NCBI GenBank assembly: GCA_009911715.1
Contig: CP047880.1
Span: 1,798,001-1,862,000, forward strand
Direction: 5' to 3'
Length of the DNA: 64,000 nucleotides
Source of the DNA: Methanomassiliicoccaceae archaeon DOK
Lineage (GTDB): Archaea; Thermoplasmatota; Thermoplasmata; Methanomassiliicoccales; Methanomethylophilaceae
Part shown: positions 1-64,000 of the stretch, one piece after another
Layout of the letters: every line of letters starts with the position of its first letter
How positions within the stretch are numbered: position 1 is the stretch's first letter
Translations under genes and position numbers: made by a program
Notes under the pieces: generated by a model
The model's input: the letters and a program-made list of their open reading frames with translations, nothing else
Database searches by the model: none
What the model was told of the DNA's origin: nothing

Positions 1-211
1 AGCACTGGTACCTGTAGCCCGAGTGCCTCTGGAACTGCGCCAGCGCGGCCCTGTCGACCTCGCCCATCTCGCTGGTCGTGGGTCTGAGCCTCCTGAAGTA
101 GGCGCCCTCGCCGTCGTCACAGAGATGGCTGTCGCACGAGCAGAACAGCTTCTTGGTGTCGAGCTGCTGGTGGATCTCGATACCGCACATCATCTCGTAG
201 TCTTCACTCAT
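1..211 (-). CDS. gatE: Glu-tRNA(Gln) amidotransferase subunit E, N-terminal part (runs off window)
   Basis: The minus strand from 211 to the window edge reads an open frame starting MSEDYEMMCGIEIHQQLDTK, the typical N-terminus of the GatB/GatE family, followed by a Cys-rich LFCSC segment. GatE pairs with GatD to amidate Glu-tRNA(Gln) to Gln-tRNA(Gln); this DE type is restricted to archaea. The ATG overlaps the end of gatD by 8 bases, so the two are translationally coupled. Only about 70 residues are visible; the rest lies outside the window. Confidence 0.93.
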   Translation of the reverse strand, partial: MSEDYEMMCGIEIHQQLDTKKLFCSCDSHLCDDGEGAYFRRLRPTTSEMGEVDRAALAQFQRHSGYRYQC

Positions 212-1496
212 CGATGGTCCTCCTGTCTGAAAGCTCGTTGGCGAGCGGGGCGCGCATGGCGGCCTTCGCCTCCTCGACGGACGCAGAGTTCGCCAGGACC
301 CACATCAGCTTGACGTAGGCTGTCTCCGGCAGCATGTCGAAGACCGTGATGACACCGGCGTTCAGCATGTCCCTGCCGGTGTTGTACACGTTGAGGTTCG
401 TCCTGCCGTTGAGGCACTGGCTGGTCATGACCACGACGGTGCCGTTGTCACAGGCCCTCTTGATGAGCGGGATCATGTTCTCGTTGACATGTCCCAGTCC
501 GGAACCGGCGATGACGACGCCCTTGGACCTCATGAATATGTCCTCGAAAAGCGCGGGGTCCATGCCTGGGTAGTACTGGAGCAGGACGCAGGCCCTCTCC
601 ATGGCGGTGTTGGCCACGGCCTTTTCCGATGTGGCGGCCGGCAGTTCCGCGTTGAACGTTATCCTGCCGTCCTTGTCCAGATGAGCGACCGGCAGGGCGT
701 TTATGCTGTGGAAGGCGTCCCTGCGGGAGGTGTGCATCTTCCTGACACGGGTCCCGAAGTGGACCGCGAACGAGTCGTCCCCGGGCGTGTCATGCATGAT
801 GACGTAGACCCCGGCCTTGCCGGACCTGCAGAACCTGGCACATGCCATCAGGTTGCTGCTGGCATCGGAGGACGGACGGTCGGAGGACCTCTGGGCCCCG
901 ACCAGGACAACGGGCTTGGGGACGTCCCCCAGCATGAATGACAGCGCGGCTGCGGTGTATCCCATGGTGTCGGTCCCATGGGGGATGATGATCCCGTCGG
1001 CCCCTTCGTTGATCTGTCTGGCGACCTCGTCGGCCAGGGCCTGCCAGTGCTCCACGTTCATGTTCTCGGAGAAAATGGAGAACAGGACCGTGGCGTCTAT
1101 GTTGGCGATCTCCCTGATCTCTGGCACAGCGTTGACCATGTCGGAGGTGGAGAGCGCGGGGTGGACCGCCCCCGTCCTGTAGTCGACGTAGGATGCTATT
1201 GTCCCGCCGGTTCCGATGAGGACCAGCTTGGGGAGGCCCTTCCTGAACTCCACCTCGGACTCGGGTTTGACCCTCTCCACGGGGGCCTCGACCACCGAGA
1301 TCTCCGTGGCGTCGGTGATTCTGACACCGACGTTGTACCCGGACTTCATCTTCAGAATGAGGATGTCCGGGGCGCTGAACTCGTGATGGGGCATGAGTGT
1401 CCCGACATATGTCCTGCCGTCCCTGACGACGGACAGCTTGGTTCCCTCGACCGCGCCGAGGGACTCCAATGTCTTGGAAAGTGATTCGGAGTACAT
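204..1496 (-). CDS. gatD: Glu-tRNA(Gln) amidotransferase subunit D
   Basis: This 430-residue protein is the asparaginase-like subunit that releases ammonia from Gln or Asn for transfer by GatE onto Glu-tRNA(Gln). An N-terminal domain of about 85 residues specific to GatD precedes the amidohydrolase core. TGGTIAS (96-102) and HGTDT (183-187) carry the nucleophilic threonine and the Thr-Asp pair of type I asparaginases. The length is normal for archaeal GatD. The ATG at 1496 has an AAGGAGAT ribosome binding site about 17 bases upstream, which is rather distant. It is first of a gatD-gatE operon with an 8-base overlap. Confidence 0.95.
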   Translation of the reverse strand: MYSESLSKTLESLGAVEGTKLSVVRDGRTYVGTLMPHHEFSAPDILILKMKSGYNVGVRITDATEISVVEAPVERVKPESEVEFRKGLPKLVLIGTGGTIASYVDYRTGAVHPALSTSDMVNAVPEIREIANIDATVLFSIFSENMNVEHWQALADEVARQINEGADGIIIPHGTDTMGYTAAALSFMLGDVPKPVVLVGAQRSSDRPSSDASSNLMACARFCRSGKAGVYVIMHDTPGDDSFAVHFGTRVRKMHTSRRDAFHSINALPVAHLDKDGRITFNAELPAATSEKAVANTAMERACVLLQYYPGMDPALFEDIFMRSKGVVIAGSGLGHVNENMIPLIKRACDNGTVVVMTSQCLNGRTNLNVYNTGRDMLNAGVITVFDMLPETAYVKLMWVLANSASVEEAKAAMRAPLANELSDRRTIDE

Positions 1497-1644
1497 GCTG
1501 TTCGATTGAAGGTATCTCCTTATCGTTTAGATTGGTTGCGCTCGCGCGCAGATAAGCCATCAAATCTAGAGTTTTCTTTGAATGAATCTGCACCAGATCT
1601 GTAGTGTCCTAGGATTGGTTCTCACCACATCTATAGTATGGTGA

Positions 1645-2316
1645 TCACGCCTTCATTCCCGTCAGTGGTTCGAACCTCACCATCTCGTACCCGACCCTGC
1701 GGTTCAGGTCCCCGATCTCCTGCCGGCACTCGCCGAGCTCGGAGCGCATCGCCTCGGTGAGCATGCCGAAGTACCTGGCATAGAACACGGAGACCGTGTC
1801 GGAATAGGCTGTGAGGAGGGACTCCAGGTCCGTTCCCCTGAGGTACACCTTCTGACTGGTGCTCCATATGCCGTCCCCGCAGCATCTCCGGGTGAACAGC
1901 ACCCTGCCGTCCCTGACGTCGATCTCCAGAGGGAGCATGTCCACGTGCACGACGTAGTTCCTGAGGTTCACGATCAACGAGGCTTCGAACCCGAGCCCGT
2001 CATGCTTGAGGGCCCTGAACTCGCGGTCGATCCCGTACCTCTTGGCGCAGACGGCGGCGTAGTTCTTGCACGAGTACATCCTGGAGAGGAAGTCGGCGAG
2101 AAGCTGGCAGATGCCCATGGTATGGGACTCGATGGTCTCGTACCGGCTCCAGTGGTCGGGCCCCATGCGCCTCGTTCCGCGGACGGCGTCGAGGAGTTCG
2201 TCGAGCTTCGTGTCCATCATGTCGTAGCAGATCGACATGCGTCTCAGTTCGGTGTATGTCTTGAAAACGGGGGAATCCTGTAGGCGCCTGAGCTCCCTGC
2301 GGGGGTCCGAGGACAT
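1645..2316 (-). CDS. Unknown protein with HEPN-like RN-x3-H motif
   Basis: I do not recognise the family of this 223-residue, mostly helical, Arg-rich soluble protein. Residues 115-128 read IVNLRNYVVHVDML; the R119-N120-x3-H124 pattern resembles the RN-x3-H signature of HEPN-fold ribonucleases, but this is inference from one short motif. An upstream in-frame GTG at 2352 is possible. I prefer the ATG at 2316 because a TTAAGAAA box on the minus strand is centred about 25 bases before it, which would give a leaderless mRNA. It stands alone, divergent from the membrane gene at 2447; no toxin-antitoxin partner is visible next to it. Confidence 0.6.
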   Translation of the reverse strand: MSSDPRRELRRLQDSPVFKTYTELRRMSICYDMMDTKLDELLDAVRGTRRMGPDHWSRYETIESHTMGICQLLADFLSRMYSCKNYAAVCAKRYGIDREFRALKHDGLGFEASLIVNLRNYVVHVDMLPLEIDVRDGRVLFTRRCCGDGIWSTSQKVYLRGTDLESLLTAYSDTVSVFYARYFGMLTEAMRSELGECRQEIGDLNRRVGYEMVRFEPLTGMKA

Positions 2317-2418
2317 GAGTATGTAATCGGTCGCGGATTTCTTAACCGACACCGAAGTAGAATACCGAATCTACATACGGGACGCATCGCACAAGGACCG
2401 AGCGTCCGTCCATCTCCG

Positions 2419-2426
2419 TTTATAAC
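2419..2426 (+). promoter_or_regulatory. TATA box of the gene at 2447
   Basis: TTTATAAC is centred about 24.5 bases upstream of the ATG at 2447, which predicts a leaderless transcript. Confidence 0.6.
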
Positions 2427-2446
2427 AACATCCCGTTGCGAGTCCC

Positions 2447-2857
2447 ATGGATTATGACATTGTAGCGAAAGCGGCCATCGTGATCTCGATGGTCGCCGTC
2501 ATCGTGGCCGCCGCCGCGATAATCATGGTGGCGACCGGGGACGATTCCGACGACAGATACAGGATCTACATCGGTATGGACGCGGACGCCACACAGAGCC
2601 AGATGGATGAGCTCGAGTCCTACATGAAGGACACGATCACCAGCGAGTACGGCACAGGATACACCATGTACTGGGCGGACGGGGCCTATGTGGACGACAA
2701 CGGCGACACTGTTCAGAACCGCACCCTCGTGGTCATACTCCTCGATGTGAGCTCCGGGGACGCGGATGCTATCGCCGACGCGGCCCTCGACCAGGACGGT
2801 GTATCGTCGGTTGCCAAGGAGGCCTACCACTCCTTCTTCGACATCAGCACGAACTGA
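2447..2857 (+). CDS. Small membrane-anchored protein of unknown function
   Basis: The 136-residue protein has one N-terminal membrane helix (about residues 7-29, rich in Ile, Val and Ala). An acidic soluble domain of about 100 residues follows, with YRIYIGMDAD near residue 38 and an alternating strand/helix pattern that suggests a small alpha/beta fold outside the membrane. I do not recognise a family. The start is supported by a TATA box 25 bases upstream. A hairpin with a T-run follows immediately, so it is a single-gene transcript. Confidence 0.65.
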   Translation: MDYDIVAKAAIVISMVAVIVAAAAIIMVATGDDSDDRYRIYIGMDADATQSQMDELESYMKDTITSEYGTGYTMYWADGAYVDDNGDTVQNRTLVVILLDVSSGDADAIADAALDQDGVSSVAKEAYHSFFDISTN

Positions 2858-2862
2858 ATCCG

Positions 2863-2886
2863 AGGGGCTTCCGCCCTTCTTTTTTA
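2863..2886 (+). terminator. Hairpin plus T-run terminator
   Basis: A short stem (AGGGGC/GCCCTT with TTCC loop, 2863-2878) is followed by a run of T (2880-2885) just after the membrane gene stop. Confidence 0.6.
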
Positions 2887-2920
2887 TTATATTAAAGAAC
2901 ACGGCGTAGCACGAACAAGC

Positions 2921-2926
2921 TAAATA
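2921..2926 (+). promoter_or_regulatory. TATA box supporting the hypB start at 2950
   Basis: TAAATA is centred about 26 bases before the ATG at 2950. This favours that start over the upstream in-frame ATG at 2929, which would lie before the transcription start. Confidence 0.5.
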
Positions 2927-2949
2927 GTATGCACAGGCTTCCGCCTCCC

Positions 2950-3600
2950 ATGCACATAGTACAGCCCGGCATGGAAATCGACGTTCTCAAGGAGAACAAC
3001 AAGATCGCCCATGAGAACTACCGCCTCATGAGGAGCAAGGGAATCAAATCCGTCGACTTCATGGGATCCATCGGAGCAGGGAAGACCGCCCTCATCATCA
3101 AGCTCGCCGAGAAGCTCAGGGCCAAGGGCGTCCGCGTCTGCGCGATCGCGGGTGACGTCACCGGCGTGGACGACTACACCAGGTTCGAGAAGTCCGGACT
3201 GAACGCGGTCAACTGCAACACCGGACACGAGTGCCACCTGGACGCCAACCTCGTCAAGAAGACCCTCGCGGACATCAACCTGGACGACTACGACGTCATC
3301 TTCATCGAGAACGTCGGGAACCTGGTCTGCCCCGCCGACTTCCCCCTGGGCACCGACTACAGGGTCGTCGTCATCTCCACCACCGAGGGAGACGACATGG
3401 TGAGAAAGCACCATGACATCTTCATCCACTCGGATATCGCCGTTCTCAACAAGATCGACATCGCCGACGCCGTGGATGTGGACCCCGAGGTCATAGCCAG
3501 GGACTACAACAAGCTCATGGGCGGCACAAAGAACATCTACAAATGCAGCGTTAAGAAGGACCAGGGGCTCGACGAGATCCTCGCGGCCCTGAAGCTCTGA
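2950..3600 (+). CDS. hypB: Hydrogenase nickel incorporation GTPase HypB
   Basis: HypB is the SIMIBI-class GTPase that helps load nickel into [NiFe]-hydrogenase large subunits, working with HypA. The 216-residue protein has the P-loop GSIGAGKT (39-46), the family segment TGHECHLDA with the metal-binding Cys and His, ENVGNLVCPADF, and the NKID guanine-specificity motif. The N-terminal His-rich nickel store of some bacterial HypB proteins is absent. It probably shares a transcript with purD, 12 bases downstream. The start at 2950 is chosen from the TATA spacing; MHIVQPGMEI is also a natural family N-terminus. Confidence 0.94.
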   Translation: MHIVQPGMEIDVLKENNKIAHENYRLMRSKGIKSVDFMGSIGAGKTALIIKLAEKLRAKGVRVCAIAGDVTGVDDYTRFEKSGLNAVNCNTGHECHLDANLVKKTLADINLDDYDVIFIENVGNLVCPADFPLGTDYRVVVISTTEGDDMVRKHHDIFIHSDIAVLNKIDIADAVDVDPEVIARDYNKLMGGTKNIYKCSVKKDQGLDEILAALKL

Positions 3601-3612
3601 GGTGTGTATAAC

Positions 3613-4935
3613 ATGAAGGTCCTCGCCGTCGGCGGAGGGGGCAGAGAGCATGCGGCCGTAGAGGCCCTGTTCCGCTCCGGCTCCGAGATTTACGCTGTGA
3701 TGAAGAACGCCAACCCGGGCATCATCGCCAGGTCGAAGGAGCATCTGCTGTGCGACGAGAAGGACATCGAGAGGGTCTGCGCATTCGCCAGGGAGAAGGG
3801 GGTCGAGCTCGCGTTCATCGGCCCCGAGGCACCTCTCGAGAAGGGGATCGTGGACGCCCTCGAGGCGGCTGGCATCCCCTGCGCCGCGCCAACCAAGGCG
3901 GCCGCCAGGATCGAGACCTCGAAGACTTTCATGAGGGAGCTCGTGGCGAAGCACGGCATCGCAGGCAACCTGGGATTCGCCCACTTCGACAACGCCCGTG
4001 ATGCGGAGGAGTACCTGAAGGGCATCGACCACGAGATCGTGGTCAAACCCGTCGGACTCACGGGCGGGAAGGGCGTCAAGGTCCAGGGTGAGCACCTCCA
4101 CTCCTTCGAGGAGACCATGGACTACGTCAACGAGATCTTCGACGAGAACATCGGCGGCGCGGGAGTCATCCTGGAGGAGAAGGCTGTCGGAGAGGAGTTC
4201 ACCCAGATGGTGTTCGTCGACGGGAAGCGCATCGTGCCCCTCCCGCTGGTCCAGGACCACAAGCGCGCCTACGAAGGGGATGTCGGACCCAACACCGGGG
4301 GCATGGGCTCATACACCGACTCCGATCATCTTCTGCCGTTCATCACACAGGAGGAGAGGGAACAGTCCCTCGCAATCCTGCAGTCGATCGTCGACGCCAT
4401 GGCCGAGGAGGGCTGCCCCTACAGGGGGACCATGTACGGCCAGTTCATGCTGACCGTGAAGGGCCCCAAGATCATCGAGATCAACGCCAGATTCGGTGAC
4501 CCGGAAGCCATGAACGTCCTCTCCCTCATCGGGGACGACTTCGAGGACGTCTGCTACCGCATGGCCACCGGCACACTGGACAGGGACGTGGAGTTCTCCA
4601 AGAAGGCGACCGTCTGCAAGTACGTCGTACCCAGGGGCTACGGCGTGAAGTCCGAAGCAGGGCACGAGATCTCCGTCGACGAGGAGGGCGTCAGGAACGC
4701 CGGAGCCGTCGTCTACTACGCCAACGTCGACATGAAGGACGGGAAGCTCGTCACTGGAACGTCCAGGTCCCTGGGCGTCGTCGGTATCGCCGACACCCTC
4801 GAGGAGGCCGAGTCCAACTGCGAGGCTGCACTCAAGTTCGTGAAATGCGATGCCATGGCCGTCCGCCACGACATCGGCACCCGTGCGCTCGTACAGCGCA
4901 GGGTCGACCACATGAGGGAACTCCGTTCCGCATGA
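3613..4935 (+). CDS. purD: Phosphoribosylamine-glycine ligase
   Basis: PurD makes glycinamide ribonucleotide from phosphoribosylamine, glycine and ATP, the second step of purine synthesis. The 440-residue protein opens with the GGGGREHA nucleotide-fold motif, has the ATP-grasp loop GGKGVKVQG, the PNTGGMGSY segment, and EINARFGDPE with the metal ligands. I chose the ATG at 3613, which has a GGTG ribosome binding site just after the hypB stop; an in-frame GTG at 3604 is the alternative. The stop overlaps the truA start as ATGA, so purD and truA are coupled. Confidence 0.95.
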   Translation: MKVLAVGGGGREHAAVEALFRSGSEIYAVMKNANPGIIARSKEHLLCDEKDIERVCAFAREKGVELAFIGPEAPLEKGIVDALEAAGIPCAAPTKAAARIETSKTFMRELVAKHGIAGNLGFAHFDNARDAEEYLKGIDHEIVVKPVGLTGGKGVKVQGEHLHSFEETMDYVNEIFDENIGGAGVILEEKAVGEEFTQMVFVDGKRIVPLPLVQDHKRAYEGDVGPNTGGMGSYTDSDHLLPFITQEEREQSLAILQSIVDAMAEEGCPYRGTMYGQFMLTVKGPKIIEINARFGDPEAMNVLSLIGDDFEDVCYRMATGTLDRDVEFSKKATVCKYVVPRGYGVKSEAGHEISVDEEGVRNAGAVVYYANVDMKDGKLVTGTSRSLGVVGIADTLEEAESNCEAALKFVKCDAMAVRHDIGTRALVQRRVDHMRELRSA

Positions 4936-5714
4936 AGAGAATCGCTGTGCGGTTCGCCTACCTGGGCGATGGATTCTCCGGCTCGCAGATACAGCCGGAG
5001 GTCCGTACGGTGGAGGGGGAGATGAGAGCGGCCCTCCACAAGGTCTGCGGCATGGACGACGACCGTCTGGACCTCCGCATAGCCAGTCGCACGGACAGAG
5101 GCGTCAACGCCCTTGGCAACGTCGCTGTGTTCAACACAGGCATCGAGGACCCGGACACCCTGCTCAGAGCACTCAACGCCGTCTCTGACGGCATCTTCTA
5201 CACCGCCTATGCCTAGGTGGACGGGGACTTCAACCCCCGTCACGCCTCGGCCCGGTCGTACAGGTACGTGATCCCGTCCGAAGGACTGGACATCGACCTC
5301 GCGCGTGAATGCGCGAAGCTTTTCATCGGCGAGCACGACTTCGTCCGGTTCTGTCGTCCGGACGGGAAGCCGACGGTCGCGACAGTGGACTCCATAGACG
5401 TCTCCGCAGAAGGGGAGACGATCGTCCTGACGTACCGCGCCAGGTTCTTCCTCTGGAACATGGTCCGTAGGACCGCGGCCGCGATAATCTCAGTGGCTTC
5501 CGGCCGCAGCAGTCTGGACGATGTCAGGTCGGCCCTTGAAGGAGAGGACATCAACTTCGGTGTCGCCAGAGCGGATGCGCTCACCCTCACGTCGGTGGAG
5601 TATGAGGGGCTGGACTTCACCCCCTCGTCAAGCAGCGTCCTCTCGGAGAGGGTTGACGAGTGCACGTTCTCCGCTGATCTCCGCAGAGGATTCTACACCG
5701 CCCTCCAGGATTAA
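4932..5714 (+). CDS. truA: tRNA pseudouridine synthase A with in-frame TAG (candidate pyrrolysine codon)
   Basis: TruA isomerises uridines in the anticodon arm (positions 38-40) of tRNA. From the ATG at 4932 the frame runs 94 codons to a TAG at 5214-5216, then continues unbroken for 165 codons to TAA. The first part holds the catalytic motif SRTDRGVNA with Asp55. The second begins VDGDFNPRHASARSYRYV, the conserved segment that normally follows directly in TruA, and later has ARFFLWNMVRR. The combined 260 residues match the usual family length, and reading TAG as one residue restores the family alignment exactly. In a pyrrolysine-using methanogen this is most simply a Pyl codon; a nonsense mutation or sequencing error is the alternative. 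Confidence 0.85.
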
Positions 5715-5739
5715 GAGAGCCGAGACGATTACCCTCGTC

Positions 5740-6312
5740 ATGCAGGGGTTTTCCGAGAGCATCCGCTCAGCGGCCGAGGAACTGGAAGGGATTGAGAACG
5801 AGAGGGAGACCGCCATCGCGGGCTCCCGCAGGGTCATAAGACTGAGCAAGAGGACGATCCATGCGATACACGTCGGGGAGGACTTCTCCGGACCTGCGTC
5901 GGAGATGAGGGAGGCGGTCACAGACCTCCTCCCTGCAGGATCCCGTCGGGTCGACTTCGGTCCCGTCCAGGACGCGCTCATGGAGTACTCCGAGGCGGCC
6001 ATCCTGGCATCCATCGTCGCCGAGGGGCGCGTACCCTCCTTCTCCGAAATCGGGGTTCCCGCGGGACCATGGGTCCTGGGACTGGCAGATTCCGTCGGTG
6101 AGCTCAGGAGGATCGTCACGACCCGCCTGATGGACGGAGACATGGATGGCGCGAGGCGCTTCTTCGGAATCATGGAGGAGATCAGCGGGGAGATCATGAT
6201 GCTCGACGTTCCCGACGCCGTCGCTCCCGTCAGAAGGAAGCAGGACATCGTCCGCGGGATCATGGACCGCACGAGGTCGGACATGACCACGGCGTCGATG
6301 ATGAGAATCTGA
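5740..6312 (+). CDS. Archaeal translin-family protein
   Basis: The 190-residue, all-helical protein matches archaeal translin. RRVIRLSKRTIHAIHVGE (about 25-42), a central DALMEYSEAAILASIV helix, then LADSVGELRRIVTTRLMDGD and a C-terminal KQDIVRGIMDRTRSDM are the recurring family segments. Translin proteins form octameric barrels that bind and sometimes cut single-stranded RNA or DNA; the archaeal role is not settled. The ATG at 5740 lies 25 bases after the truA stop. The gene is followed by a strong hairpin that separates it from the convergent surface-protein operon. Confidence 0.85.
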   Translation: MQGFSESIRSAAEELEGIENERETAIAGSRRVIRLSKRTIHAIHVGEDFSGPASEMREAVTDLLPAGSRRVDFGPVQDALMEYSEAAILASIVAEGRVPSFSEIGVPAGPWVLGLADSVGELRRIVTTRLMDGDMDGARRFFGIMEEISGEIMMLDVPDAVAPVRRKQDIVRGIMDRTRSDMTTASMMRI

Positions 6313-6331
6313 GGAAAAACGGTTTAAGGTT

Positions 6332-6351
6332 GGGAGGGCGGGAGCCCTCCC
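6332..6351. terminator. Bidirectional hairpin between convergent genes
   Basis: A perfect 8-bp stem, GGGAGGGC/GCCCTCCC, has a 4-base loop between the translin gene and the convergent surface-protein gene, with T-rich sequence after it. Confidence 0.6.
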
Positions 6352-6367
6352 GTTTATCTTATGGTTT

Positions 6368-7204
6368 TCAGCGCCTGGACTTCGGCTTTCCGTAGTTCTT
6401 CACAGGCTTGCGGTAGACCCACACCATGACTATGATCAGCAGGATGATGACGATCACGAGGAGCGCGATCATCCAGGTGTAATCGTTGTCACCGATGTAG
6501 AACGTGTGCCTCTCGCCGAGACCCTCGATGTCCACCATGTTTCCTCCGTCGGCGGGGAGCACGTAGAACTCGTACTGCCCGTTTCCGGAGTCGGTGATCC
6601 ACTCGTAGGTGACGGTGGTGGTACCGGCCTCGTCGAGGTCAACTGTGGTGTAGCTGTCCTCGATCCTCTCGTCGTTGACGTAGAAGTAGACGCCGTATCC
6701 GTTCAGGTCCGTGTTGGTGTTGTTGGTGAGCGTCACGGAGAGCGTGATGGGCTCGACCACACGGATGGGGAACTCCTCAGTCCTGTTGAGCGTCTCCTCG
6801 TTGGTGACCTCGTCGCCGTTCTCGTCGACTGTGGTGTAGGAGACGTCGATGGTGTACTCCACGACCAGGGTGCAGCGGCCCGCAGTGTCGGGGGCGGAGA
6901 CCGTGAGGGTCTGCGCCACACCGTTGTCGAGGTCGCCGGAGCTGGGGCTCACACCGTTGCTGACGGTGTCTCCCGAGGAGTCGGTGAGCTTGGCATCGTA
7001 GGAGATGGACATGTTGAAGTCCTGGTACTCGGTGCTGTCGTAGTCGTTGTTGGTGTAGATGATCTGGAAGTCGGCGTCGTCGCCGACCCCGATCACACTG
7101 GAGTCGCCGCTGATGTCGGCGTAGTCTGCGTCCACCCCCTGGACGGGGACGAGGCAGAGGGCCAGCATCGCCAGGACGGCTATGGCTGCTGTCACTGCTT
7201 TCAT
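6368..7204 (-). CDS. Secreted surface protein with C-terminal membrane anchor
   Basis: The 278-residue protein starts with a signal peptide (MKAVTAAIAVLAMLALCLVP, likely cut near VDA). An acidic, Thr/Asp/Tyr-rich beta-type extracellular region with several N-x-S/T sites follows, then one membrane helix (about 248-268) and a basic tail ending KPKSRR. The central part looks like repeated Ig- or CARDB-like strands, by inference from composition. Its ATG overlaps the stop of the giant STT3-like gene as ATGA, and that protein has the same outside-plus-anchor topology at its C-terminus. The two may therefore form one membrane complex. The function is not recognised. Confidence 0.75.
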   Translation of the reverse strand: MKAVTAAIAVLAMLALCLVPVQGVDADYADISGDSSVIGVGDDADFQIIYTNNDYDSTEYQDFNMSISYDAKLTDSSGDTVSNGVSPSSGDLDNGVAQTLTVSAPDTAGRCTLVVEYTIDVSYTTVDENGDEVTNEETLNRTEEFPIRVVEPITLSVTLTNNTNTDLNGYGVYFYVNDERIEDSYTTVDLDEAGTTTVTYEWITDSGNGQYEFYVLPADGGNMVDIEGLGERHTFYIGDNDYTWMIALLVIVIILLIIVMVWVYRKPVKNYGKPKSRR

Positions 7205-10200
7205 CTGCGTGAGAACACCCCCCTCTTGCTGGCGAACCAGAAGGTCGCCACGAGCATCAGGATGATGACCGCGATGAGGAACCAGATTCCGCCGGGGATT
7301 CCGGACCTCTCGTTGAAGACGTTGCTTCCGCTGACGGTCATGTCGTCTGTGGTGACCTGCACGTTCTCTGCGCTGAGGCTGAGGCTCTGGCTGTGTCCTC
7401 CGACGGTGACGTTGGCCGTTATGTCGGGGACGGTGGTGTCGGAGCCGGGCTCGAGGAGCATCAGCTTGACGTACAGGACGGTTGTCTGGAGTCCGTACGC
7501 ATCGAAGGCCTGTCCGGGCTCGGCGATGACCGTTCCGTCGGCGCTGACGATGGTTGCGACCCATCCGGCGGGGACGTTGGGGACGTCGATGACGACCTCG
7601 TGCGTGTACACGTTGTTGTTGACGATGGTGACCGCGTACATGTACTGGTAGGCGGAGACCCTGTCGTTGGCAGCCCTGCTGTCATCGTCCGTGGCCTTGA
7701 AGATCTCGACGTCGTAGGCGCCGGAGGTGTCTCCTCCAACGGTGACGTCCAGAGTCTGGCTGTCGGATCCGTTGATGTCCTGGACGGTGACGGACATTCC
7801 GTCGGAGCCGGGTGCGACACGGCTGGCGTCGTAGGTTCCGGTGACGGTGATGAACGCGTCGGTCGTGTTGGCCGGGACGTTCAGGGTGAACGTGCGGTCG
7901 AGGGACAGCTCCGAGCCTCCGATGATGAGGAAGGTGAGGTCCCTGTCGGTGTTGTTGGTGATGAACACGTCGATGCTGACGGTGCCGTTGTTGAAGACCG
8001 CTCCTCCGATCCTGGACGTGAAGTCAGGCTCTTCGGCCTCCTCATCGACGGGTGCGTCGGTGCTGAGCACGGAGATGTTGCGGACATCCGCGGTCACGTT
8101 TCCATCCTCGTCCTCGTTCAGGGCGAGTCCGGTGAACTCTCCGGTGGCGGAGTAGTAGTGATCCTCGGAGTCGATGGTCGTGTTGACGTCGACGGACACC
8201 TCGACCGACGACACGTCGGAGGGGAGCGTGATTGTGTACGCCCCGTTGGTGACGTCGAAGTCGTGCTTGACGGTCATTCCCCTGTACTCGTAGGAGACGG
8301 TGATGGTTCCGTCCGCGACGACGCCCACGTTTCCGGTGACCTGCATCTGGTGCTGGGACGCGGTCATGTCGATGGTGTAGGATCCCTCAGTGACGTCGGT
8401 CAGGTCGAGGTATCCGTAGGCGATGTTGCTGTGTCCGTCCTCGGCGGTGTTGGTGGATGTGAGGTAGTACTCGTATCCGACCTCCATGTAGTATCCGCCG
8501 TCGTACCTGTGGTAGCTTCCGTCCTCGGTGCTGATGGACACCATGTCGCTCTCGGCGTTGGTGACCTTCACGTCGACGACTGTCTGGACGCCGTCGAGTC
8601 CGTAGAACTCGGTGGTTCCGGGGTAGAGGTAGAGGGTGCCGTCGAAGTAGTGTCCGGTGGACCCGTCGATGGTGACCGTGTAGGATCCGGGGCGGAGCTC
8701 GTATGTCTCTCCGGCGGTCAGCGTCTGCTCGCTTCCCTCGTCGTCCTCGTGGTGGAGGATCTCCATGTCGTAGGGGGCGGTGATGCTGATGGTCTTGACG
8801 TAGTTCTCCTGGTCCTCATCCTCGGCATCGTAGGTGTGGATCGTCAGCGTGTTGGTGTTGTTGCTGGTTCCGGCCGTAACGTCCCTGGTCAGTGCGGTGC
8901 AGTGGAAGCTGTCGTTGTCCAGGGTTCCCTCGGCGTTGTTGAGGGAGATGGTGGAGTCCACATCGTCCGGGATGTAGAAGTTGACGACACCGCTGGTGTT
9001 GGTCATGCTGTACAGGGTGTAGTTCTGCTCGTTGTAGGTGAACTCGATGACACCCAGCACGAAGGGCAGGTTGGCGTCCGATCCGGACATTCCGCGGTCG
9101 TACTTCAGGGTGTATCCGATCCTCCTTCCGTCGACGAGGCTGATGTCGCCGAGGTCGCTGCTGGTGCTGCTGGCGGTGCCGAAGTAGACCATGTTGCTGC
9201 CGTTGTTGGCTGCGATGGTGTAGCTGCCCTCGGGCAGGAGAGCGGAGAACCTTCCCTCGGAATCTGTGGCGATGGTGAAGTACTCGTTGTTGGAGTTGAT
9301 GAACTGCACGGTTCCCTCCTCGCCGTTGTCCCCGTCCTTGAGCTGTCCGGAAAAGGTCTGTGCGTTGCTGGCCTGGAGGCTGACGCTGTCGCCGCCGGTG
9401 TAGGAGGCGTGGTAGACCTGCCCGTCGGAGATTCCGTAGACGGTGTAGAGCATGCTGTCGGTGGCCAGTCCGACGGGGACGTCGAACATGACCTGTCCGT
9501 CGAGCTCGTAGGAGACTGTGCTGAACGTTCCCGCGGAGATCGAGAGGACGGTGTCGGGGGCGTTGGAAACGGTGACGGTCTGGGCGTCGTAGACGTTCGA
9601 GATCGTGGCCGTCCTGTTGCTGCTGGAGATGTTGACGTCGTTGGTGTAGGTTGCGGAGTATCCCTGTCCCATGGAGAGGTTGTAGTATCCGGCGACAGCG
9701 GTGATGACCGCCTGTCCGTCCTTGACCTCGGCGGAGAACTGGGCGTTGTTGTCCTGGTTGGTGGCGATCACGAGCGCTCCATCGGGGACGGGGTTTCCGT
9801 AGACGTCCTCGACGGTGACGGTGATCGTCTTCGTGGTCGGGGTGACCTGGAATCCGACGTTGGATCCGGGGGCGATGGTGACTGTGCCTGTTCCGATGGA
9901 GTCTCCGGACTCGTCGTAGAGGGTGTAGGAGTAGGTTCCAGGCAGGATGGAGTCGATGGTGATCTGTCCGTCCTTGATGTTGACATCCACGTTTCCGGCG
10001 TCTCCCTCGAGTTTGAGGAGCATGTCCTCCGCGTCGTAGACGTTGTCCTCGACCATGACGGCCCCGTCCACGCTGGTGGCGGGGATCTCGTACGTCGACA
10101 TCAGGGTGTTGTTCGTGTATGTCTGGAGGACGACGTCGCCGATGCTGATGGTGAGCAGATAGTCTCCGGAGGGGACCATGGCCTGGTATGCGCCGTCGAT

Positions 10201-12864
10201 GGTCTTGGTCTCGGAGAACAGGACGTACTGTCCGAAGGTCTCGCTGTACTGGTAGACGGAGACTGTGGCTCCGGAGACGGCCTCGCCCTGGTAGGTGACC
10301 TGTCCCTCGTAGATTCCCGCGTCTGCGGGTGTGCCTGTGTACTCCAGCATGACGATGGAGGACAGGTAGTTGATGGCTCCGCCCTCGGCGGCCTGCTTGG
10401 TCATCGCCTCGTAGGCATCCATGTAGACCCATCCGTCGTCGGTGACGGTGGCGTCGGAGTCGGGGTTGTACATGAGCTGCCAGTAGACGACCTCGAACCC
10501 GGCCAGTCCGTATCCGGGGATGGCCTTGGCGGAACCCTCGGATCCGTCGCTGGATGAAAGCGCGACCAGGTAGTTGTAGGAGGCGTTGGTGCCCGTGAAC
10601 CCTGCGTCGGCCGCGGAGGGCCCGATCATGGCCTTCCAGAGGAAGGTGTCGTAGATGGCGTCGGTGTAGACGGTGTATCCGTAGTACGTGTTGTAGGAGT
10701 AGAACTCGGTGGCTGCTCCGTATCCGTCGACGGCGTAGTCGCCGAAGTACGCGATGGTGGAGAAGCTGCTTCCGTCGCCGTACTGCAGGGGCAGCATGCT
10801 GGCGTCGGCCATGACGTATCCGATCTTCTCTCCGGAGACGCTGCACACGGCATCGTAGACCTGCATGATCTCGACGTCGTTCATCGAGGAGGTGATGTTG
10901 TTGATGCCCGCCAGGTAGACGGCGTTCTCGTCGGTGATGTCCGACCTGATGTTGCCGTAGGTATCGGGGTTGGCGTTGATCTCGGCGACCGCCACGGAGG
11001 GGTCGTCGATGTAGGACTTGATGTCGGCGTAGACATCGGCGTTGTCTCCGAAGCAGGAGGCGAAGTCGTCTACGTTGTTGGACATCATGATGCGGAGGAT
11101 CATCGCCGCGACTGTACCGCCGGTTCCATCGGACAGGTACATGTGGGACACTGCGGAGGATCCTCCACCGAGGATGTCGGTGACGGTGTCGAAACCGCCC
11201 TGGGAGACGGCGTCGTAGGAGTAGTCGATCCATGTGGCGAGGGCGCCGTCCTTGTCCTGGTCGGCGTACTGGTCCCAGAGGTCCCCGATGGGATAGGAGT
11301 CTCCGGTCTTGATCGTGTACTGTGTGTTCCCGGAGAAGTAGTAGTCGGAATCGGAGTTGTTCGAGATACCGGCGTCCACTGCGAACGAGACGTTCGGGAC
11401 GACGATCAGGAGCGCCACGATGACGACGGATGCGAAGGGGAAGGGCTTGATCATCTTCCTGAGGGCACCGGGGAATCCGGCGACCCTGATGGAGTGGGCC
11501 CACTCCCTGAGGTTGGCGGCCTCCAGCACGCGGACGATGACGACGGCGGATCCGACTGCGAAGACGGAGCCGACGACTGCGGCGTTGGCGTAGGAGGTCC
11601 ATACTGCGAAGAACATCACGAACATCCAGACGGTGATGAACAGCCTGGTGGCGGAGTGGTCCCTCCTCAGGTAAACGTATGTGCTGTAGATGGCGTAGCA
11701 TATGGGCAGCCACATCGTCAGCCAGCCGTAGTAGGCGGAGACGTTGGACATGGACACGTATGTGCTTGCGAGCTCGTCCATGATGGAGTTGGCGTACATG
11801 CTGTTGCCGTAGATGAGGGCCGTGAACAGGTCGGGCGCGGCGACTGCGAGCACCGCGGCGATGATCACGAACACGATGACGAGTGCGGGTACTGTGACGA
11901 TCCAGGGTTTGGAGCGGATCCCCATGAACACGAGCGAGAGGACGACGGAGATGATCGCAATGAGGACGGGTCCGGAGTAGACGGCGTCCCAGAGTCCGGC
12001 GGGCATGTAGTATGCCGCGGGGATCAGTGTTCCGACGAGAATCGCGACGATGTAACCGATGAGGACGTTCTGGAAGTCCCTTCCCCTGAAGCGGTCGACG
12101 ACGATCTGGATGACCATGGCGACGACCATCAGGATCACGAAGAAGCGGAATCCGTTCCAGGTGAGCGCGGACAGCGCCAGGAACACCCCGGCGAGGACGG
12201 CGTACATGAGGATGCCCTTCTTGGAGGGCTCCTCGGCATCGGCCGCCTTGACCATCCTGACCATGAACCATGTCGTGAAGGCCAGCAGGAAGGCTGCGAG
12301 TCCGTACTCGGTTCCGCTGGAGAAGACAGTGGTGCTGATGGGGAGGGCCAGGAACGCGAACACGAGGGCGGCGACGACGCCGACCCTCTTGTCGAACATC
12401 TCCCTGGCGACGAGGAACACGGGGATGCAGGTGAGCGCACCGATCACAGGGTTCAGGGCGGCGAGAGCCGCGGAAGCGGCCTCGGATGCACCCATCCCGG
12501 TGGCGGTGAGCACGGATGCGATTCCGGCTCCGAGGAAGTCCATCAGGGGCGGATAGACGTTGAGTCCTCCGACAGGGTAATTGACGGCAGAATCGGTCAT
12601 CGAATAGCTGCCGTTCAGGATACTTTCAATCACATGCAGGTGATATTGCGCACTCGAACCGCCCGACAGCGCGAAACCGCCGTCGGCGGAGATACCATAA
12701 GCGAACACCGTGCGCAGCGCGAATGCCACGATCACGATGACGCAGAGCGAGAGCGCACACCAGTGGTTCTTTAACCACCCGTTACCGCTTTTTTCGCGGA
12801 CGGCCCCCGTTTCTTCGGGGACGGTTGACTCTTTCCTAAATCTGCTCATTCTAAAAATCTCCAT
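7201..12864 (-). CDS. Giant STT3/AglB-like oligosaccharyltransferase with long extracellular extension
   Basis: The N-terminal 500 residues carry about a dozen membrane helices in the STT3/AglB arrangement, which transfers lipid-linked glycans to Asn in N-x-S/T. A soluble part with WIDYS (about 545-549) at the place of the WWDYG motif follows. About 1000 further residues resemble repeated carboxypeptidase-regulatory/Ig-like strands, and a membrane helix near 1865 with a basic tail ends the protein. AglB is usually 600-970 residues, so at 1887 this is about twice the normal length. The acidic residue expected before YHLH (74-77) is not seen, and the second DxD site reads GTEYG. Activity is therefore uncertain. 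M1 (12864) and M6 (12849) are both possible starts; a 13-bp palindrome covers this region. Confidence 0.8.
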   Translation of the reverse strand: MEIFRMSRFRKESTVPEETGAVREKSGNGWLKNHWCALSLCVIVIVAFALRTVFAYGISADGGFALSGGSSAQYHLHVIESILNGSYSMTDSAVNYPVGGLNVYPPLMDFLGAGIASVLTATGMGASEAASAALAALNPVIGALTCIPVFLVAREMFDKRVGVVAALVFAFLALPISTTVFSSGTEYGLAAFLLAFTTWFMVRMVKAADAEEPSKKGILMYAVLAGVFLALSALTWNGFRFFVILMVVAMVIQIVVDRFRGRDFQNVLIGYIVAILVGTLIPAAYYMPAGLWDAVYSGPVLIAIISVVLSLVFMGIRSKPWIVTVPALVIVFVIIAAVLAVAAPDLFTALIYGNSMYANSIMDELASTYVSMSNVSAYYGWLTMWLPICYAIYSTYVYLRRDHSATRLFITVWMFVMFFAVWTSYANAAVVGSVFAVGSAVVIVRVLEAANLREWAHSIRVAGFPGALRKMIKPFPFASVVIVALLIVVPNVSFAVDAGISNNSDSDYYFSGNTQYTIKTGDSYPIGDLWDQYADQDKDGALATWIDYSYDAVSQGGFDTVTDILGGGSSAVSHMYLSDGTGGTVAAMILRIMMSNNVDDFASCFGDNADVYADIKSYIDDPSVAVAEINANPDTYGNIRSDITDENAVYLAGINNITSSMNDVEIMQVYDAVCSVSGEKIGYVMADASMLPLQYGDGSSFSTIAYFGDYAVDGYGAATEFYSYNTYYGYTVYTDAIYDTFLWKAMIGPSAADAGFTGTNASYNYLVALSSSDGSEGSAKAIPGYGLAGFEVVYWQLMYNPDSDATVTDDGWVYMDAYEAMTKQAAEGGAINYLSSIVMLEYTGTPADAGIYEGQVTYQGEAVSGATVSVYQYSETFGQYVLFSETKTIDGAYQAMVPSGDYLLTISIGDVVLQTYTNNTLMSTYEIPATSVDGAVMVEDNVYDAEDMLLKLEGDAGNVDVNIKDGQITIDSILPGTYSYTLYDESGDSIGTGTVTIAPGSNVGFQVTPTTKTITVTVEDVYGNPVPDGALVIATNQDNNAQFSAEVKDGQAVITAVAGYYNLSMGQGYSATYTNDVNISSSNRTATISNVYDAQTVTVSNAPDTVLSISAGTFSTVSYELDGQVMFDVPVGLATDSMLYTVYGISDGQVYHASYTGGDSVSLQASNAQTFSGQLKDGDNGEEGTVQFINSNNEYFTIATDSEGRFSALLPEGSYTIAANNGSNMVYFGTASSTSSDLGDISLVDGRRIGYTLKYDRGMSGSDANLPFVLGVIEFTYNEQNYTLYSMTNTSGVVNFYIPDDVDSTISLNNAEGTLDNDSFHCTALTRDVTAGTSNNTNTLTIHTYDAEDEDQENYVKTISITAPYDMEILHHEDDEGSEQTLTAGETYELRPGSYTVTIDGSTGHYFDGTLYLYPGTTEFYGLDGVQTVVDVKVTNAESDMVSISTEDGSYHRYDGGYYMEVGYEYYLTSTNTAEDGHSNIAYGYLDLTDVTEGSYTIDMTASQHQMQVTGNVGVVADGTITVSYEYRGMTVKHDFDVTNGAYTITLPSDVSSVEVSVDVNTTIDSEDHYYSATGEFTGLALNEDEDGNVTADVRNISVLSTDAPVDEEAEEPDFTSRIGGAVFNNGTVSIDVFITNNTDRDLTFLIIGGSELSLDRTFTLNVPANTTDAFITVTGTYDASRVAPGSDGMSVTVQDINGSDSQTLDVTVGGDTSGAYDVEIFKATDDDSRAANDRVSAYQYMYAVTIVNNNVYTHEVVIDVPNVPAGWVATIVSADGTVIAEPGQAFDAYGLQTTVLYVKLMLLEPGSDTTVPDITANVTVGGHSQSLSLSAENVQVTTDDMTVSGSNVFNERSGIPGGIWFLIAVIILMLVATFWFASKRGVFSRR

Positions 12865-12876
12865 TTTAGAATGAGC
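12844..12876. repeat. 13-bp perfect inverted repeat over the start of the STT3-like gene
   Basis: GCTCATTCTAAAA (12844-12856) and TTTTAGAATGAGC (12864-12876) are exact reverse complements separated by 7 bases. The repeat covers the predicted transcription start and both candidate start codons. It could be an operator overlapping the initiator, or an mRNA hairpin that masks the start. Confidence 0.8.
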
Positions 12877-12890
12877 GTGGATAATGGGAG

Positions 12891-12900
12891 CTTATATAAA
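12891..12900 (-). promoter_or_regulatory. TATA box of the STT3-like operon
   Basis: TTTATATAAG on the minus strand is centred about 31 bases before the first ATG and 46 before the second. Transcription should start near 12870, inside the inverted repeat. Confidence 0.65.
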
Positions 12901-12945
12901 AAGGACGCACACGCGTTACTTAATATTATAATAAGAGGGAGGGGA

Positions 12946-12964
12946 AGGGGTCGCACGGACCCCT
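12946..12964 (-). terminator. Hairpin terminator after pyrF
   Basis: A perfect 7-bp stem, AGGGGTC/GACCCCT, has a 5-base loop a few bases after the pyrF stop. A pyrimidine-rich then T/A-rich stretch follows on the minus strand. Confidence 0.6.
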
Positions 12965-12968
12965 GGGT

Positions 12969-13613
12969 TCACAGGACCGTGCGGATGTCCTCGGCGAACG
13001 CCTCTGCGGAGGCGCGCGGGTCCTCGGAGCCGTAAATGGCACGACCCACGATGACGTAGTCTGCACCGGCCGATATGGCGTCCGACGCCTTTCCGCCCTG
13101 GGCGCCCACACCGGGGGACAGGATCTTCAGGTCCCCGATGACCTCCCTTATTGCGGCGATCCTCTCGGGACGGGTGGCGGGAGCGATGAATCCAGAGACC
13201 CCGCACTCTACGCCGAGCCTCGCCATCTCCTCCGCGTGCAGGGCAGTGAACATCTTACCCCCGGGATGACTCATCTCGGTTACCGCGTAGATGTCCGCCC
13301 CTCCCGCGGCCTCGACGGCGGCCCTGAGAGAATCGTCGCCTGTGAATGCGTGGACGATAACGCCCGAGGCGCCCCTGGACACGGCGTTCTCCACGATGAG
13401 CCTGACCGTGTTGGGGATGTCAGCGACCTTGAAGTCGCAGACGACCTCCGAGAGCTCGGACAGCCTGGTGATCATCCCGGGGCCCTCGGACAGGACCAAC
13501 GGCCAGTTGATCTTGATCGCATCTACGATTCCAGATACCGATTCGGCGACCTTCAGGGCCTTTGCCCCGTCGGTCTCGTCCAAAGCCAGGATGAGCCTGC
13601 TGTCCATCTTCAT
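12969..13613 (-). CDS. pyrF: Orotidine-5'-phosphate decarboxylase
   Basis: PyrF converts OMP to UMP, the last step of pyrimidine nucleotide synthesis. The 214-residue TIM barrel shows LALDETDG at strand 1, KINWPL with the first catalytic Lys, CDFKVADIPNT with the DxKxxD catalytic set, and SPGVGAQGG then VGRAIYG for phosphate binding. The ATG at 13613 is 26 bases from the shared palindromic TATA box; a second ATG two codons in is possible. It is divergent from the radical SAM gene and is followed by its own terminator. Confidence 0.94.
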   Translation of the reverse strand: MKMDSRLILALDETDGAKALKVAESVSGIVDAIKINWPLVLSEGPGMITRLSELSEVVCDFKVADIPNTVRLIVENAVSRGASGVIVHAFTGDDSLRAAVEAAGGADIYAVTEMSHPGGKMFTALHAEEMARLGVECGVSGFIAPATRPERIAAIREVIGDLKILSPGVGAQGGKASDAISAGADYVIVGRAIYGSEDPRASAEAFAEDIRTVL

Positions 13614-13635
13614 GTCTGCCGGACCTGCACCATCA

Positions 13636-13643
13636 CTTATAAG
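13636..13643. promoter_or_regulatory. Palindromic TATA box shared by pyrF and the radical SAM gene
   Basis: CTTATAAG is a perfect palindrome centred at 13639.5, 26 bases from the pyrF ATG on one side and 26 bases from the radical SAM ATG on the other. Both genes would be leaderless from the same TATA element. Confidence 0.65.
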
Positions 13644-13664
13644 GGTTCCAGACGATGGGGTCGC

Positions 13665-14714
13665 ATGCTCAGGAAGATGGAGTGCGACTCGGCCTGCACC
13701 GGCAGGGTCGCGGAGGGTTGCAGACACTGCATTGACGGATCCAAGATGGTCCTGTTCGTCACAGGACTCTGCAAGTGGAACTGCTACTACTGCCCCGTCT
13801 CCCTGGAGAAGAAGGACAAGGACGTCATATACGCCAACGAGGGCAGGGTGTACACGGACGAGGAGATAGTCGCCGAGGCGGAGGCGATGGACGCCACCGG
13901 CACCGGCATAACCGGGGGCGACCCGCTCCTGGACATGGACCGCACCGTCCACATGATCCGCCTCCTGAAGGACAGGTTCGGCAAGGGTCACCACATCCAC
14001 CTCTACACCGCCACCATCGACCCGGACAAGGCGCTGGCACTGCAGGATGCGGGACTGGATGAGATCCGCTTCCACCCGCCGGAATCCGTCTGGACGGACA
14101 TGGGCCGGACCAGGCTGAAGGAGACCGTGGCGGCGCTGAGGATCGACGTCGGGATAGAAGTGCCAGCACTGCCCGGAAAGGAGAGGGAGCTGAACGCGCT
14201 GGTCACCTACGCGAAGGATGCCGGGGTCGACTTCGTCAACCTCAACGAGCTCGAGTTCTCGGAGAGCAACTGGGACATGATGGACACCCACGGGTACTCG
14301 GTGAGGGACGAGCTCTCCTCCGCCGTCGCCGGGTCCAGGGAGACCGCGATGGCCGTCCTGAAGGCCAACAGGAGGGCGAACGTCCACTTCTGCTCCTCCA
14401 CGTTCAAGGACGGTGTCCAGCTCCGCAGAAGGCTCATACGCAGGGCCGAGCACACGGCCAAGCCCTACCAGCAGGTCACCGAGGACGGGACGATCGTCCG
14501 CGGATACCTCTATTCCGACGACCTGGCGGCCGCCGAGGATGCGCTCAGATCCTTCGGCGTCCCGGAGGACCTCTACGAGGTCCTCTCCAACAAGATCGAG
14601 GTCGCACCATGGGTGCTCGAGGACATAGCGCCATCCGTGAAGTACAGGTGCTTCCTGTCAGAGCAGTACCCGACCGCGGACGGACTCGAGGTCGAGAGGA
14701 CGCCGCTCAACTGA
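13665..14714 (+). CDS. Radical SAM protein (archaeal PflA-related type)
   Basis: The 349-residue protein has a radical SAM core with CKWNCYYC, giving the C-x3-C-x2-C ligands for the 4Fe-4S cluster, and GTGITGGDPLL as the SAM-binding GGDP segment. A further four cysteines lie ahead of the motif (ECDSAC and GCRHC, about 6-25) and might bind a second cluster or zinc. The C-terminal half carries no other motif I know. It resembles the COG2108-type archaeal radical SAM proteins related to pyruvate-formate-lyase activase; the substrate is unknown. The start at 13665 is set by the TATA spacing. Confidence 0.8.
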   Translation: MLRKMECDSACTGRVAEGCRHCIDGSKMVLFVTGLCKWNCYYCPVSLEKKDKDVIYANEGRVYTDEEIVAEAEAMDATGTGITGGDPLLDMDRTVHMIRLLKDRFGKGHHIHLYTATIDPDKALALQDAGLDEIRFHPPESVWTDMGRTRLKETVAALRIDVGIEVPALPGKERELNALVTYAKDAGVDFVNLNELEFSESNWDMMDTHGYSVRDELSSAVAGSRETAMAVLKANRRANVHFCSSTFKDGVQLRRRLIRRAEHTAKPYQQVTEDGTIVRGYLYSDDLAAAEDALRSFGVPEDLYEVLSNKIEVAPWVLEDIAPSVKYRCFLSEQYPTADGLEVERTPLN

Positions 14715-14763
14715 CGCGGCACGGAAATGCCGCATGTGCCAGATGCGGCGACAGAACATTTGA

Positions 14764-14782
14764 AGGGGCCCGATGGGCCCCT
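14764..14782. terminator. Hairpin between radical SAM gene and nusA
   Basis: A perfect 8-bp stem, AGGGGCCC/GGGCCCCT with GAT loop, lies between these convergent genes. A smaller 6-bp hairpin (GCGGCA/TGCCGC, 14716-14733) precedes it. Confidence 0.55.
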
Positions 14783-14850
14783 GGATTGTAACGGGTTTCC
14801 TAAGGGGTTTGTGCCCGACCGTACGAGAGGATCGTAGGGGGTCTCCGATC

Positions 14851-15279
14851 TCAGTCGACGCTGATGCTCTGGATCTCGTGGTGCCTGTTCACGATGTCCC
14901 TGGCAATGCGCAGGTTCTTACCGGCCTTGCCGATCGCACGGCCCTTGAGCTTGGGATCCACGGTGACCGTGGCGTGCGTGATGTTTCCGCGCTGCTCGAT
15001 AACGACCTTCTGAGGATTATAGATGTGGAAGACGTTCTTCACGAACTGCTCGGGATCCTCGGAGTACTCCACGACCTGGATGTTCTTCCCGGTCTTCTCC
15101 TTGAGCTTGATTACATGCTCGCCCTTCTTCCCGACGGCGATGTTGCCCTGGCCCTTCTCGACGACGAACACGAGCTTGTCCTCGGTGTCCATGCAGTCGA
15201 TGGCGTTCGCCCTGGTGATCTGCTCGAAGAGAGCGATGTACCTCAGGGTGTCCTCGGTAAGTACGATATCTGCGGACAT
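14851..15279 (-). CDS. nusA: Archaeal NusA-type KH-domain protein
   Basis: The 142-residue protein has two KH domains, with GNIAVGKKGEHV (about 48-60) and GRAIGKAGKNLR as the GxxG loops. Archaeal NusA lacks the N-terminal polymerase-binding and S1 domains of the bacterial protein and is nearly always encoded next to rpoA2 and rpl30e, as here. It is thought to act in transcription elongation or termination through RNA binding. The ATG at 15279 follows a TGAGGA ribosome binding site; a GTG three codons upstream overlaps the L30e stop and is less likely. Confidence 0.92.
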   Translation of the reverse strand: MSADIVLTEDTLRYIALFEQITRANAIDCMDTEDKLVFVVEKGQGNIAVGKKGEHVIKLKEKTGKNIQVVEYSEDPEQFVKNVFHIYNPQKVVIEQRGNITHATVTVDPKLKGRAIGKAGKNLRIARDIVNRHHEIQSISVD

Positions 15280-15284
15280 GTTCC

Positions 15285-15572
15285 TCACAGCGTTAAGATG
15301 TTGGAGCTACCTTTGTCGATGATCACAAGGGCAGACACGGAGAAGGGTTTTCCGCACATCGCGCCGAGTTCCATGTTGTTTCCCTCGAACACGTGCACCT
15401 TCACGCCGATGTCCCCGCGCAGCTCTGCGCTGGGGCAGTTCCTGGAAATGACGACCATCTGCGCCTTTCCGTCCTTGACTGCCTTGGTTGTCTGGTCCAC
15501 GCCGAACTCCACCTTTCCGGTGGTGATGGCGGATTTCAATGCCCTGCTGATGTCGATTTTCTCATCGCTCAT
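15285..15572 (-). CDS. rpl30e: Ribosomal protein L30e
   Basis: This is a 95-residue RNA-binding protein of the L7Ae/L30e fold, a component of the large ribosomal subunit. It shows the family pattern DISRALKSAITTGKVEFG, then KAQMVVISRNCP and the C-terminal SALVIIDKGSSNIL. The start ATG overlaps the rpoA2 stop as ATGA. It sits in the conserved archaeal order rpoA2-rpl30e-nusA; the rps12 and rps7 genes that often follow are not here. Confidence 0.94.
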   Translation of the reverse strand: MSDEKIDISRALKSAITTGKVEFGVDQTTKAVKDGKAQMVVISRNCPSAELRGDIGVKVHVFEGNNMELGAMCGKPFSVSALVIIDKGSSNILTL

Positions 15573-17005
15573 TCTTCATCCCCCTTTTTCTTGGGTGTGT
15601 AAATCAGGTTTACGGCTCCGGTACCGAGTGTGACCGGCTGACCGACTATGATGTTCTCGGTGACTCCCTCGAGGTGGTCCACCTCGCCCACCATAGCTGC
15701 GTGCAGAAGGTGCGCGGCTGTGATCTCGAAAGCGGCCCTGGCGAGAACCGAGGACTTCTTTCCGGACACTCCGTGCCTTCCGATCGCCTTGACGTATCCG
15801 TCGTTGGTCATGAGGTCGGCGACAAGCATGATATGCCTGATGTCGACGTCCAGACCAGCCTCTCCGAGGGTTCCCATGGCCTCGTGGATGATGGAGTTTC
15901 TGGCCGCCTCGATTCCGAGGACGTCCGCGACCTCCAGGATGCTGTTCGTCATTACGTTGTCAGCATCCACTCCCTCGACCTTGAGCACCTCCTTGAGGTT
16001 GCTGCCCTCCGTGACGATCTTCCACGACCCCTCGGTCTTGGAGAGAACGGCACGGGTGATGTTGTCGATCCCTTTGATCTTCGCGCCCTTGATGGCGTCG
16101 AACATCGTCTGCAGCTTCTTGTAAGACGGCTCGTCGGAGTTGATGACCACATCGTATCCCTCTGTGGTGACCATCCCGCGGACCGCCTTGACCTTGTTCA
16201 GTCTGTCGACCAGTTCCTCTGTGGTGATTCCCCTGGCCTCCATCTTGCGTGCGTCGGGCTTGACTATCAGCCTCATGTTGGTGATGTCCGTCTCGACGCT
16301 CGCGATGTCAAGCAGCGTGGTCATCTCGATGTTGGACGCCACGTACTTGGCAATGTTCTCGTCCTCCGCCGCTGTGCCGGTGAGGGGAATGTTCATCGAA
16401 GGCGTGCTGGGCACGCGCCTCGCATCCACGATCTCGATCAGCCTGGGCAGACCCTGGGTAACGTTGATGTTCGCGACTCCCGCGTAGTGGAAGGTACGCA
16501 TGTTCATCTGGGTACCGGGCTCTCCGATGGAGTGCGCCGCCATGACTCCCGCGGACTCGTTCTGGTCCATCAGGTGGGCGGTATACATCCTGTTGGCGGT
16601 GGTGATGAGCTTCTCGCAGATCTCGTCGCTCAGGTCGGCGTTCTCGATGCGCTTCGCGATGTCGACGATGATCTTCATGGGAAGGCGGACTTCCAGCCTC
16701 TCGGCGATCGCCTTGAGCCTGAGCTCGCCCTCGTTGTACTGGTAGAAGTTGGTGACCTCCTCCATGGGCTCCACGGGGACGACCTCCTCCACCTCTTTTT
16801 TGACCTTGGAGGATGACGCCGGCCTCTTGCCGATCTTGGCCAGGACGGACCTGGCCTCCTCCTCCATGAGTCCGAGCTCGACGAGTTCGGACTCCCCAGC
16901 GTTGCTGATGGCGCTGAGGGAGTTGTACTTCGTGAGCAGCAGCGCGGCGGTCTCCTCGCTGACGTCCCTGTTGATGAGGGCCTTCATGGTGTCCTTTCTT
17001 GCCAT
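15569..17005 (-). CDS. rpoA2: DNA-directed RNA polymerase subunit A''
   Basis: This is the C-terminal half of the archaeal largest polymerase subunit, carrying the jaw, trigger loop and cleft region. GVMAAHSIGEPGTQMNMRTFHYAGVA (split here as GVMAAHSIGEPG and TQMNMRTFHYAG) is the trigger-loop region. At 478 residues it is longer than the usual 380-400. The extra 85 or so N-terminal residues include a helical segment (TKYNSLSAISNAGESELVEL) resembling a helix-hairpin-helix unit, then a charged linker. The ATG at 17005 has GGAGGTGA at good spacing; a GTG at 17011 overlaps the rpoA1 stop. Confidence 0.95.
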   Translation of the reverse strand: MARKDTMKALINRDVSEETAALLLTKYNSLSAISNAGESELVELGLMEEEARSVLAKIGKRPASSSKVKKEVEEVVPVEPMEEVTNFYQYNEGELRLKAIAERLEVRLPMKIIVDIAKRIENADLSDEICEKLITTANRMYTAHLMDQNESAGVMAAHSIGEPGTQMNMRTFHYAGVANINVTQGLPRLIEIVDARRVPSTPSMNIPLTGTAAEDENIAKYVASNIEMTTLLDIASVETDITNMRLIVKPDARKMEARGITTEELVDRLNKVKAVRGMVTTEGYDVVINSDEPSYKKLQTMFDAIKGAKIKGIDNITRAVLSKTEGSWKIVTEGSNLKEVLKVEGVDADNVMTNSILEVADVLGIEAARNSIIHEAMGTLGEAGLDVDIRHIMLVADLMTNDGYVKAIGRHGVSGKKSSVLARAAFEITAAHLLHAAMVGEVDHLEGVTENIIVGQPVTLGTGAVNLIYTPKKKGDEE

Positions 17006-17007
17006 TA

Positions 17008-19812
17008 TCACTCACCTCCGCCATCGAAGTCCATGTCGAGGTCGTCGTACTCCTCGCCCTCCTCGTCCTCGATGTACTCCATCTCGTCCTTCTCGAGCGA
17101 GCCGTAGTCGCCTCCGACGTCCTTGGTGTCGATGTGCAGGAGCTCGTCGGCCTGGTCACCCAGGACCTCGGCGAACAGGTCGTCGAGGTCGATCGCCTTA
17201 CCCCTGACGGTCCTGGCGGGGTCGACCCCGTCCTCACCGTACTTGAACTGGACGACGGTTCCGATTGTGTTCCTGACGGTTCCGTCGGATGTCAGCTTCA
17301 GGTCCTCGAGGGCTGAGACGAGCCTCCTCTGCATGTAACCGGACCTGGAAGTCCTGACCGCGGTATCGACCAGTCCCTCTCTTCCTCCCATTGCGTGGAA
17401 GAAGAATTCGGTGGGCGACAGTCCGGACTTGTAGGAGTTGGAGCAGAATCCCCTGGCGTAGGCGCCCAGGTCCCCCTTCTCGAAGTGGGGCAGCGTCCTG
17501 TTCCAGTATCCTCTGGACAGCCTCTCTCCACGGACGGCCTGCTGACCGACGCAACCTGCCATCTGGGACAGGTTGAGCATGGATCCACGGGCACCGGCCT
17601 TGGCCATGATGACCGCGGGGTTGTTCATTCCCAGGTGCTTTCCGGCGATCTTACCGGCCTCGTCACGGGCGTTTCCGAGGACTCCCATGACGCTGACCTC
17701 CAGGGTCTCCCTGAGGGAGCGCCCGGGCATCTGCTCGAGTGTGCCGTCCTGGTACGACTCGACCAGCTCGGTCACCTTGTTGATGCACTCCTGGGTGTTG
17801 TTGTTGATCTGCAGGGCCGCCTCCTCGGGGATGTCCTCGTCACCGATTCCGGTGGAGAATCCGTGGTTCATCAGGGCACCCAGTGCGATCCTGGTGACCT
17901 GGTTGATGAACTTGGCGGCACGGTCGGAGCCGTAGTCCCTGGCGATCCTGTCGAGGATCTTACCCTTGCTGTTACCGATTCCCTTGACGTCGATGGTTCC
18001 GCAGAGCAGCTGACCGTCGCGGATCTTGACGTAGGCGTCGTACTCGCACTCCTCCTTCCTGCACTGCTTGCAGTTCTGGCAGATGTTTGCCTTGAAGGTC
18101 GTGCGGAAGTCGTCGGGCAGGACGATCGAGAAGAGCTGTTTGCCCGTCCAGTAGGGCTCGCCCTTCTCGTCGATGCAGGGCTCGGGCACCTCGATGTCCC
18201 CGAGCTTGAACAGGATGTTCATAGCCTGGAACCTGTCGAAGCGGGGGTTGTTGTGCGTGAGGAAGTACGCCCCGGTGATGTGGTCGTGGATGGCACCGAT
18301 GATGGGTCCTCCGTACCTGGGGGACAGGATGTTCTCCTGCACCTGCATGAGGATCCTGGCCTCGGCACGTGCCTCGTCGGACTGCAGGACGTGCAGGTTC
18401 ATCTCGTCACCGTCGAAGTCCGCGTTGTACGGGGGACAGTCGGTGAGGTTGAACCTGAAGGTGCGTCCCTCCATGATCCTGACGCGGTGCGCCATCATGG
18501 ACATCCTGTGCAGCGAAGGCTGCCTGTTGAACAGGACGACGTCCCCGTCGACGAGCTGCCTCTCGACGGTGTAGTCTATGTCGATTCCCTCCGCCACGTC
18601 GGCGGCGTTCCTGTCGGTGACCCTGATCCTCCTGCCGTCGGAACGGATGACGTAGTTCACGCCGGGCAGGTAGGGCTTGTCGGGCGTGGGCGAGGGGCCG
18701 CGGGCCACCATCTCCCTGATCTTCTCGATGTTGTGCTCGTTGACGTGCACGGGGACGGTGAGCTCCCTGGCCGCGATGATGGGCACTCCGACCTCGTTGA
18801 TGGACAACAGGGGGTCGGGCGAGATGACCGTACGGGCGGAGAAGTTCACACGCTTTCCGGACAGATTGGATCTGAAACGTCCCTCCTTACCCTTCAGCCT
18901 CTGGGCGAGGGTCTTGAGGGGGCGGCCGGACCTGTGCCTCGCGGGCGGGATTCCGGACGTCTGGTTGTCGAAGTACGTGGTGACGTGGTACTGGAGCAGT
19001 TCCCACAGGTCCTCGACAATCAGCTGGGGCGCTCCGGCGTCACGGTTCTCCCTGAGCCTCTGGTTGATCCTCAGGACGTCGACCAGCTTGTGGGTCAGGT
19101 CGTCCTCGGACCTGTCTCCGGAGTCGAGGGTGATGGAGGGCCTGACGGTCACGGGGGGCACGGCGAGGGCGGTGAGGACCATCCACTCGGGCCTGCATGT
19201 GGAGGGCTCGATACCCAGGGTGACGAGGTCCTCGTCGGGGATCCTCTCGAGCCTCTCGCGGACCTCCTTGGCGGTGAGCTTGTGGTTGTCCTCGATCTCG
19301 CGGAAGGTCGTGGGCTTGTCGAGCTTGATCTTGATCTGCTCGGCACCGCAGTAGGGGCAGATGCCCTTGCCGGATGCGTCCTTGGCGGTCTCCTTGGAGA
19401 AGTTCTTCACCTCGATGGTGCCTCCTCCGAGCTCCTCCATCCTCTCCATGCTCTCCCTGCGGGCCTGGATCTGGTCCTCGGAGAGCATCAGCCTGCCGCA
19501 CTTGCAGCAGGTGGACTCCAGGAGCATCTTGATGTCCTTGATGAACCCGACGTGGATGACGGGCATGGCGAGGTCGATGTGTCCGAAGTGTCCGGGGCAC
19601 TCGTCCACCTTGCATCCGCAGGTCTTGCAGCGCAGTCCGGGCTCGATGACTCCCATGTGGGGGTCCATGAGACCCATCTCGATGGGGTAACCCTCCTCAT
19701 CGTACGTGTCCGCGGTGATGACCTTCGTCGCGGACATCTTCCTGATCTCCTCGGGGGAGACGCAGGAGAATTTGATCGATCCGATCCTCTTGGTGATACC
19801 GGGTGTTGTCAT
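17008..19812 (-). CDS. rpoA1: DNA-directed RNA polymerase subunit A'
   Basis: This is the N-terminal two thirds of the largest polymerase subunit (934 residues). [13 protein letters not shown] holds the three Asp ligands of the catalytic magnesium. [18 protein letters not shown] near residue 60 is the clamp zinc site, and a second Cys cluster ([12 protein letters not shown]) lies in the middle. The C-terminus ends in an acidic tail. The ATG overlaps the rpoB stop and the stop overlaps the rpoA2 region, so the subunits are translated in step. Confidence 0.97.
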
Positions 19813-22800
19813 CTCAAGTCCTCCAGCTGAAGCCTCATGGCGACACCAAGCGACAGGAGCTCATCCATCAGCAGCTTGAACGCGTAGGATGTCTGGACCT
19901 TGTAGATGGTGGTGTTGTTCTTGCACACGGGGCAGTAGAGCGATCCGTGCCTGTCCATGATGGCGATGTGACCGCATTTGGGGTTTCCGCAGATCCACTG
20001 CTGGGTTCCGTCGGATTCGTCGAGCAGCCTGTCCTTGATGACCATGGCGGCGCCGTGACCGATCAGACAGTCCCTCTCCATCTCTCCGAACCTGAGACCT
20101 CCCTGCCTGGAACGTCCCTCGGTGGGCTGCCTGGTCAGGATCTGCACGGGTCCCCTGGACCTGACGTGCATCTTTCCGCTGACCATGTGGTGCAGCTTCT
20201 CGTAGAAGATGACACCGGTGTAGACGTCGGCCTGGATCATGCGTCCGGTCCTTCCGTCGTACATGACCTCCTTACCGGACCTGCAGAAGCCGTTCCTGAC
20301 AAGGCCGTCGCGGATGGACTCCTCGTTCTCTCCGGAGAAGGCGGTTCCGTCGATGATGCGTCCCTCCATGGATCCGACCTTTCCGGCGATCATCTCGAGC
20401 ACGTGCCCGATGGTCATACGGGAAGGGATTCCGTGGGGGTTGACGACGAGGTCGGGGGTGACTCCGTCGGCGGTGAAGGGCATGTCGCACTGGTCGACGA
20501 GCCTTCCGACGACTCCCTTCTGTCCGAACCTGGAGCAGAACTTGTCGCCCAGCTCGGGGATCCTCTCGTCCCTGACCTTGACACGGACGAGCCTGGAACC
20601 GTTCTCGGACTCGGTGATCATGACGGAATCGACGTATCCCTTCTCCCCGGGCCTGACGGTGACCGAAGTCTCCCTCCTCTTCTGGGGCGTGAGGAAGTCG
20701 GTCTCCTCCTCCAGGAACCTGGGCGGGGATGTCTTTCCGATGAGGACGTCGGATCCGTGGACCTCGCTCTCGGGGGAGATGAGTCCGTCCTCGCCGAGGG
20801 ACGCGTACGCCAGGTCGGCGCGGGCGCCCATGATGTCGGGCGAGGGGATCTCGAAGTGGTCCTCCTGTCCTCCGGGGTAGCGGCGCTCCTCGGCGCGGTA
20901 GGACCTCATGAAGGTGGACCTTCCGAGTCCGCGCTGGACCGAGCTCTTGTTCATGACCAGAGCATCCTCGATGTTGTATCCGTGGTAGGAGAGGACCGCG
21001 ATGCAGAAGTTCTGCCCTGCGGGCCTGTGGCTGTATCCCATGAACTGCATGGTCTGGGTCTGGACCATCGGGACCTGGGGGTACTGCATCAGGTGGCCCC
21101 TAGTGTCGGGCCTGATCCTGTAGTTGGCAGTGGGGATACCCAGTGCCTGCTTACCCATTCCGGCACCCATGGTGACACGGGGCGCAGAGTTGTGCTCAGG
21201 GTACGGGACGATACCGGACGCGACACCCAGGATGACCATGGGGTCGACCTCCATGTGGGTGTACTTGGGCTCGATCTTGCTGGGCACGGTGAAGTCCTCT
21301 CCGCACCACTTGCAGTGGAGCACGCAGTCCCCGTCCTTCCCGGGGTTCATCCAGTCGGCGTCCATGGGGGACAAGGCGTGGTTGCAGCAGGGGCACCTCT
21401 TGGGGGTGTCGTAGGCGTCCACGAGAACCAGGGCGTCCTCTTCCTCCTCTGCGTCGAGCCACTCGATGATGCCCTCGCGGAACAGGTCGTTCCATTTGAC
21501 CTTGCCCTCGCGGATGCCCTCGATGTGCCTCCTCGTGATCATGAGCCTGCCGTTCTTGACGATGAGCAGGGGCCTTCTGAGACGTCCCTCGTCGCAGTTG
21601 ATGATGACCTCTCCCATCTCCTCGTCGTGGCGGATGTTGATCTCGTTGGTGATGAGACCGCACCTCCTGCGCTCCCTGATCTCGTTGACCAGCTTGTCGG
21701 CGTCGGCGTGGACTCCCACGAGGTCCCCGTTCACGTAGACACGGGTTCCGCTGCCGGACTTGACGGACTCGATGTCGAGCTCCCTGAGCATCCATTTGAC
21801 GTCGCTGTCGGGGAAGCCCTCGGACACGTCGATGATGAGCGCGGCGTTCTTCACCAGTCCGCAGTTCTGACCCTCGGGGGTCTCGGAGGGGCACAGCCTC
21901 CCCCACTGGGTGGGGTGCAGGTCACGTGCCTCGAAGTGGGGCTGGGACCTGGTCAGGGAAGAGGTGATCCTCCTCAGGTGGGACATAGCGGACAGGTTGG
22001 ACGTCCTGTCGAGCAGCTGGGACACTCCCGCGCGTCCTCCGACCCAGTTTCCTGTGGCCAGGGCGTGGAGGAGCTTGTGTGTGAGCAGGTCGGGACGGAT
22101 GGACGAGGCGATGTTCATCTCGCTCTTCTTCCTTCCCCAGTTCCTCTCCAGCTGGTACTTCAGGTCCTTCATGAGGCTGCTGAAGCTGGTCCTGAACAGG
22201 TCCTCCATGAGGTCTCCGGACAGCTTGAGCCTCTTGTTGGCGTAGTGGTCCTTGTCGTCCTCCTTCCTCTTGCCCAGGGACAGCTCCAGGACGGAACGCG
22301 CGATGCGTCCGAGGAAGATGGCCTTCTTCATGCGGTCCGCCTCGGTGTCTCCGAGGTGGGGCAGCAGGGACCTGTCGAGGATGCTCTCGACCTTCTTCGT
22401 CCTGTACTCCTTCGCCTGACCGGCGGCGAAGTTCCTCTCCAGGAACAGGATGGCATCCTCCTTTGTGTGGTAACCGTTGGGTGCGTAGGTCTTCTTGTCG
22501 AACGAGGACTCGATGTTGGCGTAGACGATGTTCGCCATGGCCTCGTCGGAGACGATGGTCTCGAAGATCTCCTCGTCGGACTCCATCCCCAGGGCCTTCA
22601 TCAGGGCGATGAGCGGGATGGATCCGGAGGCGACGGGCACGGAGACCATGACCATGCCGTCCTTCTTCTTCTCTACGAGCGTGAGGGCGCGGTACCCGTC
22701 CTTCTGGGAGAACACCTTGGCGACCTCGACGGCGGCGCCGTACTTCTCGTTGTACTCGACCATGACCCTGTTGGGGGCCAGGTCCTCGAGTGTGATCAGG

Positions 22801-23411
22801 ACCCTCTCGGTTCCTCCGATGATGAAGTATCCTCCGGGCTCCCTGGGGTCCTCCTTCTGCTTGACGAGCTCCTCGATGTACTCGGCGTCGGTGAGGGTGC
22901 GCTCGAGGTGCTTCTCGATGACCTCCCTGTTGAGGTTGCATCCCTTGGACCTGACCATCATGGGGAGGTCTCCGACGTGGACCCACTTGTCCCCCTCGGG
23001 CATCTCCTTCTCGACCCCGTCCTCGTAGACCTCGAACCTCACGTAGACCGGTGACATGTAGTTGAGGTTCCTGAGCCTGGCCTCCATGGGGGTGAGCTCG
23101 TGGCTGTATCCGTTGGCCTCCATGACCTTGGGCTCCTCGATGCGGATCGTGGGCTTGGCCTGGAGGTCGATGTTCCCGTCCTCGTCTCTCTTCCTGCCGA
23201 TGTGGATCTCGATGTTCCTTCCGCCGGTCCTCTCCGGGTCCAGCTTGATGATGCCCCTCTCGGCGTCGTCCGTGGGGACCCTGATGTCGTCGACGATCCT
23301 CTGCATCCTGCTGTTGGGGTTGTCGGGTGTCGCGAGGAAGTCGTTGAAGGACGAGGTGTGGTGGTTGACGATGTCGCGCTCGGAGAAATACAGTTTGACT
23401 AGATCTCTCAA
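19809..23411 (-). CDS. rpoB: DNA-directed RNA polymerase subunit B (unsplit)
   Basis: The 1200-residue second-largest subunit is encoded as one gene, unlike the split B'/B'' of many euryarchaeal methanogens; Thermoplasmata have the unsplit form. Visible landmarks include [14 protein letters not shown], the [15 protein letters not shown] catalytic segment, [11 protein letters not shown] and a C-terminal zinc site (CGNPKCGH and CPVCKN). The start is a TTG at 23411 with GGGGGTAAG just upstream; no in-frame ATG fits the family N-terminus. It follows rpoH by 4 bases. Confidence 0.97.
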
Positions 23412-23415
23412 TTGC

Positions 23416-23682
23416 TTACCCCCTAATTACGAGCCTGTACGCCACAAATTCCTCGGCGGTTTCGCTCTTCCTGACGATTTTCACCACACGGCCCTCGTCG
23501 ATGGGTCCATGGATGCTCTCCAGAACTTTGATGCCCGGATCGCTTTTCCTTATCTTCGGGAGCTGGTCGGGGGTCATGCCCTTCCTCTGAAGGACCGCCT
23601 CCGCCTCCTCCTCGGACAAGAGGTGGTGCTCAGGCACGAGGACGTGCTTGAGTACGTTGAATGAGATGTTTTCTGCTGCCAA
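23416..23682 (-). CDS. rpoH: DNA-directed RNA polymerase subunit H
   Basis: This is the archaeal homologue of the C-terminal domain of eukaryotic Rpb5. It contains [20 protein letters not shown], then [12 protein letters not shown] and the C-terminal [20 protein letters not shown]. Two non-ATG starts are possible: GTG at 23691 or TTG at 23682. The AGGTGA ribosome binding site overlaps the GTG and is well spaced from the TTG, so I chose TTG (88 residues). It is the first gene of the RNA polymerase operon. A tRNA-Lys gene lies about 110 bases upstream on the same strand, and I see no clear TATA box between them. Confidence 0.92.
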
Positions 23683-23794
23683 GTGATTCACCTACTTTTG
23701 CCCAGCCCGGTCAGCTGGAAATCAGTTTCCGAGAAATGCCCTGCATGCCTTCCTCATACTTGATCTGCCGTTCGATCGCTCATGAAGTCCATGG

Positions 23795-23868
23795 CGGGCC
23801 TGAAGGGATTCGAACCCTTGACCACCTGATTAAAAGTCAGATGCTCTACCTAGCTGAGCTACAGGCCC
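23795..23868 (-). tRNA. tRNA-Lys (anticodon TTT)
   Basis: The minus strand folds as a 74-base cloverleaf. The acceptor GGGCCTG pairs with CAGGCCC and is followed by discriminator G. The anticodon loop is CTTTTAA with stem TCTGA/TCAGG, and the T-arm has GGTTCGAATCC. No intron is present and CCA is not encoded. It is nearly identical to the tRNA-Lys(CTT) at 34650 outside the anticodon arm. Confidence 0.96.
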
Positions 23869-23910
23869 ATGGATAGCTTTTAAGCTGTAATTGTGGTGGA
23901 AACCATCCTC

Positions 23911-23920
23911 ATATATAATA
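23911..23920 (-). promoter_or_regulatory. TATA box of tRNA-Lys(TTT)
   Basis: TATTATATAT on the minus strand is centred about 47 bases before the mature 5' end, predicting a 5' leader of about 20 bases. A nearer CTTAAAAG is too close. Confidence 0.45.
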
Positions 23921-24035
23921 GATTCTCTACCGTTATTACGTACGCGACCAACATCAATCAATTGTATATAGTCGGACGCCCCGCACGGATGCCGCCGTTG
24001 ACGCGGTACATCAAACAACCCATAAATATTACCAA

Positions 24036-24059
24036 ACGCTAGTCAAGGTACCAAAGCGT
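24036..24059. promoter_or_regulatory. Possible operator of the MerR gene
   Basis: ACGCT and AGCGT form a spaced 5-bp inverted repeat (14 bases between) lying between the TATA-like ATAAATATT (24022-24030) and the start codon. It may be an autoregulatory site, but arms this short can occur by chance. Confidence 0.25.
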
Positions 24060-24065
24060 GAGCAT

Positions 24066-24458
24066 ATGAAGATTGCAGAGGTCAGCGAGAAGTACGGAAT
24101 ACCCCAGGACACACTCCGCTACTACGAGCGCGAGGGCGTCATCCCCGAGATCAAGAGGGGCAACGGCAACATCCGTGACTACACCGAGGACGACTGCAAG
24201 GAGATCGCCTTCGCCCAGTGCCTCAAATCGGCCGGCTTCACGGTCGAGGAGATCGTCGAGTACAGGAACCTCAGCAAGAGGGGCGACGAGACCATCCCCG
24301 ACAGGCTCGCGCTTATGCAGCGCAAGAGAGAGGACCTGCTGCAGCAGAGGGAGGCCCTCGACAAGGCGCTCAAGCTTCTGGACCACAAGGTGTTCTGTTA
24401 CGAGAGGGCCGTCGAGACCGGCGTCCTCAGCTGGGAAGACCCCAACTTCAAGCTCTGA
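24066..24458 (+). CDS. MerR-family transcription regulator
   Basis: The 130-residue protein has a bacterial-type MerR winged helix: IAEVSEKYGIPQDTLRYYEREGVIPEI at the N-terminus, then the RDYTEDDCKEIAFAQCLKSAGFTVEEI wing and helix. A dimerisation coiled coil (about 75-110) follows. The pattern is closest to the small MerR regulators that sense electrophiles or stress; no metal-binding Cys cluster is seen, with only C120-type isolated cysteines. It converges on trmI, and their 3' ends overlap by 11 bases. No target gene is obvious next to it. Confidence 0.88.
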   Translation: MKIAEVSEKYGIPQDTLRYYEREGVIPEIKRGNGNIRDYTEDDCKEIAFAQCLKSAGFTVEEIVEYRNLSKRGDETIPDRLALMQRKREDLLQQREALDKALKLLDHKVFCYERAVETGVLSWEDPNFKL

Positions 24459-25245
24459 TTCCGCTTCGGCTCTTGCCTCCGGACCTCTTCCTGGCGAAGA
24501 CCAGGTACCCGGTGTGGCCCAGCGTGTCGAACGACGGCCTCACGCCCCCGGGATGGACCTCGAGATAGCGCTGGATGTTCTCCAGGGCATGCACGTCCGA
24601 GTACCCCGACTCCCTGAGCGCGACGACGATCGACTCGACCTGGTTCATGTTGGGCACGTACGCGCAGAGCCTTCCGCCCGGACGGAGATTGGCATCGAGA
24701 TTCGGCAGGGCGAGCCACGGGTCCGGCATGTCCATCGTGAGCACGTCCGCCTGCCAGTCCACACCGGCATCCATCTCCCTGGCGTCGCCTATGGCGTACG
24801 ACCAGTACCTGTCGAGACCGACCCTCGCCACGTTCCTACCGGCGCGGTGGGCGTTCTCCTCCTTGAGCTCCAGGGTGTGGACGCGGCCCTCCGGGGCGAC
24901 GGCGTGGAGCAGGGCCGTGGTGAGACCGCCGGACCCGGCGCCGACCTCGATGACCCTGTCGCCGCACTTGACGTCGCAGTGCATCAGGATCGTGGCAGCA
25001 TCTTTTGCCGAGATGATCTGTGCGCCCCTCTCCAGGGACTCCATGAGCTCCAGCACGCCGGGGCGGAAGACGGTGTACTCCCTGCCGACCACGGTGAGCC
25101 TGTCCCCGTCGTCCAGGTCCCTGAACCTGCTGCCGTCTATGGCGCCGATGGACTGCGCCTTGACCATGCCGTAGGCCACCTTGACCCAGACCCTCTTACC
25201 GTTCGCGTCCTCGAGATAGACCGTCTCGCCCTCTTGGAATGCCAT
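24448..25245 (-). CDS. trmI: tRNA (adenine-N1)-methyltransferase TrmI
   Basis: TrmI methylates N1 of adenosine 57/58 in the T-loop of tRNA. The 265-residue protein has the small N-terminal beta domain (VYLEDANGKRVWV), then the Rossmann methyltransferase core with VIEVGAGSGGLTTAL (about 97-111) for SAM, VHTLELKEEN as motif II, and DVLTMDMPDPW as the catalytic region. The ATG at 25245 has an ACATAAATC box about 26 bases upstream, so a leaderless mRNA is likely. It is divergent from the DUF1638 gene. Confidence 0.93.
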   Translation of the reverse strand: MAFQEGETVYLEDANGKRVWVKVAYGMVKAQSIGAIDGSRFRDLDDGDRLTVVGREYTVFRPGVLELMESLERGAQIISAKDAATILMHCDVKCGDRVIEVGAGSGGLTTALLHAVAPEGRVHTLELKEENAHRAGRNVARVGLDRYWSYAIGDAREMDAGVDWQADVLTMDMPDPWLALPNLDANLRPGGRLCAYVPNMNQVESIVVALRESGYSDVHALENIQRYLEVHPGGVRPSFDTLGHTGYLVFARKRSGGKSRSGIRA

Positions 25246-25310
25246 GTGTGTCCGAACAGGCTCTCGATTTATGTTCCTATCGTCCGGTTCCTCCCGCGGA
25301 ACTGCGGGTC

Positions 25311-25318
25311 TTAAAAAG
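25311..25318 (+). promoter_or_regulatory. TATA box of the DUF1638 gene
   Basis: TTAAAAAG is centred 25.5 bases before the ATG at 25340. This supports that start rather than longer frames upstream. Confidence 0.55.
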
Positions 25319-25339
25319 ATTCCGAGAGATTATGATGTC

Positions 25340-26182
25340 ATGACCAAGGGAATCCTGGGCGTAATCGCATGCCCGATGCTAGAGGACGAGCTCATCTACA
25401 GCATGTCCCACGATCCCGAGGACAAGAACGTCCTCGTGCTGGAGACACCGTACAACGGCAGCCTCAGACGCAAGCTTGACTCCAACGGCGTCCCCTACAC
25501 GACCATGGACGAGTGGGAGTTCATGCACAGCGAGTCCGGACTGGACAGGAACGAGTTCAACATAGTCATCAAGATGAAGAACCTGGCACTCCACGCCGAA
25601 CCGAAGGTCCTCATGGAGGACCTGGAGAACGACCTGACGATGATCCAGGGCAGGGTGGACGCCGTCGCCATGTACTACGGCATGTGCGGCAACTACGGCA
25701 TGGACCTGTCGAAATGGGCTGAGGAGCATCTGTCGATCCCCGTCACAACGTTCAGGGACTGCAACGGCCGCGTCTGCGACGACTGCGTTGGCGTGGCCGT
25801 GGGGGGCCTGTTAGGATACCAGCACCTGATCAAGGACTACACCGGGGTCATGCTCCTGACCCCCGCCGTGGCGACCAACTGGGAGGACTTCCTCGGAGCC
25901 TCGGACATGGCCAAGGGGCTGGACGTCCTGGGGCCGGGGGACAAGAGGGAGCAGATGAGATGGCTCCTGGAGATGTGCGGTTACACGTCGGAGGTCATGA
26001 TCGACACCGGGCTCGGCATAGTGTCCGAGGAGGAGTTCGAGAAATCTGCGAAGGACATGTCGGACAGCCTCGGCCTGAAGATACTCCGCGCCGACCCGTC
26101 CAAGTACGTGGACCACGGACCCATGAACAGGATCTACGCCGACTCCAAAGCAGACCTCGACAGGGTCGCGGGCGGCAGCTGA
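25340..26182 (+). CDS. DUF1638-family protein
   Basis: This 280-residue soluble protein resembles the DUF1638 family, which is common in methanogens with methylamine metabolism, though its function is not established. Visible features are ACPMLEDELIY at the N-terminus, a central YYGMCGNYGMDL, and CNGRVCDDCVGVAVGG, which puts four cysteines close together and may bind metal or a corrinoid-related partner. That binding role is inference. The start is fixed by the TATA spacing. A strong hairpin separates it from the convergent proS. Confidence 0.65.
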   Translation: MTKGILGVIACPMLEDELIYSMSHDPEDKNVLVLETPYNGSLRRKLDSNGVPYTTMDEWEFMHSESGLDRNEFNIVIKMKNLALHAEPKVLMEDLENDLTMIQGRVDAVAMYYGMCGNYGMDLSKWAEEHLSIPVTTFRDCNGRVCDDCVGVAVGGLLGYQHLIKDYTGVMLLTPAVATNWEDFLGASDMAKGLDVLGPGDKREQMRWLLEMCGYTSEVMIDTGLGIVSEEEFEKSAKDMSDSLGLKILRADPSKYVDHGPMNRIYADSKADLDRVAGGS

Positions 26183-26199
26183 TCTGAAAAAGGGAAACC

Positions 26200-26223
26200 G
26201 GCCCCGGGCGAAGTCCCGGGGCC
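26200..26223. terminator. Bidirectional hairpin terminator
   Basis: A perfect 9-bp GC-rich stem, GGCCCCGGG/CCCGGGGCC with 6-base loop, lies between DUF1638 and proS. Confidence 0.65.
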
Positions 26224-26239
26224 ATTCGTGTTTCTGGGA

Positions 26240-27643
26240 TCACATCGTGTGGGCAGCGTACGCCGCCTTGTCGACGGGCTTGCCGCAGACGATGCACTTG
26301 CCGGAGTAGGGCTCGGGATGGTAGGGGAACCCGAGGATCTTGAACTCGGTCGTGTCCTCGAACTTGTGTCCGCACTCGGCGCAGCCACACCATCCGAGCC
26401 TCAGGATCTTGTCCTGGGGGATGTCCTCCATGGAGTCGATATCGGCGATCCTGGACTTCTGGACCTCCTCAGCCTTGGCGAGCATGTCGTCCGAGATGAC
26501 GTCCAGGAGCATCTTCACGCCGGGGACGAGGTCCTTGGCGTCGATGGTTCCCTTCTCGCCCGTGTCCCTCCTGGCGAACGAGACCACGCCGTTCTCGATG
26601 TCACGGCCTCCGAGCTCCAGACGCAGGGGCACCCCCTTCATCTCCCACTCGTAGTACTTGTTCCCGGGGCGGGCGTCGCTGTCGTCCAGCTTCACCCTGA
26701 TGCCGGCGTCGGAGAGGACCTTGGCGGTCTCCCTGGCGGCGGCCATGACGTCCACGGTGCTCTTCTTGGAGACGATCGGGATCAGCACGCACTGGTAGGG
26801 GGCGATTCCGGGCGGGAGGACCAGACCCTGGTCGTCGCCGTGCACGCCTATAAGGGCGCCGACGAGACGCTCGCTCATGCCGAAGGTGGTCTGGTGGACG
26901 TGCTTGTGCTCTCCGTTCTCGTCCTCGTACGTGATCTCGTACGGGATGGAGAAGTTGGTGCGGTAGTGATGGATCGAGCCCATCTGCAGGGTCCTGCCGT
27001 TGGGCATGGACGTGTCGATTCCGACGGTGTAGTGCGCGCCGGGGAACTTGTCCCAGTCCGTGCGGATGCACAGCATGTAGGGCAGGCAGATCTTCTTGGC
27101 GATCCTCTCGAGGATCTCGATGTCCTCCTCTATCTGGCACTGGGCGTCCTCCTCGGACACATGGCAGGTGTGGGACTCGAAGAAGTGGATCTCGCGGACC
27201 CTGATGAACGGGCGGGTCTGCTTCGTCTCGTACCTGAACGTGTTCACGATCTGGTACGTCTTCAGGGGCAGGTCCTGGTGGGACCTGATCCACAGCGCGA
27301 ACATGGGGTACATCGCGGTCTCGGAGGTGGGCCTGACGACAAGCCTGACGTCGAGCTCGTTGAGCCCGGCGTGGGTGACCCAGTAGACCTCGGAGTCGAA
27401 GCCTTTGATGTGGTCCTTCTCCTTGGCGAACTGGTCCTCGGGGATCATCAGCGGGAAGCAGACCTCGTCGTGGTCGGTGGCGTCGAACTCCTGGCGGATG
27501 TAGGTGTCGATCTGCCTCATGATCTTCCAGCCGTAGGGGGTCCAGACGTTCATCCCCTTGATGGGGTACCTCTTGTCCGAGAGGTTGGCCTTCTCGACGA
27601 TGTCCAGGTACCAGTCCGCGAAATCGTCCTCTTTCATGGACAT
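26240..27643 (-). CDS. proS: Prolyl-tRNA synthetase (archaeal/eukaryotic type)
   Basis: This class II synthetase charges tRNA-Pro. The 467-residue form is of the archaeal/eukaryotic type without the bacterial editing insert. It has RPTSETAMYPMF as motif 2 vicinity, FRYETKQTRPFIRVREIHFFE, and a C-terminal zinc-binding extension with WCGCAECGH and GKCIVCGK. The start is ATG at 27643 or 27637; GGGGTGAT lies just upstream and is better spaced for the second. It lies 4 bases after prs and probably shares its transcript. Confidence 0.96.
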   Translation of the reverse strand: MSMKEDDFADWYLDIVEKANLSDKRYPIKGMNVWTPYGWKIMRQIDTYIRQEFDATDHDEVCFPLMIPEDQFAKEKDHIKGFDSEVYWVTHAGLNELDVRLVVRPTSETAMYPMFALWIRSHQDLPLKTYQIVNTFRYETKQTRPFIRVREIHFFESHTCHVSEEDAQCQIEEDIEILERIAKKICLPYMLCIRTDWDKFPGAHYTVGIDTSMPNGRTLQMGSIHHYRTNFSIPYEITYEDENGEHKHVHQTTFGMSERLVGALIGVHGDDQGLVLPPGIAPYQCVLIPIVSKKSTVDVMAAARETAKVLSDAGIRVKLDDSDARPGNKYYEWEMKGVPLRLELGGRDIENGVVSFARRDTGEKGTIDAKDLVPGVKMLLDVISDDMLAKAEEVQKSRIADIDSMEDIPQDKILRLGWCGCAECGHKFEDTTEFKILGFPYHPEPYSGKCIVCGKPVDKAAYAAHTM

Positions 27644-27647
27644 CGAA

Positions 27648-28505
27648 TCACCCCTTCCTCACGGCGTCGGCGATGATTCCGGCGACCGAGATGTGGGAGA
27701 CCTCGTTCTCGAGGGTGTTGCAGCAGAGGACCGTGTCGAGGGCGCTTCCTGTCAGCCTCTCGATGGCGTTGTTCACGAACACCCCGTGGGTGCAGGCTAC
27801 GGAGACGCTGACAGCCCCGGCCTCCCTGAGCGCGGAGGCGGCGGCGATGATGGTCCCTCCTGTGGAGATCATGTCGTCGACGATGAGCACCCTCTTACCT
27901 GTGCAGTCCATCTTGGCGGGCGCGATACGGACGTCGGTGCCGGACAGACGGGTCTTCTCAAGGTGGTCGTAGGGCACACCCATCCTCTCCCCGACCTCCT
28001 TGGCGCGTCCTGCGGCCCCGATGTCGGGGGAGAGGACGAGGTCGATCTTCTTGTCCCTGAAGTAGTCGGCGATGACCGGTGCCGCCTTCAGGTCGGTGTG
28101 GGGGCAGTCGAAGTTGTCCAGCACGACCTCCTTGTGGATGTCGATGGTGATGATCCTGTCGCACCCCATGTTGAGATGCCTGCACATGACCTTGGCGGAC
28201 TCGGGCTCCCCGGGCTTGAACACCCTGTCCTGCCTGGCGTACCCGAAGTAGGGGACGACCAGCGTGACCGACTTCGCACCGAGCCTGCGGACCGCGTCCT
28301 GCAGGAGGAACATCTCGATGAGGTTGTCGTTGGGGTAGGTGTTCTGGACGATGACCACGTCGTCGTCGAGGGACTCCGTGTCAATCCTGGTGTAGCACTC
28401 CCCGTCGGGGAACTTTGTGGAAGCAGCCTGAATGTACGTGCAGTCCAGGATGGAGGCCATCTCCTTGGCCAGGTCCCTGGAAGACGACCCGCCTACGATT
28501 ATCAT
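27648..28505 (-). CDS. prs: Ribose-phosphate pyrophosphokinase
   Basis: PRPP synthetase makes the activated ribose used by purD's pathway and by pyrimidine, His and Trp synthesis. The 285-residue archaeal-length enzyme has FPDGECYTRI, the VPYFGYARQDR ATP site, DIGAAGRAKEVGE and the PRPP loop VDDMISTGGTI. I chose the ATG at 28505; a GATTATAAG box is centred 29 bases upstream, so the longer upstream frame is not used. It is followed directly by proS. Confidence 0.95.
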   Translation of the reverse strand: MIIVGGSSSRDLAKEMASILDCTYIQAASTKFPDGECYTRIDTESLDDDVVIVQNTYPNDNLIEMFLLQDAVRRLGAKSVTLVVPYFGYARQDRVFKPGEPESAKVMCRHLNMGCDRIITIDIHKEVVLDNFDCPHTDLKAAPVIADYFRDKKIDLVLSPDIGAAGRAKEVGERMGVPYDHLEKTRLSGTDVRIAPAKMDCTGKRVLIVDDMISTGGTIIAAASALREAGAVSVSVACTHGVFVNNAIERLTGSALDTVLCCNTLENEVSHISVAGIIADAVRKG

Positions 28506-28529
28506 GCCTGCTCGTATCGCGTCCTCATT

Positions 28530-28538
28530 CTTATAATC
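28530..28538 (-). promoter_or_regulatory. TATA box of prs-proS
   Basis: GATTATAAG on the minus strand is centred about 29 bases before the prs start codon. Confidence 0.55.
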
Positions 28539-28597
28539 GCATGACGCGCGCCCGCGTGACCGATACATCCATTAGCATCCGTGCGCTGGCATGCCCC

Positions 28598-28900
28598 ATG
28601 ACCGAGAGGATCGACGTAGTCACCGAGGAGCGCATCGAGAAGTACCTGGACATCACGGCGAGGGCCCTGGCCAAGATCAGGATAGCCGCGCCCGAGAAGT
28701 CGTACAACCGCAGACTGGCCGACAGCTTCCTGGAGATGGCCAACTGCTACTACGCGGACGCCAAGCACTTCAGGGAGACTGGGGACATAGTGACCGCCTT
28801 CGCCGCGGTGAACTACGCCCACGCCTGGCTGGACTGCGGCGCCAGGATCGGCCTGTTCGACGTGGACGGGGACGATGTCCTGTTCACCCTCTACGAATGA
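28598..28900 (+). CDS. DUF357-family helical protein
   Basis: This 100-residue archaeal protein is predicted to be all helix: EERIEKYLDITARALAKIRIA, then SYNRRLADSFLEMANCYYADAKHF and a TAFAAVNYAHAWLDCGARIGLF segment typical of DUF357. The fold resembles short helical-repeat proteins; the function is unknown. It is divergent from prs. Its 3' end overlaps the convergent pantoate kinase gene by 17 bases. Confidence 0.8.
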   Translation: MTERIDVVTEERIEKYLDITARALAKIRIAAPEKSYNRRLADSFLEMANCYYADAKHFRETGDIVTAFAAVNYAHAWLDCGARIGLFDVDGDDVLFTLYE

Positions 28901-29747
28901 CGATCTCCTTCCTGCTCGATGAGCAGCGGTACGTCCTCACGTGACCTCTGCCGAACAGCGCCCAGACTTCGCCCTCGGGGGCGTCCGTGAACAGGCTGTT
29001 CCCGAGCATGCACATGCCCGCGTGGTATCCGCGGGACTTCAGGCGCTCGATGCCGCGCCTTATGGCGGGGCTCTCCAGCCCCGATTCCGAGGAGAACCCG
29101 TTAGACACCGCGAACAGGTTGTCGTAGGTCGGCTCCGCCAGAAAAGCGTCCATGGCCGTGGACGCGGCCTCGCGGATCCTTTTGAGTGCGACGGGATCCC
29201 CCAGAACGGAGTCGGTCCTGAGCTCCCCGCCGATGACGGCCAGCGTCAGGCGTTCCATCTTTATGTCCGCGCTCTCGACCCTGCCGAACGGCGGCATCCC
29301 GGCCACGGTCCTGACGGGCACATCCCCTCCCGCCACTATGGCCGCCACGTCCCCCAGTCCGCCGCCTCCGTTGACCTCCGCCGCATGGGCGGCGGCGAAC
29401 GCATCGGCGCGGGACTGCCCGGTCATGTCCGCTATGCATATCGCGGTCGCCGTGGCTCCCGCGGCGCTCATACCGAATCCCTGGCTGACCGGGAGGTCGT
29501 TCCTGATGTCTATCTCGAACCCCGACCCGGGTGCGAGGATCTGCGCAACCATCCTCGTTATGTGGGCGGTCTCCACCACTCCGTCGATGCGGATGTTGAC
29601 CACGGAGTCGTCCCGGGGCGTTACCGTGGCCGTGGCCCCCTTGTTGAGCCTGATGCCTATCCCGCGGGACCCTGTGCTCATGGCGTCGAACGAGTCCACG
29701 GGTTGGAAGACGCACGAAACGTGCCCTGGGCAGAAAGCGGATGTCAT
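28884..29747 (-). CDS. Pantoate kinase (GHMP family)
   Basis: Pantoate kinase is the archaeal enzyme that, with phosphopantothenate synthetase, replaces bacterial PanC and PanK on the route to coenzyme A. The 287-residue GHMP kinase starts with FCPGHVSCVFQP, has DLPVSQGFGMSAAGATATAI as the phosphate loop (glycine-rich, Ser/Ala), and GGGGLGDVAAIVAGG. The ATG overlaps the coaBC stop as ATGA, which supports the CoA assignment by context. It is last in the operon DUF167-toprim-tmk-coaBC-pantoate kinase. Confidence 0.88.
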   Translation of the reverse strand: MTSAFCPGHVSCVFQPVDSFDAMSTGSRGIGIRLNKGATATVTPRDDSVVNIRIDGVVETAHITRMVAQILAPGSGFEIDIRNDLPVSQGFGMSAAGATATAICIADMTGQSRADAFAAAHAAEVNGGGGLGDVAAIVAGGDVPVRTVAGMPPFGRVESADIKMERLTLAVIGGELRTDSVLGDPVALKRIREAASTAMDAFLAEPTYDNLFAVSNGFSSESGLESPAIRRGIERLKSRGYHAGMCMLGNSLFTDAPEGEVWALFGRGHVRTYRCSSSRKEIVIRRG

Positions 29748-30931
29748 AGCCTCTTCACACAGTAGTCCAGAATCGCATCGGAGACCTCGGCCTTCGTCCC
29801 GGAGATGTCCACCGCGTCGTCCCTGGTGACCAGGATCGCCGCGGACGACTTCCTCCCGACGACGTCGATGTCGTTGGCCACGACGGCTGCGAGGTTGTAC
29901 ATCTCGAGACGGGACCTCGCCCTCTCCGCCAGGGCCGTCCTCGTGAGGCCCGACTCCGCCTTGAACCCGATCACCACGTCGCACCTGGTGCGGATCAGGG
30001 GCAGGACCTTCGGGACCGGGTCCAGGTCCAGGCCGAAGCCCTCGTCGCTGGATATCTTCCCGGTCGCGACCTCGTGGGGAGCGAAATCGGCAAGGGCGGC
30101 AGGCACCAGCACGGCGTCGTGGTCGATCTCCCTGACCATGGATACGAGGTCGGAGACGGTCTCGAACCTGCGGGTCGGGATGTAGTCGGACAGGTCCACA
30201 CTGCATCCGCCCATCCACAGCTCGACATCCGCGCCCCTCTCGAACGCGCGCTTGGCCAGCTCGACGGCCATCATCCCGGTGGAGCGGTTGGTGATGATCC
30301 TCATGGAGTCGATGGGCTCCTCGCTGCGCCCTCCGATGACCAGCAGGCGCTTGCCGTGGAAGAAGTCCCTGGACAGGATCTTGAACGTCCATGCCACGAC
30401 CTCGTCCTTCGAGGCCACCTTGGCCCTGACCCCGTCCCTGCGGGGCCCGATGAAGCTTATGCCCCAGGACCTGAGGCGCTCGATGTTCTCCGCGACGGCG
30501 GGATTCCTGTACATGGAATCGTGCATGGCGGGGGCGATGGCGATGGGGATCCCCGCGCCGATCGCGACAGTCGCCATCGACGTCACGGGGGTGTCGTCGA
30601 TGCCGTTGGCGATCTTCGACACGGTGTTGGCGGTGGCGGGGTAGATCAGGAACAGGTCCGCCGAGCGGGCGGCCATCATCGTGATGTGCTCGGTCCTCCC
30701 GGTGAGGTCGGTGACCGGCCTGTGACCGCTGGCGAACTCCAGGGCGTCGGGAGTCACCAGCTTCTGCGCCTCCGGCGTGAGCACCGGATAGACGTCGGCC
30801 CCGTGCCTGATCAGCTCCCTGATGGTGCCGAAGCACTCCACGGCTGCGATGCTGCCTGTGATTCCCATTACGACTGTCTTTCCCCTGAGCTTGGTGCTCT
30901 TCTCGCAGTAAATCTCCTCTGAAGGATGCAT
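29744..30931 (-). CDS. coaBC: Phosphopantothenoylcysteine synthetase/decarboxylase
   Basis: This bifunctional enzyme joins 4'-phosphopantothenate with cysteine (CoaB) and decarboxylates the product (CoaC). The 395-residue protein has the flavin-binding CoaC half with GITGSIAAVE (about 24-33) and PAMHDSMYRNP at the active site, then the CoaB half with ITNRSTGMMAVELA and IGFKAES. It is preceded by tmk with one base between and overlaps pantoate kinase, so the CoA genes are coupled. Confidence 0.95.
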   Translation of the reverse strand: MHPSEEIYCEKSTKLRGKTVVMGITGSIAAVECFGTIRELIRHGADVYPVLTPEAQKLVTPDALEFASGHRPVTDLTGRTEHITMMAARSADLFLIYPATANTVSKIANGIDDTPVTSMATVAIGAGIPIAIAPAMHDSMYRNPAVAENIERLRSWGISFIGPRRDGVRAKVASKDEVVAWTFKILSRDFFHGKRLLVIGGRSEEPIDSMRIITNRSTGMMAVELAKRAFERGADVELWMGGCSVDLSDYIPTRRFETVSDLVSMVREIDHDAVLVPAALADFAPHEVATGKISSDEGFGLDLDPVPKVLPLIRTRCDVVIGFKAESGLTRTALAERARSRLEMYNLAAVVANDIDVVGRKSSAAILVTRDDAVDISGTKAEVSDAILDYCVKRL

Positions 30932-30932
30932 C

Positions 30933-31529
30933 TCAAACCAACCTGTCGATAATTGCCATCACGTCCGCGAGGACGTCCTCCCGGCCTTTGGAGGCGTCTA
31001 CGACATGGAAGCCGAACGTCCGGGCGAGATCGAGGTAGTTCCTCCTCACCTGCTCGAGGAACCCGAGGTTCTCGAACTTGCTGACCTCCTCCCCTCTGGA
31101 ATCCACCCGACCGAGACTGTCGCGCGGGTCCATGTCCAGGAGGATGGTTGCGTCCGGCCTTCCCGTGAAATCTGAATTGATCGAGATGAGCCAGTCCCTG
31201 TCCGTCGCGTCACCGTCGAGCTTCGCCGACTGGTACGCCACCGTCGATGCGAAGTACCTGTCGCACAGCACCACCCGGCCCGAGTCCACCTCGCGGACGA
31301 TGCGCTCGGTGTGGTCGTTACGGTCGGCGACGAACAGCAGGGCCTCGGTCCTCTGGGACACATGACCCGCCCCTCCGGAGCGTATGAACGCGCCGATCCC
31401 GTCGTGCGTCGGCTCCGCGGTCACCGAGACCCCGAGGCCGCGGGCCCTGAGCCTCTCAGCGACGGCGGCGCAGACCGTCGACTTGCCGACACCGTCTATC
31501 CCTTCGAAAACGACGAAGACTCCGCTCAT
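30933..31529 (-). CDS. tmk: Thymidylate kinase
   Basis: Tmk phosphorylates dTMP to dTDP. The 198-residue protein has the P-loop FEGIDGVGKST (8-18), TAEPTHDGIG, the CDRYFASTVAYQ DR-Y motif for the acceptor, and an ILLDMDP strand. The LID region SRGEEVSKFENLGF follows. It lies in an operon between a toprim gene and coaBC, with a 44-base gap on the upstream side. Confidence 0.95.
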   Translation of the reverse strand: MSGVFVVFEGIDGVGKSTVCAAVAERLRARGLGVSVTAEPTHDGIGAFIRSGGAGHVSQRTEALLFVADRNDHTERIVREVDSGRVVLCDRYFASTVAYQSAKLDGDATDRDWLISINSDFTGRPDATILLDMDPRDSLGRVDSRGEEVSKFENLGFLEQVRRNYLDLARTFGFHVVDASKGREDVLADVMAIIDRLV

Positions 31530-31573
31530 CCGCTTCTCATATGCCGAACCGACTTATACTTGTTCGGAACGGC

Positions 31574-31975
31574 TCACGCCTGTCCGACTGACCTCTGCAG
31601 CAGGAGCACCACCGCATCCACGGACTCCACGTCCTTCACGTACGGCCTGCACAGTACGGCGAGCTCGCCGCGGATCCTGTCGTCGTACCTGACGTCGAGC
31701 GCCTGCAGATTCTCCCTAAGGGACCTTGCCAGGGAGCCTCCCCTACGGTCCCAGTCGGTCATGATCACAGCCTGCTTCCCGCTGTGCCAGACATGCTCCG
31801 CTGCCTTTACCGGGCCTCCTCCGCTCTGGACGCAGAAGAACTCGCCGTCGACCCCGACGTGCCTCAGCGACGCCACGTCCTTCAGCCCCTCCACCAGGAT
31901 GATGTGGGTGGATGACATGGAGGACAGCTCGTCGAGGAGCTCCTGTATCGCATCGAGACGTTCGGCGTCATCCAT
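31574..31975 (-). CDS. Toprim-domain protein
   Basis: This is a small 133-residue archaeal toprim protein. HIILVEGLKDVASLRHVGV contains the conserved Glu (VEG), and VIMTDWDRRGGSL carries the DxD pair, the metal-binding set shared by primases, topoisomerases and small ribonucleases such as RNase M5. The rest is short, so it is close to a stand-alone toprim domain. The role could be RNA processing, but is not established. The ATG overlaps the end of the DUF167 gene by 8 bases. Confidence 0.85.
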   Translation of the reverse strand: MDDAERLDAIQELLDELSSMSSTHIILVEGLKDVASLRHVGVDGEFFCVQSGGGPVKAAEHVWHSGKQAVIMTDWDRRGGSLARSLRENLQALDVRYDDRIRGELAVLCRPYVKDVESVDAVVLLLQRSVGQA

Positions 31976-32303
31976 CTACGCCGCCTCCCAGCGAGGCCAT
32001 GATGGCCGACGGGTCGCCGTATACCGTCACCGTCTTCTGCCTCGACGTCTGACCCGAGGTGACCTCCGACCTGCATCCGGTCATCTCCCTGAACATCTCG
32101 GCCACCTCCCTGTTCGCGCGCCCGTCCAGCGGCGGAGCCCTGACCCTCACGTTCATCCTGCGCCTCCACTCGTCGTAGCCGTCCGGACCCGAGCGGTTGG
32201 ACCTCGGGGAGACCGAGACGTCGACCTCGACGCATCCGTCGCGGACCCTGCATACGTCGGAGACCTTCATGACCACCCCATCGGCACACGCCCATATCAC
32301 CAT
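31968..32303 (-). CDS. DUF167 (YggU-type) protein
   Basis: This is a small basic protein of the DUF167 family, widely conserved and of unknown function. The family features are VDVSVSPRSNRS, then VRVRAPPLDGRANREVAEMF (the PP-x-x-GxAN core) and SEVTSGQTSRQKTVTV. The start is ATG at 32303 (111 residues) or the internal ATG at 32270 (100 residues, nearer the usual length). It is the first gene of the five-gene operon that ends with pantoate kinase. Confidence 0.85.
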   Translation of the reverse strand: MVIWACADGVVMKVSDVCRVRDGCVEVDVSVSPRSNRSGPDGYDEWRRRMNVRVRAPPLDGRANREVAEMFREMTGCRSEVTSGQTSRQKTVTVYGDPSAIMASLGGGVDG

Positions 32304-32312
32304 GTCGGAGGG

Positions 32313-32320
32313 ATTATCTA
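32313..32320 (+). promoter_or_regulatory. TATA box of the GINS gene
   Basis: ATTATCTA is centred 26.5 bases before the ATG at 32343, predicting a leaderless mRNA. Confidence 0.5.
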
Positions 32321-32342
32321 GGGCACCGTTGATGGCCTGACG

Positions 32343-33278
32343 ATGAGCCCTGCGCTGGAGCCTATGTCGTTCGACGAGCTGTCCGAGCTGTACAGGGTGG
32401 AGATGAAGAGCAGCGCCATCACCCAGGTCAGGAAGGACCTGTTCAGGGCGATGGCAAACCTGCTCACGGCCCTCCGCCTGGAGTACGACCGCCAGATGGC
32501 CCTGGACCCCGAGTCCGTCATGTGCGAGGGGGCGGAGCAGCGCAGAAAGAAGGCCGAGAGGCTCGCCAAGGACGTCGTCCACATAAGGACCCAGAAGATC
32601 TGCCAGATGGCCATCAGGGGCGCGATGGGCGGAAGGAACACCGTCGACATGCTGACGGACGAGGAGAGGGACTACTACGAGAGAGTCCTCGACCTGTCCA
32701 AGAGGCACATGTCGGAGATCGACCGCCTGCGCGGAAGAAAGAACACCGTCGCCACGCACATCGACGAGGTCCACACGGTCGAAGAGAGTCATCCGGTTAC
32801 GGAGACCGCGGAACCGGCTCCCGCGGAGGCCGTGCAGAGCCCGGATGAGATCCCCTTCGACGACTCGCCGGACGACTTCCAGGACGAGCCCATCCCCGAC
32901 GATTTCGACGACTTCTCCGAGATTCCCCCCGAGAGCGGGAGCGTCCACACGGACGTCCCTCCGCAGGCGGATTCTCACATTCCGGCCCCGGTCGGACACG
33001 ACATGACAGCGGAGCCCCCGGCTGCGCCAGAACCCGCGGTGGAGACGGGGCCCGTCGCCGAACCTGAGCCGGTGCATCGTGCGGAGACTGCCCTCCCCCA
33101 GCCTGAGGCGGACGAGCTGAGGCCCATCCTGATAAGGGTGCTCGAGGACCTGCCGGAGTTCGCTGGACCGGACAGGGACTACAGACTGTCTAAGGAGGAC
33201 CTGGTCATGCTGCCGAGGGTCCTCGCCGAGGTGCTCATCAACACCGAGAAGGCCGTTCTGATCAGGCCTACGCCCTGA
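32343..33278 (+). CDS. GINS complex subunit (Gins51/15 type)
   Basis: GINS joins the MCM helicase and GAN/Cdc45-like nuclease at the replication fork. The 311-residue protein has an N-terminal helical A domain (SFDELSELYRVEMKSS onward, to about 130). A Pro/Asp/Glu-rich low-complexity linker of about 110 residues follows, then a C-terminal B domain (RVLEDLPEFAGPDRDYRLSKEDLVMLP). The A-then-B order is that of archaeal Gins51. The linker is unusually long. The 3' end overlaps the convergent MBL gene by 11 bases. Confidence 0.85.
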   Translation: MSPALEPMSFDELSELYRVEMKSSAITQVRKDLFRAMANLLTALRLEYDRQMALDPESVMCEGAEQRRKKAERLAKDVVHIRTQKICQMAIRGAMGGRNTVDMLTDEERDYYERVLDLSKRHMSEIDRLRGRKNTVATHIDEVHTVEESHPVTETAEPAPAEAVQSPDEIPFDDSPDDFQDEPIPDDFDDFSEIPPESGSVHTDVPPQADSHIPAPVGHDMTAEPPAAPEPAVETGPVAEPEPVHRAETALPQPEADELRPILIRVLEDLPEFAGPDRDYRLSKEDLVMLPRVLAEVLINTEKAVLIRPTP

Positions 33279-34026
33279 GCGTCCTCGTGTCCCCGGGGAA
33301 CTCCAGGCAGTCTATCTTGAGACGCCTTATGCCGGTGATGTCGGACACCGTCTCCCTCGCGAGATCCGGGATGTTGTTGGTCTTGCTGAGATGTGCCAGG
33401 AACAGCTGGCGGTTGGAATCGGTCATCGTGCGCCTGATGGCGTTGCCGCAGTCCACGTTGGACAGGTGCCCCCTGTCGCTCCCGATGAGCCTCTTGAGGC
33501 TCACGGGATACGGCCCGTCGACCAGCATCTTGTTGTCGTAGTTGGCCTCGATGACCGCGATGTCCGCCATCCTGAGGGCGGCCTCGATCTGGAACGTCAG
33601 CTTCCCGGTGTCGGTCGCCAAAAGAACGCTCTTGCCGTCGGCCTGGGTGAGGAACGCGTTCGGCTCGATGGCGTTGTGCGATGTGGGCAGGGGGGTGATG
33701 TGGAATCCCCTGAAGTCGAAGTCCCTGGCGGTGTCGAACGGCACATAGTCCACGTTGCCGAGGCTGAGCTGGGAGAAGGTGGCCGGGTTGCACATGACCG
33801 GCACGCCCAGTTTCCTCGCGGTGGCCCCTGCGCCCGACACGTGGTCGCTGTGCTCGTGCGTGAGGAGGATCGCTTTGACTGACTCCTTGTCCACGCCCTC
33901 CTGATCCATCAGCGACAGGATCCTCCTGCAGCTGACGCCGGCGTCTATCATGACGGCCTCGCCGTCACATTCAATCACGGTGCAGTTGCCATCGCTACCG
34001 CTGGCCAGAACGTGGACCTCTATCAT
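33268..34026 (-). CDS. Metallo-beta-lactamase-fold hydrolase (YycJ-like)
   Basis: The 252-residue protein has ASGSDGNCTVIE at the N-terminus and LLTHEHSDHVSG, the HxHxDH zinc site, followed by LATDTG and a late LAHLSKTNN. This resembles YycJ/WalJ-type nucleases or phosphodiesterases. It is the only complete gene in the window that ends in TAG; a TGA follows after one more codon. It lies 11 bases after the CBS gene and probably shares its transcript. Confidence 0.88.
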   Translation of the reverse strand: MIEVHVLASGSDGNCTVIECDGEAVMIDAGVSCRRILSLMDQEGVDKESVKAILLTHEHSDHVSGAGATARKLGVPVMCNPATFSQLSLGNVDYVPFDTARDFDFRGFHITPLPTSHNAIEPNAFLTQADGKSVLLATDTGKLTFQIEAALRMADIAVIEANYDNKMLVDGPYPVSLKRLIGSDRGHLSNVDCGNAIRRTMTDSNRQLFLAHLSKTNNIPDLARETVSDITGIRRLKIDCLEFPGDTRTLRA

Positions 34027-34037
34027 CCGCCTGCGCC

Positions 34038-34523
34038 TCAGGCCTTCCTCTTGTAGAGAGCGAAGATGATGTCTCCCCTGGAGATGATGCCGACCACCAC
34101 CCCCTTCTCGACGACGGGGAGGCGGTTGACCTTCATCTCGAGCATGGAGGACAGGACCTCCATGATCGTGGTGTCGGGGGTTGTCGTGAGGACCGTGCGG
34201 GTCATGATGTCGGAGACGAGCGTGTTCGAGATCTCCTCGGAGATGCTCTTGAGGATCGTGCTCTCCTCCATGCCGGAATCCATGGGGTAGTTCAGCATGA
34301 CGTTTCCGGGATTGTCCTCGTCGAGCTCGTCCTGGTACTTCAGAAGCATGGCGAGAACGTCGTTCTCGCTCAGGATTCCCAGGAGGTGGTTCCTGTTATC
34401 CACTACAGGTGCCCCGGAGATGTTGTCCAGAGCGAACTTTATGACCGCTTTCTTGACGGTGTCCTCGGGCTTAAGCGTCACCACCTGGGTGGTCATCAGG
34501 TCCCTTACCTTCAACTTAGACAT
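34038..34523 (-). CDS. CBS-domain pair protein
   Basis: The 161-residue protein is essentially two CBS motifs: VRDLMTTQVVTLKPEDTVKKA to GILSENDVLAML, and VSDIMTRTVLTTTPDTTIMEV to GIISRGDIIFAL. Such pairs bind adenine nucleotides and regulate partner proteins. The start at 34523 is supported by a GAATATAAG box 29 bases upstream. It is followed closely by the MBL gene; the regulated partner is not evident. Confidence 0.88.
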   Translation of the reverse strand: MSKLKVRDLMTTQVVTLKPEDTVKKAVIKFALDNISGAPVVDNRNHLLGILSENDVLAMLLKYQDELDEDNPGNVMLNYPMDSGMEESTILKSISEEISNTLVSDIMTRTVLTTTPDTTIMEVLSSMLEMKVNRLPVVEKGVVVGIISRGDIIFALYKRKA

Positions 34524-34617
34524 CGGGGAGGGTATTCCCTTGATGCGCTTATATTCGTTTGGTTGCGATGCTCGGACAGCCAGCAACCCCGGAAGGACAT
34601 CTGTAGAATGCATATCA

Positions 34618-34625
34618 TTATATAT
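34618..34625 (+). promoter_or_regulatory. TATA box of tRNA-Lys(CTT)
   Basis: TTATATAT is centred about 28 bases before the mature tRNA 5' end, so transcription should start within a few bases of it. Confidence 0.6.
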
Positions 34626-34649
34626 GAGCAGGTTATCAAGGGATTTTGT

Positions 34650-34723
34650 GGGCCTGTAGCTCAGCTAGGTAGAGCGTTCGACTCTTAATCGAACGGCCAA
34701 GGGTTCGAATCCCTTCAGGCCCG
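34650..34723 (+). tRNA. tRNA-Lys (anticodon CTT)
   Basis: A 74-base cloverleaf has acceptor GGGCCTG/CAGGCCC, discriminator G, anticodon loop CTCTTAA and T-arm GGTTCGAATCC. No intron is present and CCA is not encoded in full. The acceptor, D and T arms are identical to tRNA-Lys(TTT) at 23795. A TTTTT tract near 34741 may end transcription. Confidence 0.96.
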
Positions 34724-34839
34724 CCACTTGTTCATCTGATTTTTCCAGAACGCTTCCACGAACTTCGTCAGCATCCATTCCGTCGTTCTCATCGCATTGA
34801 CATCGAAATCCTCTGCTGTCGAGGACTCCGACACCGACG

Positions 34840-36273
34840 TCAAGTCATCACACCGATCAGCGCCTGCAGGGCGAAGACCAGGATGAACAGTCCCGACACC
34901 ACCCACATGACGCCCGACACCTCGGACCTCCGGCCGGTGACGACCTTCATCAGACAGTATGTGATGAACCCCATGGCGATCCCGTAGGAGATGTTGTAGC
35001 AGAGGGCCATGAACAGTCCCGCGAAAAACGCTGGCACCGCATCCGCCATGTCGTCCCAGTCCACGCTCTTGAAGGACGGCAGCATCAGTATCCCCACGAG
35101 GACGAGCACCGCGCCGTAGGCCGAAGGGGGGATCATGCTTATGGCGGACGCGAGGACCGCGCTGAGGGCTATGCAGACCGCCACCACCAGGCTCGTCAGG
35201 CCGGTGCGTCCGCCGGCCTCTATCCCGGCGGTGGACTCGACGACCGTCGTCGTGTTGGACGTCCCGAAAACAGCCCCCACAGATGTAGCGCACGAATCGC
35301 ACAGGAGCGCACGGTCCAGTCTGGTCCTGAAGCCTGCGCTGTCCACCGAAGACAGCTCCTCCTCGGTGAAGAGCCCGCTGCGCCTCCCGGTCCCGATGAA
35401 CGTCCCTATGGTGTCGAAGGTGTCCACGAGACTGAACGACAGGATGGCGACCACCGCGGACGGTATCATGCTGGCATCGGAGAACAGCGACGGGAGCCCC
35501 TCGGATGTGAATATTACCCCGAACGTGTCCGGGAGCTGCCCTACCGCCTCGACGAACGAGACCGAGTCCGAGGAGTCGGTCAGGCCGAGCGGTATGCCCA
35601 CGAGCGTCGTCACTATGAGCGCGATCACTATCGCCCCGCGGACCTTCCTCACATACAGGACGATGGCCAGGACGAGGCCGAACAGGAAGAGCAGGACGGC
35701 GGGTTCGGCGAACGAGGACAGCGCAGGGGTTCCTCCCTCGAACGCGATGACCCCCACCTGAACCAGCCCGATGTAGGCGACGAACAGCCCTATCCCTCCG
35801 GATATGGCGTACTGGAGGCTGCGTGGGATGGCGGCTATGATGAGCCTGCGCACGTTGGTGACTGTTATCAGGATGTTTATGATCCCGCAGATGAACACCA
35901 TGGACAGCGCCTGCTGCCATGTGAAACCCATCTGATCGCAGACCGTGACCACGAAGAACGAGCACATCCCGAGTCCGGGAGCGAGCGCGAAGGGGACGTT
36001 GGCGTACAGGGACATAACCAGCGTCCCGACCACCGATGCGATTATCGCGGCCAGGAACACTGCGCCCCACTCGATACCCGACTGGGATAGGATGTTCGGG
36101 GCGACGATGATGATGTAGGCCATCGAGAAGAACGTGGTGAGTCCCGCCGTGACCTCGCGGCCCCATGTGGTGCCGTGCGCCTCCAGCCTGAAGATGTCGC
36201 CCATGACTGTGGAATCCCCGTATACGGTTATGATTCTTCTGCGGACCGCGAGCTGATCGGACGCATCCAGCAT
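34840..36273 (-). CDS. NCS2-family purine permease (AzgA/PbuG-like)
   Basis: This is a proton-coupled transporter for guanine, hypoxanthine or adenine. About 12-14 membrane helices are visible, with family segments AGLTTFFSMAYIIIVAPNIL, ALAPGLGMCSFF (usually GMGxNA/AF), SFSLVDTFDTIGTFIG and TSNTTTVVESTAGIEAGGRTG. The ATG at 36273 gives 477 residues. The ATG at 36204 (454 residues, MGDIFRLEAHGTTWGREV) fits the family N-terminus better. A TATA-like AAAGTATTTT near 36290 would start transcription near 36266, favouring 36204. Confidence 0.9.
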   Translation of the reverse strand: MLDASDQLAVRRRIITVYGDSTVMGDIFRLEAHGTTWGREVTAGLTTFFSMAYIIIVAPNILSQSGIEWGAVFLAAIIASVVGTLVMSLYANVPFALAPGLGMCSFFVVTVCDQMGFTWQQALSMVFICGIINILITVTNVRRLIIAAIPRSLQYAISGGIGLFVAYIGLVQVGVIAFEGGTPALSSFAEPAVLLFLFGLVLAIVLYVRKVRGAIVIALIVTTLVGIPLGLTDSSDSVSFVEAVGQLPDTFGVIFTSEGLPSLFSDASMIPSAVVAILSFSLVDTFDTIGTFIGTGRRSGLFTEEELSSVDSAGFRTRLDRALLCDSCATSVGAVFGTSNTTTVVESTAGIEAGGRTGLTSLVVAVCIALSAVLASAISMIPPSAYGAVLVLVGILMLPSFKSVDWDDMADAVPAFFAGLFMALCYNISYGIAMGFITYCLMKVVTGRRSEVSGVMWVVSGLFILVFALQALIGVMT

Positions 36274-36323
36274 GCGGGAGGACCGACCAAAATACTTTCA
36301 TAATGGGGGCCGTTAGAAGCCTC

Positions 36324-36806
36324 ATGACCATCGTCGTACTGCACACATCGAAGGGTGACATCAAGGTGAAGATGCACGAGGACATGCCGATCACCACCGG
36401 CAACTTCGTCAAACTCGCCAAGGAGGGCTTCTACAACGGGACCATCTTCCACAGGGTCATCGACGGATTCATGATCCAGGGCGGAGACCCCACCGGAACC
36501 GGAATGGGCGGACCCGGGTACACCATCGAGGACGAGTTCGGCAAGGGACACTCCAACATCAGGGGAACGATGTCCATGGCCAACACGGGACAGCCCCACT
36601 CCGGAGGAAGCCAGTTCTTCATCAACACCGTCAACAACACATACCTGGACAAGGAGGATCCCAGGACCCCCTACGCCCACCCCGTGTTCGGAACCGTCAT
36701 CGAGGGAATGCCCGTCGTGGACGTCATCGGCCGCGTCGAGACCGACAGGAACGACAAGCCCCTCAAGGACGTGAAGATCATCAGCGTCGACGTCATCGAC
36801 GAGTGA
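36324..36806 (+). CDS. Cyclophilin-type peptidyl-prolyl isomerase
   Basis: This 160-residue cytoplasmic cyclophilin speeds cis-trans isomerisation at prolines during protein folding. It has FHRVIDGFMIQGGD with the catalytic Arg, then MANTGQPHSGGSQFFI and HPVFGTVIEGMPVVD. No signal peptide is present. The ATG at 36324 lies about 25 bases after a TTCATAAT box, so the mRNA is probably leaderless. A 10-bp hairpin follows the stop. Confidence 0.94.
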   Translation: MTIVVLHTSKGDIKVKMHEDMPITTGNFVKLAKEGFYNGTIFHRVIDGFMIQGGDPTGTGMGGPGYTIEDEFGKGHSNIRGTMSMANTGQPHSGGSQFFINTVNNTYLDKEDPRTPYAHPVFGTVIEGMPVVDVIGRVETDRNDKPLKDVKIISVDVIDE

Positions 36807-36824
36807 TCCCGCACCCAAATCAAT

Positions 36825-36848
36825 GGAGGGGTCCATAGGGACCCCTCC
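36825..36848 (+). terminator. Hairpin terminator after the cyclophilin gene
   Basis: A perfect 10-bp stem, GGAGGGGTCC/GGACCCCTCC with ATAG loop, is followed by TTCTCC. Confidence 0.6.
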
Positions 36849-36917
36849 TTCTCCAAACCGATACATCGTCAGTTTATTCATACCGCCCGCCGATTCCCGC
36901 GTCACGGAGCGGATACT

Positions 36918-37745
36918 ATGTCCAGACACGTGATGGAATGCCTCGGTATGAGCCGTGTGACCATCGAGGACGGGAAGGTCGTCGAAGTCACTGAGCCCAA
37001 AGTCAGATACTGCCCCCTGTTCGCGAAGCGCAGGGGCATGGAGGAGCTCAACAAGGAGTCGATCAGAGAGAACATCGAGTACCGCATCAACTCGTTCGGC
37101 ATGTGCACCGAGAACCGCGTGACGACCATGGACAACTTCCTGAACTTCGGGATCTCGGAGACACTGTGCTCCGCCCTCAAGAACGGGAAGATCGATGCCG
37201 CGGTCATAGCGGCGGACGGGTGTGGGACGGCGGTCATCACCGATCCATCACTGGTCCAGGGCATGGGCGGCAGGATCTCCGGGATATGCGAGACCGAACC
37301 CATCCCGAAGGTGGTCGAGGCCGTAGGAAGGGAGAACATGCTGGACCCCGACACCGCCAGAATAGACATGGAGGCGGGCGTGGACAAGGCGTTCTCCATG
37401 GGATACGAGAGAGTCGCCGTCACCACGCCGTTCGTCGACTCGGCGGAGAGGATGAGGGGGAAGTACGGCGACAGGCTGATCATCATCGGGGTCCACACCA
37501 CGGGGATGTCCGAGGAGGACTCCGTGAAGGCGTTCGACAACTTCGACATAATCACCGCATGCGCGTCCAAGTACCTGCGCGAGGAATGCCTGAGGAGACC
37601 GGAGACCCTCGTGGCCGGAAACAAGGTGCCCGTGTACGGGGTGACACCGATCGGCAGGGAGCTCATGCAGGACAAGCTGGACGAGTGCGGGAAGAAGGCA
37701 TGGAAGCCCGGGGAGCCCACCGAGTATCCGGATCCGCTGATCTGA
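36918..37745 (+). CDS. Methanogenesis marker protein 8 (DUF2099)
   Basis: This 275-residue protein belongs to a family found almost only in methanogens. It has SRHVMECLGMSRVTIEDGK, RYCPLFAKRRG, SFGMCTENR, then ADGCGTAVIT, QGMGGRISGICETEPI and a C-terminal GVHTTGM and ACASKYLREEC. Several conserved cysteines suggest metal or cofactor handling, but the function is not known. It supports the view that the organism makes methane. It stands alone between terminator-like hairpins. Confidence 0.88.
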   Translation: MSRHVMECLGMSRVTIEDGKVVEVTEPKVRYCPLFAKRRGMEELNKESIRENIEYRINSFGMCTENRVTTMDNFLNFGISETLCSALKNGKIDAAVIAADGCGTAVITDPSLVQGMGGRISGICETEPIPKVVEAVGRENMLDPDTARIDMEAGVDKAFSMGYERVAVTTPFVDSAERMRGKYGDRLIIIGVHTTGMSEEDSVKAFDNFDIITACASKYLREECLRRPETLVAGNKVPVYGVTPIGRELMQDKLDECGKKAWKPGEPTEYPDPLI

Positions 37746-37866
37746 AACCGGTCATGGCCAGACCCGACCAAACCGGTCTAAAATTGGATTGACAGGCGGC
37801 AGAGTCGCCAAGAACAACTGATCAGTCATTGATAGCTGCAATGCGACCTGTGCAGAACGGGACTAA

Positions 37867-38232
37867 TCACTCGCCCAGATAGGTGTCGATGGCGAGATGG
37901 GTGCCGGACCTGAGGAAGATGATCGGAACCTTCTCCCTCCTGAGCCTGCGCCTGAGCTCCTTGTCGTTGGTCAGGACGTAGCCCCCAGTCTTCTTGGCCA
38001 GTTCTATGACGGAACTGTCCCCTGTGGCCTCGGTGGGGATGATCTCGTACTTCCTCGCCAGGGACAGTGCCGCGCCGGCGAACTTATGGTCGAGATGCTT
38101 GAGCTCCCCCACCAGGGGCCCGGGGACGACGATCCTCGCCTCGCCCAGGAGTTCCCTGAGAGCGAGGTCGAGGTTCATCTTGATCTCAAAAGGCATGAGT
38201 AAGGCGTTTGTGTCGAGGACCACGGTCTGCAT
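37867..38232 (-). CDS. PIN-domain protein (Fcf1/Utp24-like)
   Basis: The 121-residue PIN domain starts VVLDTNALLMPFEIK with the first acidic residue (Asp), has a central VGELKHLD with Glu, and TNDKELRRRLRRE with the later Asp set. Archaeal PIN proteins of this COG1412 type are related to eukaryotic Fcf1, an rRNA-processing nuclease. Here it follows the aIF2-gamma gene by 5 bases, a common archaeal arrangement that supports a ribosome-linked role. No antitoxin gene is adjacent, so a VapC toxin is less likely. Confidence 0.85.
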   Translation of the reverse strand: MQTVVLDTNALLMPFEIKMNLDLALRELLGEARIVVPGPLVGELKHLDHKFAGAALSLARKYEIIPTEATGDSSVIELAKKTGGYVLTNDKELRRRLRREKVPIIFLRSGTHLAIDTYLGE

Positions 38233-38237
38233 GGCCC

Positions 38238-39473
38238 TCACTCTACGATGCCGTAGCCGATGAGCCTCCACTTGTTGGAGATCCTTCTGGAGATGGCGAC
38301 CCTCTGACCGGGCATGATGCACACCGGGATCTTCAGGGCGACCTCTGCGGAGTCGCTCCTGGCGCTCTTGACGACGCCTACCGTGGTGGCCGTCCCGACA
38401 CTGAGCATGAGCGGCTCGTTGCTCTTGATCTCCTCGACTGAAAGCTCTGCGGACGATCCGACGACACGGTCCAGGAGCACGGTCTTCATGCTGAAGTCGT
38501 GCGCCACCTTCGGCAGCTCTCCGGGACGTCCGATGACCCTTCCCGTGAGTCCGTCGGACTTCGTCATGGCGGCGTCCAGCCCGGTCCCGATGGCGATGAG
38601 GCCTCCGGGAAGGACCTTGTCGACGCTCTTGCCTCCGGCCTCGAGCGAGGTGATCTTCGCGGTGATCCTCTCGTAGACGGTCTTGCCCGCGACCTCGGTC
38701 TTCCTTCCGGGGGCGATCTCGATCTCGTCGCCCACGTGGAGTGTTCCCTGCATGAGGGAACCGCCCAGGACACCGCCCTTGAGGTCCTCTGGCTTGGTTC
38801 CGGGGGAGTTGATGTCGAAGGAACGGGCCACGTGCATGAGCGGGGGCGCGTCGACATCCCTGACGACCTTGGAGACGATGTGCTCCTCGATGGCCTCGAT
38901 GAGCATGTCGATGTTGACTCCGCGGTTGGCAGAGATGGGGATGATCGGGGCGTTCTCGGCGATGGTGCCCTTGACGAACTCCTTGATCTGCCTGTAGTTC
39001 TCGATCGCCTGCTCCCTGCTGACGATGTCGATCTTGTTCTGGACGATGATGATCTTGTCGATGCCGATGATGGACAGGGCCATCAGATGCTCCTTGGTCT
39101 GGGGCTGGGGGCACTTCTCGTTGGCCGCGACCAGCAGCAGGGCGCCGTCCATGAGGGCGGCTCCAGAGAGCATCGTCGCCATGAGGGTCTCGTGTCCGGG
39201 CGCGTCGACGAAGGACACCGCCCTGAGAAACTCCGTGTCCGCACCGCAGTTCTTGCACTTCTTGGTGGTGCCGAATGCGGCGGGCCCCTGGCATTGGGGG
39301 CATTTGTAGAATGCCACGTCCGCGTACCCGAGACGGATAGAGATGCCTCTCTTCAGTTCCTCGGAGTGACGGTCCGTCCACTCGCCGGAGAGCGCCTTGG
39401 TGAGGGTCGTCTTCCCGTGGTCGACGTGACCGATCATCCCGATGTTGATCTCGGGCTGCTGAGGTACTTTCAT
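38238..39473 (-). CDS. Translation initiation factor aIF2 subunit gamma
   Basis: This GTPase core of aIF2 carries initiator Met-tRNA to the small ribosomal subunit. The 411-residue protein has the P-loop GHVDHGKTT (16-24), a zinc knuckle (CPQCQG and CKNCGA), [20 protein letters not shown], and two beta-barrel domains at the C-terminus. The start overlaps the S6e stop by one base (TGATG), and the PIN gene follows by 5 bases. Confidence 0.96.
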
Positions 39474-39883
39474 CAGTTCTCCGCGGGAGCCTCGCCCTCG
39501 GGCTGGGGGTTGAGGCACTCCTCGATGGACTTGGGTCCGTACTCGGCAACGGCCATGTTGATCTGGACGATCTCGGCGGAGATCGCGGATCCGCGGATGG
39601 CGACTCTCTTCCTCTGTCCGGGGTACTTCTCGTGGAATCCCTTGCTGTCGGACAGCAGGAGCTTGACCCTCTTGTTTCCGGGGAGGTCGCTCCTCATGGG
39701 GGTACCGTTGCCGTCGGAGCCGCCGGTGATCTTGAGCTTGTAACCGGGGAGGCCCACGAAAATTCCATCCACGACCTCTCCGATGTTGACACCAATCAGA
39801 GAGTTCGCGTGGTGACCAGACACTGCGACGTTGTAGGACCTTCCGGTCTTGACGTCGTTGACAATGGCTTTGAATTCTACCAT
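39473..39883 (-). CDS. rps6e: Ribosomal protein S6e
   Basis: This 136-residue small-subunit protein has [14 protein letters not shown], then [34 protein letters not shown] and [10 protein letters not shown]. The C-terminal acidic tail is short. It is the first gene of the S6e-aIF2gamma-PIN operon. A palindromic GGTTTATAAACC (39916-39927) lies 39 bases upstream and an AGGTGT ribosome binding site precedes the ATG. Confidence 0.95.
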
Positions 39884-39915
39884 TTGAACACCTGTAGGCG
39901 TCGCTATTAAAGAAT

Positions 39916-39927
39916 GGTTTATAAACC
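39916..39927 (-). promoter_or_regulatory. Palindromic TATA box of the S6e operon
   Basis: GGTTTATAAACC is a perfect 12-base palindrome. Read on the minus strand, transcription should start near 39895, giving a leader of about 12 bases. Confidence 0.55.
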
Positions 39928-39940
39928 TTTTCAGAAGAGG

Positions 39941-41302
39941 TCAGTTGAAGAACATCAGCATCCTGGACACGGCGATGTTGAACATGTCCGCGATGGACCT
40001 GCTCTCGTAGTCCTCGGGATGGCACTCGGCGGCGAGCCCCGTCTCACGCAGGATGGCGTCGGCGGCCTCCGATGCCGCCTCGGAGGAGTACACGGTGGCA
40101 TTCGTGTTGAAATCCAGATCAAGGGACCTCGTCGTGAAGTCCGACGAGCCTATGCTGAGCGTGCTGCGGTCCGCGACCATGATGCACTTTGCCAGCGACC
40201 TGTCGGCGAAGTAGACCCTTGCGCCGGCCAGCATGAGGGGGTACGCCGCGGCCAGGGAGTTCCAGGCCTGGTACCAGCGCCTGCTCCTCCTCGGAAGGAG
40301 GATCCTGACGTCGACGCCGGACAGCACGGCCAGCTTGACGGATGCGTAGAGCTCGTCGTTGGGCATGAGGTACGGGAACGACATGTAGAGCGACTCCCTG
40401 GCACCCCCGATGATGTCCGAGTAGCACGTCATCATCGGACTGCTCTCGCGCAGATCCGGTCCGTCGGAGACGATCTGGACGTCGACACCCCCCTGCCTCG
40501 GAGGCGTGGATACCGGGCGGACCCCCAGGTCCTCCCCCGAACCGTGCAGCCAGTCCGCACGGAACCTCCGTTCCAGACGCTCGGCGGCCAGGCCCTCCAG
40601 CCTCATCGCCGCGCCGCGGCCCTCGTAGGCGATGGCGCCGTCGATCACGACGAAGGAGCGCATGTTGCGGTAGGCGGACTTCTTCATGAACGCAGAGTAC
40701 AGGGGGTTGTGGAAGGTGCAGAACTTGGCCCCGGCCTTCCTCAGCTTGCCGATACCTCCCGTCCTCCCGAACCACAGGGTCGATGTCATGATCCTGACGT
40801 CCAGCCCCTGCTTCGTCTTCTCGATCAGGGACCTCATGACCTCGTCCAGGCCGTGGGGCATGCGGCGAGCCATGATGTATATGGACTCGGTGGCTGAATC
40901 GAAGTCGGCTCTCACATCGGCGAGGATCTCCGACCGCTCCCAGTAGAGCTTCACCAGATTGCCCTTCGTGCGGACATCGGCGCCGAGCTCGCGCAGGGAC
41001 CTCTGCATGACGGTCTCCTCCCCCTCCTGCGGAGTGGTGTAATCGAGGAACCTTTGGTCGTCCGCGGACTTTCTCCCGAACCGCCAGCTAGCATATATCG
41101 TCGATCCGAAAAGCGCGAACAGCACTATGCCCGCGAACGGCAGGATGACGATGACCGTGATCCAGAATATCAGGGACCGCGGGTCCAGCCTCTCCGCGAA
41201 GATGAGGACGATCAAAGCCAGGACGTCCACGACGAGCAACGGCTCCCATATGGGGAGCACGAAGGTGATGTAGGCGATCACCTGGTCTGTCAGGAATGTC
41301 AT
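39941..41302 (-). CDS. Cardiolipin synthase-like PLD protein with degenerate HKD motifs
   Basis: The 453-residue protein has the cardiolipin synthase layout: two N-terminal membrane helices (about 17-70) and two phospholipase D domains. The active-site motifs are altered. HKD1 reads [11 protein letters not shown] where RNHRKxxVxDG is expected, and HKD2 reads [10 protein letters not shown] where LHAKxxVxD is expected. Both catalytic His residues and one Lys are therefore missing, while [15 protein letters not shown] after HKD2 is kept. It may be a non-catalytic relative. It lies between aIF5B (9 bases upstream) and the S6e operon. Confidence 0.82.
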
Positions 41303-41311
41303 GTTACTGGA

Positions 41312-43060
41312 TCACATTCCCCAGAACGGGTCGTCCTTGCGCTTGATGACGACGGTCTCCTCCATCGCCATCTTCTCGTCATCGTTGAGCTCCAGGGTCT
41401 GGAGCTGCTTGTAACCGGACTCGATGAGATCGACGTAGAGGATGTCCTCCTCATCGATCTGCCTCCCGACGGTCACGCCCTCGATGGCCACTGCGACCTC
41501 CTCGCCCTGCTTGGCCTCCTTCAGGGCGTCCTCGCCCGTGTGGATGCTCTTGATCCTGCCGGCGTCGCGGCCGTCGGAGCCCAGGAGGTTCTCCCCAGGC
41601 CTTATCCTTCCGGCCAGCACCCTGACACCGACGATGGCGGGCTTGCTCGCGCGGAACACGCAGTTGGGGAGGATCTTGAACTTGGCTGGGAAGGAGAACT
41701 CCGACCTCTTGTCCGTGTCGGTCTTCTTCTTGCTGTCCTCCACCCACTCGATGTAGTCATCGATGAGCTGGTAGACGATCTGGTTCGTCATGACCTTCAT
41801 CTCGTCGTGGTTGGCGAGCTCCGCCTCGGCGTCCTTTGACATGTTGACGTTGAATCCCAGGATGACGCAGTTCTTCTTGTCGCCGTACGCGGCCTCGACG
41901 ATGTCCCTGCGGGTGATTTCGCCGACCCCGTACTTGCGGATGGGGATGTCGTGCTCCCTGGCCTCGTACGCGAGCGCCTCCAGCGACCCGATGGCATCGG
42001 CCTTGATGGTGATCCCCTTCTCCTGGGTCTCGATCTTGATGCTCGTCTCCTCCTGGAGGGCCTTGATCGCGGGGTCGTTGGGACCCTTCACGACGATGAT
42101 GGGGGCTCCGGCGATGACGCCCTCGCAGTTCTGGCAGGAGATCTTGACGCCTGCGGCCGCGTGGAGCTCCTTGACGGAGTCGAACCTGTCCCTGGGGTCG
42201 CGGATCTCGTCCAACGGCTTGGGCTTGAGGATGGCCTTCACCTTGGTGACGACGGGCGCCCCGCGGGTACCCATGGCGACGGTGTCACCCTTCTTCAGCG
42301 TCCCGGAGTACAGGATCATGTCCAGGGTCTTCCCCAGTCCGCGCTCCTCCTTGATCTCGAGGATGGTCCCCTTGCCGGGGCCCTCGCCCTTCTCCAGCTG
42401 GGACTCCAGGAAGCGCTGGGCGAGTCCGATGAGGACCAGGAGCAGGTCGGGTATGCCCTCCCCCTCCTTGGCGCTGATGGGCACGAGGGCGACGGCCTTG
42501 GTGAAGTCGTCGATGCGGTCGTACCTGTCCGCGGAGATGCCCTGCTCGGCTAGCTGGGCGATGACGGTGTAGAGCTTGTCGTTGAAGGCTGCCAGGGTGT
42601 GGTCCTGCTGGACCTTCTCGGCGAGGATGAACGGCCTGCCCTCCTCGCTGATCCATCCCTGGATGGTGTCGACCTTGTTCAGGGCGATGACGAACGGGGT
42701 CTTGTACTGCCTCAGGATGCGGATCGACTCGATGGTCTGGGGCATCAGCCCCTCCCTGATGTCGATGACGAGGACCGCGATGTCCGCCAGGGAGCCTCCC
42801 CTGGCCCTGAGGGTCGTGAACGAGTGGTGGCCCGGCGTATCGATGAAGAGCAGTCCGGGGACGTCGAACTTCTTGTTGCCGATCAGCTGCTTGCAGACCT
42901 TGTAGATGTGCTCGATCGGAACCTCCGTGGCACCGATGTGCTGGGTGATCGCCCCTGCCTCGCGTGCCTGGACGGAAGTACCCCTGATGCGGTCGAGAAG
43001 CTTCGTCTTGCCGTGGTCTACATGACCAAGAACACTGACAACCGGTTGTCTAATCGCCAT
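41312..43060 (-). CDS. infB: Translation initiation factor aIF5B
   Basis: aIF5B is the GTPase that promotes joining of the ribosomal subunits. The 582-residue protein has [12 protein letters not shown] (12-23), DTPGHHSFTTLRARGG, NKVD, and the four-domain archaeal layout without the long N-terminus of eukaryotic eIF5B. No intein is present. The ATG at 43060 follows AAGGTGG; a GTG three codons upstream is the alternative. It follows the L7Ae-Ndk cluster as in many archaea. Confidence 0.96.
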   Translation of the reverse strand: MAIRQPVVSVLGHVDHGKTKLLDRIRGTSVQAREAGAITQHIGATEVPIEHIYKVCKQLIGNKKFDVPGLLFIDTPGHHSFTTLRARGGSLADIAVLVIDIREGLMPQTIESIRILRQYKTPFVIALNKVDTIQGWISEEGRPFILAEKVQQDHTLAAFNDKLYTVIAQLAEQGISADRYDRIDDFTKAVALVPISAKEGEGIPDLLLVLIGLAQRFLESQLEKGEGPGKGTILEIKEERGLGKTLDMILYSGTLKKGDTVAMGTRGAPVVTKVKAILKPKPLDEIRDPRDRFDSVKELHAAAGVKISCQNCEGVIAGAPIIVVKGPNDPAIKALQEETSIKIETQEKGITIKADAIGSLEALAYEAREHDIPIRKYGVGEITRRDIVEAAYGDKKNCVILGFNVNMSKDAEAELANHDEMKVMTNQIVYQLIDDYIEWVEDSKKKTDTDKRSEFSFPAKFKILPNCVFRASKPAIVGVRVLAGRIRPGENLLGSDGRDAGRIKSIHTGEDALKEAKQGEEVAVAIEGVTVGRQIDEEDILYVDLIESGYKQLQTLELNDDEKMAMEETVVIKRKDDPFWGM

Positions 43061-43120
43061 GTCCGCCACCTTTTCAGATAATAATAAGGGGTTTGGTATG
43101 AAAATGGTTTAGGTGCTGAA

Positions 43121-43576
43121 TCACTCGTAGATCCACTTGTCGGCGGTCCTGTCGTAGGAGACGAGCTCCTCGGGCTTGAAGAAGATGGAGATCTCCCTCT
43201 TGGCAGACTCGACCGAATCGGATCCGTGGATGATGTTCATGCCGGTGACCATGGCGTAGTCGCCGCGGATGGTTCCGGGTGCGGACTCGGCGGGGTTGGT
43301 CTTGCCCATCATTCCCCTGCAGACGGAGACCGCGTTCTCACCCTCGAGCACCATGGCCATGACGGGGCCGGAGGTGATGTAGGAGATGAGAGAGGGGAAG
43401 AAGGGCTTGCCCTTGTGCTCCCCGTAATGGTTCTCCGCCGTCTCCTTGGAGATGACCATCATCTTCATGGCGACGATCTTGAGTCCCTTCTTCTCGAAGC
43501 GGGAGAGGATCTCGCCGCAGAGTCCGCGCTGGACTCCGTCGGGCTTGACCATGAGGTAGGTCTGCTCCATGGCCAT
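43121..43576 (-). CDS. ndk: Nucleoside diphosphate kinase
   Basis: The 151-residue enzyme equalises the nucleoside triphosphate pools by a ping-pong reaction. It has [14 protein letters not shown] at the N-terminus, [23 protein letters not shown], and [12 protein letters not shown] with the phospho-His. The start is ATG at 43576, 2 bases after the L24e stop; a second ATG two codons in is possible. Confidence 0.96.
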
Positions 43577-43578
43577 GC

Positions 43579-43803
43579 TCACTCCTCCTTCTTCTCGGCT
43601 GCTTTGAGTCTGGCGGCCTTCTCGATGGCGGCCTTCTCGGTCCACTCGGTGGTCCTTGCGACCCTCTTCAGCTCGATCATGTTCTTGTAGCACTTGTTGG
43701 TGTCGAAGAACAGAATTGTGCCGTCCTTCCTGACGAACATCTTGCCTGTTCCGGGCTCGATGGATGCGCCGCAGAAGGAGCATTTCCTAGTTGTGTCCAC
43801 CAT
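43579..43803 (-). CDS. rpl24e: Ribosomal protein L24e
   Basis: This 74-residue large-subunit protein has a zinc ribbon: [19 protein letters not shown] at the N-terminus and the second half-site [10 protein letters not shown]. The second half-site shows one Cys here, so the full C4 zinc site is not obvious. The C-terminus is Lys/Glu-rich. The ATG at 43803 has GAGGTGAT upstream; it is part of L7Ae-S28e-L24e-Ndk. Confidence 0.92.
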
Positions 43804-43808
43804 GCCAA

Positions 43809-44021
43809 TCACCTCATTCCGAGCTTCCTGGCCTCTCTGGACGTCTCCCTCAGCATGAGGATGTCCCCCATCCTGACGGGGCCCATGATGTTCCTGGTGA
43901 TGATTCTACCTTTGTCGCGGCCGTCGAGCACACGGACCTTGACCTGGGTGGCCTCTCCGGTCATCCCGGTCCTTCCGATGATCTCGACAACCTCCGAGGG
44001 GATGCTGTCTGTGTCGACCAT
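43809..44021 (-). CDS. rps28e: Ribosomal protein S28e
   Basis: This 70-residue small-subunit protein has [20 protein letters not shown] and [16 protein letters not shown], the family core, then a C-terminal [16 protein letters not shown] that matches the conserved RETEREARRL ending. It lies between L7Ae and L24e in the standard archaeal order. Confidence 0.95.
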
Positions 44022-44031
44022 TCAGCTCACC

Positions 44032-44397
44032 TCAGTTCTTGAGAGCCTGGACTGCCTGGGCGATCTCGTCGCAGAGGGCCTTTCCCTTTCCGACGTCGGT
44101 GATGGCGACGGAGGCTGCGGGCTTGTCGAGTCCGATGGCCTTTCCGAGCTCGATCTTGCTGGGGACGTAGATGTAGGGCACGTTCCTCTCGTCGCAGAGA
44201 GCGGGCATGTGGGCGAGGATCTCCGGGGGCTCGACGTCGGTGGCCATGATGACGATGGCGGCAGCGCCGCGCTCGACGGTCTTGGTGACCTCGTTGGTTC
44301 CCTTCTTGATCTTTCCACCGTCCCTGGCCATCTCGGCGAGGGAGTAGGCTTTGTCGGAGAGTTCCTTGGGTGTCTCAAACTTCACAAATACAGACAT
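44032..44397 (-). CDS. rpl7ae: Ribosomal protein L7Ae
   Basis: L7Ae binds kink-turn RNA in the ribosome, box C/D and H/ACA guide RNPs and RNase P. The 121-residue protein has [16 protein letters not shown] with the RNA-contacting Asn-Glu, [16 protein letters not shown] and [14 protein letters not shown]. The ATG at 44397 has AGAGGTAA upstream. A TATA box at 44482-44489 would give a leader of about 60 bases, enough for an autoregulatory k-turn, though I did not find one. Confidence 0.95.
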
Positions 44398-44481
44398 TTC
44401 AATTACCTCTTTCAGACGCACCAACGCGCCTTCATCATTCATCGGCTCTTGGAGAGCATCCCGCACTATCGGGTGATTGTA

Positions 44482-44489
44482 TTTATAAT
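44482..44489 (-). promoter_or_regulatory. TATA box of the L7Ae cluster
   Basis: ATTATAAA on the minus strand predicts transcription near 44459, about 62 bases before the L7Ae start. Confidence 0.5.
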
Positions 44490-44514
44490 GTCCGAGGGAA
44501 GTGGACGCGACACG

Positions 44515-45891
44515 TCAGGATTTGCCTGCCTGCTTGTTCTCGCCGAAAGGATCCTGGATGAACCCCATCAGCTTCGGATGGAGCTGGAACGACTTCACGA
44601 TGGCGCTCAGGTCGTGGTCCTTGAGGTAGAATCCCAACGCGATGGACACGCACATCGACCCGAACGTGTTGGCAAGCATGTCCCTGAGTGTGTCGAACGG
44701 GCTGTACTGCATGTTGGTGCCCGTGGTTATGTCGACGATGAACTCGAAGACCTCCCAGTACGCGCTGAACCCCATCATGATGACGGCAACGAAGATCGAC
44801 ATCGTCCATCCGGAGAAGTTGACCTTGCCCTGCGAGTAGGCGTGGTAGCACATCAGCGTGTAGTACACGCACAGCGAGACGACGACGGACGAGATCGTGT
44901 GCGTGACGGTGTCGTAGTAGACCAGCACGTCGTACCTCAGGAGCAGGACCCCGTACGCGTGCAGGAAGATGGCGACGGCTATCGCGATTATGAACGTCTT
45001 CGGGAGCGTGATGATGCGGGCGTGCTTGAGGGCTATCGGGACGAGACAGAACAGGCCGCAGAATATGCCCGTGTTCACCTCGTACGACATCTTGAACCCT
45101 GATGCCAGAGAGACGATGCTCATACCGAGGATTATCAGACAGGCGGCGACGCATATGGCATCGTCGAGACCCCATCCGTTGTTCGGGGGCTTTATCGGCT
45201 TGTACTCCGGGACTACGTCGTCCTTCCTCCTCTCCTTCCTCTCGGTGACGGGCTTGCGGAGCTCGGTGGACTGGGTGAACTCGCTCTTGTCGTGCCTCTT
45301 GACCGCCTTTGCCGCGATGATCGCGTAGGCCGCCGAGGCGAAGGTGGCCACGAACGGGGACACGATGAGGATCCTGTTGGAGTACCTCTCCTGACCGTGC
45401 TGGAAGTCGCCGTTGAAGACAGGCGCCCCGTCGGCGTAGAGGCTGCCGAACATGAAGAACAGATCCAGGACCGAGACGGCGAGGGAGATCATCATGGCGA
45501 ACAGCACCATCCACCTCTTTGTCAGGGTCATGCCGAACGACCTGTCCATCAGGAGAGCCAGCATGAATCCGGAGACGAAGCACTGGAGAGCCTGGAACGC
45601 CGCGTTGAAGTATTCCGTGTAGGAGACGTCCAGCAAGATGTGGCTCCCGACGGGATAGACCAGATGGTCCACCAGATAGTAGATCACCACAAGAGTGGGT
45701 GCCAGCATCGACATCCACACGACGTTCCTGCTGTAGTAGTACCCGACATCCTTGTAGTAGGGCAGGAGAAGCAGCAGTATGCTAAGCAGGTCGACTACCA
45801 GCCACATCCAGTCGCTCATGAGAAGAGCCACGGCTGCCATTGCGATGGAGACGGCCAGAGAGGCTGTGACGAGCGACTTGATCTGAATCAC
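44515..45891 (-). CDS. Polytopic membrane protein with YjdF/DUF2238-like C-terminal half
   Basis: The 458-residue protein has about 10-12 membrane helices in two blocks. A charged cytoplasmic loop (about 200-240, rich in Lys, Arg and Glu) separates them. The C-terminal block has YDTVTHTISS, YWEVFEFIVDITTGTNMQ and DTLRDMLANTFGS, which resemble the DUF2238/YjdF membrane family. The function is unknown. It stands alone, upstream of nothing obvious; the L7Ae promoter lies just past its end on the same strand. Confidence 0.72.
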   Translation of the reverse strand: MIQIKSLVTASLAVSIAMAAVALLMSDWMWLVVDLLSILLLLLPYYKDVGYYYSRNVVWMSMLAPTLVVIYYLVDHLVYPVGSHILLDVSYTEYFNAAFQALQCFVSGFMLALLMDRSFGMTLTKRWMVLFAMMISLAVSVLDLFFMFGSLYADGAPVFNGDFQHGQERYSNRILIVSPFVATFASAAYAIIAAKAVKRHDKSEFTQSTELRKPVTERKERRKDDVVPEYKPIKPPNNGWGLDDAICVAACLIILGMSIVSLASGFKMSYEVNTGIFCGLFCLVPIALKHARIITLPKTFIIAIAVAIFLHAYGVLLLRYDVLVYYDTVTHTISSVVVSLCVYYTLMCYHAYSQGKVNFSGWTMSIFVAVIMMGFSAYWEVFEFIVDITTGTNMQYSPFDTLRDMLANTFGSMCVSIALGFYLKDHDLSAIVKSFQLHPKLMGFIQDPFGENKQAGKS

Positions 45892-45964
45892 GATGATGCC
45901 AACAAGGGGCGAGATATAACCGTTTGCTCAGAAATGGGAAAATCTAACGTAAATTCGGAAGGAT

Positions 45965-45987
45965 TCCCGCCCCAGGAAGGGGCGGGA
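45965..45987. terminator. Hairpin terminator after ilvE
   Basis: A 9-bp stem, TCCCGCCCC/GGGGCGGGA with AGGAA loop, lies 9 bases after the ilvE stop, between ilvE and the next gene on the same strand. Confidence 0.6.
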
Positions 45988-45996
45988 TTTGATTGA

Positions 45997-46926
45997 TCAG
46001 TTGACGTAGTCCAGCCAGTCCTCGTACTTGAGGTCCTTTCCGGTGGCGATGTCGTGGAACTTGGCGTGGATCTCTGTGGCGACCTTACCGATCTTGCCGT
46101 CCCCGATGGGCCTTCCGTCCAGACTGGTGACCGGTGCGATCTCCGCCGCCGTGCCGGTCATCCAGACCTCGTCTGAGGACATGAGCATGAACCTGGAGAC
46201 CTCCGTCTCGAGGACCTCGTAGCCCATATCCTGGGCGATCTGGATGATGGAGCGCCTGGTGATACCGTTGAGGATGCTCTCGGCGGATGCGGGGGTGACG
46301 ATCTTGCCCTGGTAGTACATGAAGATGTTCTCGCCGGTGCATTCCGCGACGTGTCCGACTGAGTTCAGCATGACGGCCTCGTTGGCCCCCTGGCTGACGG
46401 CCTCCCTCTTGGCGAGCGTGGAAGCGACATAGGATCCGTTGACCTTGGCCCCGGCCGGCCCGCAGAGGTTGTCCGGCCTCTGCCAGGAGGACGTGATCAG
46501 CTTGGCCCCTGCAGCGGCGCCGGAACCCAGGTAGTTGCCCATGTGGACGCAGGTGATCGCCATGGAGACAGGAACGCCGACGGGGTTGAGCCCGACCTCC
46601 TCTCCGCTGAGGAAGACGCAGGGCTTGACGTAGTCGACCATCTCGCCGTTGGCGCGGACGACATCCTTGATGGCGTTGCAGAGGTCGTCGAACCCGTATG
46701 TCTTTCCGTCGAAGACCAGGTCGATGCCCATCATCTTGCATCCGTCCATCATCCTCTGGACGTGGTCCTTGAGCCTGAAGATGGCCATTCCCTTGGGTGT
46801 CTGGTAGACCCTGATTCCCTCGAAGACGCCGGTTCCGTAGTTGAGGGCGTGTGCGAGGACGTGGACCTTCGCATCCTCCCAGTTGACAAGCTTGCCGTTC
46901 AGCCAGATCTTTTCAGTCTTGTCCAT
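45997..46926 (-). CDS. ilvE: Branched-chain amino acid aminotransferase
   Basis: This fold-type IV PLP enzyme makes Val, Leu and Ile from their 2-oxo acids. The 309-residue protein has NYGTGVFEGIRVY near residue 30, CGPAGAKVNGSYVAS followed by LAKREA with the PLP Lys region, and ILNGITRRSIIQIAQDMG and WMTGTAAEIAPV at the C-terminus. An AAGGTGAT ribosome binding site precedes the ATG. The TATA box at 46995-47007 is only about 30 bases from the end of the TnpB element. Confidence 0.95.
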   Translation of the reverse strand: MDKTEKIWLNGKLVNWEDAKVHVLAHALNYGTGVFEGIRVYQTPKGMAIFRLKDHVQRMMDGCKMMGIDLVFDGKTYGFDDLCNAIKDVVRANGEMVDYVKPCVFLSGEEVGLNPVGVPVSMAITCVHMGNYLGSGAAAGAKLITSSWQRPDNLCGPAGAKVNGSYVASTLAKREAVSQGANEAVMLNSVGHVAECTGENIFMYYQGKIVTPASAESILNGITRRSIIQIAQDMGYEVLETEVSRFMLMSSDEVWMTGTAAEIAPVTSLDGRPIGDGKIGKVATEIHAKFHDIATGKDLKYEDWLDYVN

Positions 46927-46994
46927 GAAATCACCTTGATGGCAATCGGTGAGGAGACATTCGGTCCCCTGCTAAGAAGAGTGCACGATTGTTT

Positions 46995-47007
46995 GGATAT
47001 ATACACA
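46995..47007 (-). promoter_or_regulatory. TATA box of ilvE
   Basis: TGTATATATCC on the minus strand predicts a transcript start near 46974 and a leader of about 48 bases. The TnpB element ends just upstream of the BRE position. Confidence 0.55.
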
Positions 47008-47023
47008 TTTTCTGGCTCTACGT

Positions 47024-47029
47024 CGAATC
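47024..47029 (+). repeat. Flanking direct repeat, left copy (possible target-site duplication)
   Basis: CGAATC here recurs at 48461-48466, directly outside the other terminal inverted repeat, in the same orientation. Confidence 0.6.
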
Positions 47030-47030
47030 C

Positions 47031-47045
47031 TGTTGTAACGCCGTT
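47031..47045 (+). repeat. Terminal inverted repeat, left
   Basis: TGTTGTAACGCCGTT is the exact reverse complement of 48446-48460. CGGAGTCC further in also recurs near both ends. Confidence 0.85.
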
Positions 47046-47081
47046 AACGGAGTCCCAACGGATCCGACATGTCGTCAGGCG

Positions 47082-48260
47082 TCAGCCCGACGGTTCCGCG
47101 GCGTACCGCCGGGTTCCCATGCCGGAACCCAGGATGTTCCTGGCGGCGTTGCGGTCGCGGTCCATCTCCAGACCGCAGACCGGACACCGGAACATCCGTT
47201 CCGAAAGGGGGATACCATCGCCGACGTGCCCGCAGCGCGAGCACGTGCGCGTGGTGTACGCTGGGTTGACCCTGATCAGGCGGACGTCAGTCTTCCCAGC
47301 CTTGCGCTCCGCCTTCCCGACGAGGGTCGCCCATGCGGCCTCCGTGAAACGTTTCCTTCTGACGAGCGTGCCGTCCTCCCTTGAGGCCAGCCGCCTGACG
47401 TCGATGTCCTCGACGACCACCGTGGTTTTGCCGGACACCATCCAGTCCGCCACCCTGTCCAGGTATCCGTCGCGTCTACGACGGATGCGCTCCTCGATCC
47501 GGGCGATCCTGCGCCGCTTCTTCAGCCATTTGGCGGTGCCCTCCTCGAGTTTGGATAACTGGCGCCTTAGGTGCGCGAGCTCGGCCTCGGCCTCCCTGAA
47601 GAAGTCGGGCGTCCTGATCTTGTTCCCCTTGGAGTCGGTTATCAGGTCGACCAGGCCGAGGTCGTAGCCCTCGGCCCTGACCGGCTCCCCGACGTCCATC
47701 TCCCCGCGGACGACCCTGTCGGTCTCGTAGGTGATGCAGATGTACCACCTCCCGGTGCCCCTGCGCACCGCCCTCACGGTTACCGCCCTGCCGTTCCGGG
47801 GCTTGGCCAGGTTCCTGCAGCGGACCCACAGGTCCCTGTTCAGCCGGATGCGGTTGCTCTCCATCTTCGACGACCTCGGATCGAAGCAGATGGAGCGGAA
47901 CCTGGGAGGGGTCTTGATGCGGGGCACATGGAGCTCCCCGTCGGCCAGGGACCTCCTCTCGCACCTTTCGACAGCCTGCCACACCCTGCCGATGGTCTCC
48001 CTCAGGGTGTAGGAGTTCACCGATCTGAGCATGCAGTCGTCAGCCCTCATGAGCGTGAACTCCCTGTTCATCTCCATGGGGTCAGGAACATGGACTCCGT
48101 CGATCAGGCAGTGGATGCAGGCCTCGGCGAAATGGTTGTACACCCCTCTGGCGACGTCGAGCTGCCTCAGCAGCTCGCGCTCCTGGGTCCTGTTCGGGTA
48201 CGCGGGGTACACCCTGGTCACGAACCATCTGTCCTCGGATCCGCCTCCCCTCCTGCCCAT
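47082..48260 (-). CDS. tnpB: TnpB (IS200/IS605-type OrfB) RNA-guided nuclease
   Basis: TnpB proteins are RNA-guided DNA endonucleases related to Cas12. The 392-residue protein has all expected catalytic parts: the RuvC Asp in GYDLGLVDLI (D200), Glu in VVVEDIDV (E284), and the last Asp in DRDRNAARNI (D367/D369). The zinc ribbon CSRC and CPVC (340-362) sits between the last two. The bridge region around 230-265 is strongly basic. It has its own TATA box, TTTTATACC at 48283-48291, centred 26-27 bases from the ATG, so it is probably expressed from a leaderless mRNA. The reading frame is undamaged. Confidence 0.93.
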   Translation of the reverse strand: MGRRGGGSEDRWFVTRVYPAYPNRTQERELLRQLDVARGVYNHFAEACIHCLIDGVHVPDPMEMNREFTLMRADDCMLRSVNSYTLRETIGRVWQAVERCERRSLADGELHVPRIKTPPRFRSICFDPRSSKMESNRIRLNRDLWVRCRNLAKPRNGRAVTVRAVRRGTGRWYICITYETDRVVRGEMDVGEPVRAEGYDLGLVDLITDSKGNKIRTPDFFREAEAELAHLRRQLSKLEEGTAKWLKKRRRIARIEERIRRRRDGYLDRVADWMVSGKTTVVVEDIDVRRLASREDGTLVRRKRFTEAAWATLVGKAERKAGKTDVRLIRVNPAYTTRTCSRCGHVGDGIPLSERMFRCPVCGLEMDRDRNAARNILGSGMGTRRYAAEPSG

Positions 48261-48282
48261 GTCATACCCATCGTCAAATGTG

Positions 48283-48291
48283 GTATAAAAG
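48283..48291 (-). promoter_or_regulatory. TATA box of tnpB
   Basis: TTTTATACC on the minus strand is centred 26-27 bases upstream of the tnpB ATG, inside the element. Confidence 0.55.
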
Positions 48292-48445
48292 GCTCACAAG
48301 GGGGTCTCCGAATGGGCCGAATAACCATTAACGGTCATTGAACAGATGATGATCCATCTGTTCTCCCGGATCCCCCGATGATGGCATGCCGTGATTCCGA
48401 TGAGTTCCGTACCCACAGGTCCGCATTCGGACTCCGATGTTCATC

Positions 48446-48460
48446 AACGGCGTTACAACA
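48446..48460 (-). repeat. Terminal inverted repeat, right
   Basis: AACGGCGTTACAACA on the plus strand is the reverse complement of the left repeat at 47031-47045. Confidence 0.85.
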
Positions 48461-48466
48461 CGAATC
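48461..48466 (+). repeat. Flanking direct repeat, right copy (possible target-site duplication)
   Basis: CGAATC abuts the right terminal inverted repeat and matches 47024-47029. Confidence 0.6.
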
Positions 48467-48495
48467 TGCGAAGAGGCCATTTTCTAGTGCAAATC

Positions 48496-49536
48496 TCAGT
48501 CGTCCATGGTCCTCAGCAGTTCATCGACGGCATCCTCGAAGGTGAACCCCTCTGAGACCTGAATGCCCCGGCACCCGAGACGCCTCCCGAACTCCATGTC
48601 CTTCTCATGGTCGCCGATCATGAAAGACCTGCGCGGGTCTATGCCGTGCTTGAGGATGGCGGCGAGACCCATGCCTATCTCGGGCTTCCTGCATGAGCAA
48701 TGGTCGTCAGGCGTGTGCGGACAATAGAATATGTCGTCGATATGGCCGCCGCCCGCCTCGACGGTGCGCCTCAGCTTGTCGTGGATGCGCCCCAGCGTCT
48801 CCTCGTCGAAGAACCCGCGACCTATCCCGGACTGGTTGGTGATCATTATGACCAGGAACCCGGCGTCGTTCAGGCGCTTGATCGCGGCGGGGACGAAGTC
48901 GTACACCTCGAAAAGATCCGGGTCGCTGCAGTACGGGACGTCCTTCGCGACGGTGTCGTCCCTGTCGATGAAGACCGCTCGCTGACCGAAGAGCTCCCTC
49001 TCCACTATGCCGCACATGGTGTGGCAAGCGCAGAGATAGCCTTCCTGAATGCGGGGCGTCTCCTTGGAGGGGATGACGACCGCGATGTCGACGATCTCCC
49101 TCAGCTTGCCGCCATCGCCTGTGAAGGACATGGTGACGGCCCCGCGCTCCTTCGCGGCCTCCATGGCCAGTATTACGTTTTTGGAGTTGCCGGAGGTTGA
49201 CATCCCGATGACCACATCGCCCTTCCTGCAGATCGCCTCGACCTGCCTCTTGAAGACGAGGTCGTAACTGTAGTCGTTGCCGATTGCGGTCACTGGCGCG
49301 ATGTTGGACAGACACACTCCAGGAAGGGCGGGACGCTCCAGCATGTACCTGCCCGAGAACTCGGCGGCGATGTGCTGGGCGTCGGCGGAAGAACCACCGT
49401 TGCCCATGAATATCGCCTGGTTGCCGTTCCTGAACGCCTCTATGAGGGCGTCAGCTGCCCTGCGGACCTGTGCCGGATCGATCTTCGATATTGTCTCTGC
49501 GCTCCTCTGAAGCTCGGCTTTGATGGCGTCATTCAT
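48496..49536 (-). CDS. Fused heptose-phosphate isomerase GmhA and heptose-bisphosphate phosphatase GmhB
   Basis: Two enzymes of nucleotide-heptose synthesis are joined in one 346-residue chain. Residues 1-185 are a GmhA-type SIS domain with GNGGSSADAQHIAAEF (Glu59), GMSTSGNSKNV, and the later Gln164 and His172 in RIQEGYLCACHTM; these match the GmhA catalytic residues. Residues 186-346 are a GmhB-type HAD phosphatase with FIDRDDT (D191, D193), TNQSGIGRG, the Cys/His zinc loop CPHTPDDHCSCRKP, and MIGDHEKDME. GmhA converts sedoheptulose 7-phosphate to heptose 7-phosphate; GmhB removes the C7 phosphate. It overlaps hddA by 8 bases. Confidence 0.9.
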   Translation of the reverse strand: MNDAIKAELQRSAETISKIDPAQVRRAADALIEAFRNGNQAIFMGNGGSSADAQHIAAEFSGRYMLERPALPGVCLSNIAPVTAIGNDYSYDLVFKRQVEAICRKGDVVIGMSTSGNSKNVILAMEAAKERGAVTMSFTGDGGKLREIVDIAVVIPSKETPRIQEGYLCACHTMCGIVERELFGQRAVFIDRDDTVAKDVPYCSDPDLFEVYDFVPAAIKRLNDAGFLVIMITNQSGIGRGFFDEETLGRIHDKLRRTVEAGGGHIDDIFYCPHTPDDHCSCRKPEIGMGLAAILKHGIDPRRSFMIGDHEKDMEFGRRLGCRGIQVSEGFTFEDAVDELLRTMDD

Positions 49537-50545
49537 TGGGATACCTCCAAGAGATCACTCCCTCGGGCTCGAACATGTAGTCGGTCACCCTCGCACCCAT
49601 CTTCTGGAGAACTTTGGCGACGCTGTACTTGCGGTCGTATCTGCATATGAAGTACATGAAACCGCCACCTCCGGCACCTGAAACCTTTCCGCCTATGGCG
49701 CCTTCGTCCATGGCCGCCTGATAGAGCGCGTCGATCTGCGGATTGGAGACCTTGTTGGAGAACTGCTTCTTATACTCCCAGGCCTCATGGAGAAGCTCCC
49801 CCGCATGGACGATGTTTCCCTTCTCGAGAGCTATGACCATCGAGGTTGCTATCTCCTTGGTCTTGTCGAGGGCCTCCTCGTTCTGCCCCTTGTTGAACTT
49901 GTCCACCTGACTCTCGATGATCGTGGCGGATTCGCGTGGATTGCCCGTGTAGCACAGGAGCGAGGAATACTGGAGTTCGTTGACGGTGTCCTCTGGGATT
50001 CTCACCCTGTTGACGTTGACCCCATGCTTGTTGAACTTCATGAAGTTGAAACCGCCGAACACGGCCGCATACTGGTCCTGTTTGCCGCCTTTGAGGCCGA
50101 TCTCCTCCCTCTCGAGCTTGTACGCCAGCTGGGCCATCTCCATGCTCGTGAGCTTGATGCCCTGCCACTCGCACATTGCTGCTATGATGGAAACTATGAC
50201 GGTCGATGAGCCGCCCAATCCGGACCCCGGAGGTGCCTCCGACTGCAGGAACATCCTGAATCCGTCGGTGATCTCGAAATGATTGGTGACAGCTTTTATG
50301 AGATCCATGTTGCCGTCGAGCTTCAGAGGTCCGCCGTCCAAGGGTGCCATAAATTTACCGTAGTCGGTGGAATGAACAGACATCGAGTGATCGTCTGTGG
50401 GTGTGATCGTACAGTATGCATACCTATTAATCGTCGTGTTGAAAACCGCACCGCCCTTTTTCGATGCGTAAGGCTCAACATCTGTACCTCCCCCAGCAAG
50501 ACCTAATCTCAGAGGAGCCCTTGCTCTGTAGTGAATCCCATCCAT
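49529..50545 (-). CDS. hddA: D-glycero-D-manno-heptose 7-phosphate kinase-like GHMP kinase
   Basis: HddA phosphorylates C1 of heptose 7-phosphate, the step between GmhA and GmhB. The 338-residue GHMP kinase begins YRARAPLRLGLAGGGTDVEP, which is characteristic of HddA, has the phosphate loop SEAPPGSGLGGSSTV (about 104-118), GGKQDQYAAVFGGFN, and the C-terminal KVSGAGGGGFM. Its stop overlaps the fused gmhAB start, so all three activities come from one operon. A related fucose or inositol kinase is less likely because of the neighbour. Confidence 0.88.
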   Translation of the reverse strand: MDGIHYRARAPLRLGLAGGGTDVEPYASKKGGAVFNTTINRYAYCTITPTDDHSMSVHSTDYGKFMAPLDGGPLKLDGNMDLIKAVTNHFEITDGFRMFLQSEAPPGSGLGGSSTVIVSIIAAMCEWQGIKLTSMEMAQLAYKLEREEIGLKGGKQDQYAAVFGGFNFMKFNKHGVNVNRVRIPEDTVNELQYSSLLCYTGNPRESATIIESQVDKFNKGQNEEALDKTKEIATSMVIALEKGNIVHAGELLHEAWEYKKQFSNKVSNPQIDALYQAAMDEGAIGGKVSGAGGGGFMYFICRYDRKYSVAKVLQKMGARVTDYMFEPEGVISWRYPNE

Positions 50546-50668
50546 TTTTACACCGACCGCATGGAAGCGGAAGCCGAAGAGCCCTGGTTTCAGAACTTTC
50601 GTTTACATTACGTAAATCGGCTGGAAGCGTTTACGAGGTTGTCATATATATTGATTTCAGCTGGAATG

Positions 50669-51676
50669 TCAGAATGCGGGAATCTGGCACATACAAAGGT
50701 CAAGTATGTACCGAGCCCCATAGCAGGTGTAATAGCCTCCACTGAATATGTAAACAGTAGCTCCTTCAACAGCCACAAGACTACCCACATGAGTTCCGCC
50801 CCTCACACTAACCTCTTCCTCCATGATCAGGGTTGAATCATATGTAACTCCAGATGCGATTGCCTGGGCTAGATCGGTACGCGTGGAATCCTCGTAATAT
50901 CCACCGACGATTCCAATCATACCGTCACCAAACTTTGCCATAGAAAACGACCCATATCCGTCGTCTGAAACATAGCCCAACTGAATAGAATCGGCAACGT
51001 TGACAGACATTCCAAATTGCGTACTGCTGCTCCTAAGACACAAAAGCTCCCCGATGTCATTGCCCCTGACATTCGCAGAATCATATGAATCGCTGGAGTT
51101 AAAGCATCCTTCCCCATAGAAAAGATCCGCCCAACCATCCACCTCAGAAACTGTACCATCGGAATTACCGACGTACATACCCATCGTAACGCCCAACCAA
51201 TAGATAGATCCGCCGGACCTAAGCCATTCTAGAACAAGGTCATCTTCGGATCCCGTGTATATTGTATGGGGCATCGCACCCGAGATAAACACCACTGCGA
51301 CACCATGAGCATTAGCACTGCTCATCAACTCGCTTAGACCACGGGCATCAACCACTGTGGACCCTATGCCGCGTATCTCAAGTTCTCTGACGATGTCCTC
51401 GACACACTCGGAAGCATTGGATATCCCCTGAGTACCGTACGAATCATCGAGATAAATGTAAACTTCGTCAACAGACTCCATACGACCAGTATCAATCTCA
51501 AGAATCTGGAACCTGGCAGAACCGGATGATTCCACCTCGTACATCACGTTCCCATCCTGGTTGATAATGTCTGAACTGAAATGATACGGATTTGCGACGT
51601 AGATCATCATCTCACCCGCGACCATGACTACTACAAGTACCGCGAATATCGAAATCACGATCTTATGCCGATCCAT
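50669..51676 (-). CDS. Membrane-anchored extracellular protein of unknown function
   Basis: From the ATG at 51676 (MDRHKIVISIFAVLVVVMVAG) the 335-residue protein has one N-terminal membrane helix and a long extracellular region. That region has segments like EVYIYLDDSYG, VFISGAMPHTIYTG and VLEWLRSGGSIYWLG, suggesting a Rossmann-like or amidotransferase-like alpha/beta fold. The C-terminus has hydrophobic strands. I do not recognise a family. Codon use is AT-richer than the flanking housekeeping genes. It overlaps the glycosyltransferase gene upstream by 14 bases; a longer start at 51715 would overlap even more. Confidence 0.65.
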   Translation of the reverse strand: MDRHKIVISIFAVLVVVMVAGEMMIYVANPYHFSSDIINQDGNVMYEVESSGSARFQILEIDTGRMESVDEVYIYLDDSYGTQGISNASECVEDIVRELEIRGIGSTVVDARGLSELMSSANAHGVAVVFISGAMPHTIYTGSEDDLVLEWLRSGGSIYWLGVTMGMYVGNSDGTVSEVDGWADLFYGEGCFNSSDSYDSANVRGNDIGELLCLRSSSTQFGMSVNVADSIQLGYVSDDGYGSFSMAKFGDGMIGIVGGYYEDSTRTDLAQAIASGVTYDSTLIMEEEVSVRGGTHVGSLVAVEGATVYIFSGGYYTCYGARYILDLCMCQIPAF

Positions 51677-53045
51677 TGGAAACCACCTTCGAATCCATTC
51701 TTCTGTTGTGGACATATGTTATAAACACGGAATATATTGCCAAAGTTTCCAACGCACCCAGAATCAAATTAATCAATGATTGATTGGACATTCCAAGAAT
51801 AGTGACCGAATCCAACCATTCGATTCCATTCAGTATGAATTCTGGAGACACTATGTGCAGGAACACGTTTGCTGCAAAAAGATCGCTGAAATTGTGCATC
51901 ACTATTGCATATAACGTGGGGACAATCAGCAGAGCAATCAGAGACAGTTTGTATCTCGAGTCTGAAACCAACACATGGTAAATGACGAACGGAATGATGA
52001 TCATCATGTATGTAGGTGCTGGCGTCCATAGGAACACAGATGTTGCGCCCAGCATGCAATACATCATGAAACGGTCATTATTGTTGGACTTGCTGGACCT
52101 GCCCTTCTGATAGTAGTATGCAAGTAACACTTCCAGGAATATTATGACAGGCTGAAGCATAATTACAATGGTGTACCCGTTGGACGTTAGTGAATCCCAG
52201 AAAGATTCCTCACCGGCTCCAATAGAATCTACACGATTGAACACAAAGTTGAGAGAATCCCAGATTGTTCCATTTACTATGTCAGGAGTGTAAATTACAA
52301 GAAACATCACTGCCGCTCCCAGAATGGACATACTGAGAGATTTTGCAAACTTGCGTATGTCTCCAGACTCCTTCACTAGTATGTATGCCACAAATAGGAA
52401 GATGAGGTATGCTGGGAAAAACTTGGACAGCACCGCCATTGAGAATGAACATCCAGCCAACAAATAGTTGCCCTTCATAAGGAAATACACGGTAAGAAGA
52501 AGCGTTAGAACCGAGAGTCCGTCAAACATGGCATGTACACACGACGTGTAAATTGTTAACGGACATAGAAACCACAGACCGAATGCGATTGAAGCTTTCT
52601 GACGGTCCCCGGTACGCTCCATCACCATGAGATAGAGAACATAGGAGATGGCGAGATCGATCAGAGTGAACACTGCCTTGAACACAAGGCTGAACTCTAC
52701 TGTGGTAACAAGATCCATGTAGTATTCCCAAGACACATCTTGAGATGGAATGAGGGAATCGGACTCGATGCCAAAGACATCTATGCCGAATAAATAATTC
52801 ATCACAAAACCAATTGATGATATGAAGTAGCCCCATACTGGGGTGTAGTAATACCCTGGGAGCTCATACAAACCACTATTGGATTGTATATTTTCAATGA
52901 TGTATCCCCAATACGCTATGTCATAGCTGTGAGTGAAGAGAACGGATATCAGAGAGCGTATGATGAGCCCTACGGCTGCCAGAAAAATCAAAGGGTGTAC
53001 GAATACCCATTGACGGATAGTACTAGCGCCGAACCCATCCCCCAT
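51663..53045 (-). CDS. Polytopic membrane glycosyltransferase, GT-C type
   Basis: The 460-residue protein has about 10-11 membrane helices. After the first helix comes an outside loop with SYDIAYWGYIIENI, acidic at the position used for the catalytic DxD or Asp in GT-C enzymes, and GLYELPGYYYTPVWGYF, a typical loop. AVLSKFFPAYLIF is also typical of lipid-linked mannosyl or glucosyl transferases. The donor is probably a polyprenyl-phosphate sugar, by inference. The stretch is AT-rich, shared with the following gene, which points to horizontal transfer. Confidence 0.75.
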   Translation of the reverse strand: MGDGFGASTIRQWVFVHPLIFLAAVGLIIRSLISVLFTHSYDIAYWGYIIENIQSNSGLYELPGYYYTPVWGYFISSIGFVMNYLFGIDVFGIESDSLIPSQDVSWEYYMDLVTTVEFSLVFKAVFTLIDLAISYVLYLMVMERTGDRQKASIAFGLWFLCPLTIYTSCVHAMFDGLSVLTLLLTVYFLMKGNYLLAGCSFSMAVLSKFFPAYLIFLFVAYILVKESGDIRKFAKSLSMSILGAAVMFLVIYTPDIVNGTIWDSLNFVFNRVDSIGAGEESFWDSLTSNGYTIVIMLQPVIIFLEVLLAYYYQKGRSSKSNNNDRFMMYCMLGATSVFLWTPAPTYMMIIIPFVIYHVLVSDSRYKLSLIALLIVPTLYAIVMHNFSDLFAANVFLHIVSPEFILNGIEWLDSVTILGMSNQSLINLILGALETLAIYSVFITYVHNRRMDSKVVSNGSA

Positions 53046-53161
53046 ACCACTGGTATTCCAAGCGAGACATTTAATGGTTATAGGGATACACAGAGTTTTT
53101 ACTCAAAATAGTTGATAGATCCATGTCAAGATTCATATCGGAAATACGGGATGGCCGATTC

Positions 53162-54298
53162 ATGAGAATAGCGATGATGACGGACAGCTGGTTCCCCACC
53201 AGAGATGGCGTGGTCACATCCATCTGCATCATCAAGGAATCGCTCGAGGCCCTCGGACATGAGGTCTTCATCATCGCCCCCGAGCCAGAACCCGAATACA
53301 GACAGGAGGGAGTCTACTACTTCCCCGCTGTCAAGTTCAAGAGCTATGAGGGATACTATGTTCCCATCTATCCGTCGAACAAGATCGAGATTCTCAGGAA
53401 GATAAACCCGGATGTTATCCACATCCATGGTGTTGCGACGATGGCGATCCGCGCACTGATCTGCAGCCACACGCTTGGGATCCCGACGGTGATGACGTTC
53501 CATACTATGGTGGACGACGCGGCGAAGTACTACTCCCCCGTGAAGCTGCCTCCCGAGACGATGGACCGCCTCATCTGGATCTACCTCAGGCAGATACTCA
53601 AGAGGATGGACGTCGTGGTCACACCCACCAGATGCATAGGAGACGAGCTGAAGTCGCACGGAGCCACATGCAGGAACCTTCTGGCTATCCCCACTGGAGC
53701 GAAGACAGACGTCTTCCACCCAGGCATCCCATGCGACGACATCCGCGAGAGATACGGACTTGTCGGAAAAAGGGTCGTCATACATGTTGGGCGCATATCC
53801 TACGAAAAGGATCTGGACATCGTGATAAGGTCCATGAAAGATCTGGACGCCGTTCTACTGGTGGCAGGCAAGGGCCCCGCCAAGAACGACATGGAGAACC
53901 TGGTGAAGGAACTGGGCCTCGAGGACAGGGTCATCTTCGCCGGATTCGTCCCGGACGACGAGCTCCCGAAGTACTACAACGCTGCCGACATCGCCGTATC
54001 GGCGTCGAAATTCGAGACCCAGGGTCTCTCCATCCTTGAGGCAATGGCCTCAGGGAAGACCGTGGCATGCCGCAACGGTCGCGCTTTCACGGAGATAGTT
54101 CACGACGGCGTGAACGGATACCTCTTCGATGACGAGTCCGAGTGTGCTGACGCCATGCGCAGAGCGTTGGACGCCCCCGAAGATGTCCGCGAGGCATCGT
54201 ACCGCACCGCTTTGGAGAACTCAAGGGAGAAATCCGTCCAGAAATACATAGAAGCATACGAGCTCGCGATCAGAACCAAGGAGGCCCGCAGGAAATGA
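53162..54298 (+). CDS. GT4-family glycosyltransferase
   Basis: The 378-residue GT-B enzyme begins MRIAMMTDSWFPTRDGVVTSI, followed by DVIHIHG and MTFHTMVDD in the acceptor domain. The C-terminal domain has VIHVGRISYEKDLD, LLVAGKGPAKND and SKFETQGLSILEAMASG with the EX7E pair. The pattern is closest to diacylglycerol or phosphatidylinositol glycosyltransferases, so the acceptor may be a membrane lipid. The ATG at 53162 was chosen over 53123. It overlaps the VTT gene as ATGA. Confidence 0.88.
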   Translation: MRIAMMTDSWFPTRDGVVTSICIIKESLEALGHEVFIIAPEPEPEYRQEGVYYFPAVKFKSYEGYYVPIYPSNKIEILRKINPDVIHIHGVATMAIRALICSHTLGIPTVMTFHTMVDDAAKYYSPVKLPPETMDRLIWIYLRQILKRMDVVVTPTRCIGDELKSHGATCRNLLAIPTGAKTDVFHPGIPCDDIRERYGLVGKRVVIHVGRISYEKDLDIVIRSMKDLDAVLLVAGKGPAKNDMENLVKELGLEDRVIFAGFVPDDELPKYYNAADIAVSASKFETQGLSILEAMASGKTVACRNGRAFTEIVHDGVNGYLFDDESECADAMRRALDAPEDVREASYRTALENSREKSVQKYIEAYELAIRTKEARRK

Positions 54299-54876
54299 GT
54301 CTCGGAGACTGGCTCTTCAGCCTGTTCGACGGCCTCGGGGAGCCGGGGGTGCTCCTGTGCATATTCGTCCTGTTCTTCATAGACGCCGTCATATTCCCCA
54401 CTCTCCCGGAGGTGTTCTTCCTGCTGGGCCTGGATCAGAACCCGACAGTGTCTTTCGGATGCGAACTCCTGTTCGTGGCGATACTCGGCGAGCTCGCCGG
54501 AATCTTCCTGCTATACTACATCGTCAAGAAGATCAGGGTGCCGGCACGCATTTCGCGCATCGCCGAGAAATACATCAACTTCCTGGTGGTGAGCGATGAG
54601 AGGATAATCCTCGTCAACCGCATAGCCCCCATGATTCCGTTCCTCGGCGCATTCATCGCCCTCATCAAGACATGGGATCCGAGGAAATGCACGTTCTACA
54701 TCGTGCTCGGATGCGTCCTGAAGTACGGAATCATAATGCTGGCAGGCAACTTCTTCTACGGCTACTTCGGAAGCGACACCGCCCAGACGGTTATGCTCGT
54801 CGCCATCGTCGCCGTCATCGTCATAAGCTTCATCGCATCATACGTCAAGAAGAGGAGAGCGGGGCTGGAATCATGA
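54295..54876 (+). CDS. VTT/DedA-like small membrane protein
   Basis: The 193-residue protein has about five membrane helices. FIDAVIFPTLPEVFFLLGL and a later NRIAPMIPFLGAFIALIKTW (G/P-rich re-entrant loop) resemble DedA/VTT proteins, which move lipids or lipid carriers across membranes. Lying between two glycosyltransferase genes with ATGA overlaps on both sides, it could flip a polyprenyl or glycolipid intermediate. That is inference. Confidence 0.7.
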   Translation: MSLGDWLFSLFDGLGEPGVLLCIFVLFFIDAVIFPTLPEVFFLLGLDQNPTVSFGCELLFVAILGELAGIFLLYYIVKKIRVPARISRIAEKYINFLVVSDERIILVNRIAPMIPFLGAFIALIKTWDPRKCTFYIVLGCVLKYGIIMLAGNFFYGYFGSDTAQTVMLVAIVAVIVISFIASYVKKRRAGLES

Positions 54877-55946
54877 AGTTCGTAGACGTCAATCCATTCT
54901 TCTATCCGCATCACGGCGGCATCGAGACACGCATGCACGACACGGCCAGGCTCCTGGCAGCCAGGGGACACGACGTCACGGTGCTCACCGGCAGACTTCC
55001 GGACACCGCCGAGGAGGAGATGACGGAATTCGGATACAGGGTCGTCCGTCTGAAGTCCCGCTTCATCAACATATACAATCCGCCCTTCATAAGCTCCGAG
55101 GGAGTCCTGGAGGCCCTCAGGAGCATGGATGCGGATGCGGTGAACTACAACTACCGCTGGGCACCGTCCTACAACAAGGATCTCGGAAGATACGACGGCT
55201 ACAAGGTGTTCACGTACCACAACATGTGGGGCGAGGGCACCGGGCTGACGGGGAAGGTCTCCGAGATCAACGACAACGGATTCCGCAAGACCCTGGAGAC
55301 GTTCGACCACATCGTCTGCGTCAGCGACTACGTGAGGAACGACCTGATACGCAGAGGACTGCCTGCGGAGAGGATGACGACCATCCCCACCTGCCTGGAC
55401 CTGCCTCCCGAGAAAGAGACTTCTGAGGGAGACTACATCCTGTCGCTGGGAAGGCTAGTCAAAACGAAGGGTCTCGACAGCCTGATAGAGGCCATGAAGA
55501 GCGTCGACTGCAGACTGATCATGTGCGGGAAGGGACCCGAATCCAAGAACCTGGAGAAGCAGGTCGCGAAACTGGGGCTCGGAAACAAGGTGGAGTTCCG
55601 CGGATACGTGTCTGAAGAGGAGAAGGACTCCCTGATGAGATCCTGCAGGCTCTTCGTCATGCCGTCGCTTTTCGAATCGTTCGGTCTGGCGGCACTGGAG
55701 GTCCTCGGATACGGAAGACCGCTGGTCTACGGCGACGTCAACGGCCTGCCGGACACGGTCGGGAACGGCGGTATCGCAGTGAAGCCGGGAGACCCCGGGA
55801 GCATAGCCGAGGGGATCAACAGACTTCTCGGCGACGACGCCCTGAGGACGGAGCTCGCCGGCAACGCACGCAGACAGGCTGAGAAATACACCTGGGACAG
55901 GTACATCCCGGAGTACGAGAGGGTTCTGTCCGCGGGAAAGCAATAA
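54873..55946 (+). CDS. GT4-family glycosyltransferase
   Basis: The 357-residue GT-B enzyme begins MKFVDVNPFFYPHHGGIETR, with the Gly-rich donor-domain loop, then CVSDYVRNDLIRRG, YILSLGRLVKTKGLDSLIEA, LIMCGKGPESKNLE and PSLFESFGLAALEVLGYG carrying the EX7E motif. It is the last gene of a three-gene operon GT4-VTT-GT4. A hairpin with T-run follows 3 bases after the stop. The sugar and acceptor cannot be told from sequence. Confidence 0.9.
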   Translation: MKFVDVNPFFYPHHGGIETRMHDTARLLAARGHDVTVLTGRLPDTAEEEMTEFGYRVVRLKSRFINIYNPPFISSEGVLEALRSMDADAVNYNYRWAPSYNKDLGRYDGYKVFTYHNMWGEGTGLTGKVSEINDNGFRKTLETFDHIVCVSDYVRNDLIRRGLPAERMTTIPTCLDLPPEKETSEGDYILSLGRLVKTKGLDSLIEAMKSVDCRLIMCGKGPESKNLEKQVAKLGLGNKVEFRGYVSEEEKDSLMRSCRLFVMPSLFESFGLAALEVLGYGRPLVYGDVNGLPDTVGNGGIAVKPGDPGSIAEGINRLLGDDALRTELAGNARRQAEKYTWDRYIPEYERVLSAGKQ

Positions 55947-55948
55947 GA

Positions 55949-55970
55949 CGGCCCCGAGGGCCGCGTTTTT
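55949..55970 (+). terminator. Hairpin plus T-run terminator
   Basis: CGGCCC/GGGCCG stem with a 3-base loop, followed by CGTTTTT. Confidence 0.65.
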
Positions 55971-56332
55971 CAAAGTGCGTTCAGCGCCTTGACGTAATGC
56001 TCGGGCTTGCTCCTCTCGATGAGCTCCTCGACCTGGTCGGAACCTCCGACGACGCCGACGTTGCCGTTGGATGTGGAGAGGAGTGCGTACGCGGACTGCC
56101 CGCTCTCGGGGATCAGCTCCGCCTCGTAGACGTCCTGGAGCTTCTGGAGCCTCCCGATGGCGGTCAGCGCGGCATCGTGGCTGATGACGGAGAGGACCAT
56201 CCTGGACTTCCCCGGGAGCTCGCATTTGCCGACGACGATGGTCTCGACGTTGATCTTGTTGCGTGTGAACTCGCCCATGACCCTCTGCATGACACCGAAT
56301 TCGTTCTTGACGATGAGTGAGATGACGTGCAT
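55970..56332 (-). CDS. ACT-domain protein, acetolactate synthase small-subunit-like
   Basis: The 120-residue protein starts HVISLIVKNEFGVMQRVMGEF and continues KINVETIVVGKCELPGKSRMVLSV, the ACT domain pattern of IlvN/IlvH, followed by a short C-terminal part with LQKLQDVYEAELI. It is shorter than the usual 160 residues of the acetolactate synthase regulatory subunit, and no large-subunit gene is adjacent. The role may be amino acid sensing for branched-chain synthesis. The terminator of the convergent gene abuts its stop. Confidence 0.75.
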   Translation of the reverse strand: MHVISLIVKNEFGVMQRVMGEFTRNKINVETIVVGKCELPGKSRMVLSVISHDAALTAIGRLQKLQDVYEAELIPESGQSAYALLSTSNGNVGVVGGSDQVEELIERSKPEHYVKALNAL

Positions 56333-56517
56333 GTTTCCCGGATTCGCAACAGGCTCGCCGTATTTGGTTCTATGGTGACATTGAGAAATCCATGAAGACA
56401 AAGGATAGCTAGCCAATGCATAGCATAGTAAGTTTTTCCTGTTCTCGGTTGAACAACTATGAGGATGACTTACTTTTTCAACCTTCCAAATCAATTGTAA
56501 TTTGCGACTAATGTTAA

Positions 56518-56527
56518 GTTTATAATC
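56518..56527 (+). promoter_or_regulatory. TATA box of the acyltransferase gene
   Basis: GTTTATAATC is centred 25.5 bases before the ATG at 56548, which predicts a leaderless mRNA. Confidence 0.6.
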
Positions 56528-56547
56528 TTATGTTCATTCAGTAGCAG

Positions 56548-57687
56548 ATGTGGAGTAATCTGAGAGCTAAACCTAGTTCAAATAACAAACAAGAAAGAGA
56601 TTCCAATTTTGAGATTCTCAGAATAGTCGCAATGATGATGATTATTCTCCATCACATCGCATTATATGGCGGATGGCCCCTAGATGTTGGTCAAACCTTT
56701 AACCTGTCTATAGACTCGTTCTTCATCCAGTTTATTCACCACTTTGGAAAGATAGGCGTCTGGATCTTTGTTCTCATAACAGGATATTACATGGTATGCT
56801 CCAAATCCCAGATTATTCCCAAATTTCTGAAACTGTTTCTACAGATATACACCACATCAGTACTCGTAGATGTGATTTTCATCGTGTTCGGAGGGGTTCC
56901 GGCCAATTCTATTCATTGGCAAAACGATCTGCTGCCAGTGTTGTCTGGAAAATGGTGGTTTGCATCCACATATCTCATAGCGCTTCCATTCTTCCCATTC
57001 GTTAACAAAATGCTCAATTCACTCGATAGGGGATCACATCTAACCCTAATTTTACTGTTGTTGATAGTATGGTTCGTAATTCCAACGTTTACACACAGTG
57101 GCATGTATGGCAGTTTCGTCATAATGTTCTTCACAATGTACACGATAGGTGCCTACATCAAATTATATCCAAAATCATTTGAAAGGAGTGTAAAAGAATA
57201 CGGATTGTGGACCATAATCTCCATAACATTGCTGGCCACTCTAATAGCTCTTGCAAATCTGATTGGCCCCTTAGATGGTTTTAAACCATTTGAGACAACA
57301 CTGGCATGGGGCAATGATAGCAGCATCATGGTTGTCATAATAGCAGTACTTACATTCCTTACTTTTAAACAAACTAACGTTGGCCACATACACTGGGTAA
57401 ATGTGTTTGCGTCGACAATGTTTGGTGTTTATCTACTTCAAGAACACGATCAATTTAGAGCGTGGATTTTCGAATGGATGGACATAGGAAGCCACTACGG
57501 ATCCCCCGATCTAATTTTGTATGTGTTTGGCTGTATGCTAGTTATACTGGTCTTGTGCGCAATTCTGGAATATGTAAGAATGCAGACTGTTGATCGCGCT
57601 ACATCCAGATTAATACCGCCATTCACAAAAGCAATTCGCAAAACATTGTCGTGTTTGGTAGGAACAGATAATACAAGCCCACAGTGA
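56548..57687 (+). CDS. Acyltransferase-3 family membrane protein
   Basis: The 379-residue protein has about 10 membrane helices. The N-terminal FEILRIVAMMMIILHHIALYG carries the Arg and His-His typical of acyltransferase-3 enzymes, which add acetyl or other acyl groups to surface sugars or lipids. The later GVWIFVLITGYYM is the second family landmark. Base composition is clearly AT-richer than the flanking genes, so it is probably a recent arrival. It is flanked by genes on both strands and is transcribed alone. Confidence 0.85.
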   Translation: MWSNLRAKPSSNNKQERDSNFEILRIVAMMMIILHHIALYGGWPLDVGQTFNLSIDSFFIQFIHHFGKIGVWIFVLITGYYMVCSKSQIIPKFLKLFLQIYTTSVLVDVIFIVFGGVPANSIHWQNDLLPVLSGKWWFASTYLIALPFFPFVNKMLNSLDRGSHLTLILLLLIVWFVIPTFTHSGMYGSFVIMFFTMYTIGAYIKLYPKSFERSVKEYGLWTIISITLLATLIALANLIGPLDGFKPFETTLAWGNDSSIMVVIIAVLTFLTFKQTNVGHIHWVNVFASTMFGVYLLQEHDQFRAWIFEWMDIGSHYGSPDLILYVFGCMLVILVLCAILEYVRMQTVDRATSRLIPPFTKAIRKTLSCLVGTDNTSPQ

Positions 57688-57740
57688 GGCAAACATTGTA
57701 CTTCGATACATCGGGTAAACAACTGCCGTGAGACACAATT

Positions 57741-57748
57741 TTATATGG
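57741..57748 (+). promoter_or_regulatory. TATA box of the GT2 gene at 57779
   Basis: TTATATGG lies about 34 bases before the ATG at 57779, giving a leader of about 8 bases. Confidence 0.45.
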
Positions 57749-57778
57749 GTTATTCGTGCAAAAAGCGGTTCAGATCGT

Positions 57779-58681
57779 ATGACGGAGTCCGAAAACACAA
57801 AAATGGACATCGCAATCGGAATTTGCGCCTACAATGAGTCCCAGAACATCGAACGCTGCATCCGCTCCATATATGAGCAGGATACTCGCAACGTCAACGT
57901 GAAGGAGGTCCTGGTCGTCTCCAGCGGAAGCACGGACGGAACCGACGACATCGTACGCAGACTGATGGTCGAATACGACAACCTCACTCTCCTGCCCCAG
58001 GAAAAGCGCGAGGGCAAAAACTCCGCCATCAACTGCTACCTGGACCACAAGACCTGCGACATCGTCGCGATGTACAACGCGGACAACGTCTTCATGACGA
58101 GGGACTCCCTGTACAAACTGGTCGAACCCTTCTTCGACCCGCAGGTCGGCATGGTCGGCGGGCATCCGATCCCCACCAACGACAAGAGCACCAAGGTCGG
58201 GTTCGCCACCCACATGCTCTGGACCATGCATCACAACCTCGCCCTTATCTACCCGAAGATCGGGGAGCTGGTGGCGTTCAGGGACATAGGCACGCGCCTC
58301 CCCACGGACATGCAGTCAGACGAGGACCTTATCAGGATGCGCCTGGAGGAGGCCGGGTACAAATGTGTGTACGCGCCGGAAGCCACCATACTGAACCACG
58401 GCCCGGACACGGAGGAGGACTTCTACAAGCAGAGGCTCAGGGTGAACATCGGCGAGTGCACCATGAAGCAGATGCACGACTACGACATCCCCTCGTGGAA
58501 CAAGAAGTACGTCATCAAGGCGATGATGGGCACCATCCACGATCTCGGATTCCACCCGTTCAAGATGCTCTACGCCATCAGACTGGAGCTCAGATCCAGG
58601 AAGGAGGCGGAGGAGCATGTCAAGAGGGGCGAAGACCGCATGAGCGTGTGGGAACCCATCAGGACCACGAAGAAGCTCTGA
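57779..58681 (+). CDS. GT2-family glycosyltransferase
   Basis: The 300-residue GT-A enzyme has IGICAYNESQNIERCI near the N-terminus, VSSGSTDGTDDIV, and YNADNVF where the metal-binding DxD is expected. GGHPIP and a late EDLIRMRLEEAGYKC support the family. No membrane helix is seen, so it is probably cytoplasmic or peripheral. The ATG at 57779 fits the TATA box; an internal ATG at 57806 begins closer to the conserved core. Confidence 0.88.
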   Translation: MTESENTKMDIAIGICAYNESQNIERCIRSIYEQDTRNVNVKEVLVVSSGSTDGTDDIVRRLMVEYDNLTLLPQEKREGKNSAINCYLDHKTCDIVAMYNADNVFMTRDSLYKLVEPFFDPQVGMVGGHPIPTNDKSTKVGFATHMLWTMHHNLALIYPKIGELVAFRDIGTRLPTDMQSDEDLIRMRLEEAGYKCVYAPEATILNHGPDTEEDFYKQRLRVNIGECTMKQMHDYDIPSWNKKYVIKAMMGTIHDLGFHPFKMLYAIRLELRSRKEAEEHVKRGEDRMSVWEPIRTTKKL

Positions 58682-58682
58682 T

Positions 58683-59711
58683 TCAGACCTTCCTTCCCTC
58701 GTCCAGAATCTCTCCGGGCCCGACCACCGTGTTGTCGGCCAGGACGGCGTTCCTCACAACAGCCCCCTCCCCCACAGAGCAGCCGTCACCCAGTATGGTG
58801 TTCTCCAGAGTGGCCCCGTCAATTGTGCAGTTCCTCATCACGAGGACACGGTCGAGTCTGGAACCGGAGACCGACGAACCTGCGAGGACGACGGAGTCCT
58901 TCAGCCCGGAACCGGCAACACTGGAACCCGCACCCATGTAGAACGGCCCCTCGATCTCCGATCCGCCGGCGTCCCAGAGGGCATCCCCGTACTCGGCGGA
59001 TGCGACCGCGAGGTTTGCACCCAACAGGTCGTGGGGCCTGCCGACGTCCATCCAGATTCCGCTGATCTGGAAGCCCTGTATGCGGTGCCCCTCCGCCATG
59101 AGCATCGGGACGAGGTCCTTCGAGAAGTCGAAGAACGTTTTCTCCGGGACATAGCCCAGAACCGACCTGTTCAGGACGTAAACCCCGGCATTGATCAGAT
59201 TGGAGAACACCTCCTCGGGCTTCGGCTTCTCCTTGAACTCCGTGATGCGGCCGTCTGGCTGTACCCTGGCGATGCCGAACTCGCAAGGGTTGTCGACCGG
59301 AGTGAGAGATATCGTCACCGATGCACCGGAATCGATATGCTCCCTAATCTCCGATGCGACATCCACGGATGCGAACACATCGCCGTTGGCCGCCACGAAC
59401 ACGTCGTCGAGACGGTCCTCCACCAGCTTCATCGCTCCGCCTGTGCCGAGCGGCTCGTCCTCGTAAGAGTAGATGATGCTGAGGCCCAGGTCCGAACCGT
59501 CGCCGATAGCCTCCCTCATCTGCTCGGACTTGTAGCCGCAGGCGAGGATGACCTCCTCTATGCCCGCCCTTGCCAGAGACCTGAGCAGATACCACAGGCA
59601 CGGCCTGTCCGCCACCGGCAGGATGATCTTGGGACGGGTCTCCGTCAGAGGCAGGAGCCTCGTTCCCTTTCCACCGACCATCACGACAGCCTGTCTAACC
59701 TTGCCTTCCAT
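58683..59711 (-). CDS. Sugar-1-phosphate nucleotidyltransferase
   Basis: The 342-residue enzyme activates a sugar-1-phosphate with an NTP. It has VMVGGKGTRLLPLTETRPKI at the N-terminus, then FVAANGDVFAS with the metal Asp, FKEKPKP and WMDVGRPHDLL. The C-terminal 90 residues form a left-handed beta-helix with hexapeptide-like repeats (VLAGSSVSGS, VGEGAVVRNAVL). It could make GDP- or ADP-heptose with the gmhAB-hddA genes, or GDP-mannose; the length exceeds that of HddC. It lies 4 bases after the DUF89 gene. Confidence 0.88.
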   Translation of the reverse strand: MEGKVRQAVVMVGGKGTRLLPLTETRPKIILPVADRPCLWYLLRSLARAGIEEVILACGYKSEQMREAIGDGSDLGLSIIYSYEDEPLGTGGAMKLVEDRLDDVFVAANGDVFASVDVASEIREHIDSGASVTISLTPVDNPCEFGIARVQPDGRITEFKEKPKPEEVFSNLINAGVYVLNRSVLGYVPEKTFFDFSKDLVPMLMAEGHRIQGFQISGIWMDVGRPHDLLGANLAVASAEYGDALWDAGGSEIEGPFYMGAGSSVAGSGLKDSVVLAGSSVSGSRLDRVLVMRNCTIDGATLENTILGDGCSVGEGAVVRNAVLADNTVVGPGEILDEGRKV

Positions 59712-59715
59712 AGCC

Positions 59716-60594
59716 TCACTTCCTCGGTCTGACCATCTTCACGACGTTGATGTCCGTCGGGACGCCCATCGCGGTGGCAACCGGAACGCACTTCGTCCTC
59801 AAAATATGAACTATGGGCACATCGAGGTTCCTGTCCGAGGTGGCCTCGAAGTTCGCCATGCCCTTGGCTATGATCAGCCCGCATGAGCGTATCTCTTCGG
59901 CGAGATCCCCGGGAACGTCGTCCCAGTCGATGCCGATGTAGAACTTCCCGGTGGACAGCAGCCTGTCGACCTCCTCATCCATACCTATGCGCAGAGCATC
60001 CTCCATTGTCACATCGTTCAGGATCGGTGCGCCGCGGACCACGCCGACGACGCGCTTGCCCATGCGACGGAGCTGTCTGATCAGGACCTTGTCGAGCTGG
60101 GACTCGCCGCAGTTATCGAACATGTAGACCACTCCGGCCACATTGTCCAGCTCCTCCCTGAGCTCGTCCGTGTCGTCGTGGCCCAGGCCCTGCGACATCA
60201 TCCCGTCGAACACCGACATGAACTGATGCGGGTCATCTATCGCCGAGCCGGCACCGAAATCCATGATGTTCCCGACCACGGCGGCCATTATGGCCGCACA
60301 GAGCGGATCGTCAGACGACTCAACGGCATCCTCCAGCATCCTCTCGTAAGACGCCGCCACCTCGTCCGCCTCCTCCTTTATCCTGCGATAGGGGTCGTCC
60401 GAGCCCAGCGCGGCGTATGCACGGGAATGGACATCCGTGGCTATGACCACAGAGGGAGTGTCTGGATCCATGCCCTCGGAGAGGGCGTCGACGGCGGCCT
60501 TCACGGACTCGAACTCACGCCCGTTGCCTTCGAGACGCGACTGGAAGAGGACGCGCCTCATCAGACACGGGGCGCAATCGGCGGTGAACCTCAT
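59716..60594 (-). CDS. DUF89/ARMT1-like phosphatase
   Basis: The 292-residue protein has the archaeal DUF89 start FTADCAPCLMRRVLFQSRLE with a CxxC pair, GNIMDFGAGSAIDD, VVYMFDNCGESQLDKVLI, VVRGAPILNDVTMEDA, and GLIIAKGMANFEATSD. DUF89 enzymes are metal-dependent phosphatases proposed to remove damaged or excess sugar phosphates. Its place before a sugar nucleotidyltransferase fits such a clean-up role, by inference. Confidence 0.88.
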   Translation of the reverse strand: MRFTADCAPCLMRRVLFQSRLEGNGREFESVKAAVDALSEGMDPDTPSVVIATDVHSRAYAALGSDDPYRRIKEEADEVAASYERMLEDAVESSDDPLCAAIMAAVVGNIMDFGAGSAIDDPHQFMSVFDGMMSQGLGHDDTDELREELDNVAGVVYMFDNCGESQLDKVLIRQLRRMGKRVVGVVRGAPILNDVTMEDALRIGMDEEVDRLLSTGKFYIGIDWDDVPGDLAEEIRSCGLIIAKGMANFEATSDRNLDVPIVHILRTKCVPVATAMGVPTDINVVKMVRPRK

Positions 60595-60687
60595 ATGAAC
60601 AGCATCCTTAGAATCAGAAGTTCCCGCGGATGACGCCGCGGGGCGTTTTTCTTAACGTGTGGGGTTTCCCCCACGTTTGGAACCGTC

Positions 60688-60957
60688 TCAGACGACGGTG
60701 TTGGAGACGCACTCGACGTTCTCGATTCCGGGAATGGCGCGGAGAGCGTCCTCGAGCTTTCCACCGACCTCTTCGTCAGAGTCGTCGATGAGGAATCCCG
60801 CGTTGACCTTCATGAGTCCGAAGGCGACGGGGAGGATCTTGGTCTCCAGGAGCTTGACTCCTGCGGGGAGGACTCCGGAGAGCTGGGCGATGACGTTGTC
60901 GAGGTCGACCTCTGTGCTCTCGGGCATCAGGTCGTAAGCTGCAGCGATCTGTCCCAT
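60688..60957 (-). CDS. Translation elongation factor aEF1-beta
   Basis: The 89-residue protein is the archaeal guanine nucleotide exchange factor for aEF1A. It has the family pattern of a small alpha/beta domain: VIAQLSGVLPAG, then KILPVAFGLMKVNAGFLIDDS and a C-terminal VECVSNTVV. It lies 9 bases after the zinc-ribbon gene, a pairing found in many archaea. Confidence 0.93.
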   Translation of the reverse strand: MGQIAAAYDLMPESTEVDLDNVIAQLSGVLPAGVKLLETKILPVAFGLMKVNAGFLIDDSDEEVGGKLEDALRAIPGIENVECVSNTVV

Positions 60958-60966
60958 CTCAGCACC

Positions 60967-61134
60967 TCACGGTCCGATGAATCCGCATTTCTTGCATTCG
61001 TAGGAAACGCCCTGGTCGCGGCACTGGTCGCACCTTCCGATCTCGTACTCACCGCAGCGGGGGCACTTGAAGAAGGTGTTTCCCTTGCCAACCAGTCTCT
61101 TTCCACAGGAAGAGCATATTTTATCGGCTGCCAT
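60967..61134 (-). CDS. Small zinc-ribbon protein (HVO_2753-like)
   Basis: This 55-residue gene is easily missed because of its length. It reads MAADKICSSCGKRLVG and carries four CxxC pairs (C7/C10, C24/C27, C35/C38, C47/C50), enough for two zinc ribbons, ending KKCGFIGP. This matches the tiny archaeal zinc-finger proteins encoded directly upstream of aEF1-beta. The ATG at 61134 has a TATA box (about 61153-61163) 24 bases upstream, and the gene shares a transcript with aEF1-beta. Confidence 0.9.
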   Translation of the reverse strand: MAADKICSSCGKRLVGKGNTFFKCPRCGEYEIGRCDQCRDQGVSYECKKCGFIGP

Positions 61135-61179
61135 ACGCACGCGATTAGATTTCTTATATTTAAATAAGAACGTTAAAAT

Positions 61180-61971
61180 TCATAGCGGTTTCGACGACGT
61201 GCGACATCGGCTGCGTTCGGCGGGATACATCTCGTAGTAGTCCACGCCGTACATCTTGGCGACGATCTTCGCGGTGACCTTTCCGAACCCCCAAAGCTGA
61301 TGGAAGGTCATGATGGGGACCTTCGGGTTGAGATGGGAGACTCCCTCTGCCCTCTCGCCGAAATCGTACCTGTAGTAACGGATGTCCATGCGACGGTCGG
61401 CGTACTTGAGCAGATCCATGAGGACCTTCCAGCCACGAAGCTCGAAGTTGTCCCAGTTGTTCTGGATGATGGGGCGGAATACGTCGCAGCGTATCGCGAA
61501 CAGCCCGCTCATCATGTCCTTGGTCGTCTGCTTGCGGTGAATCATGAAGAACAGCTTGCAGTAGGCCTCTACCAGCTCCGAGCCCAGGGTCCTCTTGAGC
61601 CCCATGGCCATCCTGCTGTTCCTCTGGCCGACGCACAGATCGGCGCCCTTGTCCATCTCGGCGACGATGCCTCCGAGGGCGGAGACGGGATGCTGGAAGT
61701 CGCAGTCCATGCACAGGGCATAGTCGGTGTCTGCGATCTCGAACCCCTGGAGAACGGATGCACCGAGCCCCCTCGCATCGGGATCGCGGACATAGAATGT
61801 GACCAGGGGGTCGTTGAGGGCCTCGACCTCATCCCTGCTGCGGTCGGTGGAGTTGTCATCCATGAAGAGGATCTTGAAATCAGGATACTCCGCCCTGATC
61901 GCCCTGGCTATGTTGGCGATATTCTTCTCCTCGTTGTAGGTTGGGATGACGATTGTACACGTTCCTGCCAT
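61180..61971 (-). CDS. GT2-family, dolichol-phosphate-mannosyltransferase-like
   Basis: The 263-residue GT-A enzyme has TIVIPTYNEEKNIANI, FMDDNSTDRS, and MDCDFQHP with the DxD-type metal site, then GQRNSRM and KDMMSGLFAIR. This matches DPM1/DPG synthases that place a sugar on polyprenyl phosphate. No membrane helix follows the catalytic domain. Such an enzyme would supply lipid-linked sugars to the GT-C and STT3-like proteins. It is divergent from the phosphosugar mutase. Confidence 0.9.
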   Translation of the reverse strand: MAGTCTIVIPTYNEEKNIANIARAIRAEYPDFKILFMDDNSTDRSRDEVEALNDPLVTFYVRDPDARGLGASVLQGFEIADTDYALCMDCDFQHPVSALGGIVAEMDKGADLCVGQRNSRMAMGLKRTLGSELVEAYCKLFFMIHRKQTTKDMMSGLFAIRCDVFRPIIQNNWDNFELRGWKVLMDLLKYADRRMDIRYYRYDFGERAEGVSHLNPKVPIMTFHQLWGFGKVTAKIVAKMYGVDYYEMYPAERSRCRTSSKPL

Positions 61972-62115
61972 GCGATTCCTCTATTCGCTTAACCCGCTGT
62001 AGACAGCGACTGTAGAGCACCACCGCCTTCTGGTAATTAACAGTTCGTGCAAACGGATCAACCTCAGAACAATACTGGTTTTAAACAGGAGCGTCATGGA
62101 GTCTCGGGCACTATC

Positions 62116-63474
62116 ATGAGTATGTTCGGAACCAACGGCGTACGTGGCATCGCAAACGAATACCTTGACTGTGAGTTAGCACTGCAGATGGGCAGAGCTG
62201 TTTCCAAAGTACTCGGCAAGACCATAGCGGTGGCTACAGACACCCGCGTGTCGTCCCCTATGCTCAAAAACGCTCTCTGCGCGGGACTCATGTCCGTCGG
62301 CGCGGACGTCCTGGACCTAGGCATGATTCCGACCCCAGCATTACAGCATTACATCCGGAACAGACCAAAGGTGTCAGGCGGGGTAATGATAACTGCATCC
62401 CATAACCCCCCAGAATTCAACGGCATCAAATGTATAGCCTCAGACGGCACCGAATGTTCAAAAGAACAGGAATCAGACATAGAGAGGCTCTACAAATCGA
62501 AGATCGAATGTGTGGGGTGGAAAGACATCGGTAGCATCCTTCAGATAAACGATGCTGCTGAAGAGTATGTCGAATCTGTCGCCTCGAAGGTCGATACTGA
62601 CCTAATCAGGAAATCTCAGATTGTAGCGGTAGTCGATTGTGCCAACGGCGCATCCGTCCAGACGACTCCGATGCTGCTAAGAAAGCTTGGAGTCAGAGCC
62701 ATTACTTTGAACGGAGACCCCCAGGGAGAGTTCCCAGGCCATCCCAGCGAACCCACGGAAGACAACCTAGAGGAGCTAAAAAGAATGGTCGTGGCTGTAG
62801 GTGCAGACATAGGCATCGCACATGATGGGGATGCAGATAGGTGCGTTTTTGTCACCGAGAAAGGAGACTACGTCAGCGGGGATGTCTCTCTGGCGCTGTT
62901 GGCCGAGGCAATGATCCACAAAAACGGTGGCGGAAAGGTCATGATTACGGTAGCCACCTCGTCCCTTGTAAAAGACATCACCGAAAGAGCAGGAGGCGAG
63001 GTTGTATACACTGCTGTGGGATCTCCAATTGTCGCACGCACAATGGCCTCCGAAGGAGGTGTATTCGGAGGGGAAGAAAACGGAGGAGTTATTTTCGCAG
63101 ATCACCAGTATTGTCGTGACGGTGCTATGGGTGCAGCCAGAATGTTGGAGTATGTAGCAAAATACGGAAGACTAGGGGATAGGATCGCGGAACTCCCATC
63201 CTACACAACTATCAAAAACGCAGTCTATTGCCCAGAAGATCTCAAGTCGAAAGTCATATCCTCGATCGAGCTGCGTCACGAGAATGGACGCATCGACAAA
63301 AGAGACGGAATCAGAATCGACTATGACGATGGCTGGGTACTAATGCGTCCATCAGGTACCGAGCCCAAGTTCAGAATATATTCCGAGTCCAGAGATTCCA
63401 AGACTGCTCGTGAACGCTCCCAAAGTTTCTGTGCGGAGTTCTCAGAAGTTCTCGAAGAGATGTCGAAGAAATAA
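62116..63474 (+). CDS. Phosphoglucosamine/phosphomannomutase family protein
   Basis: The 452-residue enzyme moves phosphate between C6 and C1 of a hexose. It has MFGTNGVRGIAN, the active-site Ser loop ITASHNPPEFNGIK, the metal loop AHDGDADRCVF, GEENGGVIF for sugar binding and RPSGTEPKFRIY for phosphate. Which sugar it uses (GlcN, Glc or Man) cannot be told. The start at 62116 was chosen over longer frames; an ATG two codons later is also possible. The region is AT-richer than the neighbouring genes. Confidence 0.92.
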   Translation: MSMFGTNGVRGIANEYLDCELALQMGRAVSKVLGKTIAVATDTRVSSPMLKNALCAGLMSVGADVLDLGMIPTPALQHYIRNRPKVSGGVMITASHNPPEFNGIKCIASDGTECSKEQESDIERLYKSKIECVGWKDIGSILQINDAAEEYVESVASKVDTDLIRKSQIVAVVDCANGASVQTTPMLLRKLGVRAITLNGDPQGEFPGHPSEPTEDNLEELKRMVVAVGADIGIAHDGDADRCVFVTEKGDYVSGDVSLALLAEAMIHKNGGGKVMITVATSSLVKDITERAGGEVVYTAVGSPIVARTMASEGGVFGGEENGGVIFADHQYCRDGAMGAARMLEYVAKYGRLGDRIAELPSYTTIKNAVYCPEDLKSKVISSIELRHENGRIDKRDGIRIDYDDGWVLMRPSGTEPKFRIYSESRDSKTARERSQSFCAEFSEVLEEMSKK

Positions 63475-63490
63475 TAACATCGGCCACCAC

Positions 63491-63499
63491 AAATATAAG
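63491..63499 (+). promoter_or_regulatory. TATA box of the SIS gene at 63519
   Basis: AAATATAAG is centred 24 bases before the ATG at 63519. Confidence 0.55.
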
Positions 63500-63518
63500 C
63501 GAGAAGGGGTTAGGACTC

Positions 63519-64000
63519 ATGACCATGAAAAAGGACGTCGACACATACTTCTCTGAACTCACAGATGCACTATCCCGCATAGACCGCGACACAATCTGTG
63601 AGATGGTCGACGCCATCTTAGAAGCATACAACAATGAAAGTGTTGTTTATGTCTGTGGAAACGGCGGTAGTGCGGCAACAGCATCACACATCGTCTGCGA
63701 TTTCAATAAAGGTATTTCCATGCACCATGACAGGAAGTTCCGTTTCCTTTGTCTGAATGATAACATCGCATCCATGATGGCAATCTCGAACGACATCAGC
63801 TATGATGATGTCTTCCTAATCCAGGCAGAAGGGCGCGTAAGAGACGGAGACGTGCTAATTGCAATCTCCGGCAGCGGAAATTCTGAAAACGTGCTGAAGG
63901 TTGCTGAATACTTCAAAAACAGAGGAAATAAGGTCATCGGGCTGACAGGATACTCGGGAGGAAAGCTCAGAGAGATGGCAGACATCCCAGTTCATGTTCC
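63519..64000 (+). CDS. SIS-domain isomerase, GmhA-like (runs off window)
   Basis: An open frame of 160 codons reaches the window end without a stop. It has YVCGNGGSAATASHIVCDF, ISNDISYDDVF, and IAISGSGNSENVLKVAEYF, typical of phosphoheptose isomerase-like SIS proteins. The catalytic Glu position of GmhA reads Asp here (CDF), unlike the fused GmhA at 48.5 kb, so substrate and activity may differ. It probably opens a further sugar gene cluster outside the window. Confidence 0.88.
   Translation, partial: MTMKKDVDTYFSELTDALSRIDRDTICEMVDAILEAYNNESVVYVCGNGGSAATASHIVCDFNKGISMHHDRKFRFLCLNDNIASMMAISNDISYDDVFLIQAEGRVRDGDVLIAISGSGNSENVLKVAEYFKNRGNKVIGLTGYSGGKLREMADIPVHV

Follow-up and report, generated by a model that had tools for sequence, protein, structure and literature searches.

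Methanomassiliicoccaceae archaeon DOK carries a truA gene with a TAG codon inside its reading frame, and the question raised by this locus is whether the codon ends the protein or is read through as pyrrolysine (Pyl). The window that we analysed is a 64,000-nucleotide stretch of the genome, and the features at the locus, all on the + strand, are as follows.

3604..4935, +: purD, upstream of truA, with Pfam GARS domains
4932..5714, +: truA, predicted tRNA pseudouridine(38-40) synthase with one TAG read through (260 codons; TIGR00071, PF01416, 8q70)
4932..5213, +: N-terminal part of truA (94 codons), which contains the catalytic Asp in S-R-T-D55-R-G-V (TIGR00071, 7.6e-19)
5214..5216, +: in-frame TAG, codon 95, putative Pyl codon judged by the reading frame and the codons of relatives
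5217..5711, +: C-terminal part of truA (165 codons), with purifying selection as in the N-terminal part (TIGR00071, 1.9e-18)
5740..6312, +: translin-like gene, downstream of truA (PF01997, 4.1e-05, just below the cut-off)

The frame runs from ATG 4932 through the TAG to TAA 5712-5714 (94 + 1 + 165 codons), and it is continuous, with no base gained or lost around the TAG, as the original prediction from the letters alone had described it. The TruA homology which that prediction saw on both sides of the codon was also found, since residues 1-94 and residues 96-260 each matched TIGR00071 (hisT_truA) alone, and the curated equivalog cut-off of this model (142.85 bits) was exceeded only by the read-through product (147.9 bits). 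The read-through product also matched PF01416 in Pfam (4.5e-25), its residues 3-236 matched the TruA structure 8q70 in the PDB (2.5e-38), and the catalytic D55 in the R-T-D-x-G-V motif was aligned with 8q70 and 1dj0. By the equivalog model and the catalytic motif, the product is predicted to be a tRNA pseudouridine(38-40) synthase. A scan of genome contigs with TruA gave distant bacterial homologues only, and an AlphaFold2 single-sequence model of the read-through product had a mean pLDDT of 43.9, too low to be of use. The TGA of purD overlaps the truA ATG at 4932, and the two genes probably form an operon with translational coupling. We looked for a second intact truA and found none: the gene is single copy in a complete single-contig genome of 1,889,135 bases (99.8% complete).

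The gene was aligned with truA of relatives. The interrupted position, which had been called a variable one just before the V-x-x-D-F-x-x-R segment, proved to be more variable than 96.5% of the TruA alignment columns (top 4%), and the next conserved motif after it is V-D-G-D-F-N-P-R. The relatives have sense codons at column 95 (GAG, TGG, GTG, ATC, TTC, GAC, and others), which encode Glu (17), Arg, Phe, Val, Ile, Leu, Asp, Thr, Trp, Gly, His, Lys, Tyr, or Pro, and TAG was absent from this column in all other truA genes aligned. The nearest relative, whose truA is 79% identical, has GAG there. The true codon might then be a sense codon such as GAG, and the TAG, one base away from it, an error of sequencing or assembly. 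We consider this very unlikely, because the change is a substitution rather than a homopolymer indel in a single-contig genome of such completeness, several more genes of the genome are interrupted by TAG, and truA of one more species in the genus carries a TAG of its own. In that species (G011, stretch L026) the TAG is at codon 154, where the sister species has CAG; as the codons differ and the sister carries CAG, the two TAGs arose independently. The dN/dS values of the G011 gene against its sister were 0.096 before the TAG and 0.103 after it. The G011 genome is fragmented and 85% complete, its truA lacks the usual end stop, and pylS is present.

If the TAG were a recent nonsense mutation, truA would be an early pseudogene in which TAG terminates, and Psi38-40 would be lacking or made otherwise. 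Comparison with the nearest relative gave dN/dS of 0.157 before the TAG and 0.168 after it, which indicates purifying selection of equal strength on both sides, and no excess of private replacements was found in the 3' part of truA in the home lineage. A mutation of recent date would not show up in dN/dS, so these values cannot tell a young lesion from a kept one, and this is what speaks for a pseudogene. Against it, truA has only the one lesion and was found in 45/45 good family genomes, and the interruptions of truA in the family are of one kind: an internal TAG occurs in 2 of the 94 family genomes and an internal TAA or TGA in none (0/94). TGA or TAA flagged in three other truA genes fits the gene end, seen directly in G024 and deduced from the matched range in G037 and G090. 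In another genome (G019, L027 1501-2886), no stop separates truA from the translin-like gene that follows it in the same frame, which suggests a possible TruA-translin fusion.

The pyl genes, whose presence in the genome had been left open by the original prediction, were found as a complete cassette, pylT-S-B-C-D, near 1.2707 Mb. pylT (1270688-1270756; L006 12689-12757) has the anticodon CUA and the short-armed cloverleaf fold of tRNA-Pyl; it was missed by ARAGORN and was identified by eye and by pattern. The pylS product (match 1.1e-80) has 274 residues, and its match to the long enzyme is confined to the C-terminal domain. Methanomassiliicoccales typically have a PylS that lacks the N-terminal domain. 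pylB, pylC, and pylD each scored above the NCBIfam cut-off, and a PylS match was found in 28 of the 31 genomes of the genus. Just upstream of the cassette lie mttB, mtbB, and two mtmB-type genes. Each of the four has a single in-frame TAG, and Rfam elements sit exactly at this codon in mttB (PYLIS_3) and mtbB (PYLIS_2).

Terminator statistics were then taken over 883 kb of the genome, analysed as stretches (47% of the genome), with a simple purpose-made codon-usage gene finder that called 883 genes; its low-scoring calls include wrong-strand artefacts. Among the 736 well-scored genes, TAG was the end of 10 (1.4%), TAA of 7.5%, and TGA of 91%. Over all frames TAG is commoner than TAA, yet it is rarer as a gene end, and at least 5 of the 10 TAG ends are internal TAGs (four methyltransferases and hcp). 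A second stop follows three of the other TAG ends, within 24 codons in pylB, 1 codon in the gene at 33268-34026 of the window, and 15 codons in that at L097 14154-14729. Coding-like sequence continued in frame in 10 of 21 TAG-"terminated" genes and in 58 of 832 TGA or TAA genes (Fisher p ~1e-6; 883 kb), and because the TAG-"terminated" genes continue in this way far more often, the TAG of truA is more than chance. At least five non-methyltransferase genes besides truA are interrupted by TAG.

L077 11881-13422, -: hybrid cluster protein (hcp), in-frame TAG, 697 bits across the TAG
L066 1332-1868, +: sulfopyruvate decarboxylase beta (comE), in-frame TAG
L085 6552-7106, +: GNAT acetyltransferase, in-frame TAG
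L068 3642-4187, -: GNAT acetyltransferase, in-frame TAG
L074 8073-10337, +: TerB-domain protein, in-frame TAG

The TAGs of hcp and comE are absent from relatives and belong to this species only. The gene at 33268-34026 of the window (- strand), which encodes a hydrolase of the metallo-beta-lactamase fold, ends with TAG, one codon, and then TGA, and this TGA looks like a back-up of the kind that leakage at TAG would call for.

A pseudogene is thus also opposed by a genome in which at least four methyltransferase genes read through TAG and TAG is shunned as a terminator, and we regard it as unlikely. The same avoidance bears on a split TruA, in which UAG terminates, translation re-initiates at the GTG that directly follows the TAG (Val96, 5217) and opens the C-terminal part, and pieces of 94 and 165 residues assemble. 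GTG 5217 is a possible but unlikely re-initiation codon. Relatives usually have Val at 96, so it was not gained together with the TAG, no split truA was found among the 94 genomes, and such an arrangement requires termination in a TAG-avoiding genome, which makes it very improbable.

The best explanation, to which we give a probability of about 0.86, is that UAG95 is decoded as Pyl by tRNA-Pyl(CUA), giving full-length TruA, and that the codon came from a near-neutral one-base change and was not selected. Pyl would be made by PylB, PylC, and PylD, PylS would charge tRNA-Pyl(CUA), and the charged tRNA would decode UAG95 to yield a TruA of 260 residues with Pyl95. The TAG would have arisen by one base change in this species, most simply from GAG. 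Since TAG is treated as sense nearly throughout this genome, the effect would have been that of a missense mutation and near-neutral, and the codon would have been kept without selection for any Pyl function. We infer that Pyl is inserted efficiently at codon 95 and that TruA(Pyl95) is active. On genomic grounds TruA is a candidate Pyl protein: the pyl genes are present, the single TAG is flanked on either side by homologous sequence under selection, and TAG is depleted as a terminator and read through elsewhere in the genome.

We also searched for RNA signals near the codon. A PYLIS-type element was not found at truA within 4800-6000 of the window; such elements are reported as not obligatory (PMC4153887). 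A hairpin directly 3' of the TAG had a z of -2.9 for 100 nt and was not significant at 60 nt, and it is partly present in relatives without the TAG. It was dismissed as a signal and put down to chance or GC-rich coding sequence, as was a weak mir-248 match nearby. With its TAG not conserved and PYLIS missing, truA is not of the Pyl-dependent catalytic type.

The original prediction of Pyl in TruA has thus passed the genomic tests named beforehand, but the idea attached to it, that tRNA modification is coupled to the Pyl supply, is unsupported, because the TAG occurs in a single species as one of several such singletons in its genome, the site is tolerant, and tRNA-Pyl has no U38-40. Its positions 38-40 are A-A-C (numbering deduced from the sequence), and with A38, A39, and C40 it offers no uridine for TruA, so a feedback loop from TruA to the Pyl system is not expected. 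TruA might in principle act as a sensor, full-length only with charged tRNA-Pyl, so that methylamine and Pyl status would set the pseudouridylation of anticodon arms and, through it, translation; we would be very surprised if this were so. Output of TruA would need some available Pyl, and this need would be a by-product, neither an adaptation nor evidence of regulation. Nothing points to a role of Pyl in TruA.

The recurrent TAG end of pylB is more intriguing than the truA case. pylB, which encodes the first enzyme of Pyl synthesis, lies at L006 13611-14666 (G000:C1:1271610-1272665) and ends with TAG, as it also does in L098, L099, L102, L103, L104, L106, L124, L156, L165, and L166. This end was found in 8 of 21 species of the genus (the home species and seven more) and in 3 of 13 of another genus. 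In the same genome sets, TAG ends were seen in 11 of 47 readable pylB genes and in 2 of 168 truA, purD, pylS, and hcp genes (Fisher p ~1e-6, a value that ignores shared descent), one of the two being the G011 truA, which is not a normal end. The pylB tree requires a minimum of four changes of the TAG-end label, which persists along long branches, and in the home genus read-through would add about 19-24 residues and cross the pylC start. Autoregulation of Pyl synthesis at the level of its product is a possible explanation. In several relatives the usual pylC ATG lies four bases downstream of the base that opens the pylB stop, and in the home genome this ATG is ACG; the first ordinary pylC start there is GTG 14683 (L006 14664-14690), which gives about 5 residues fewer.

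Archaea in which all TAG codons are read as Pyl were reportedly described in 2025. A genome that uses TAG as sense would gather Pyl codons at tolerant sites, and ordinary enzymes would come to need the Pyl cassette. Such dependence would be a ratchet that makes the pyl genes hard to lose, which has been suggested before for other genes (PMC4153887). If Pyl95 is confirmed, a conserved housekeeping tRNA enzyme would join the Pyl proteins outside methylamine metabolism. The Pyl encoded by TAG in MttB, MtbB, and MtmB is catalytic. truA resembles their genes in its in-frame TAG and in the read-through machinery; however, their TAG is conserved, whereas that of truA belongs to one species and falls at a variable position, and the PYLIS elements of the home mttB and mtbB have no counterpart in truA. 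Another parallel is Thg1 (tRNAHis guanylyltransferase) of Methanosarcinales, which PMC8211752 names among the known Pyl-containing proteins. It is, like TruA, a tRNA-processing enzyme with Pyl, but it belongs to a different enzyme family, order, and step, and the Pyl of TruA is only predicted. The Pyl in Thg1 was reportedly put down to neutral evolution by Heinemann and co-workers in 2009.

Within the order, 16 putative non-methyltransferase Pyl genes and 1.6% TAG terminators were given for 'Ca. Methanomethylophilus alvus' (Borrel et al. 2014, PMC4153887, Table 7), and 46 in-frame-TAG (amber) genes were counted for ISO4-H5 (PMC5011839). Both are like the home genome in that ordinary conserved genes carry one in-frame TAG and have homologues without it, and TAG is rare as a terminator in the home genome and in M. 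alvus alike. truA is missing from the M. alvus list in Table 7 and is not among the genes named in the available part of the ISO4-H5 report. It adds to the predicted non-methyltransferase Pyl genes of the order, with neither the mechanism nor the class being new, and unlike the M. alvus and ISO4-H5 lists, as far as the available text of the latter goes, it comes with measurements of how variable the site is and of selection before and after the TAG.
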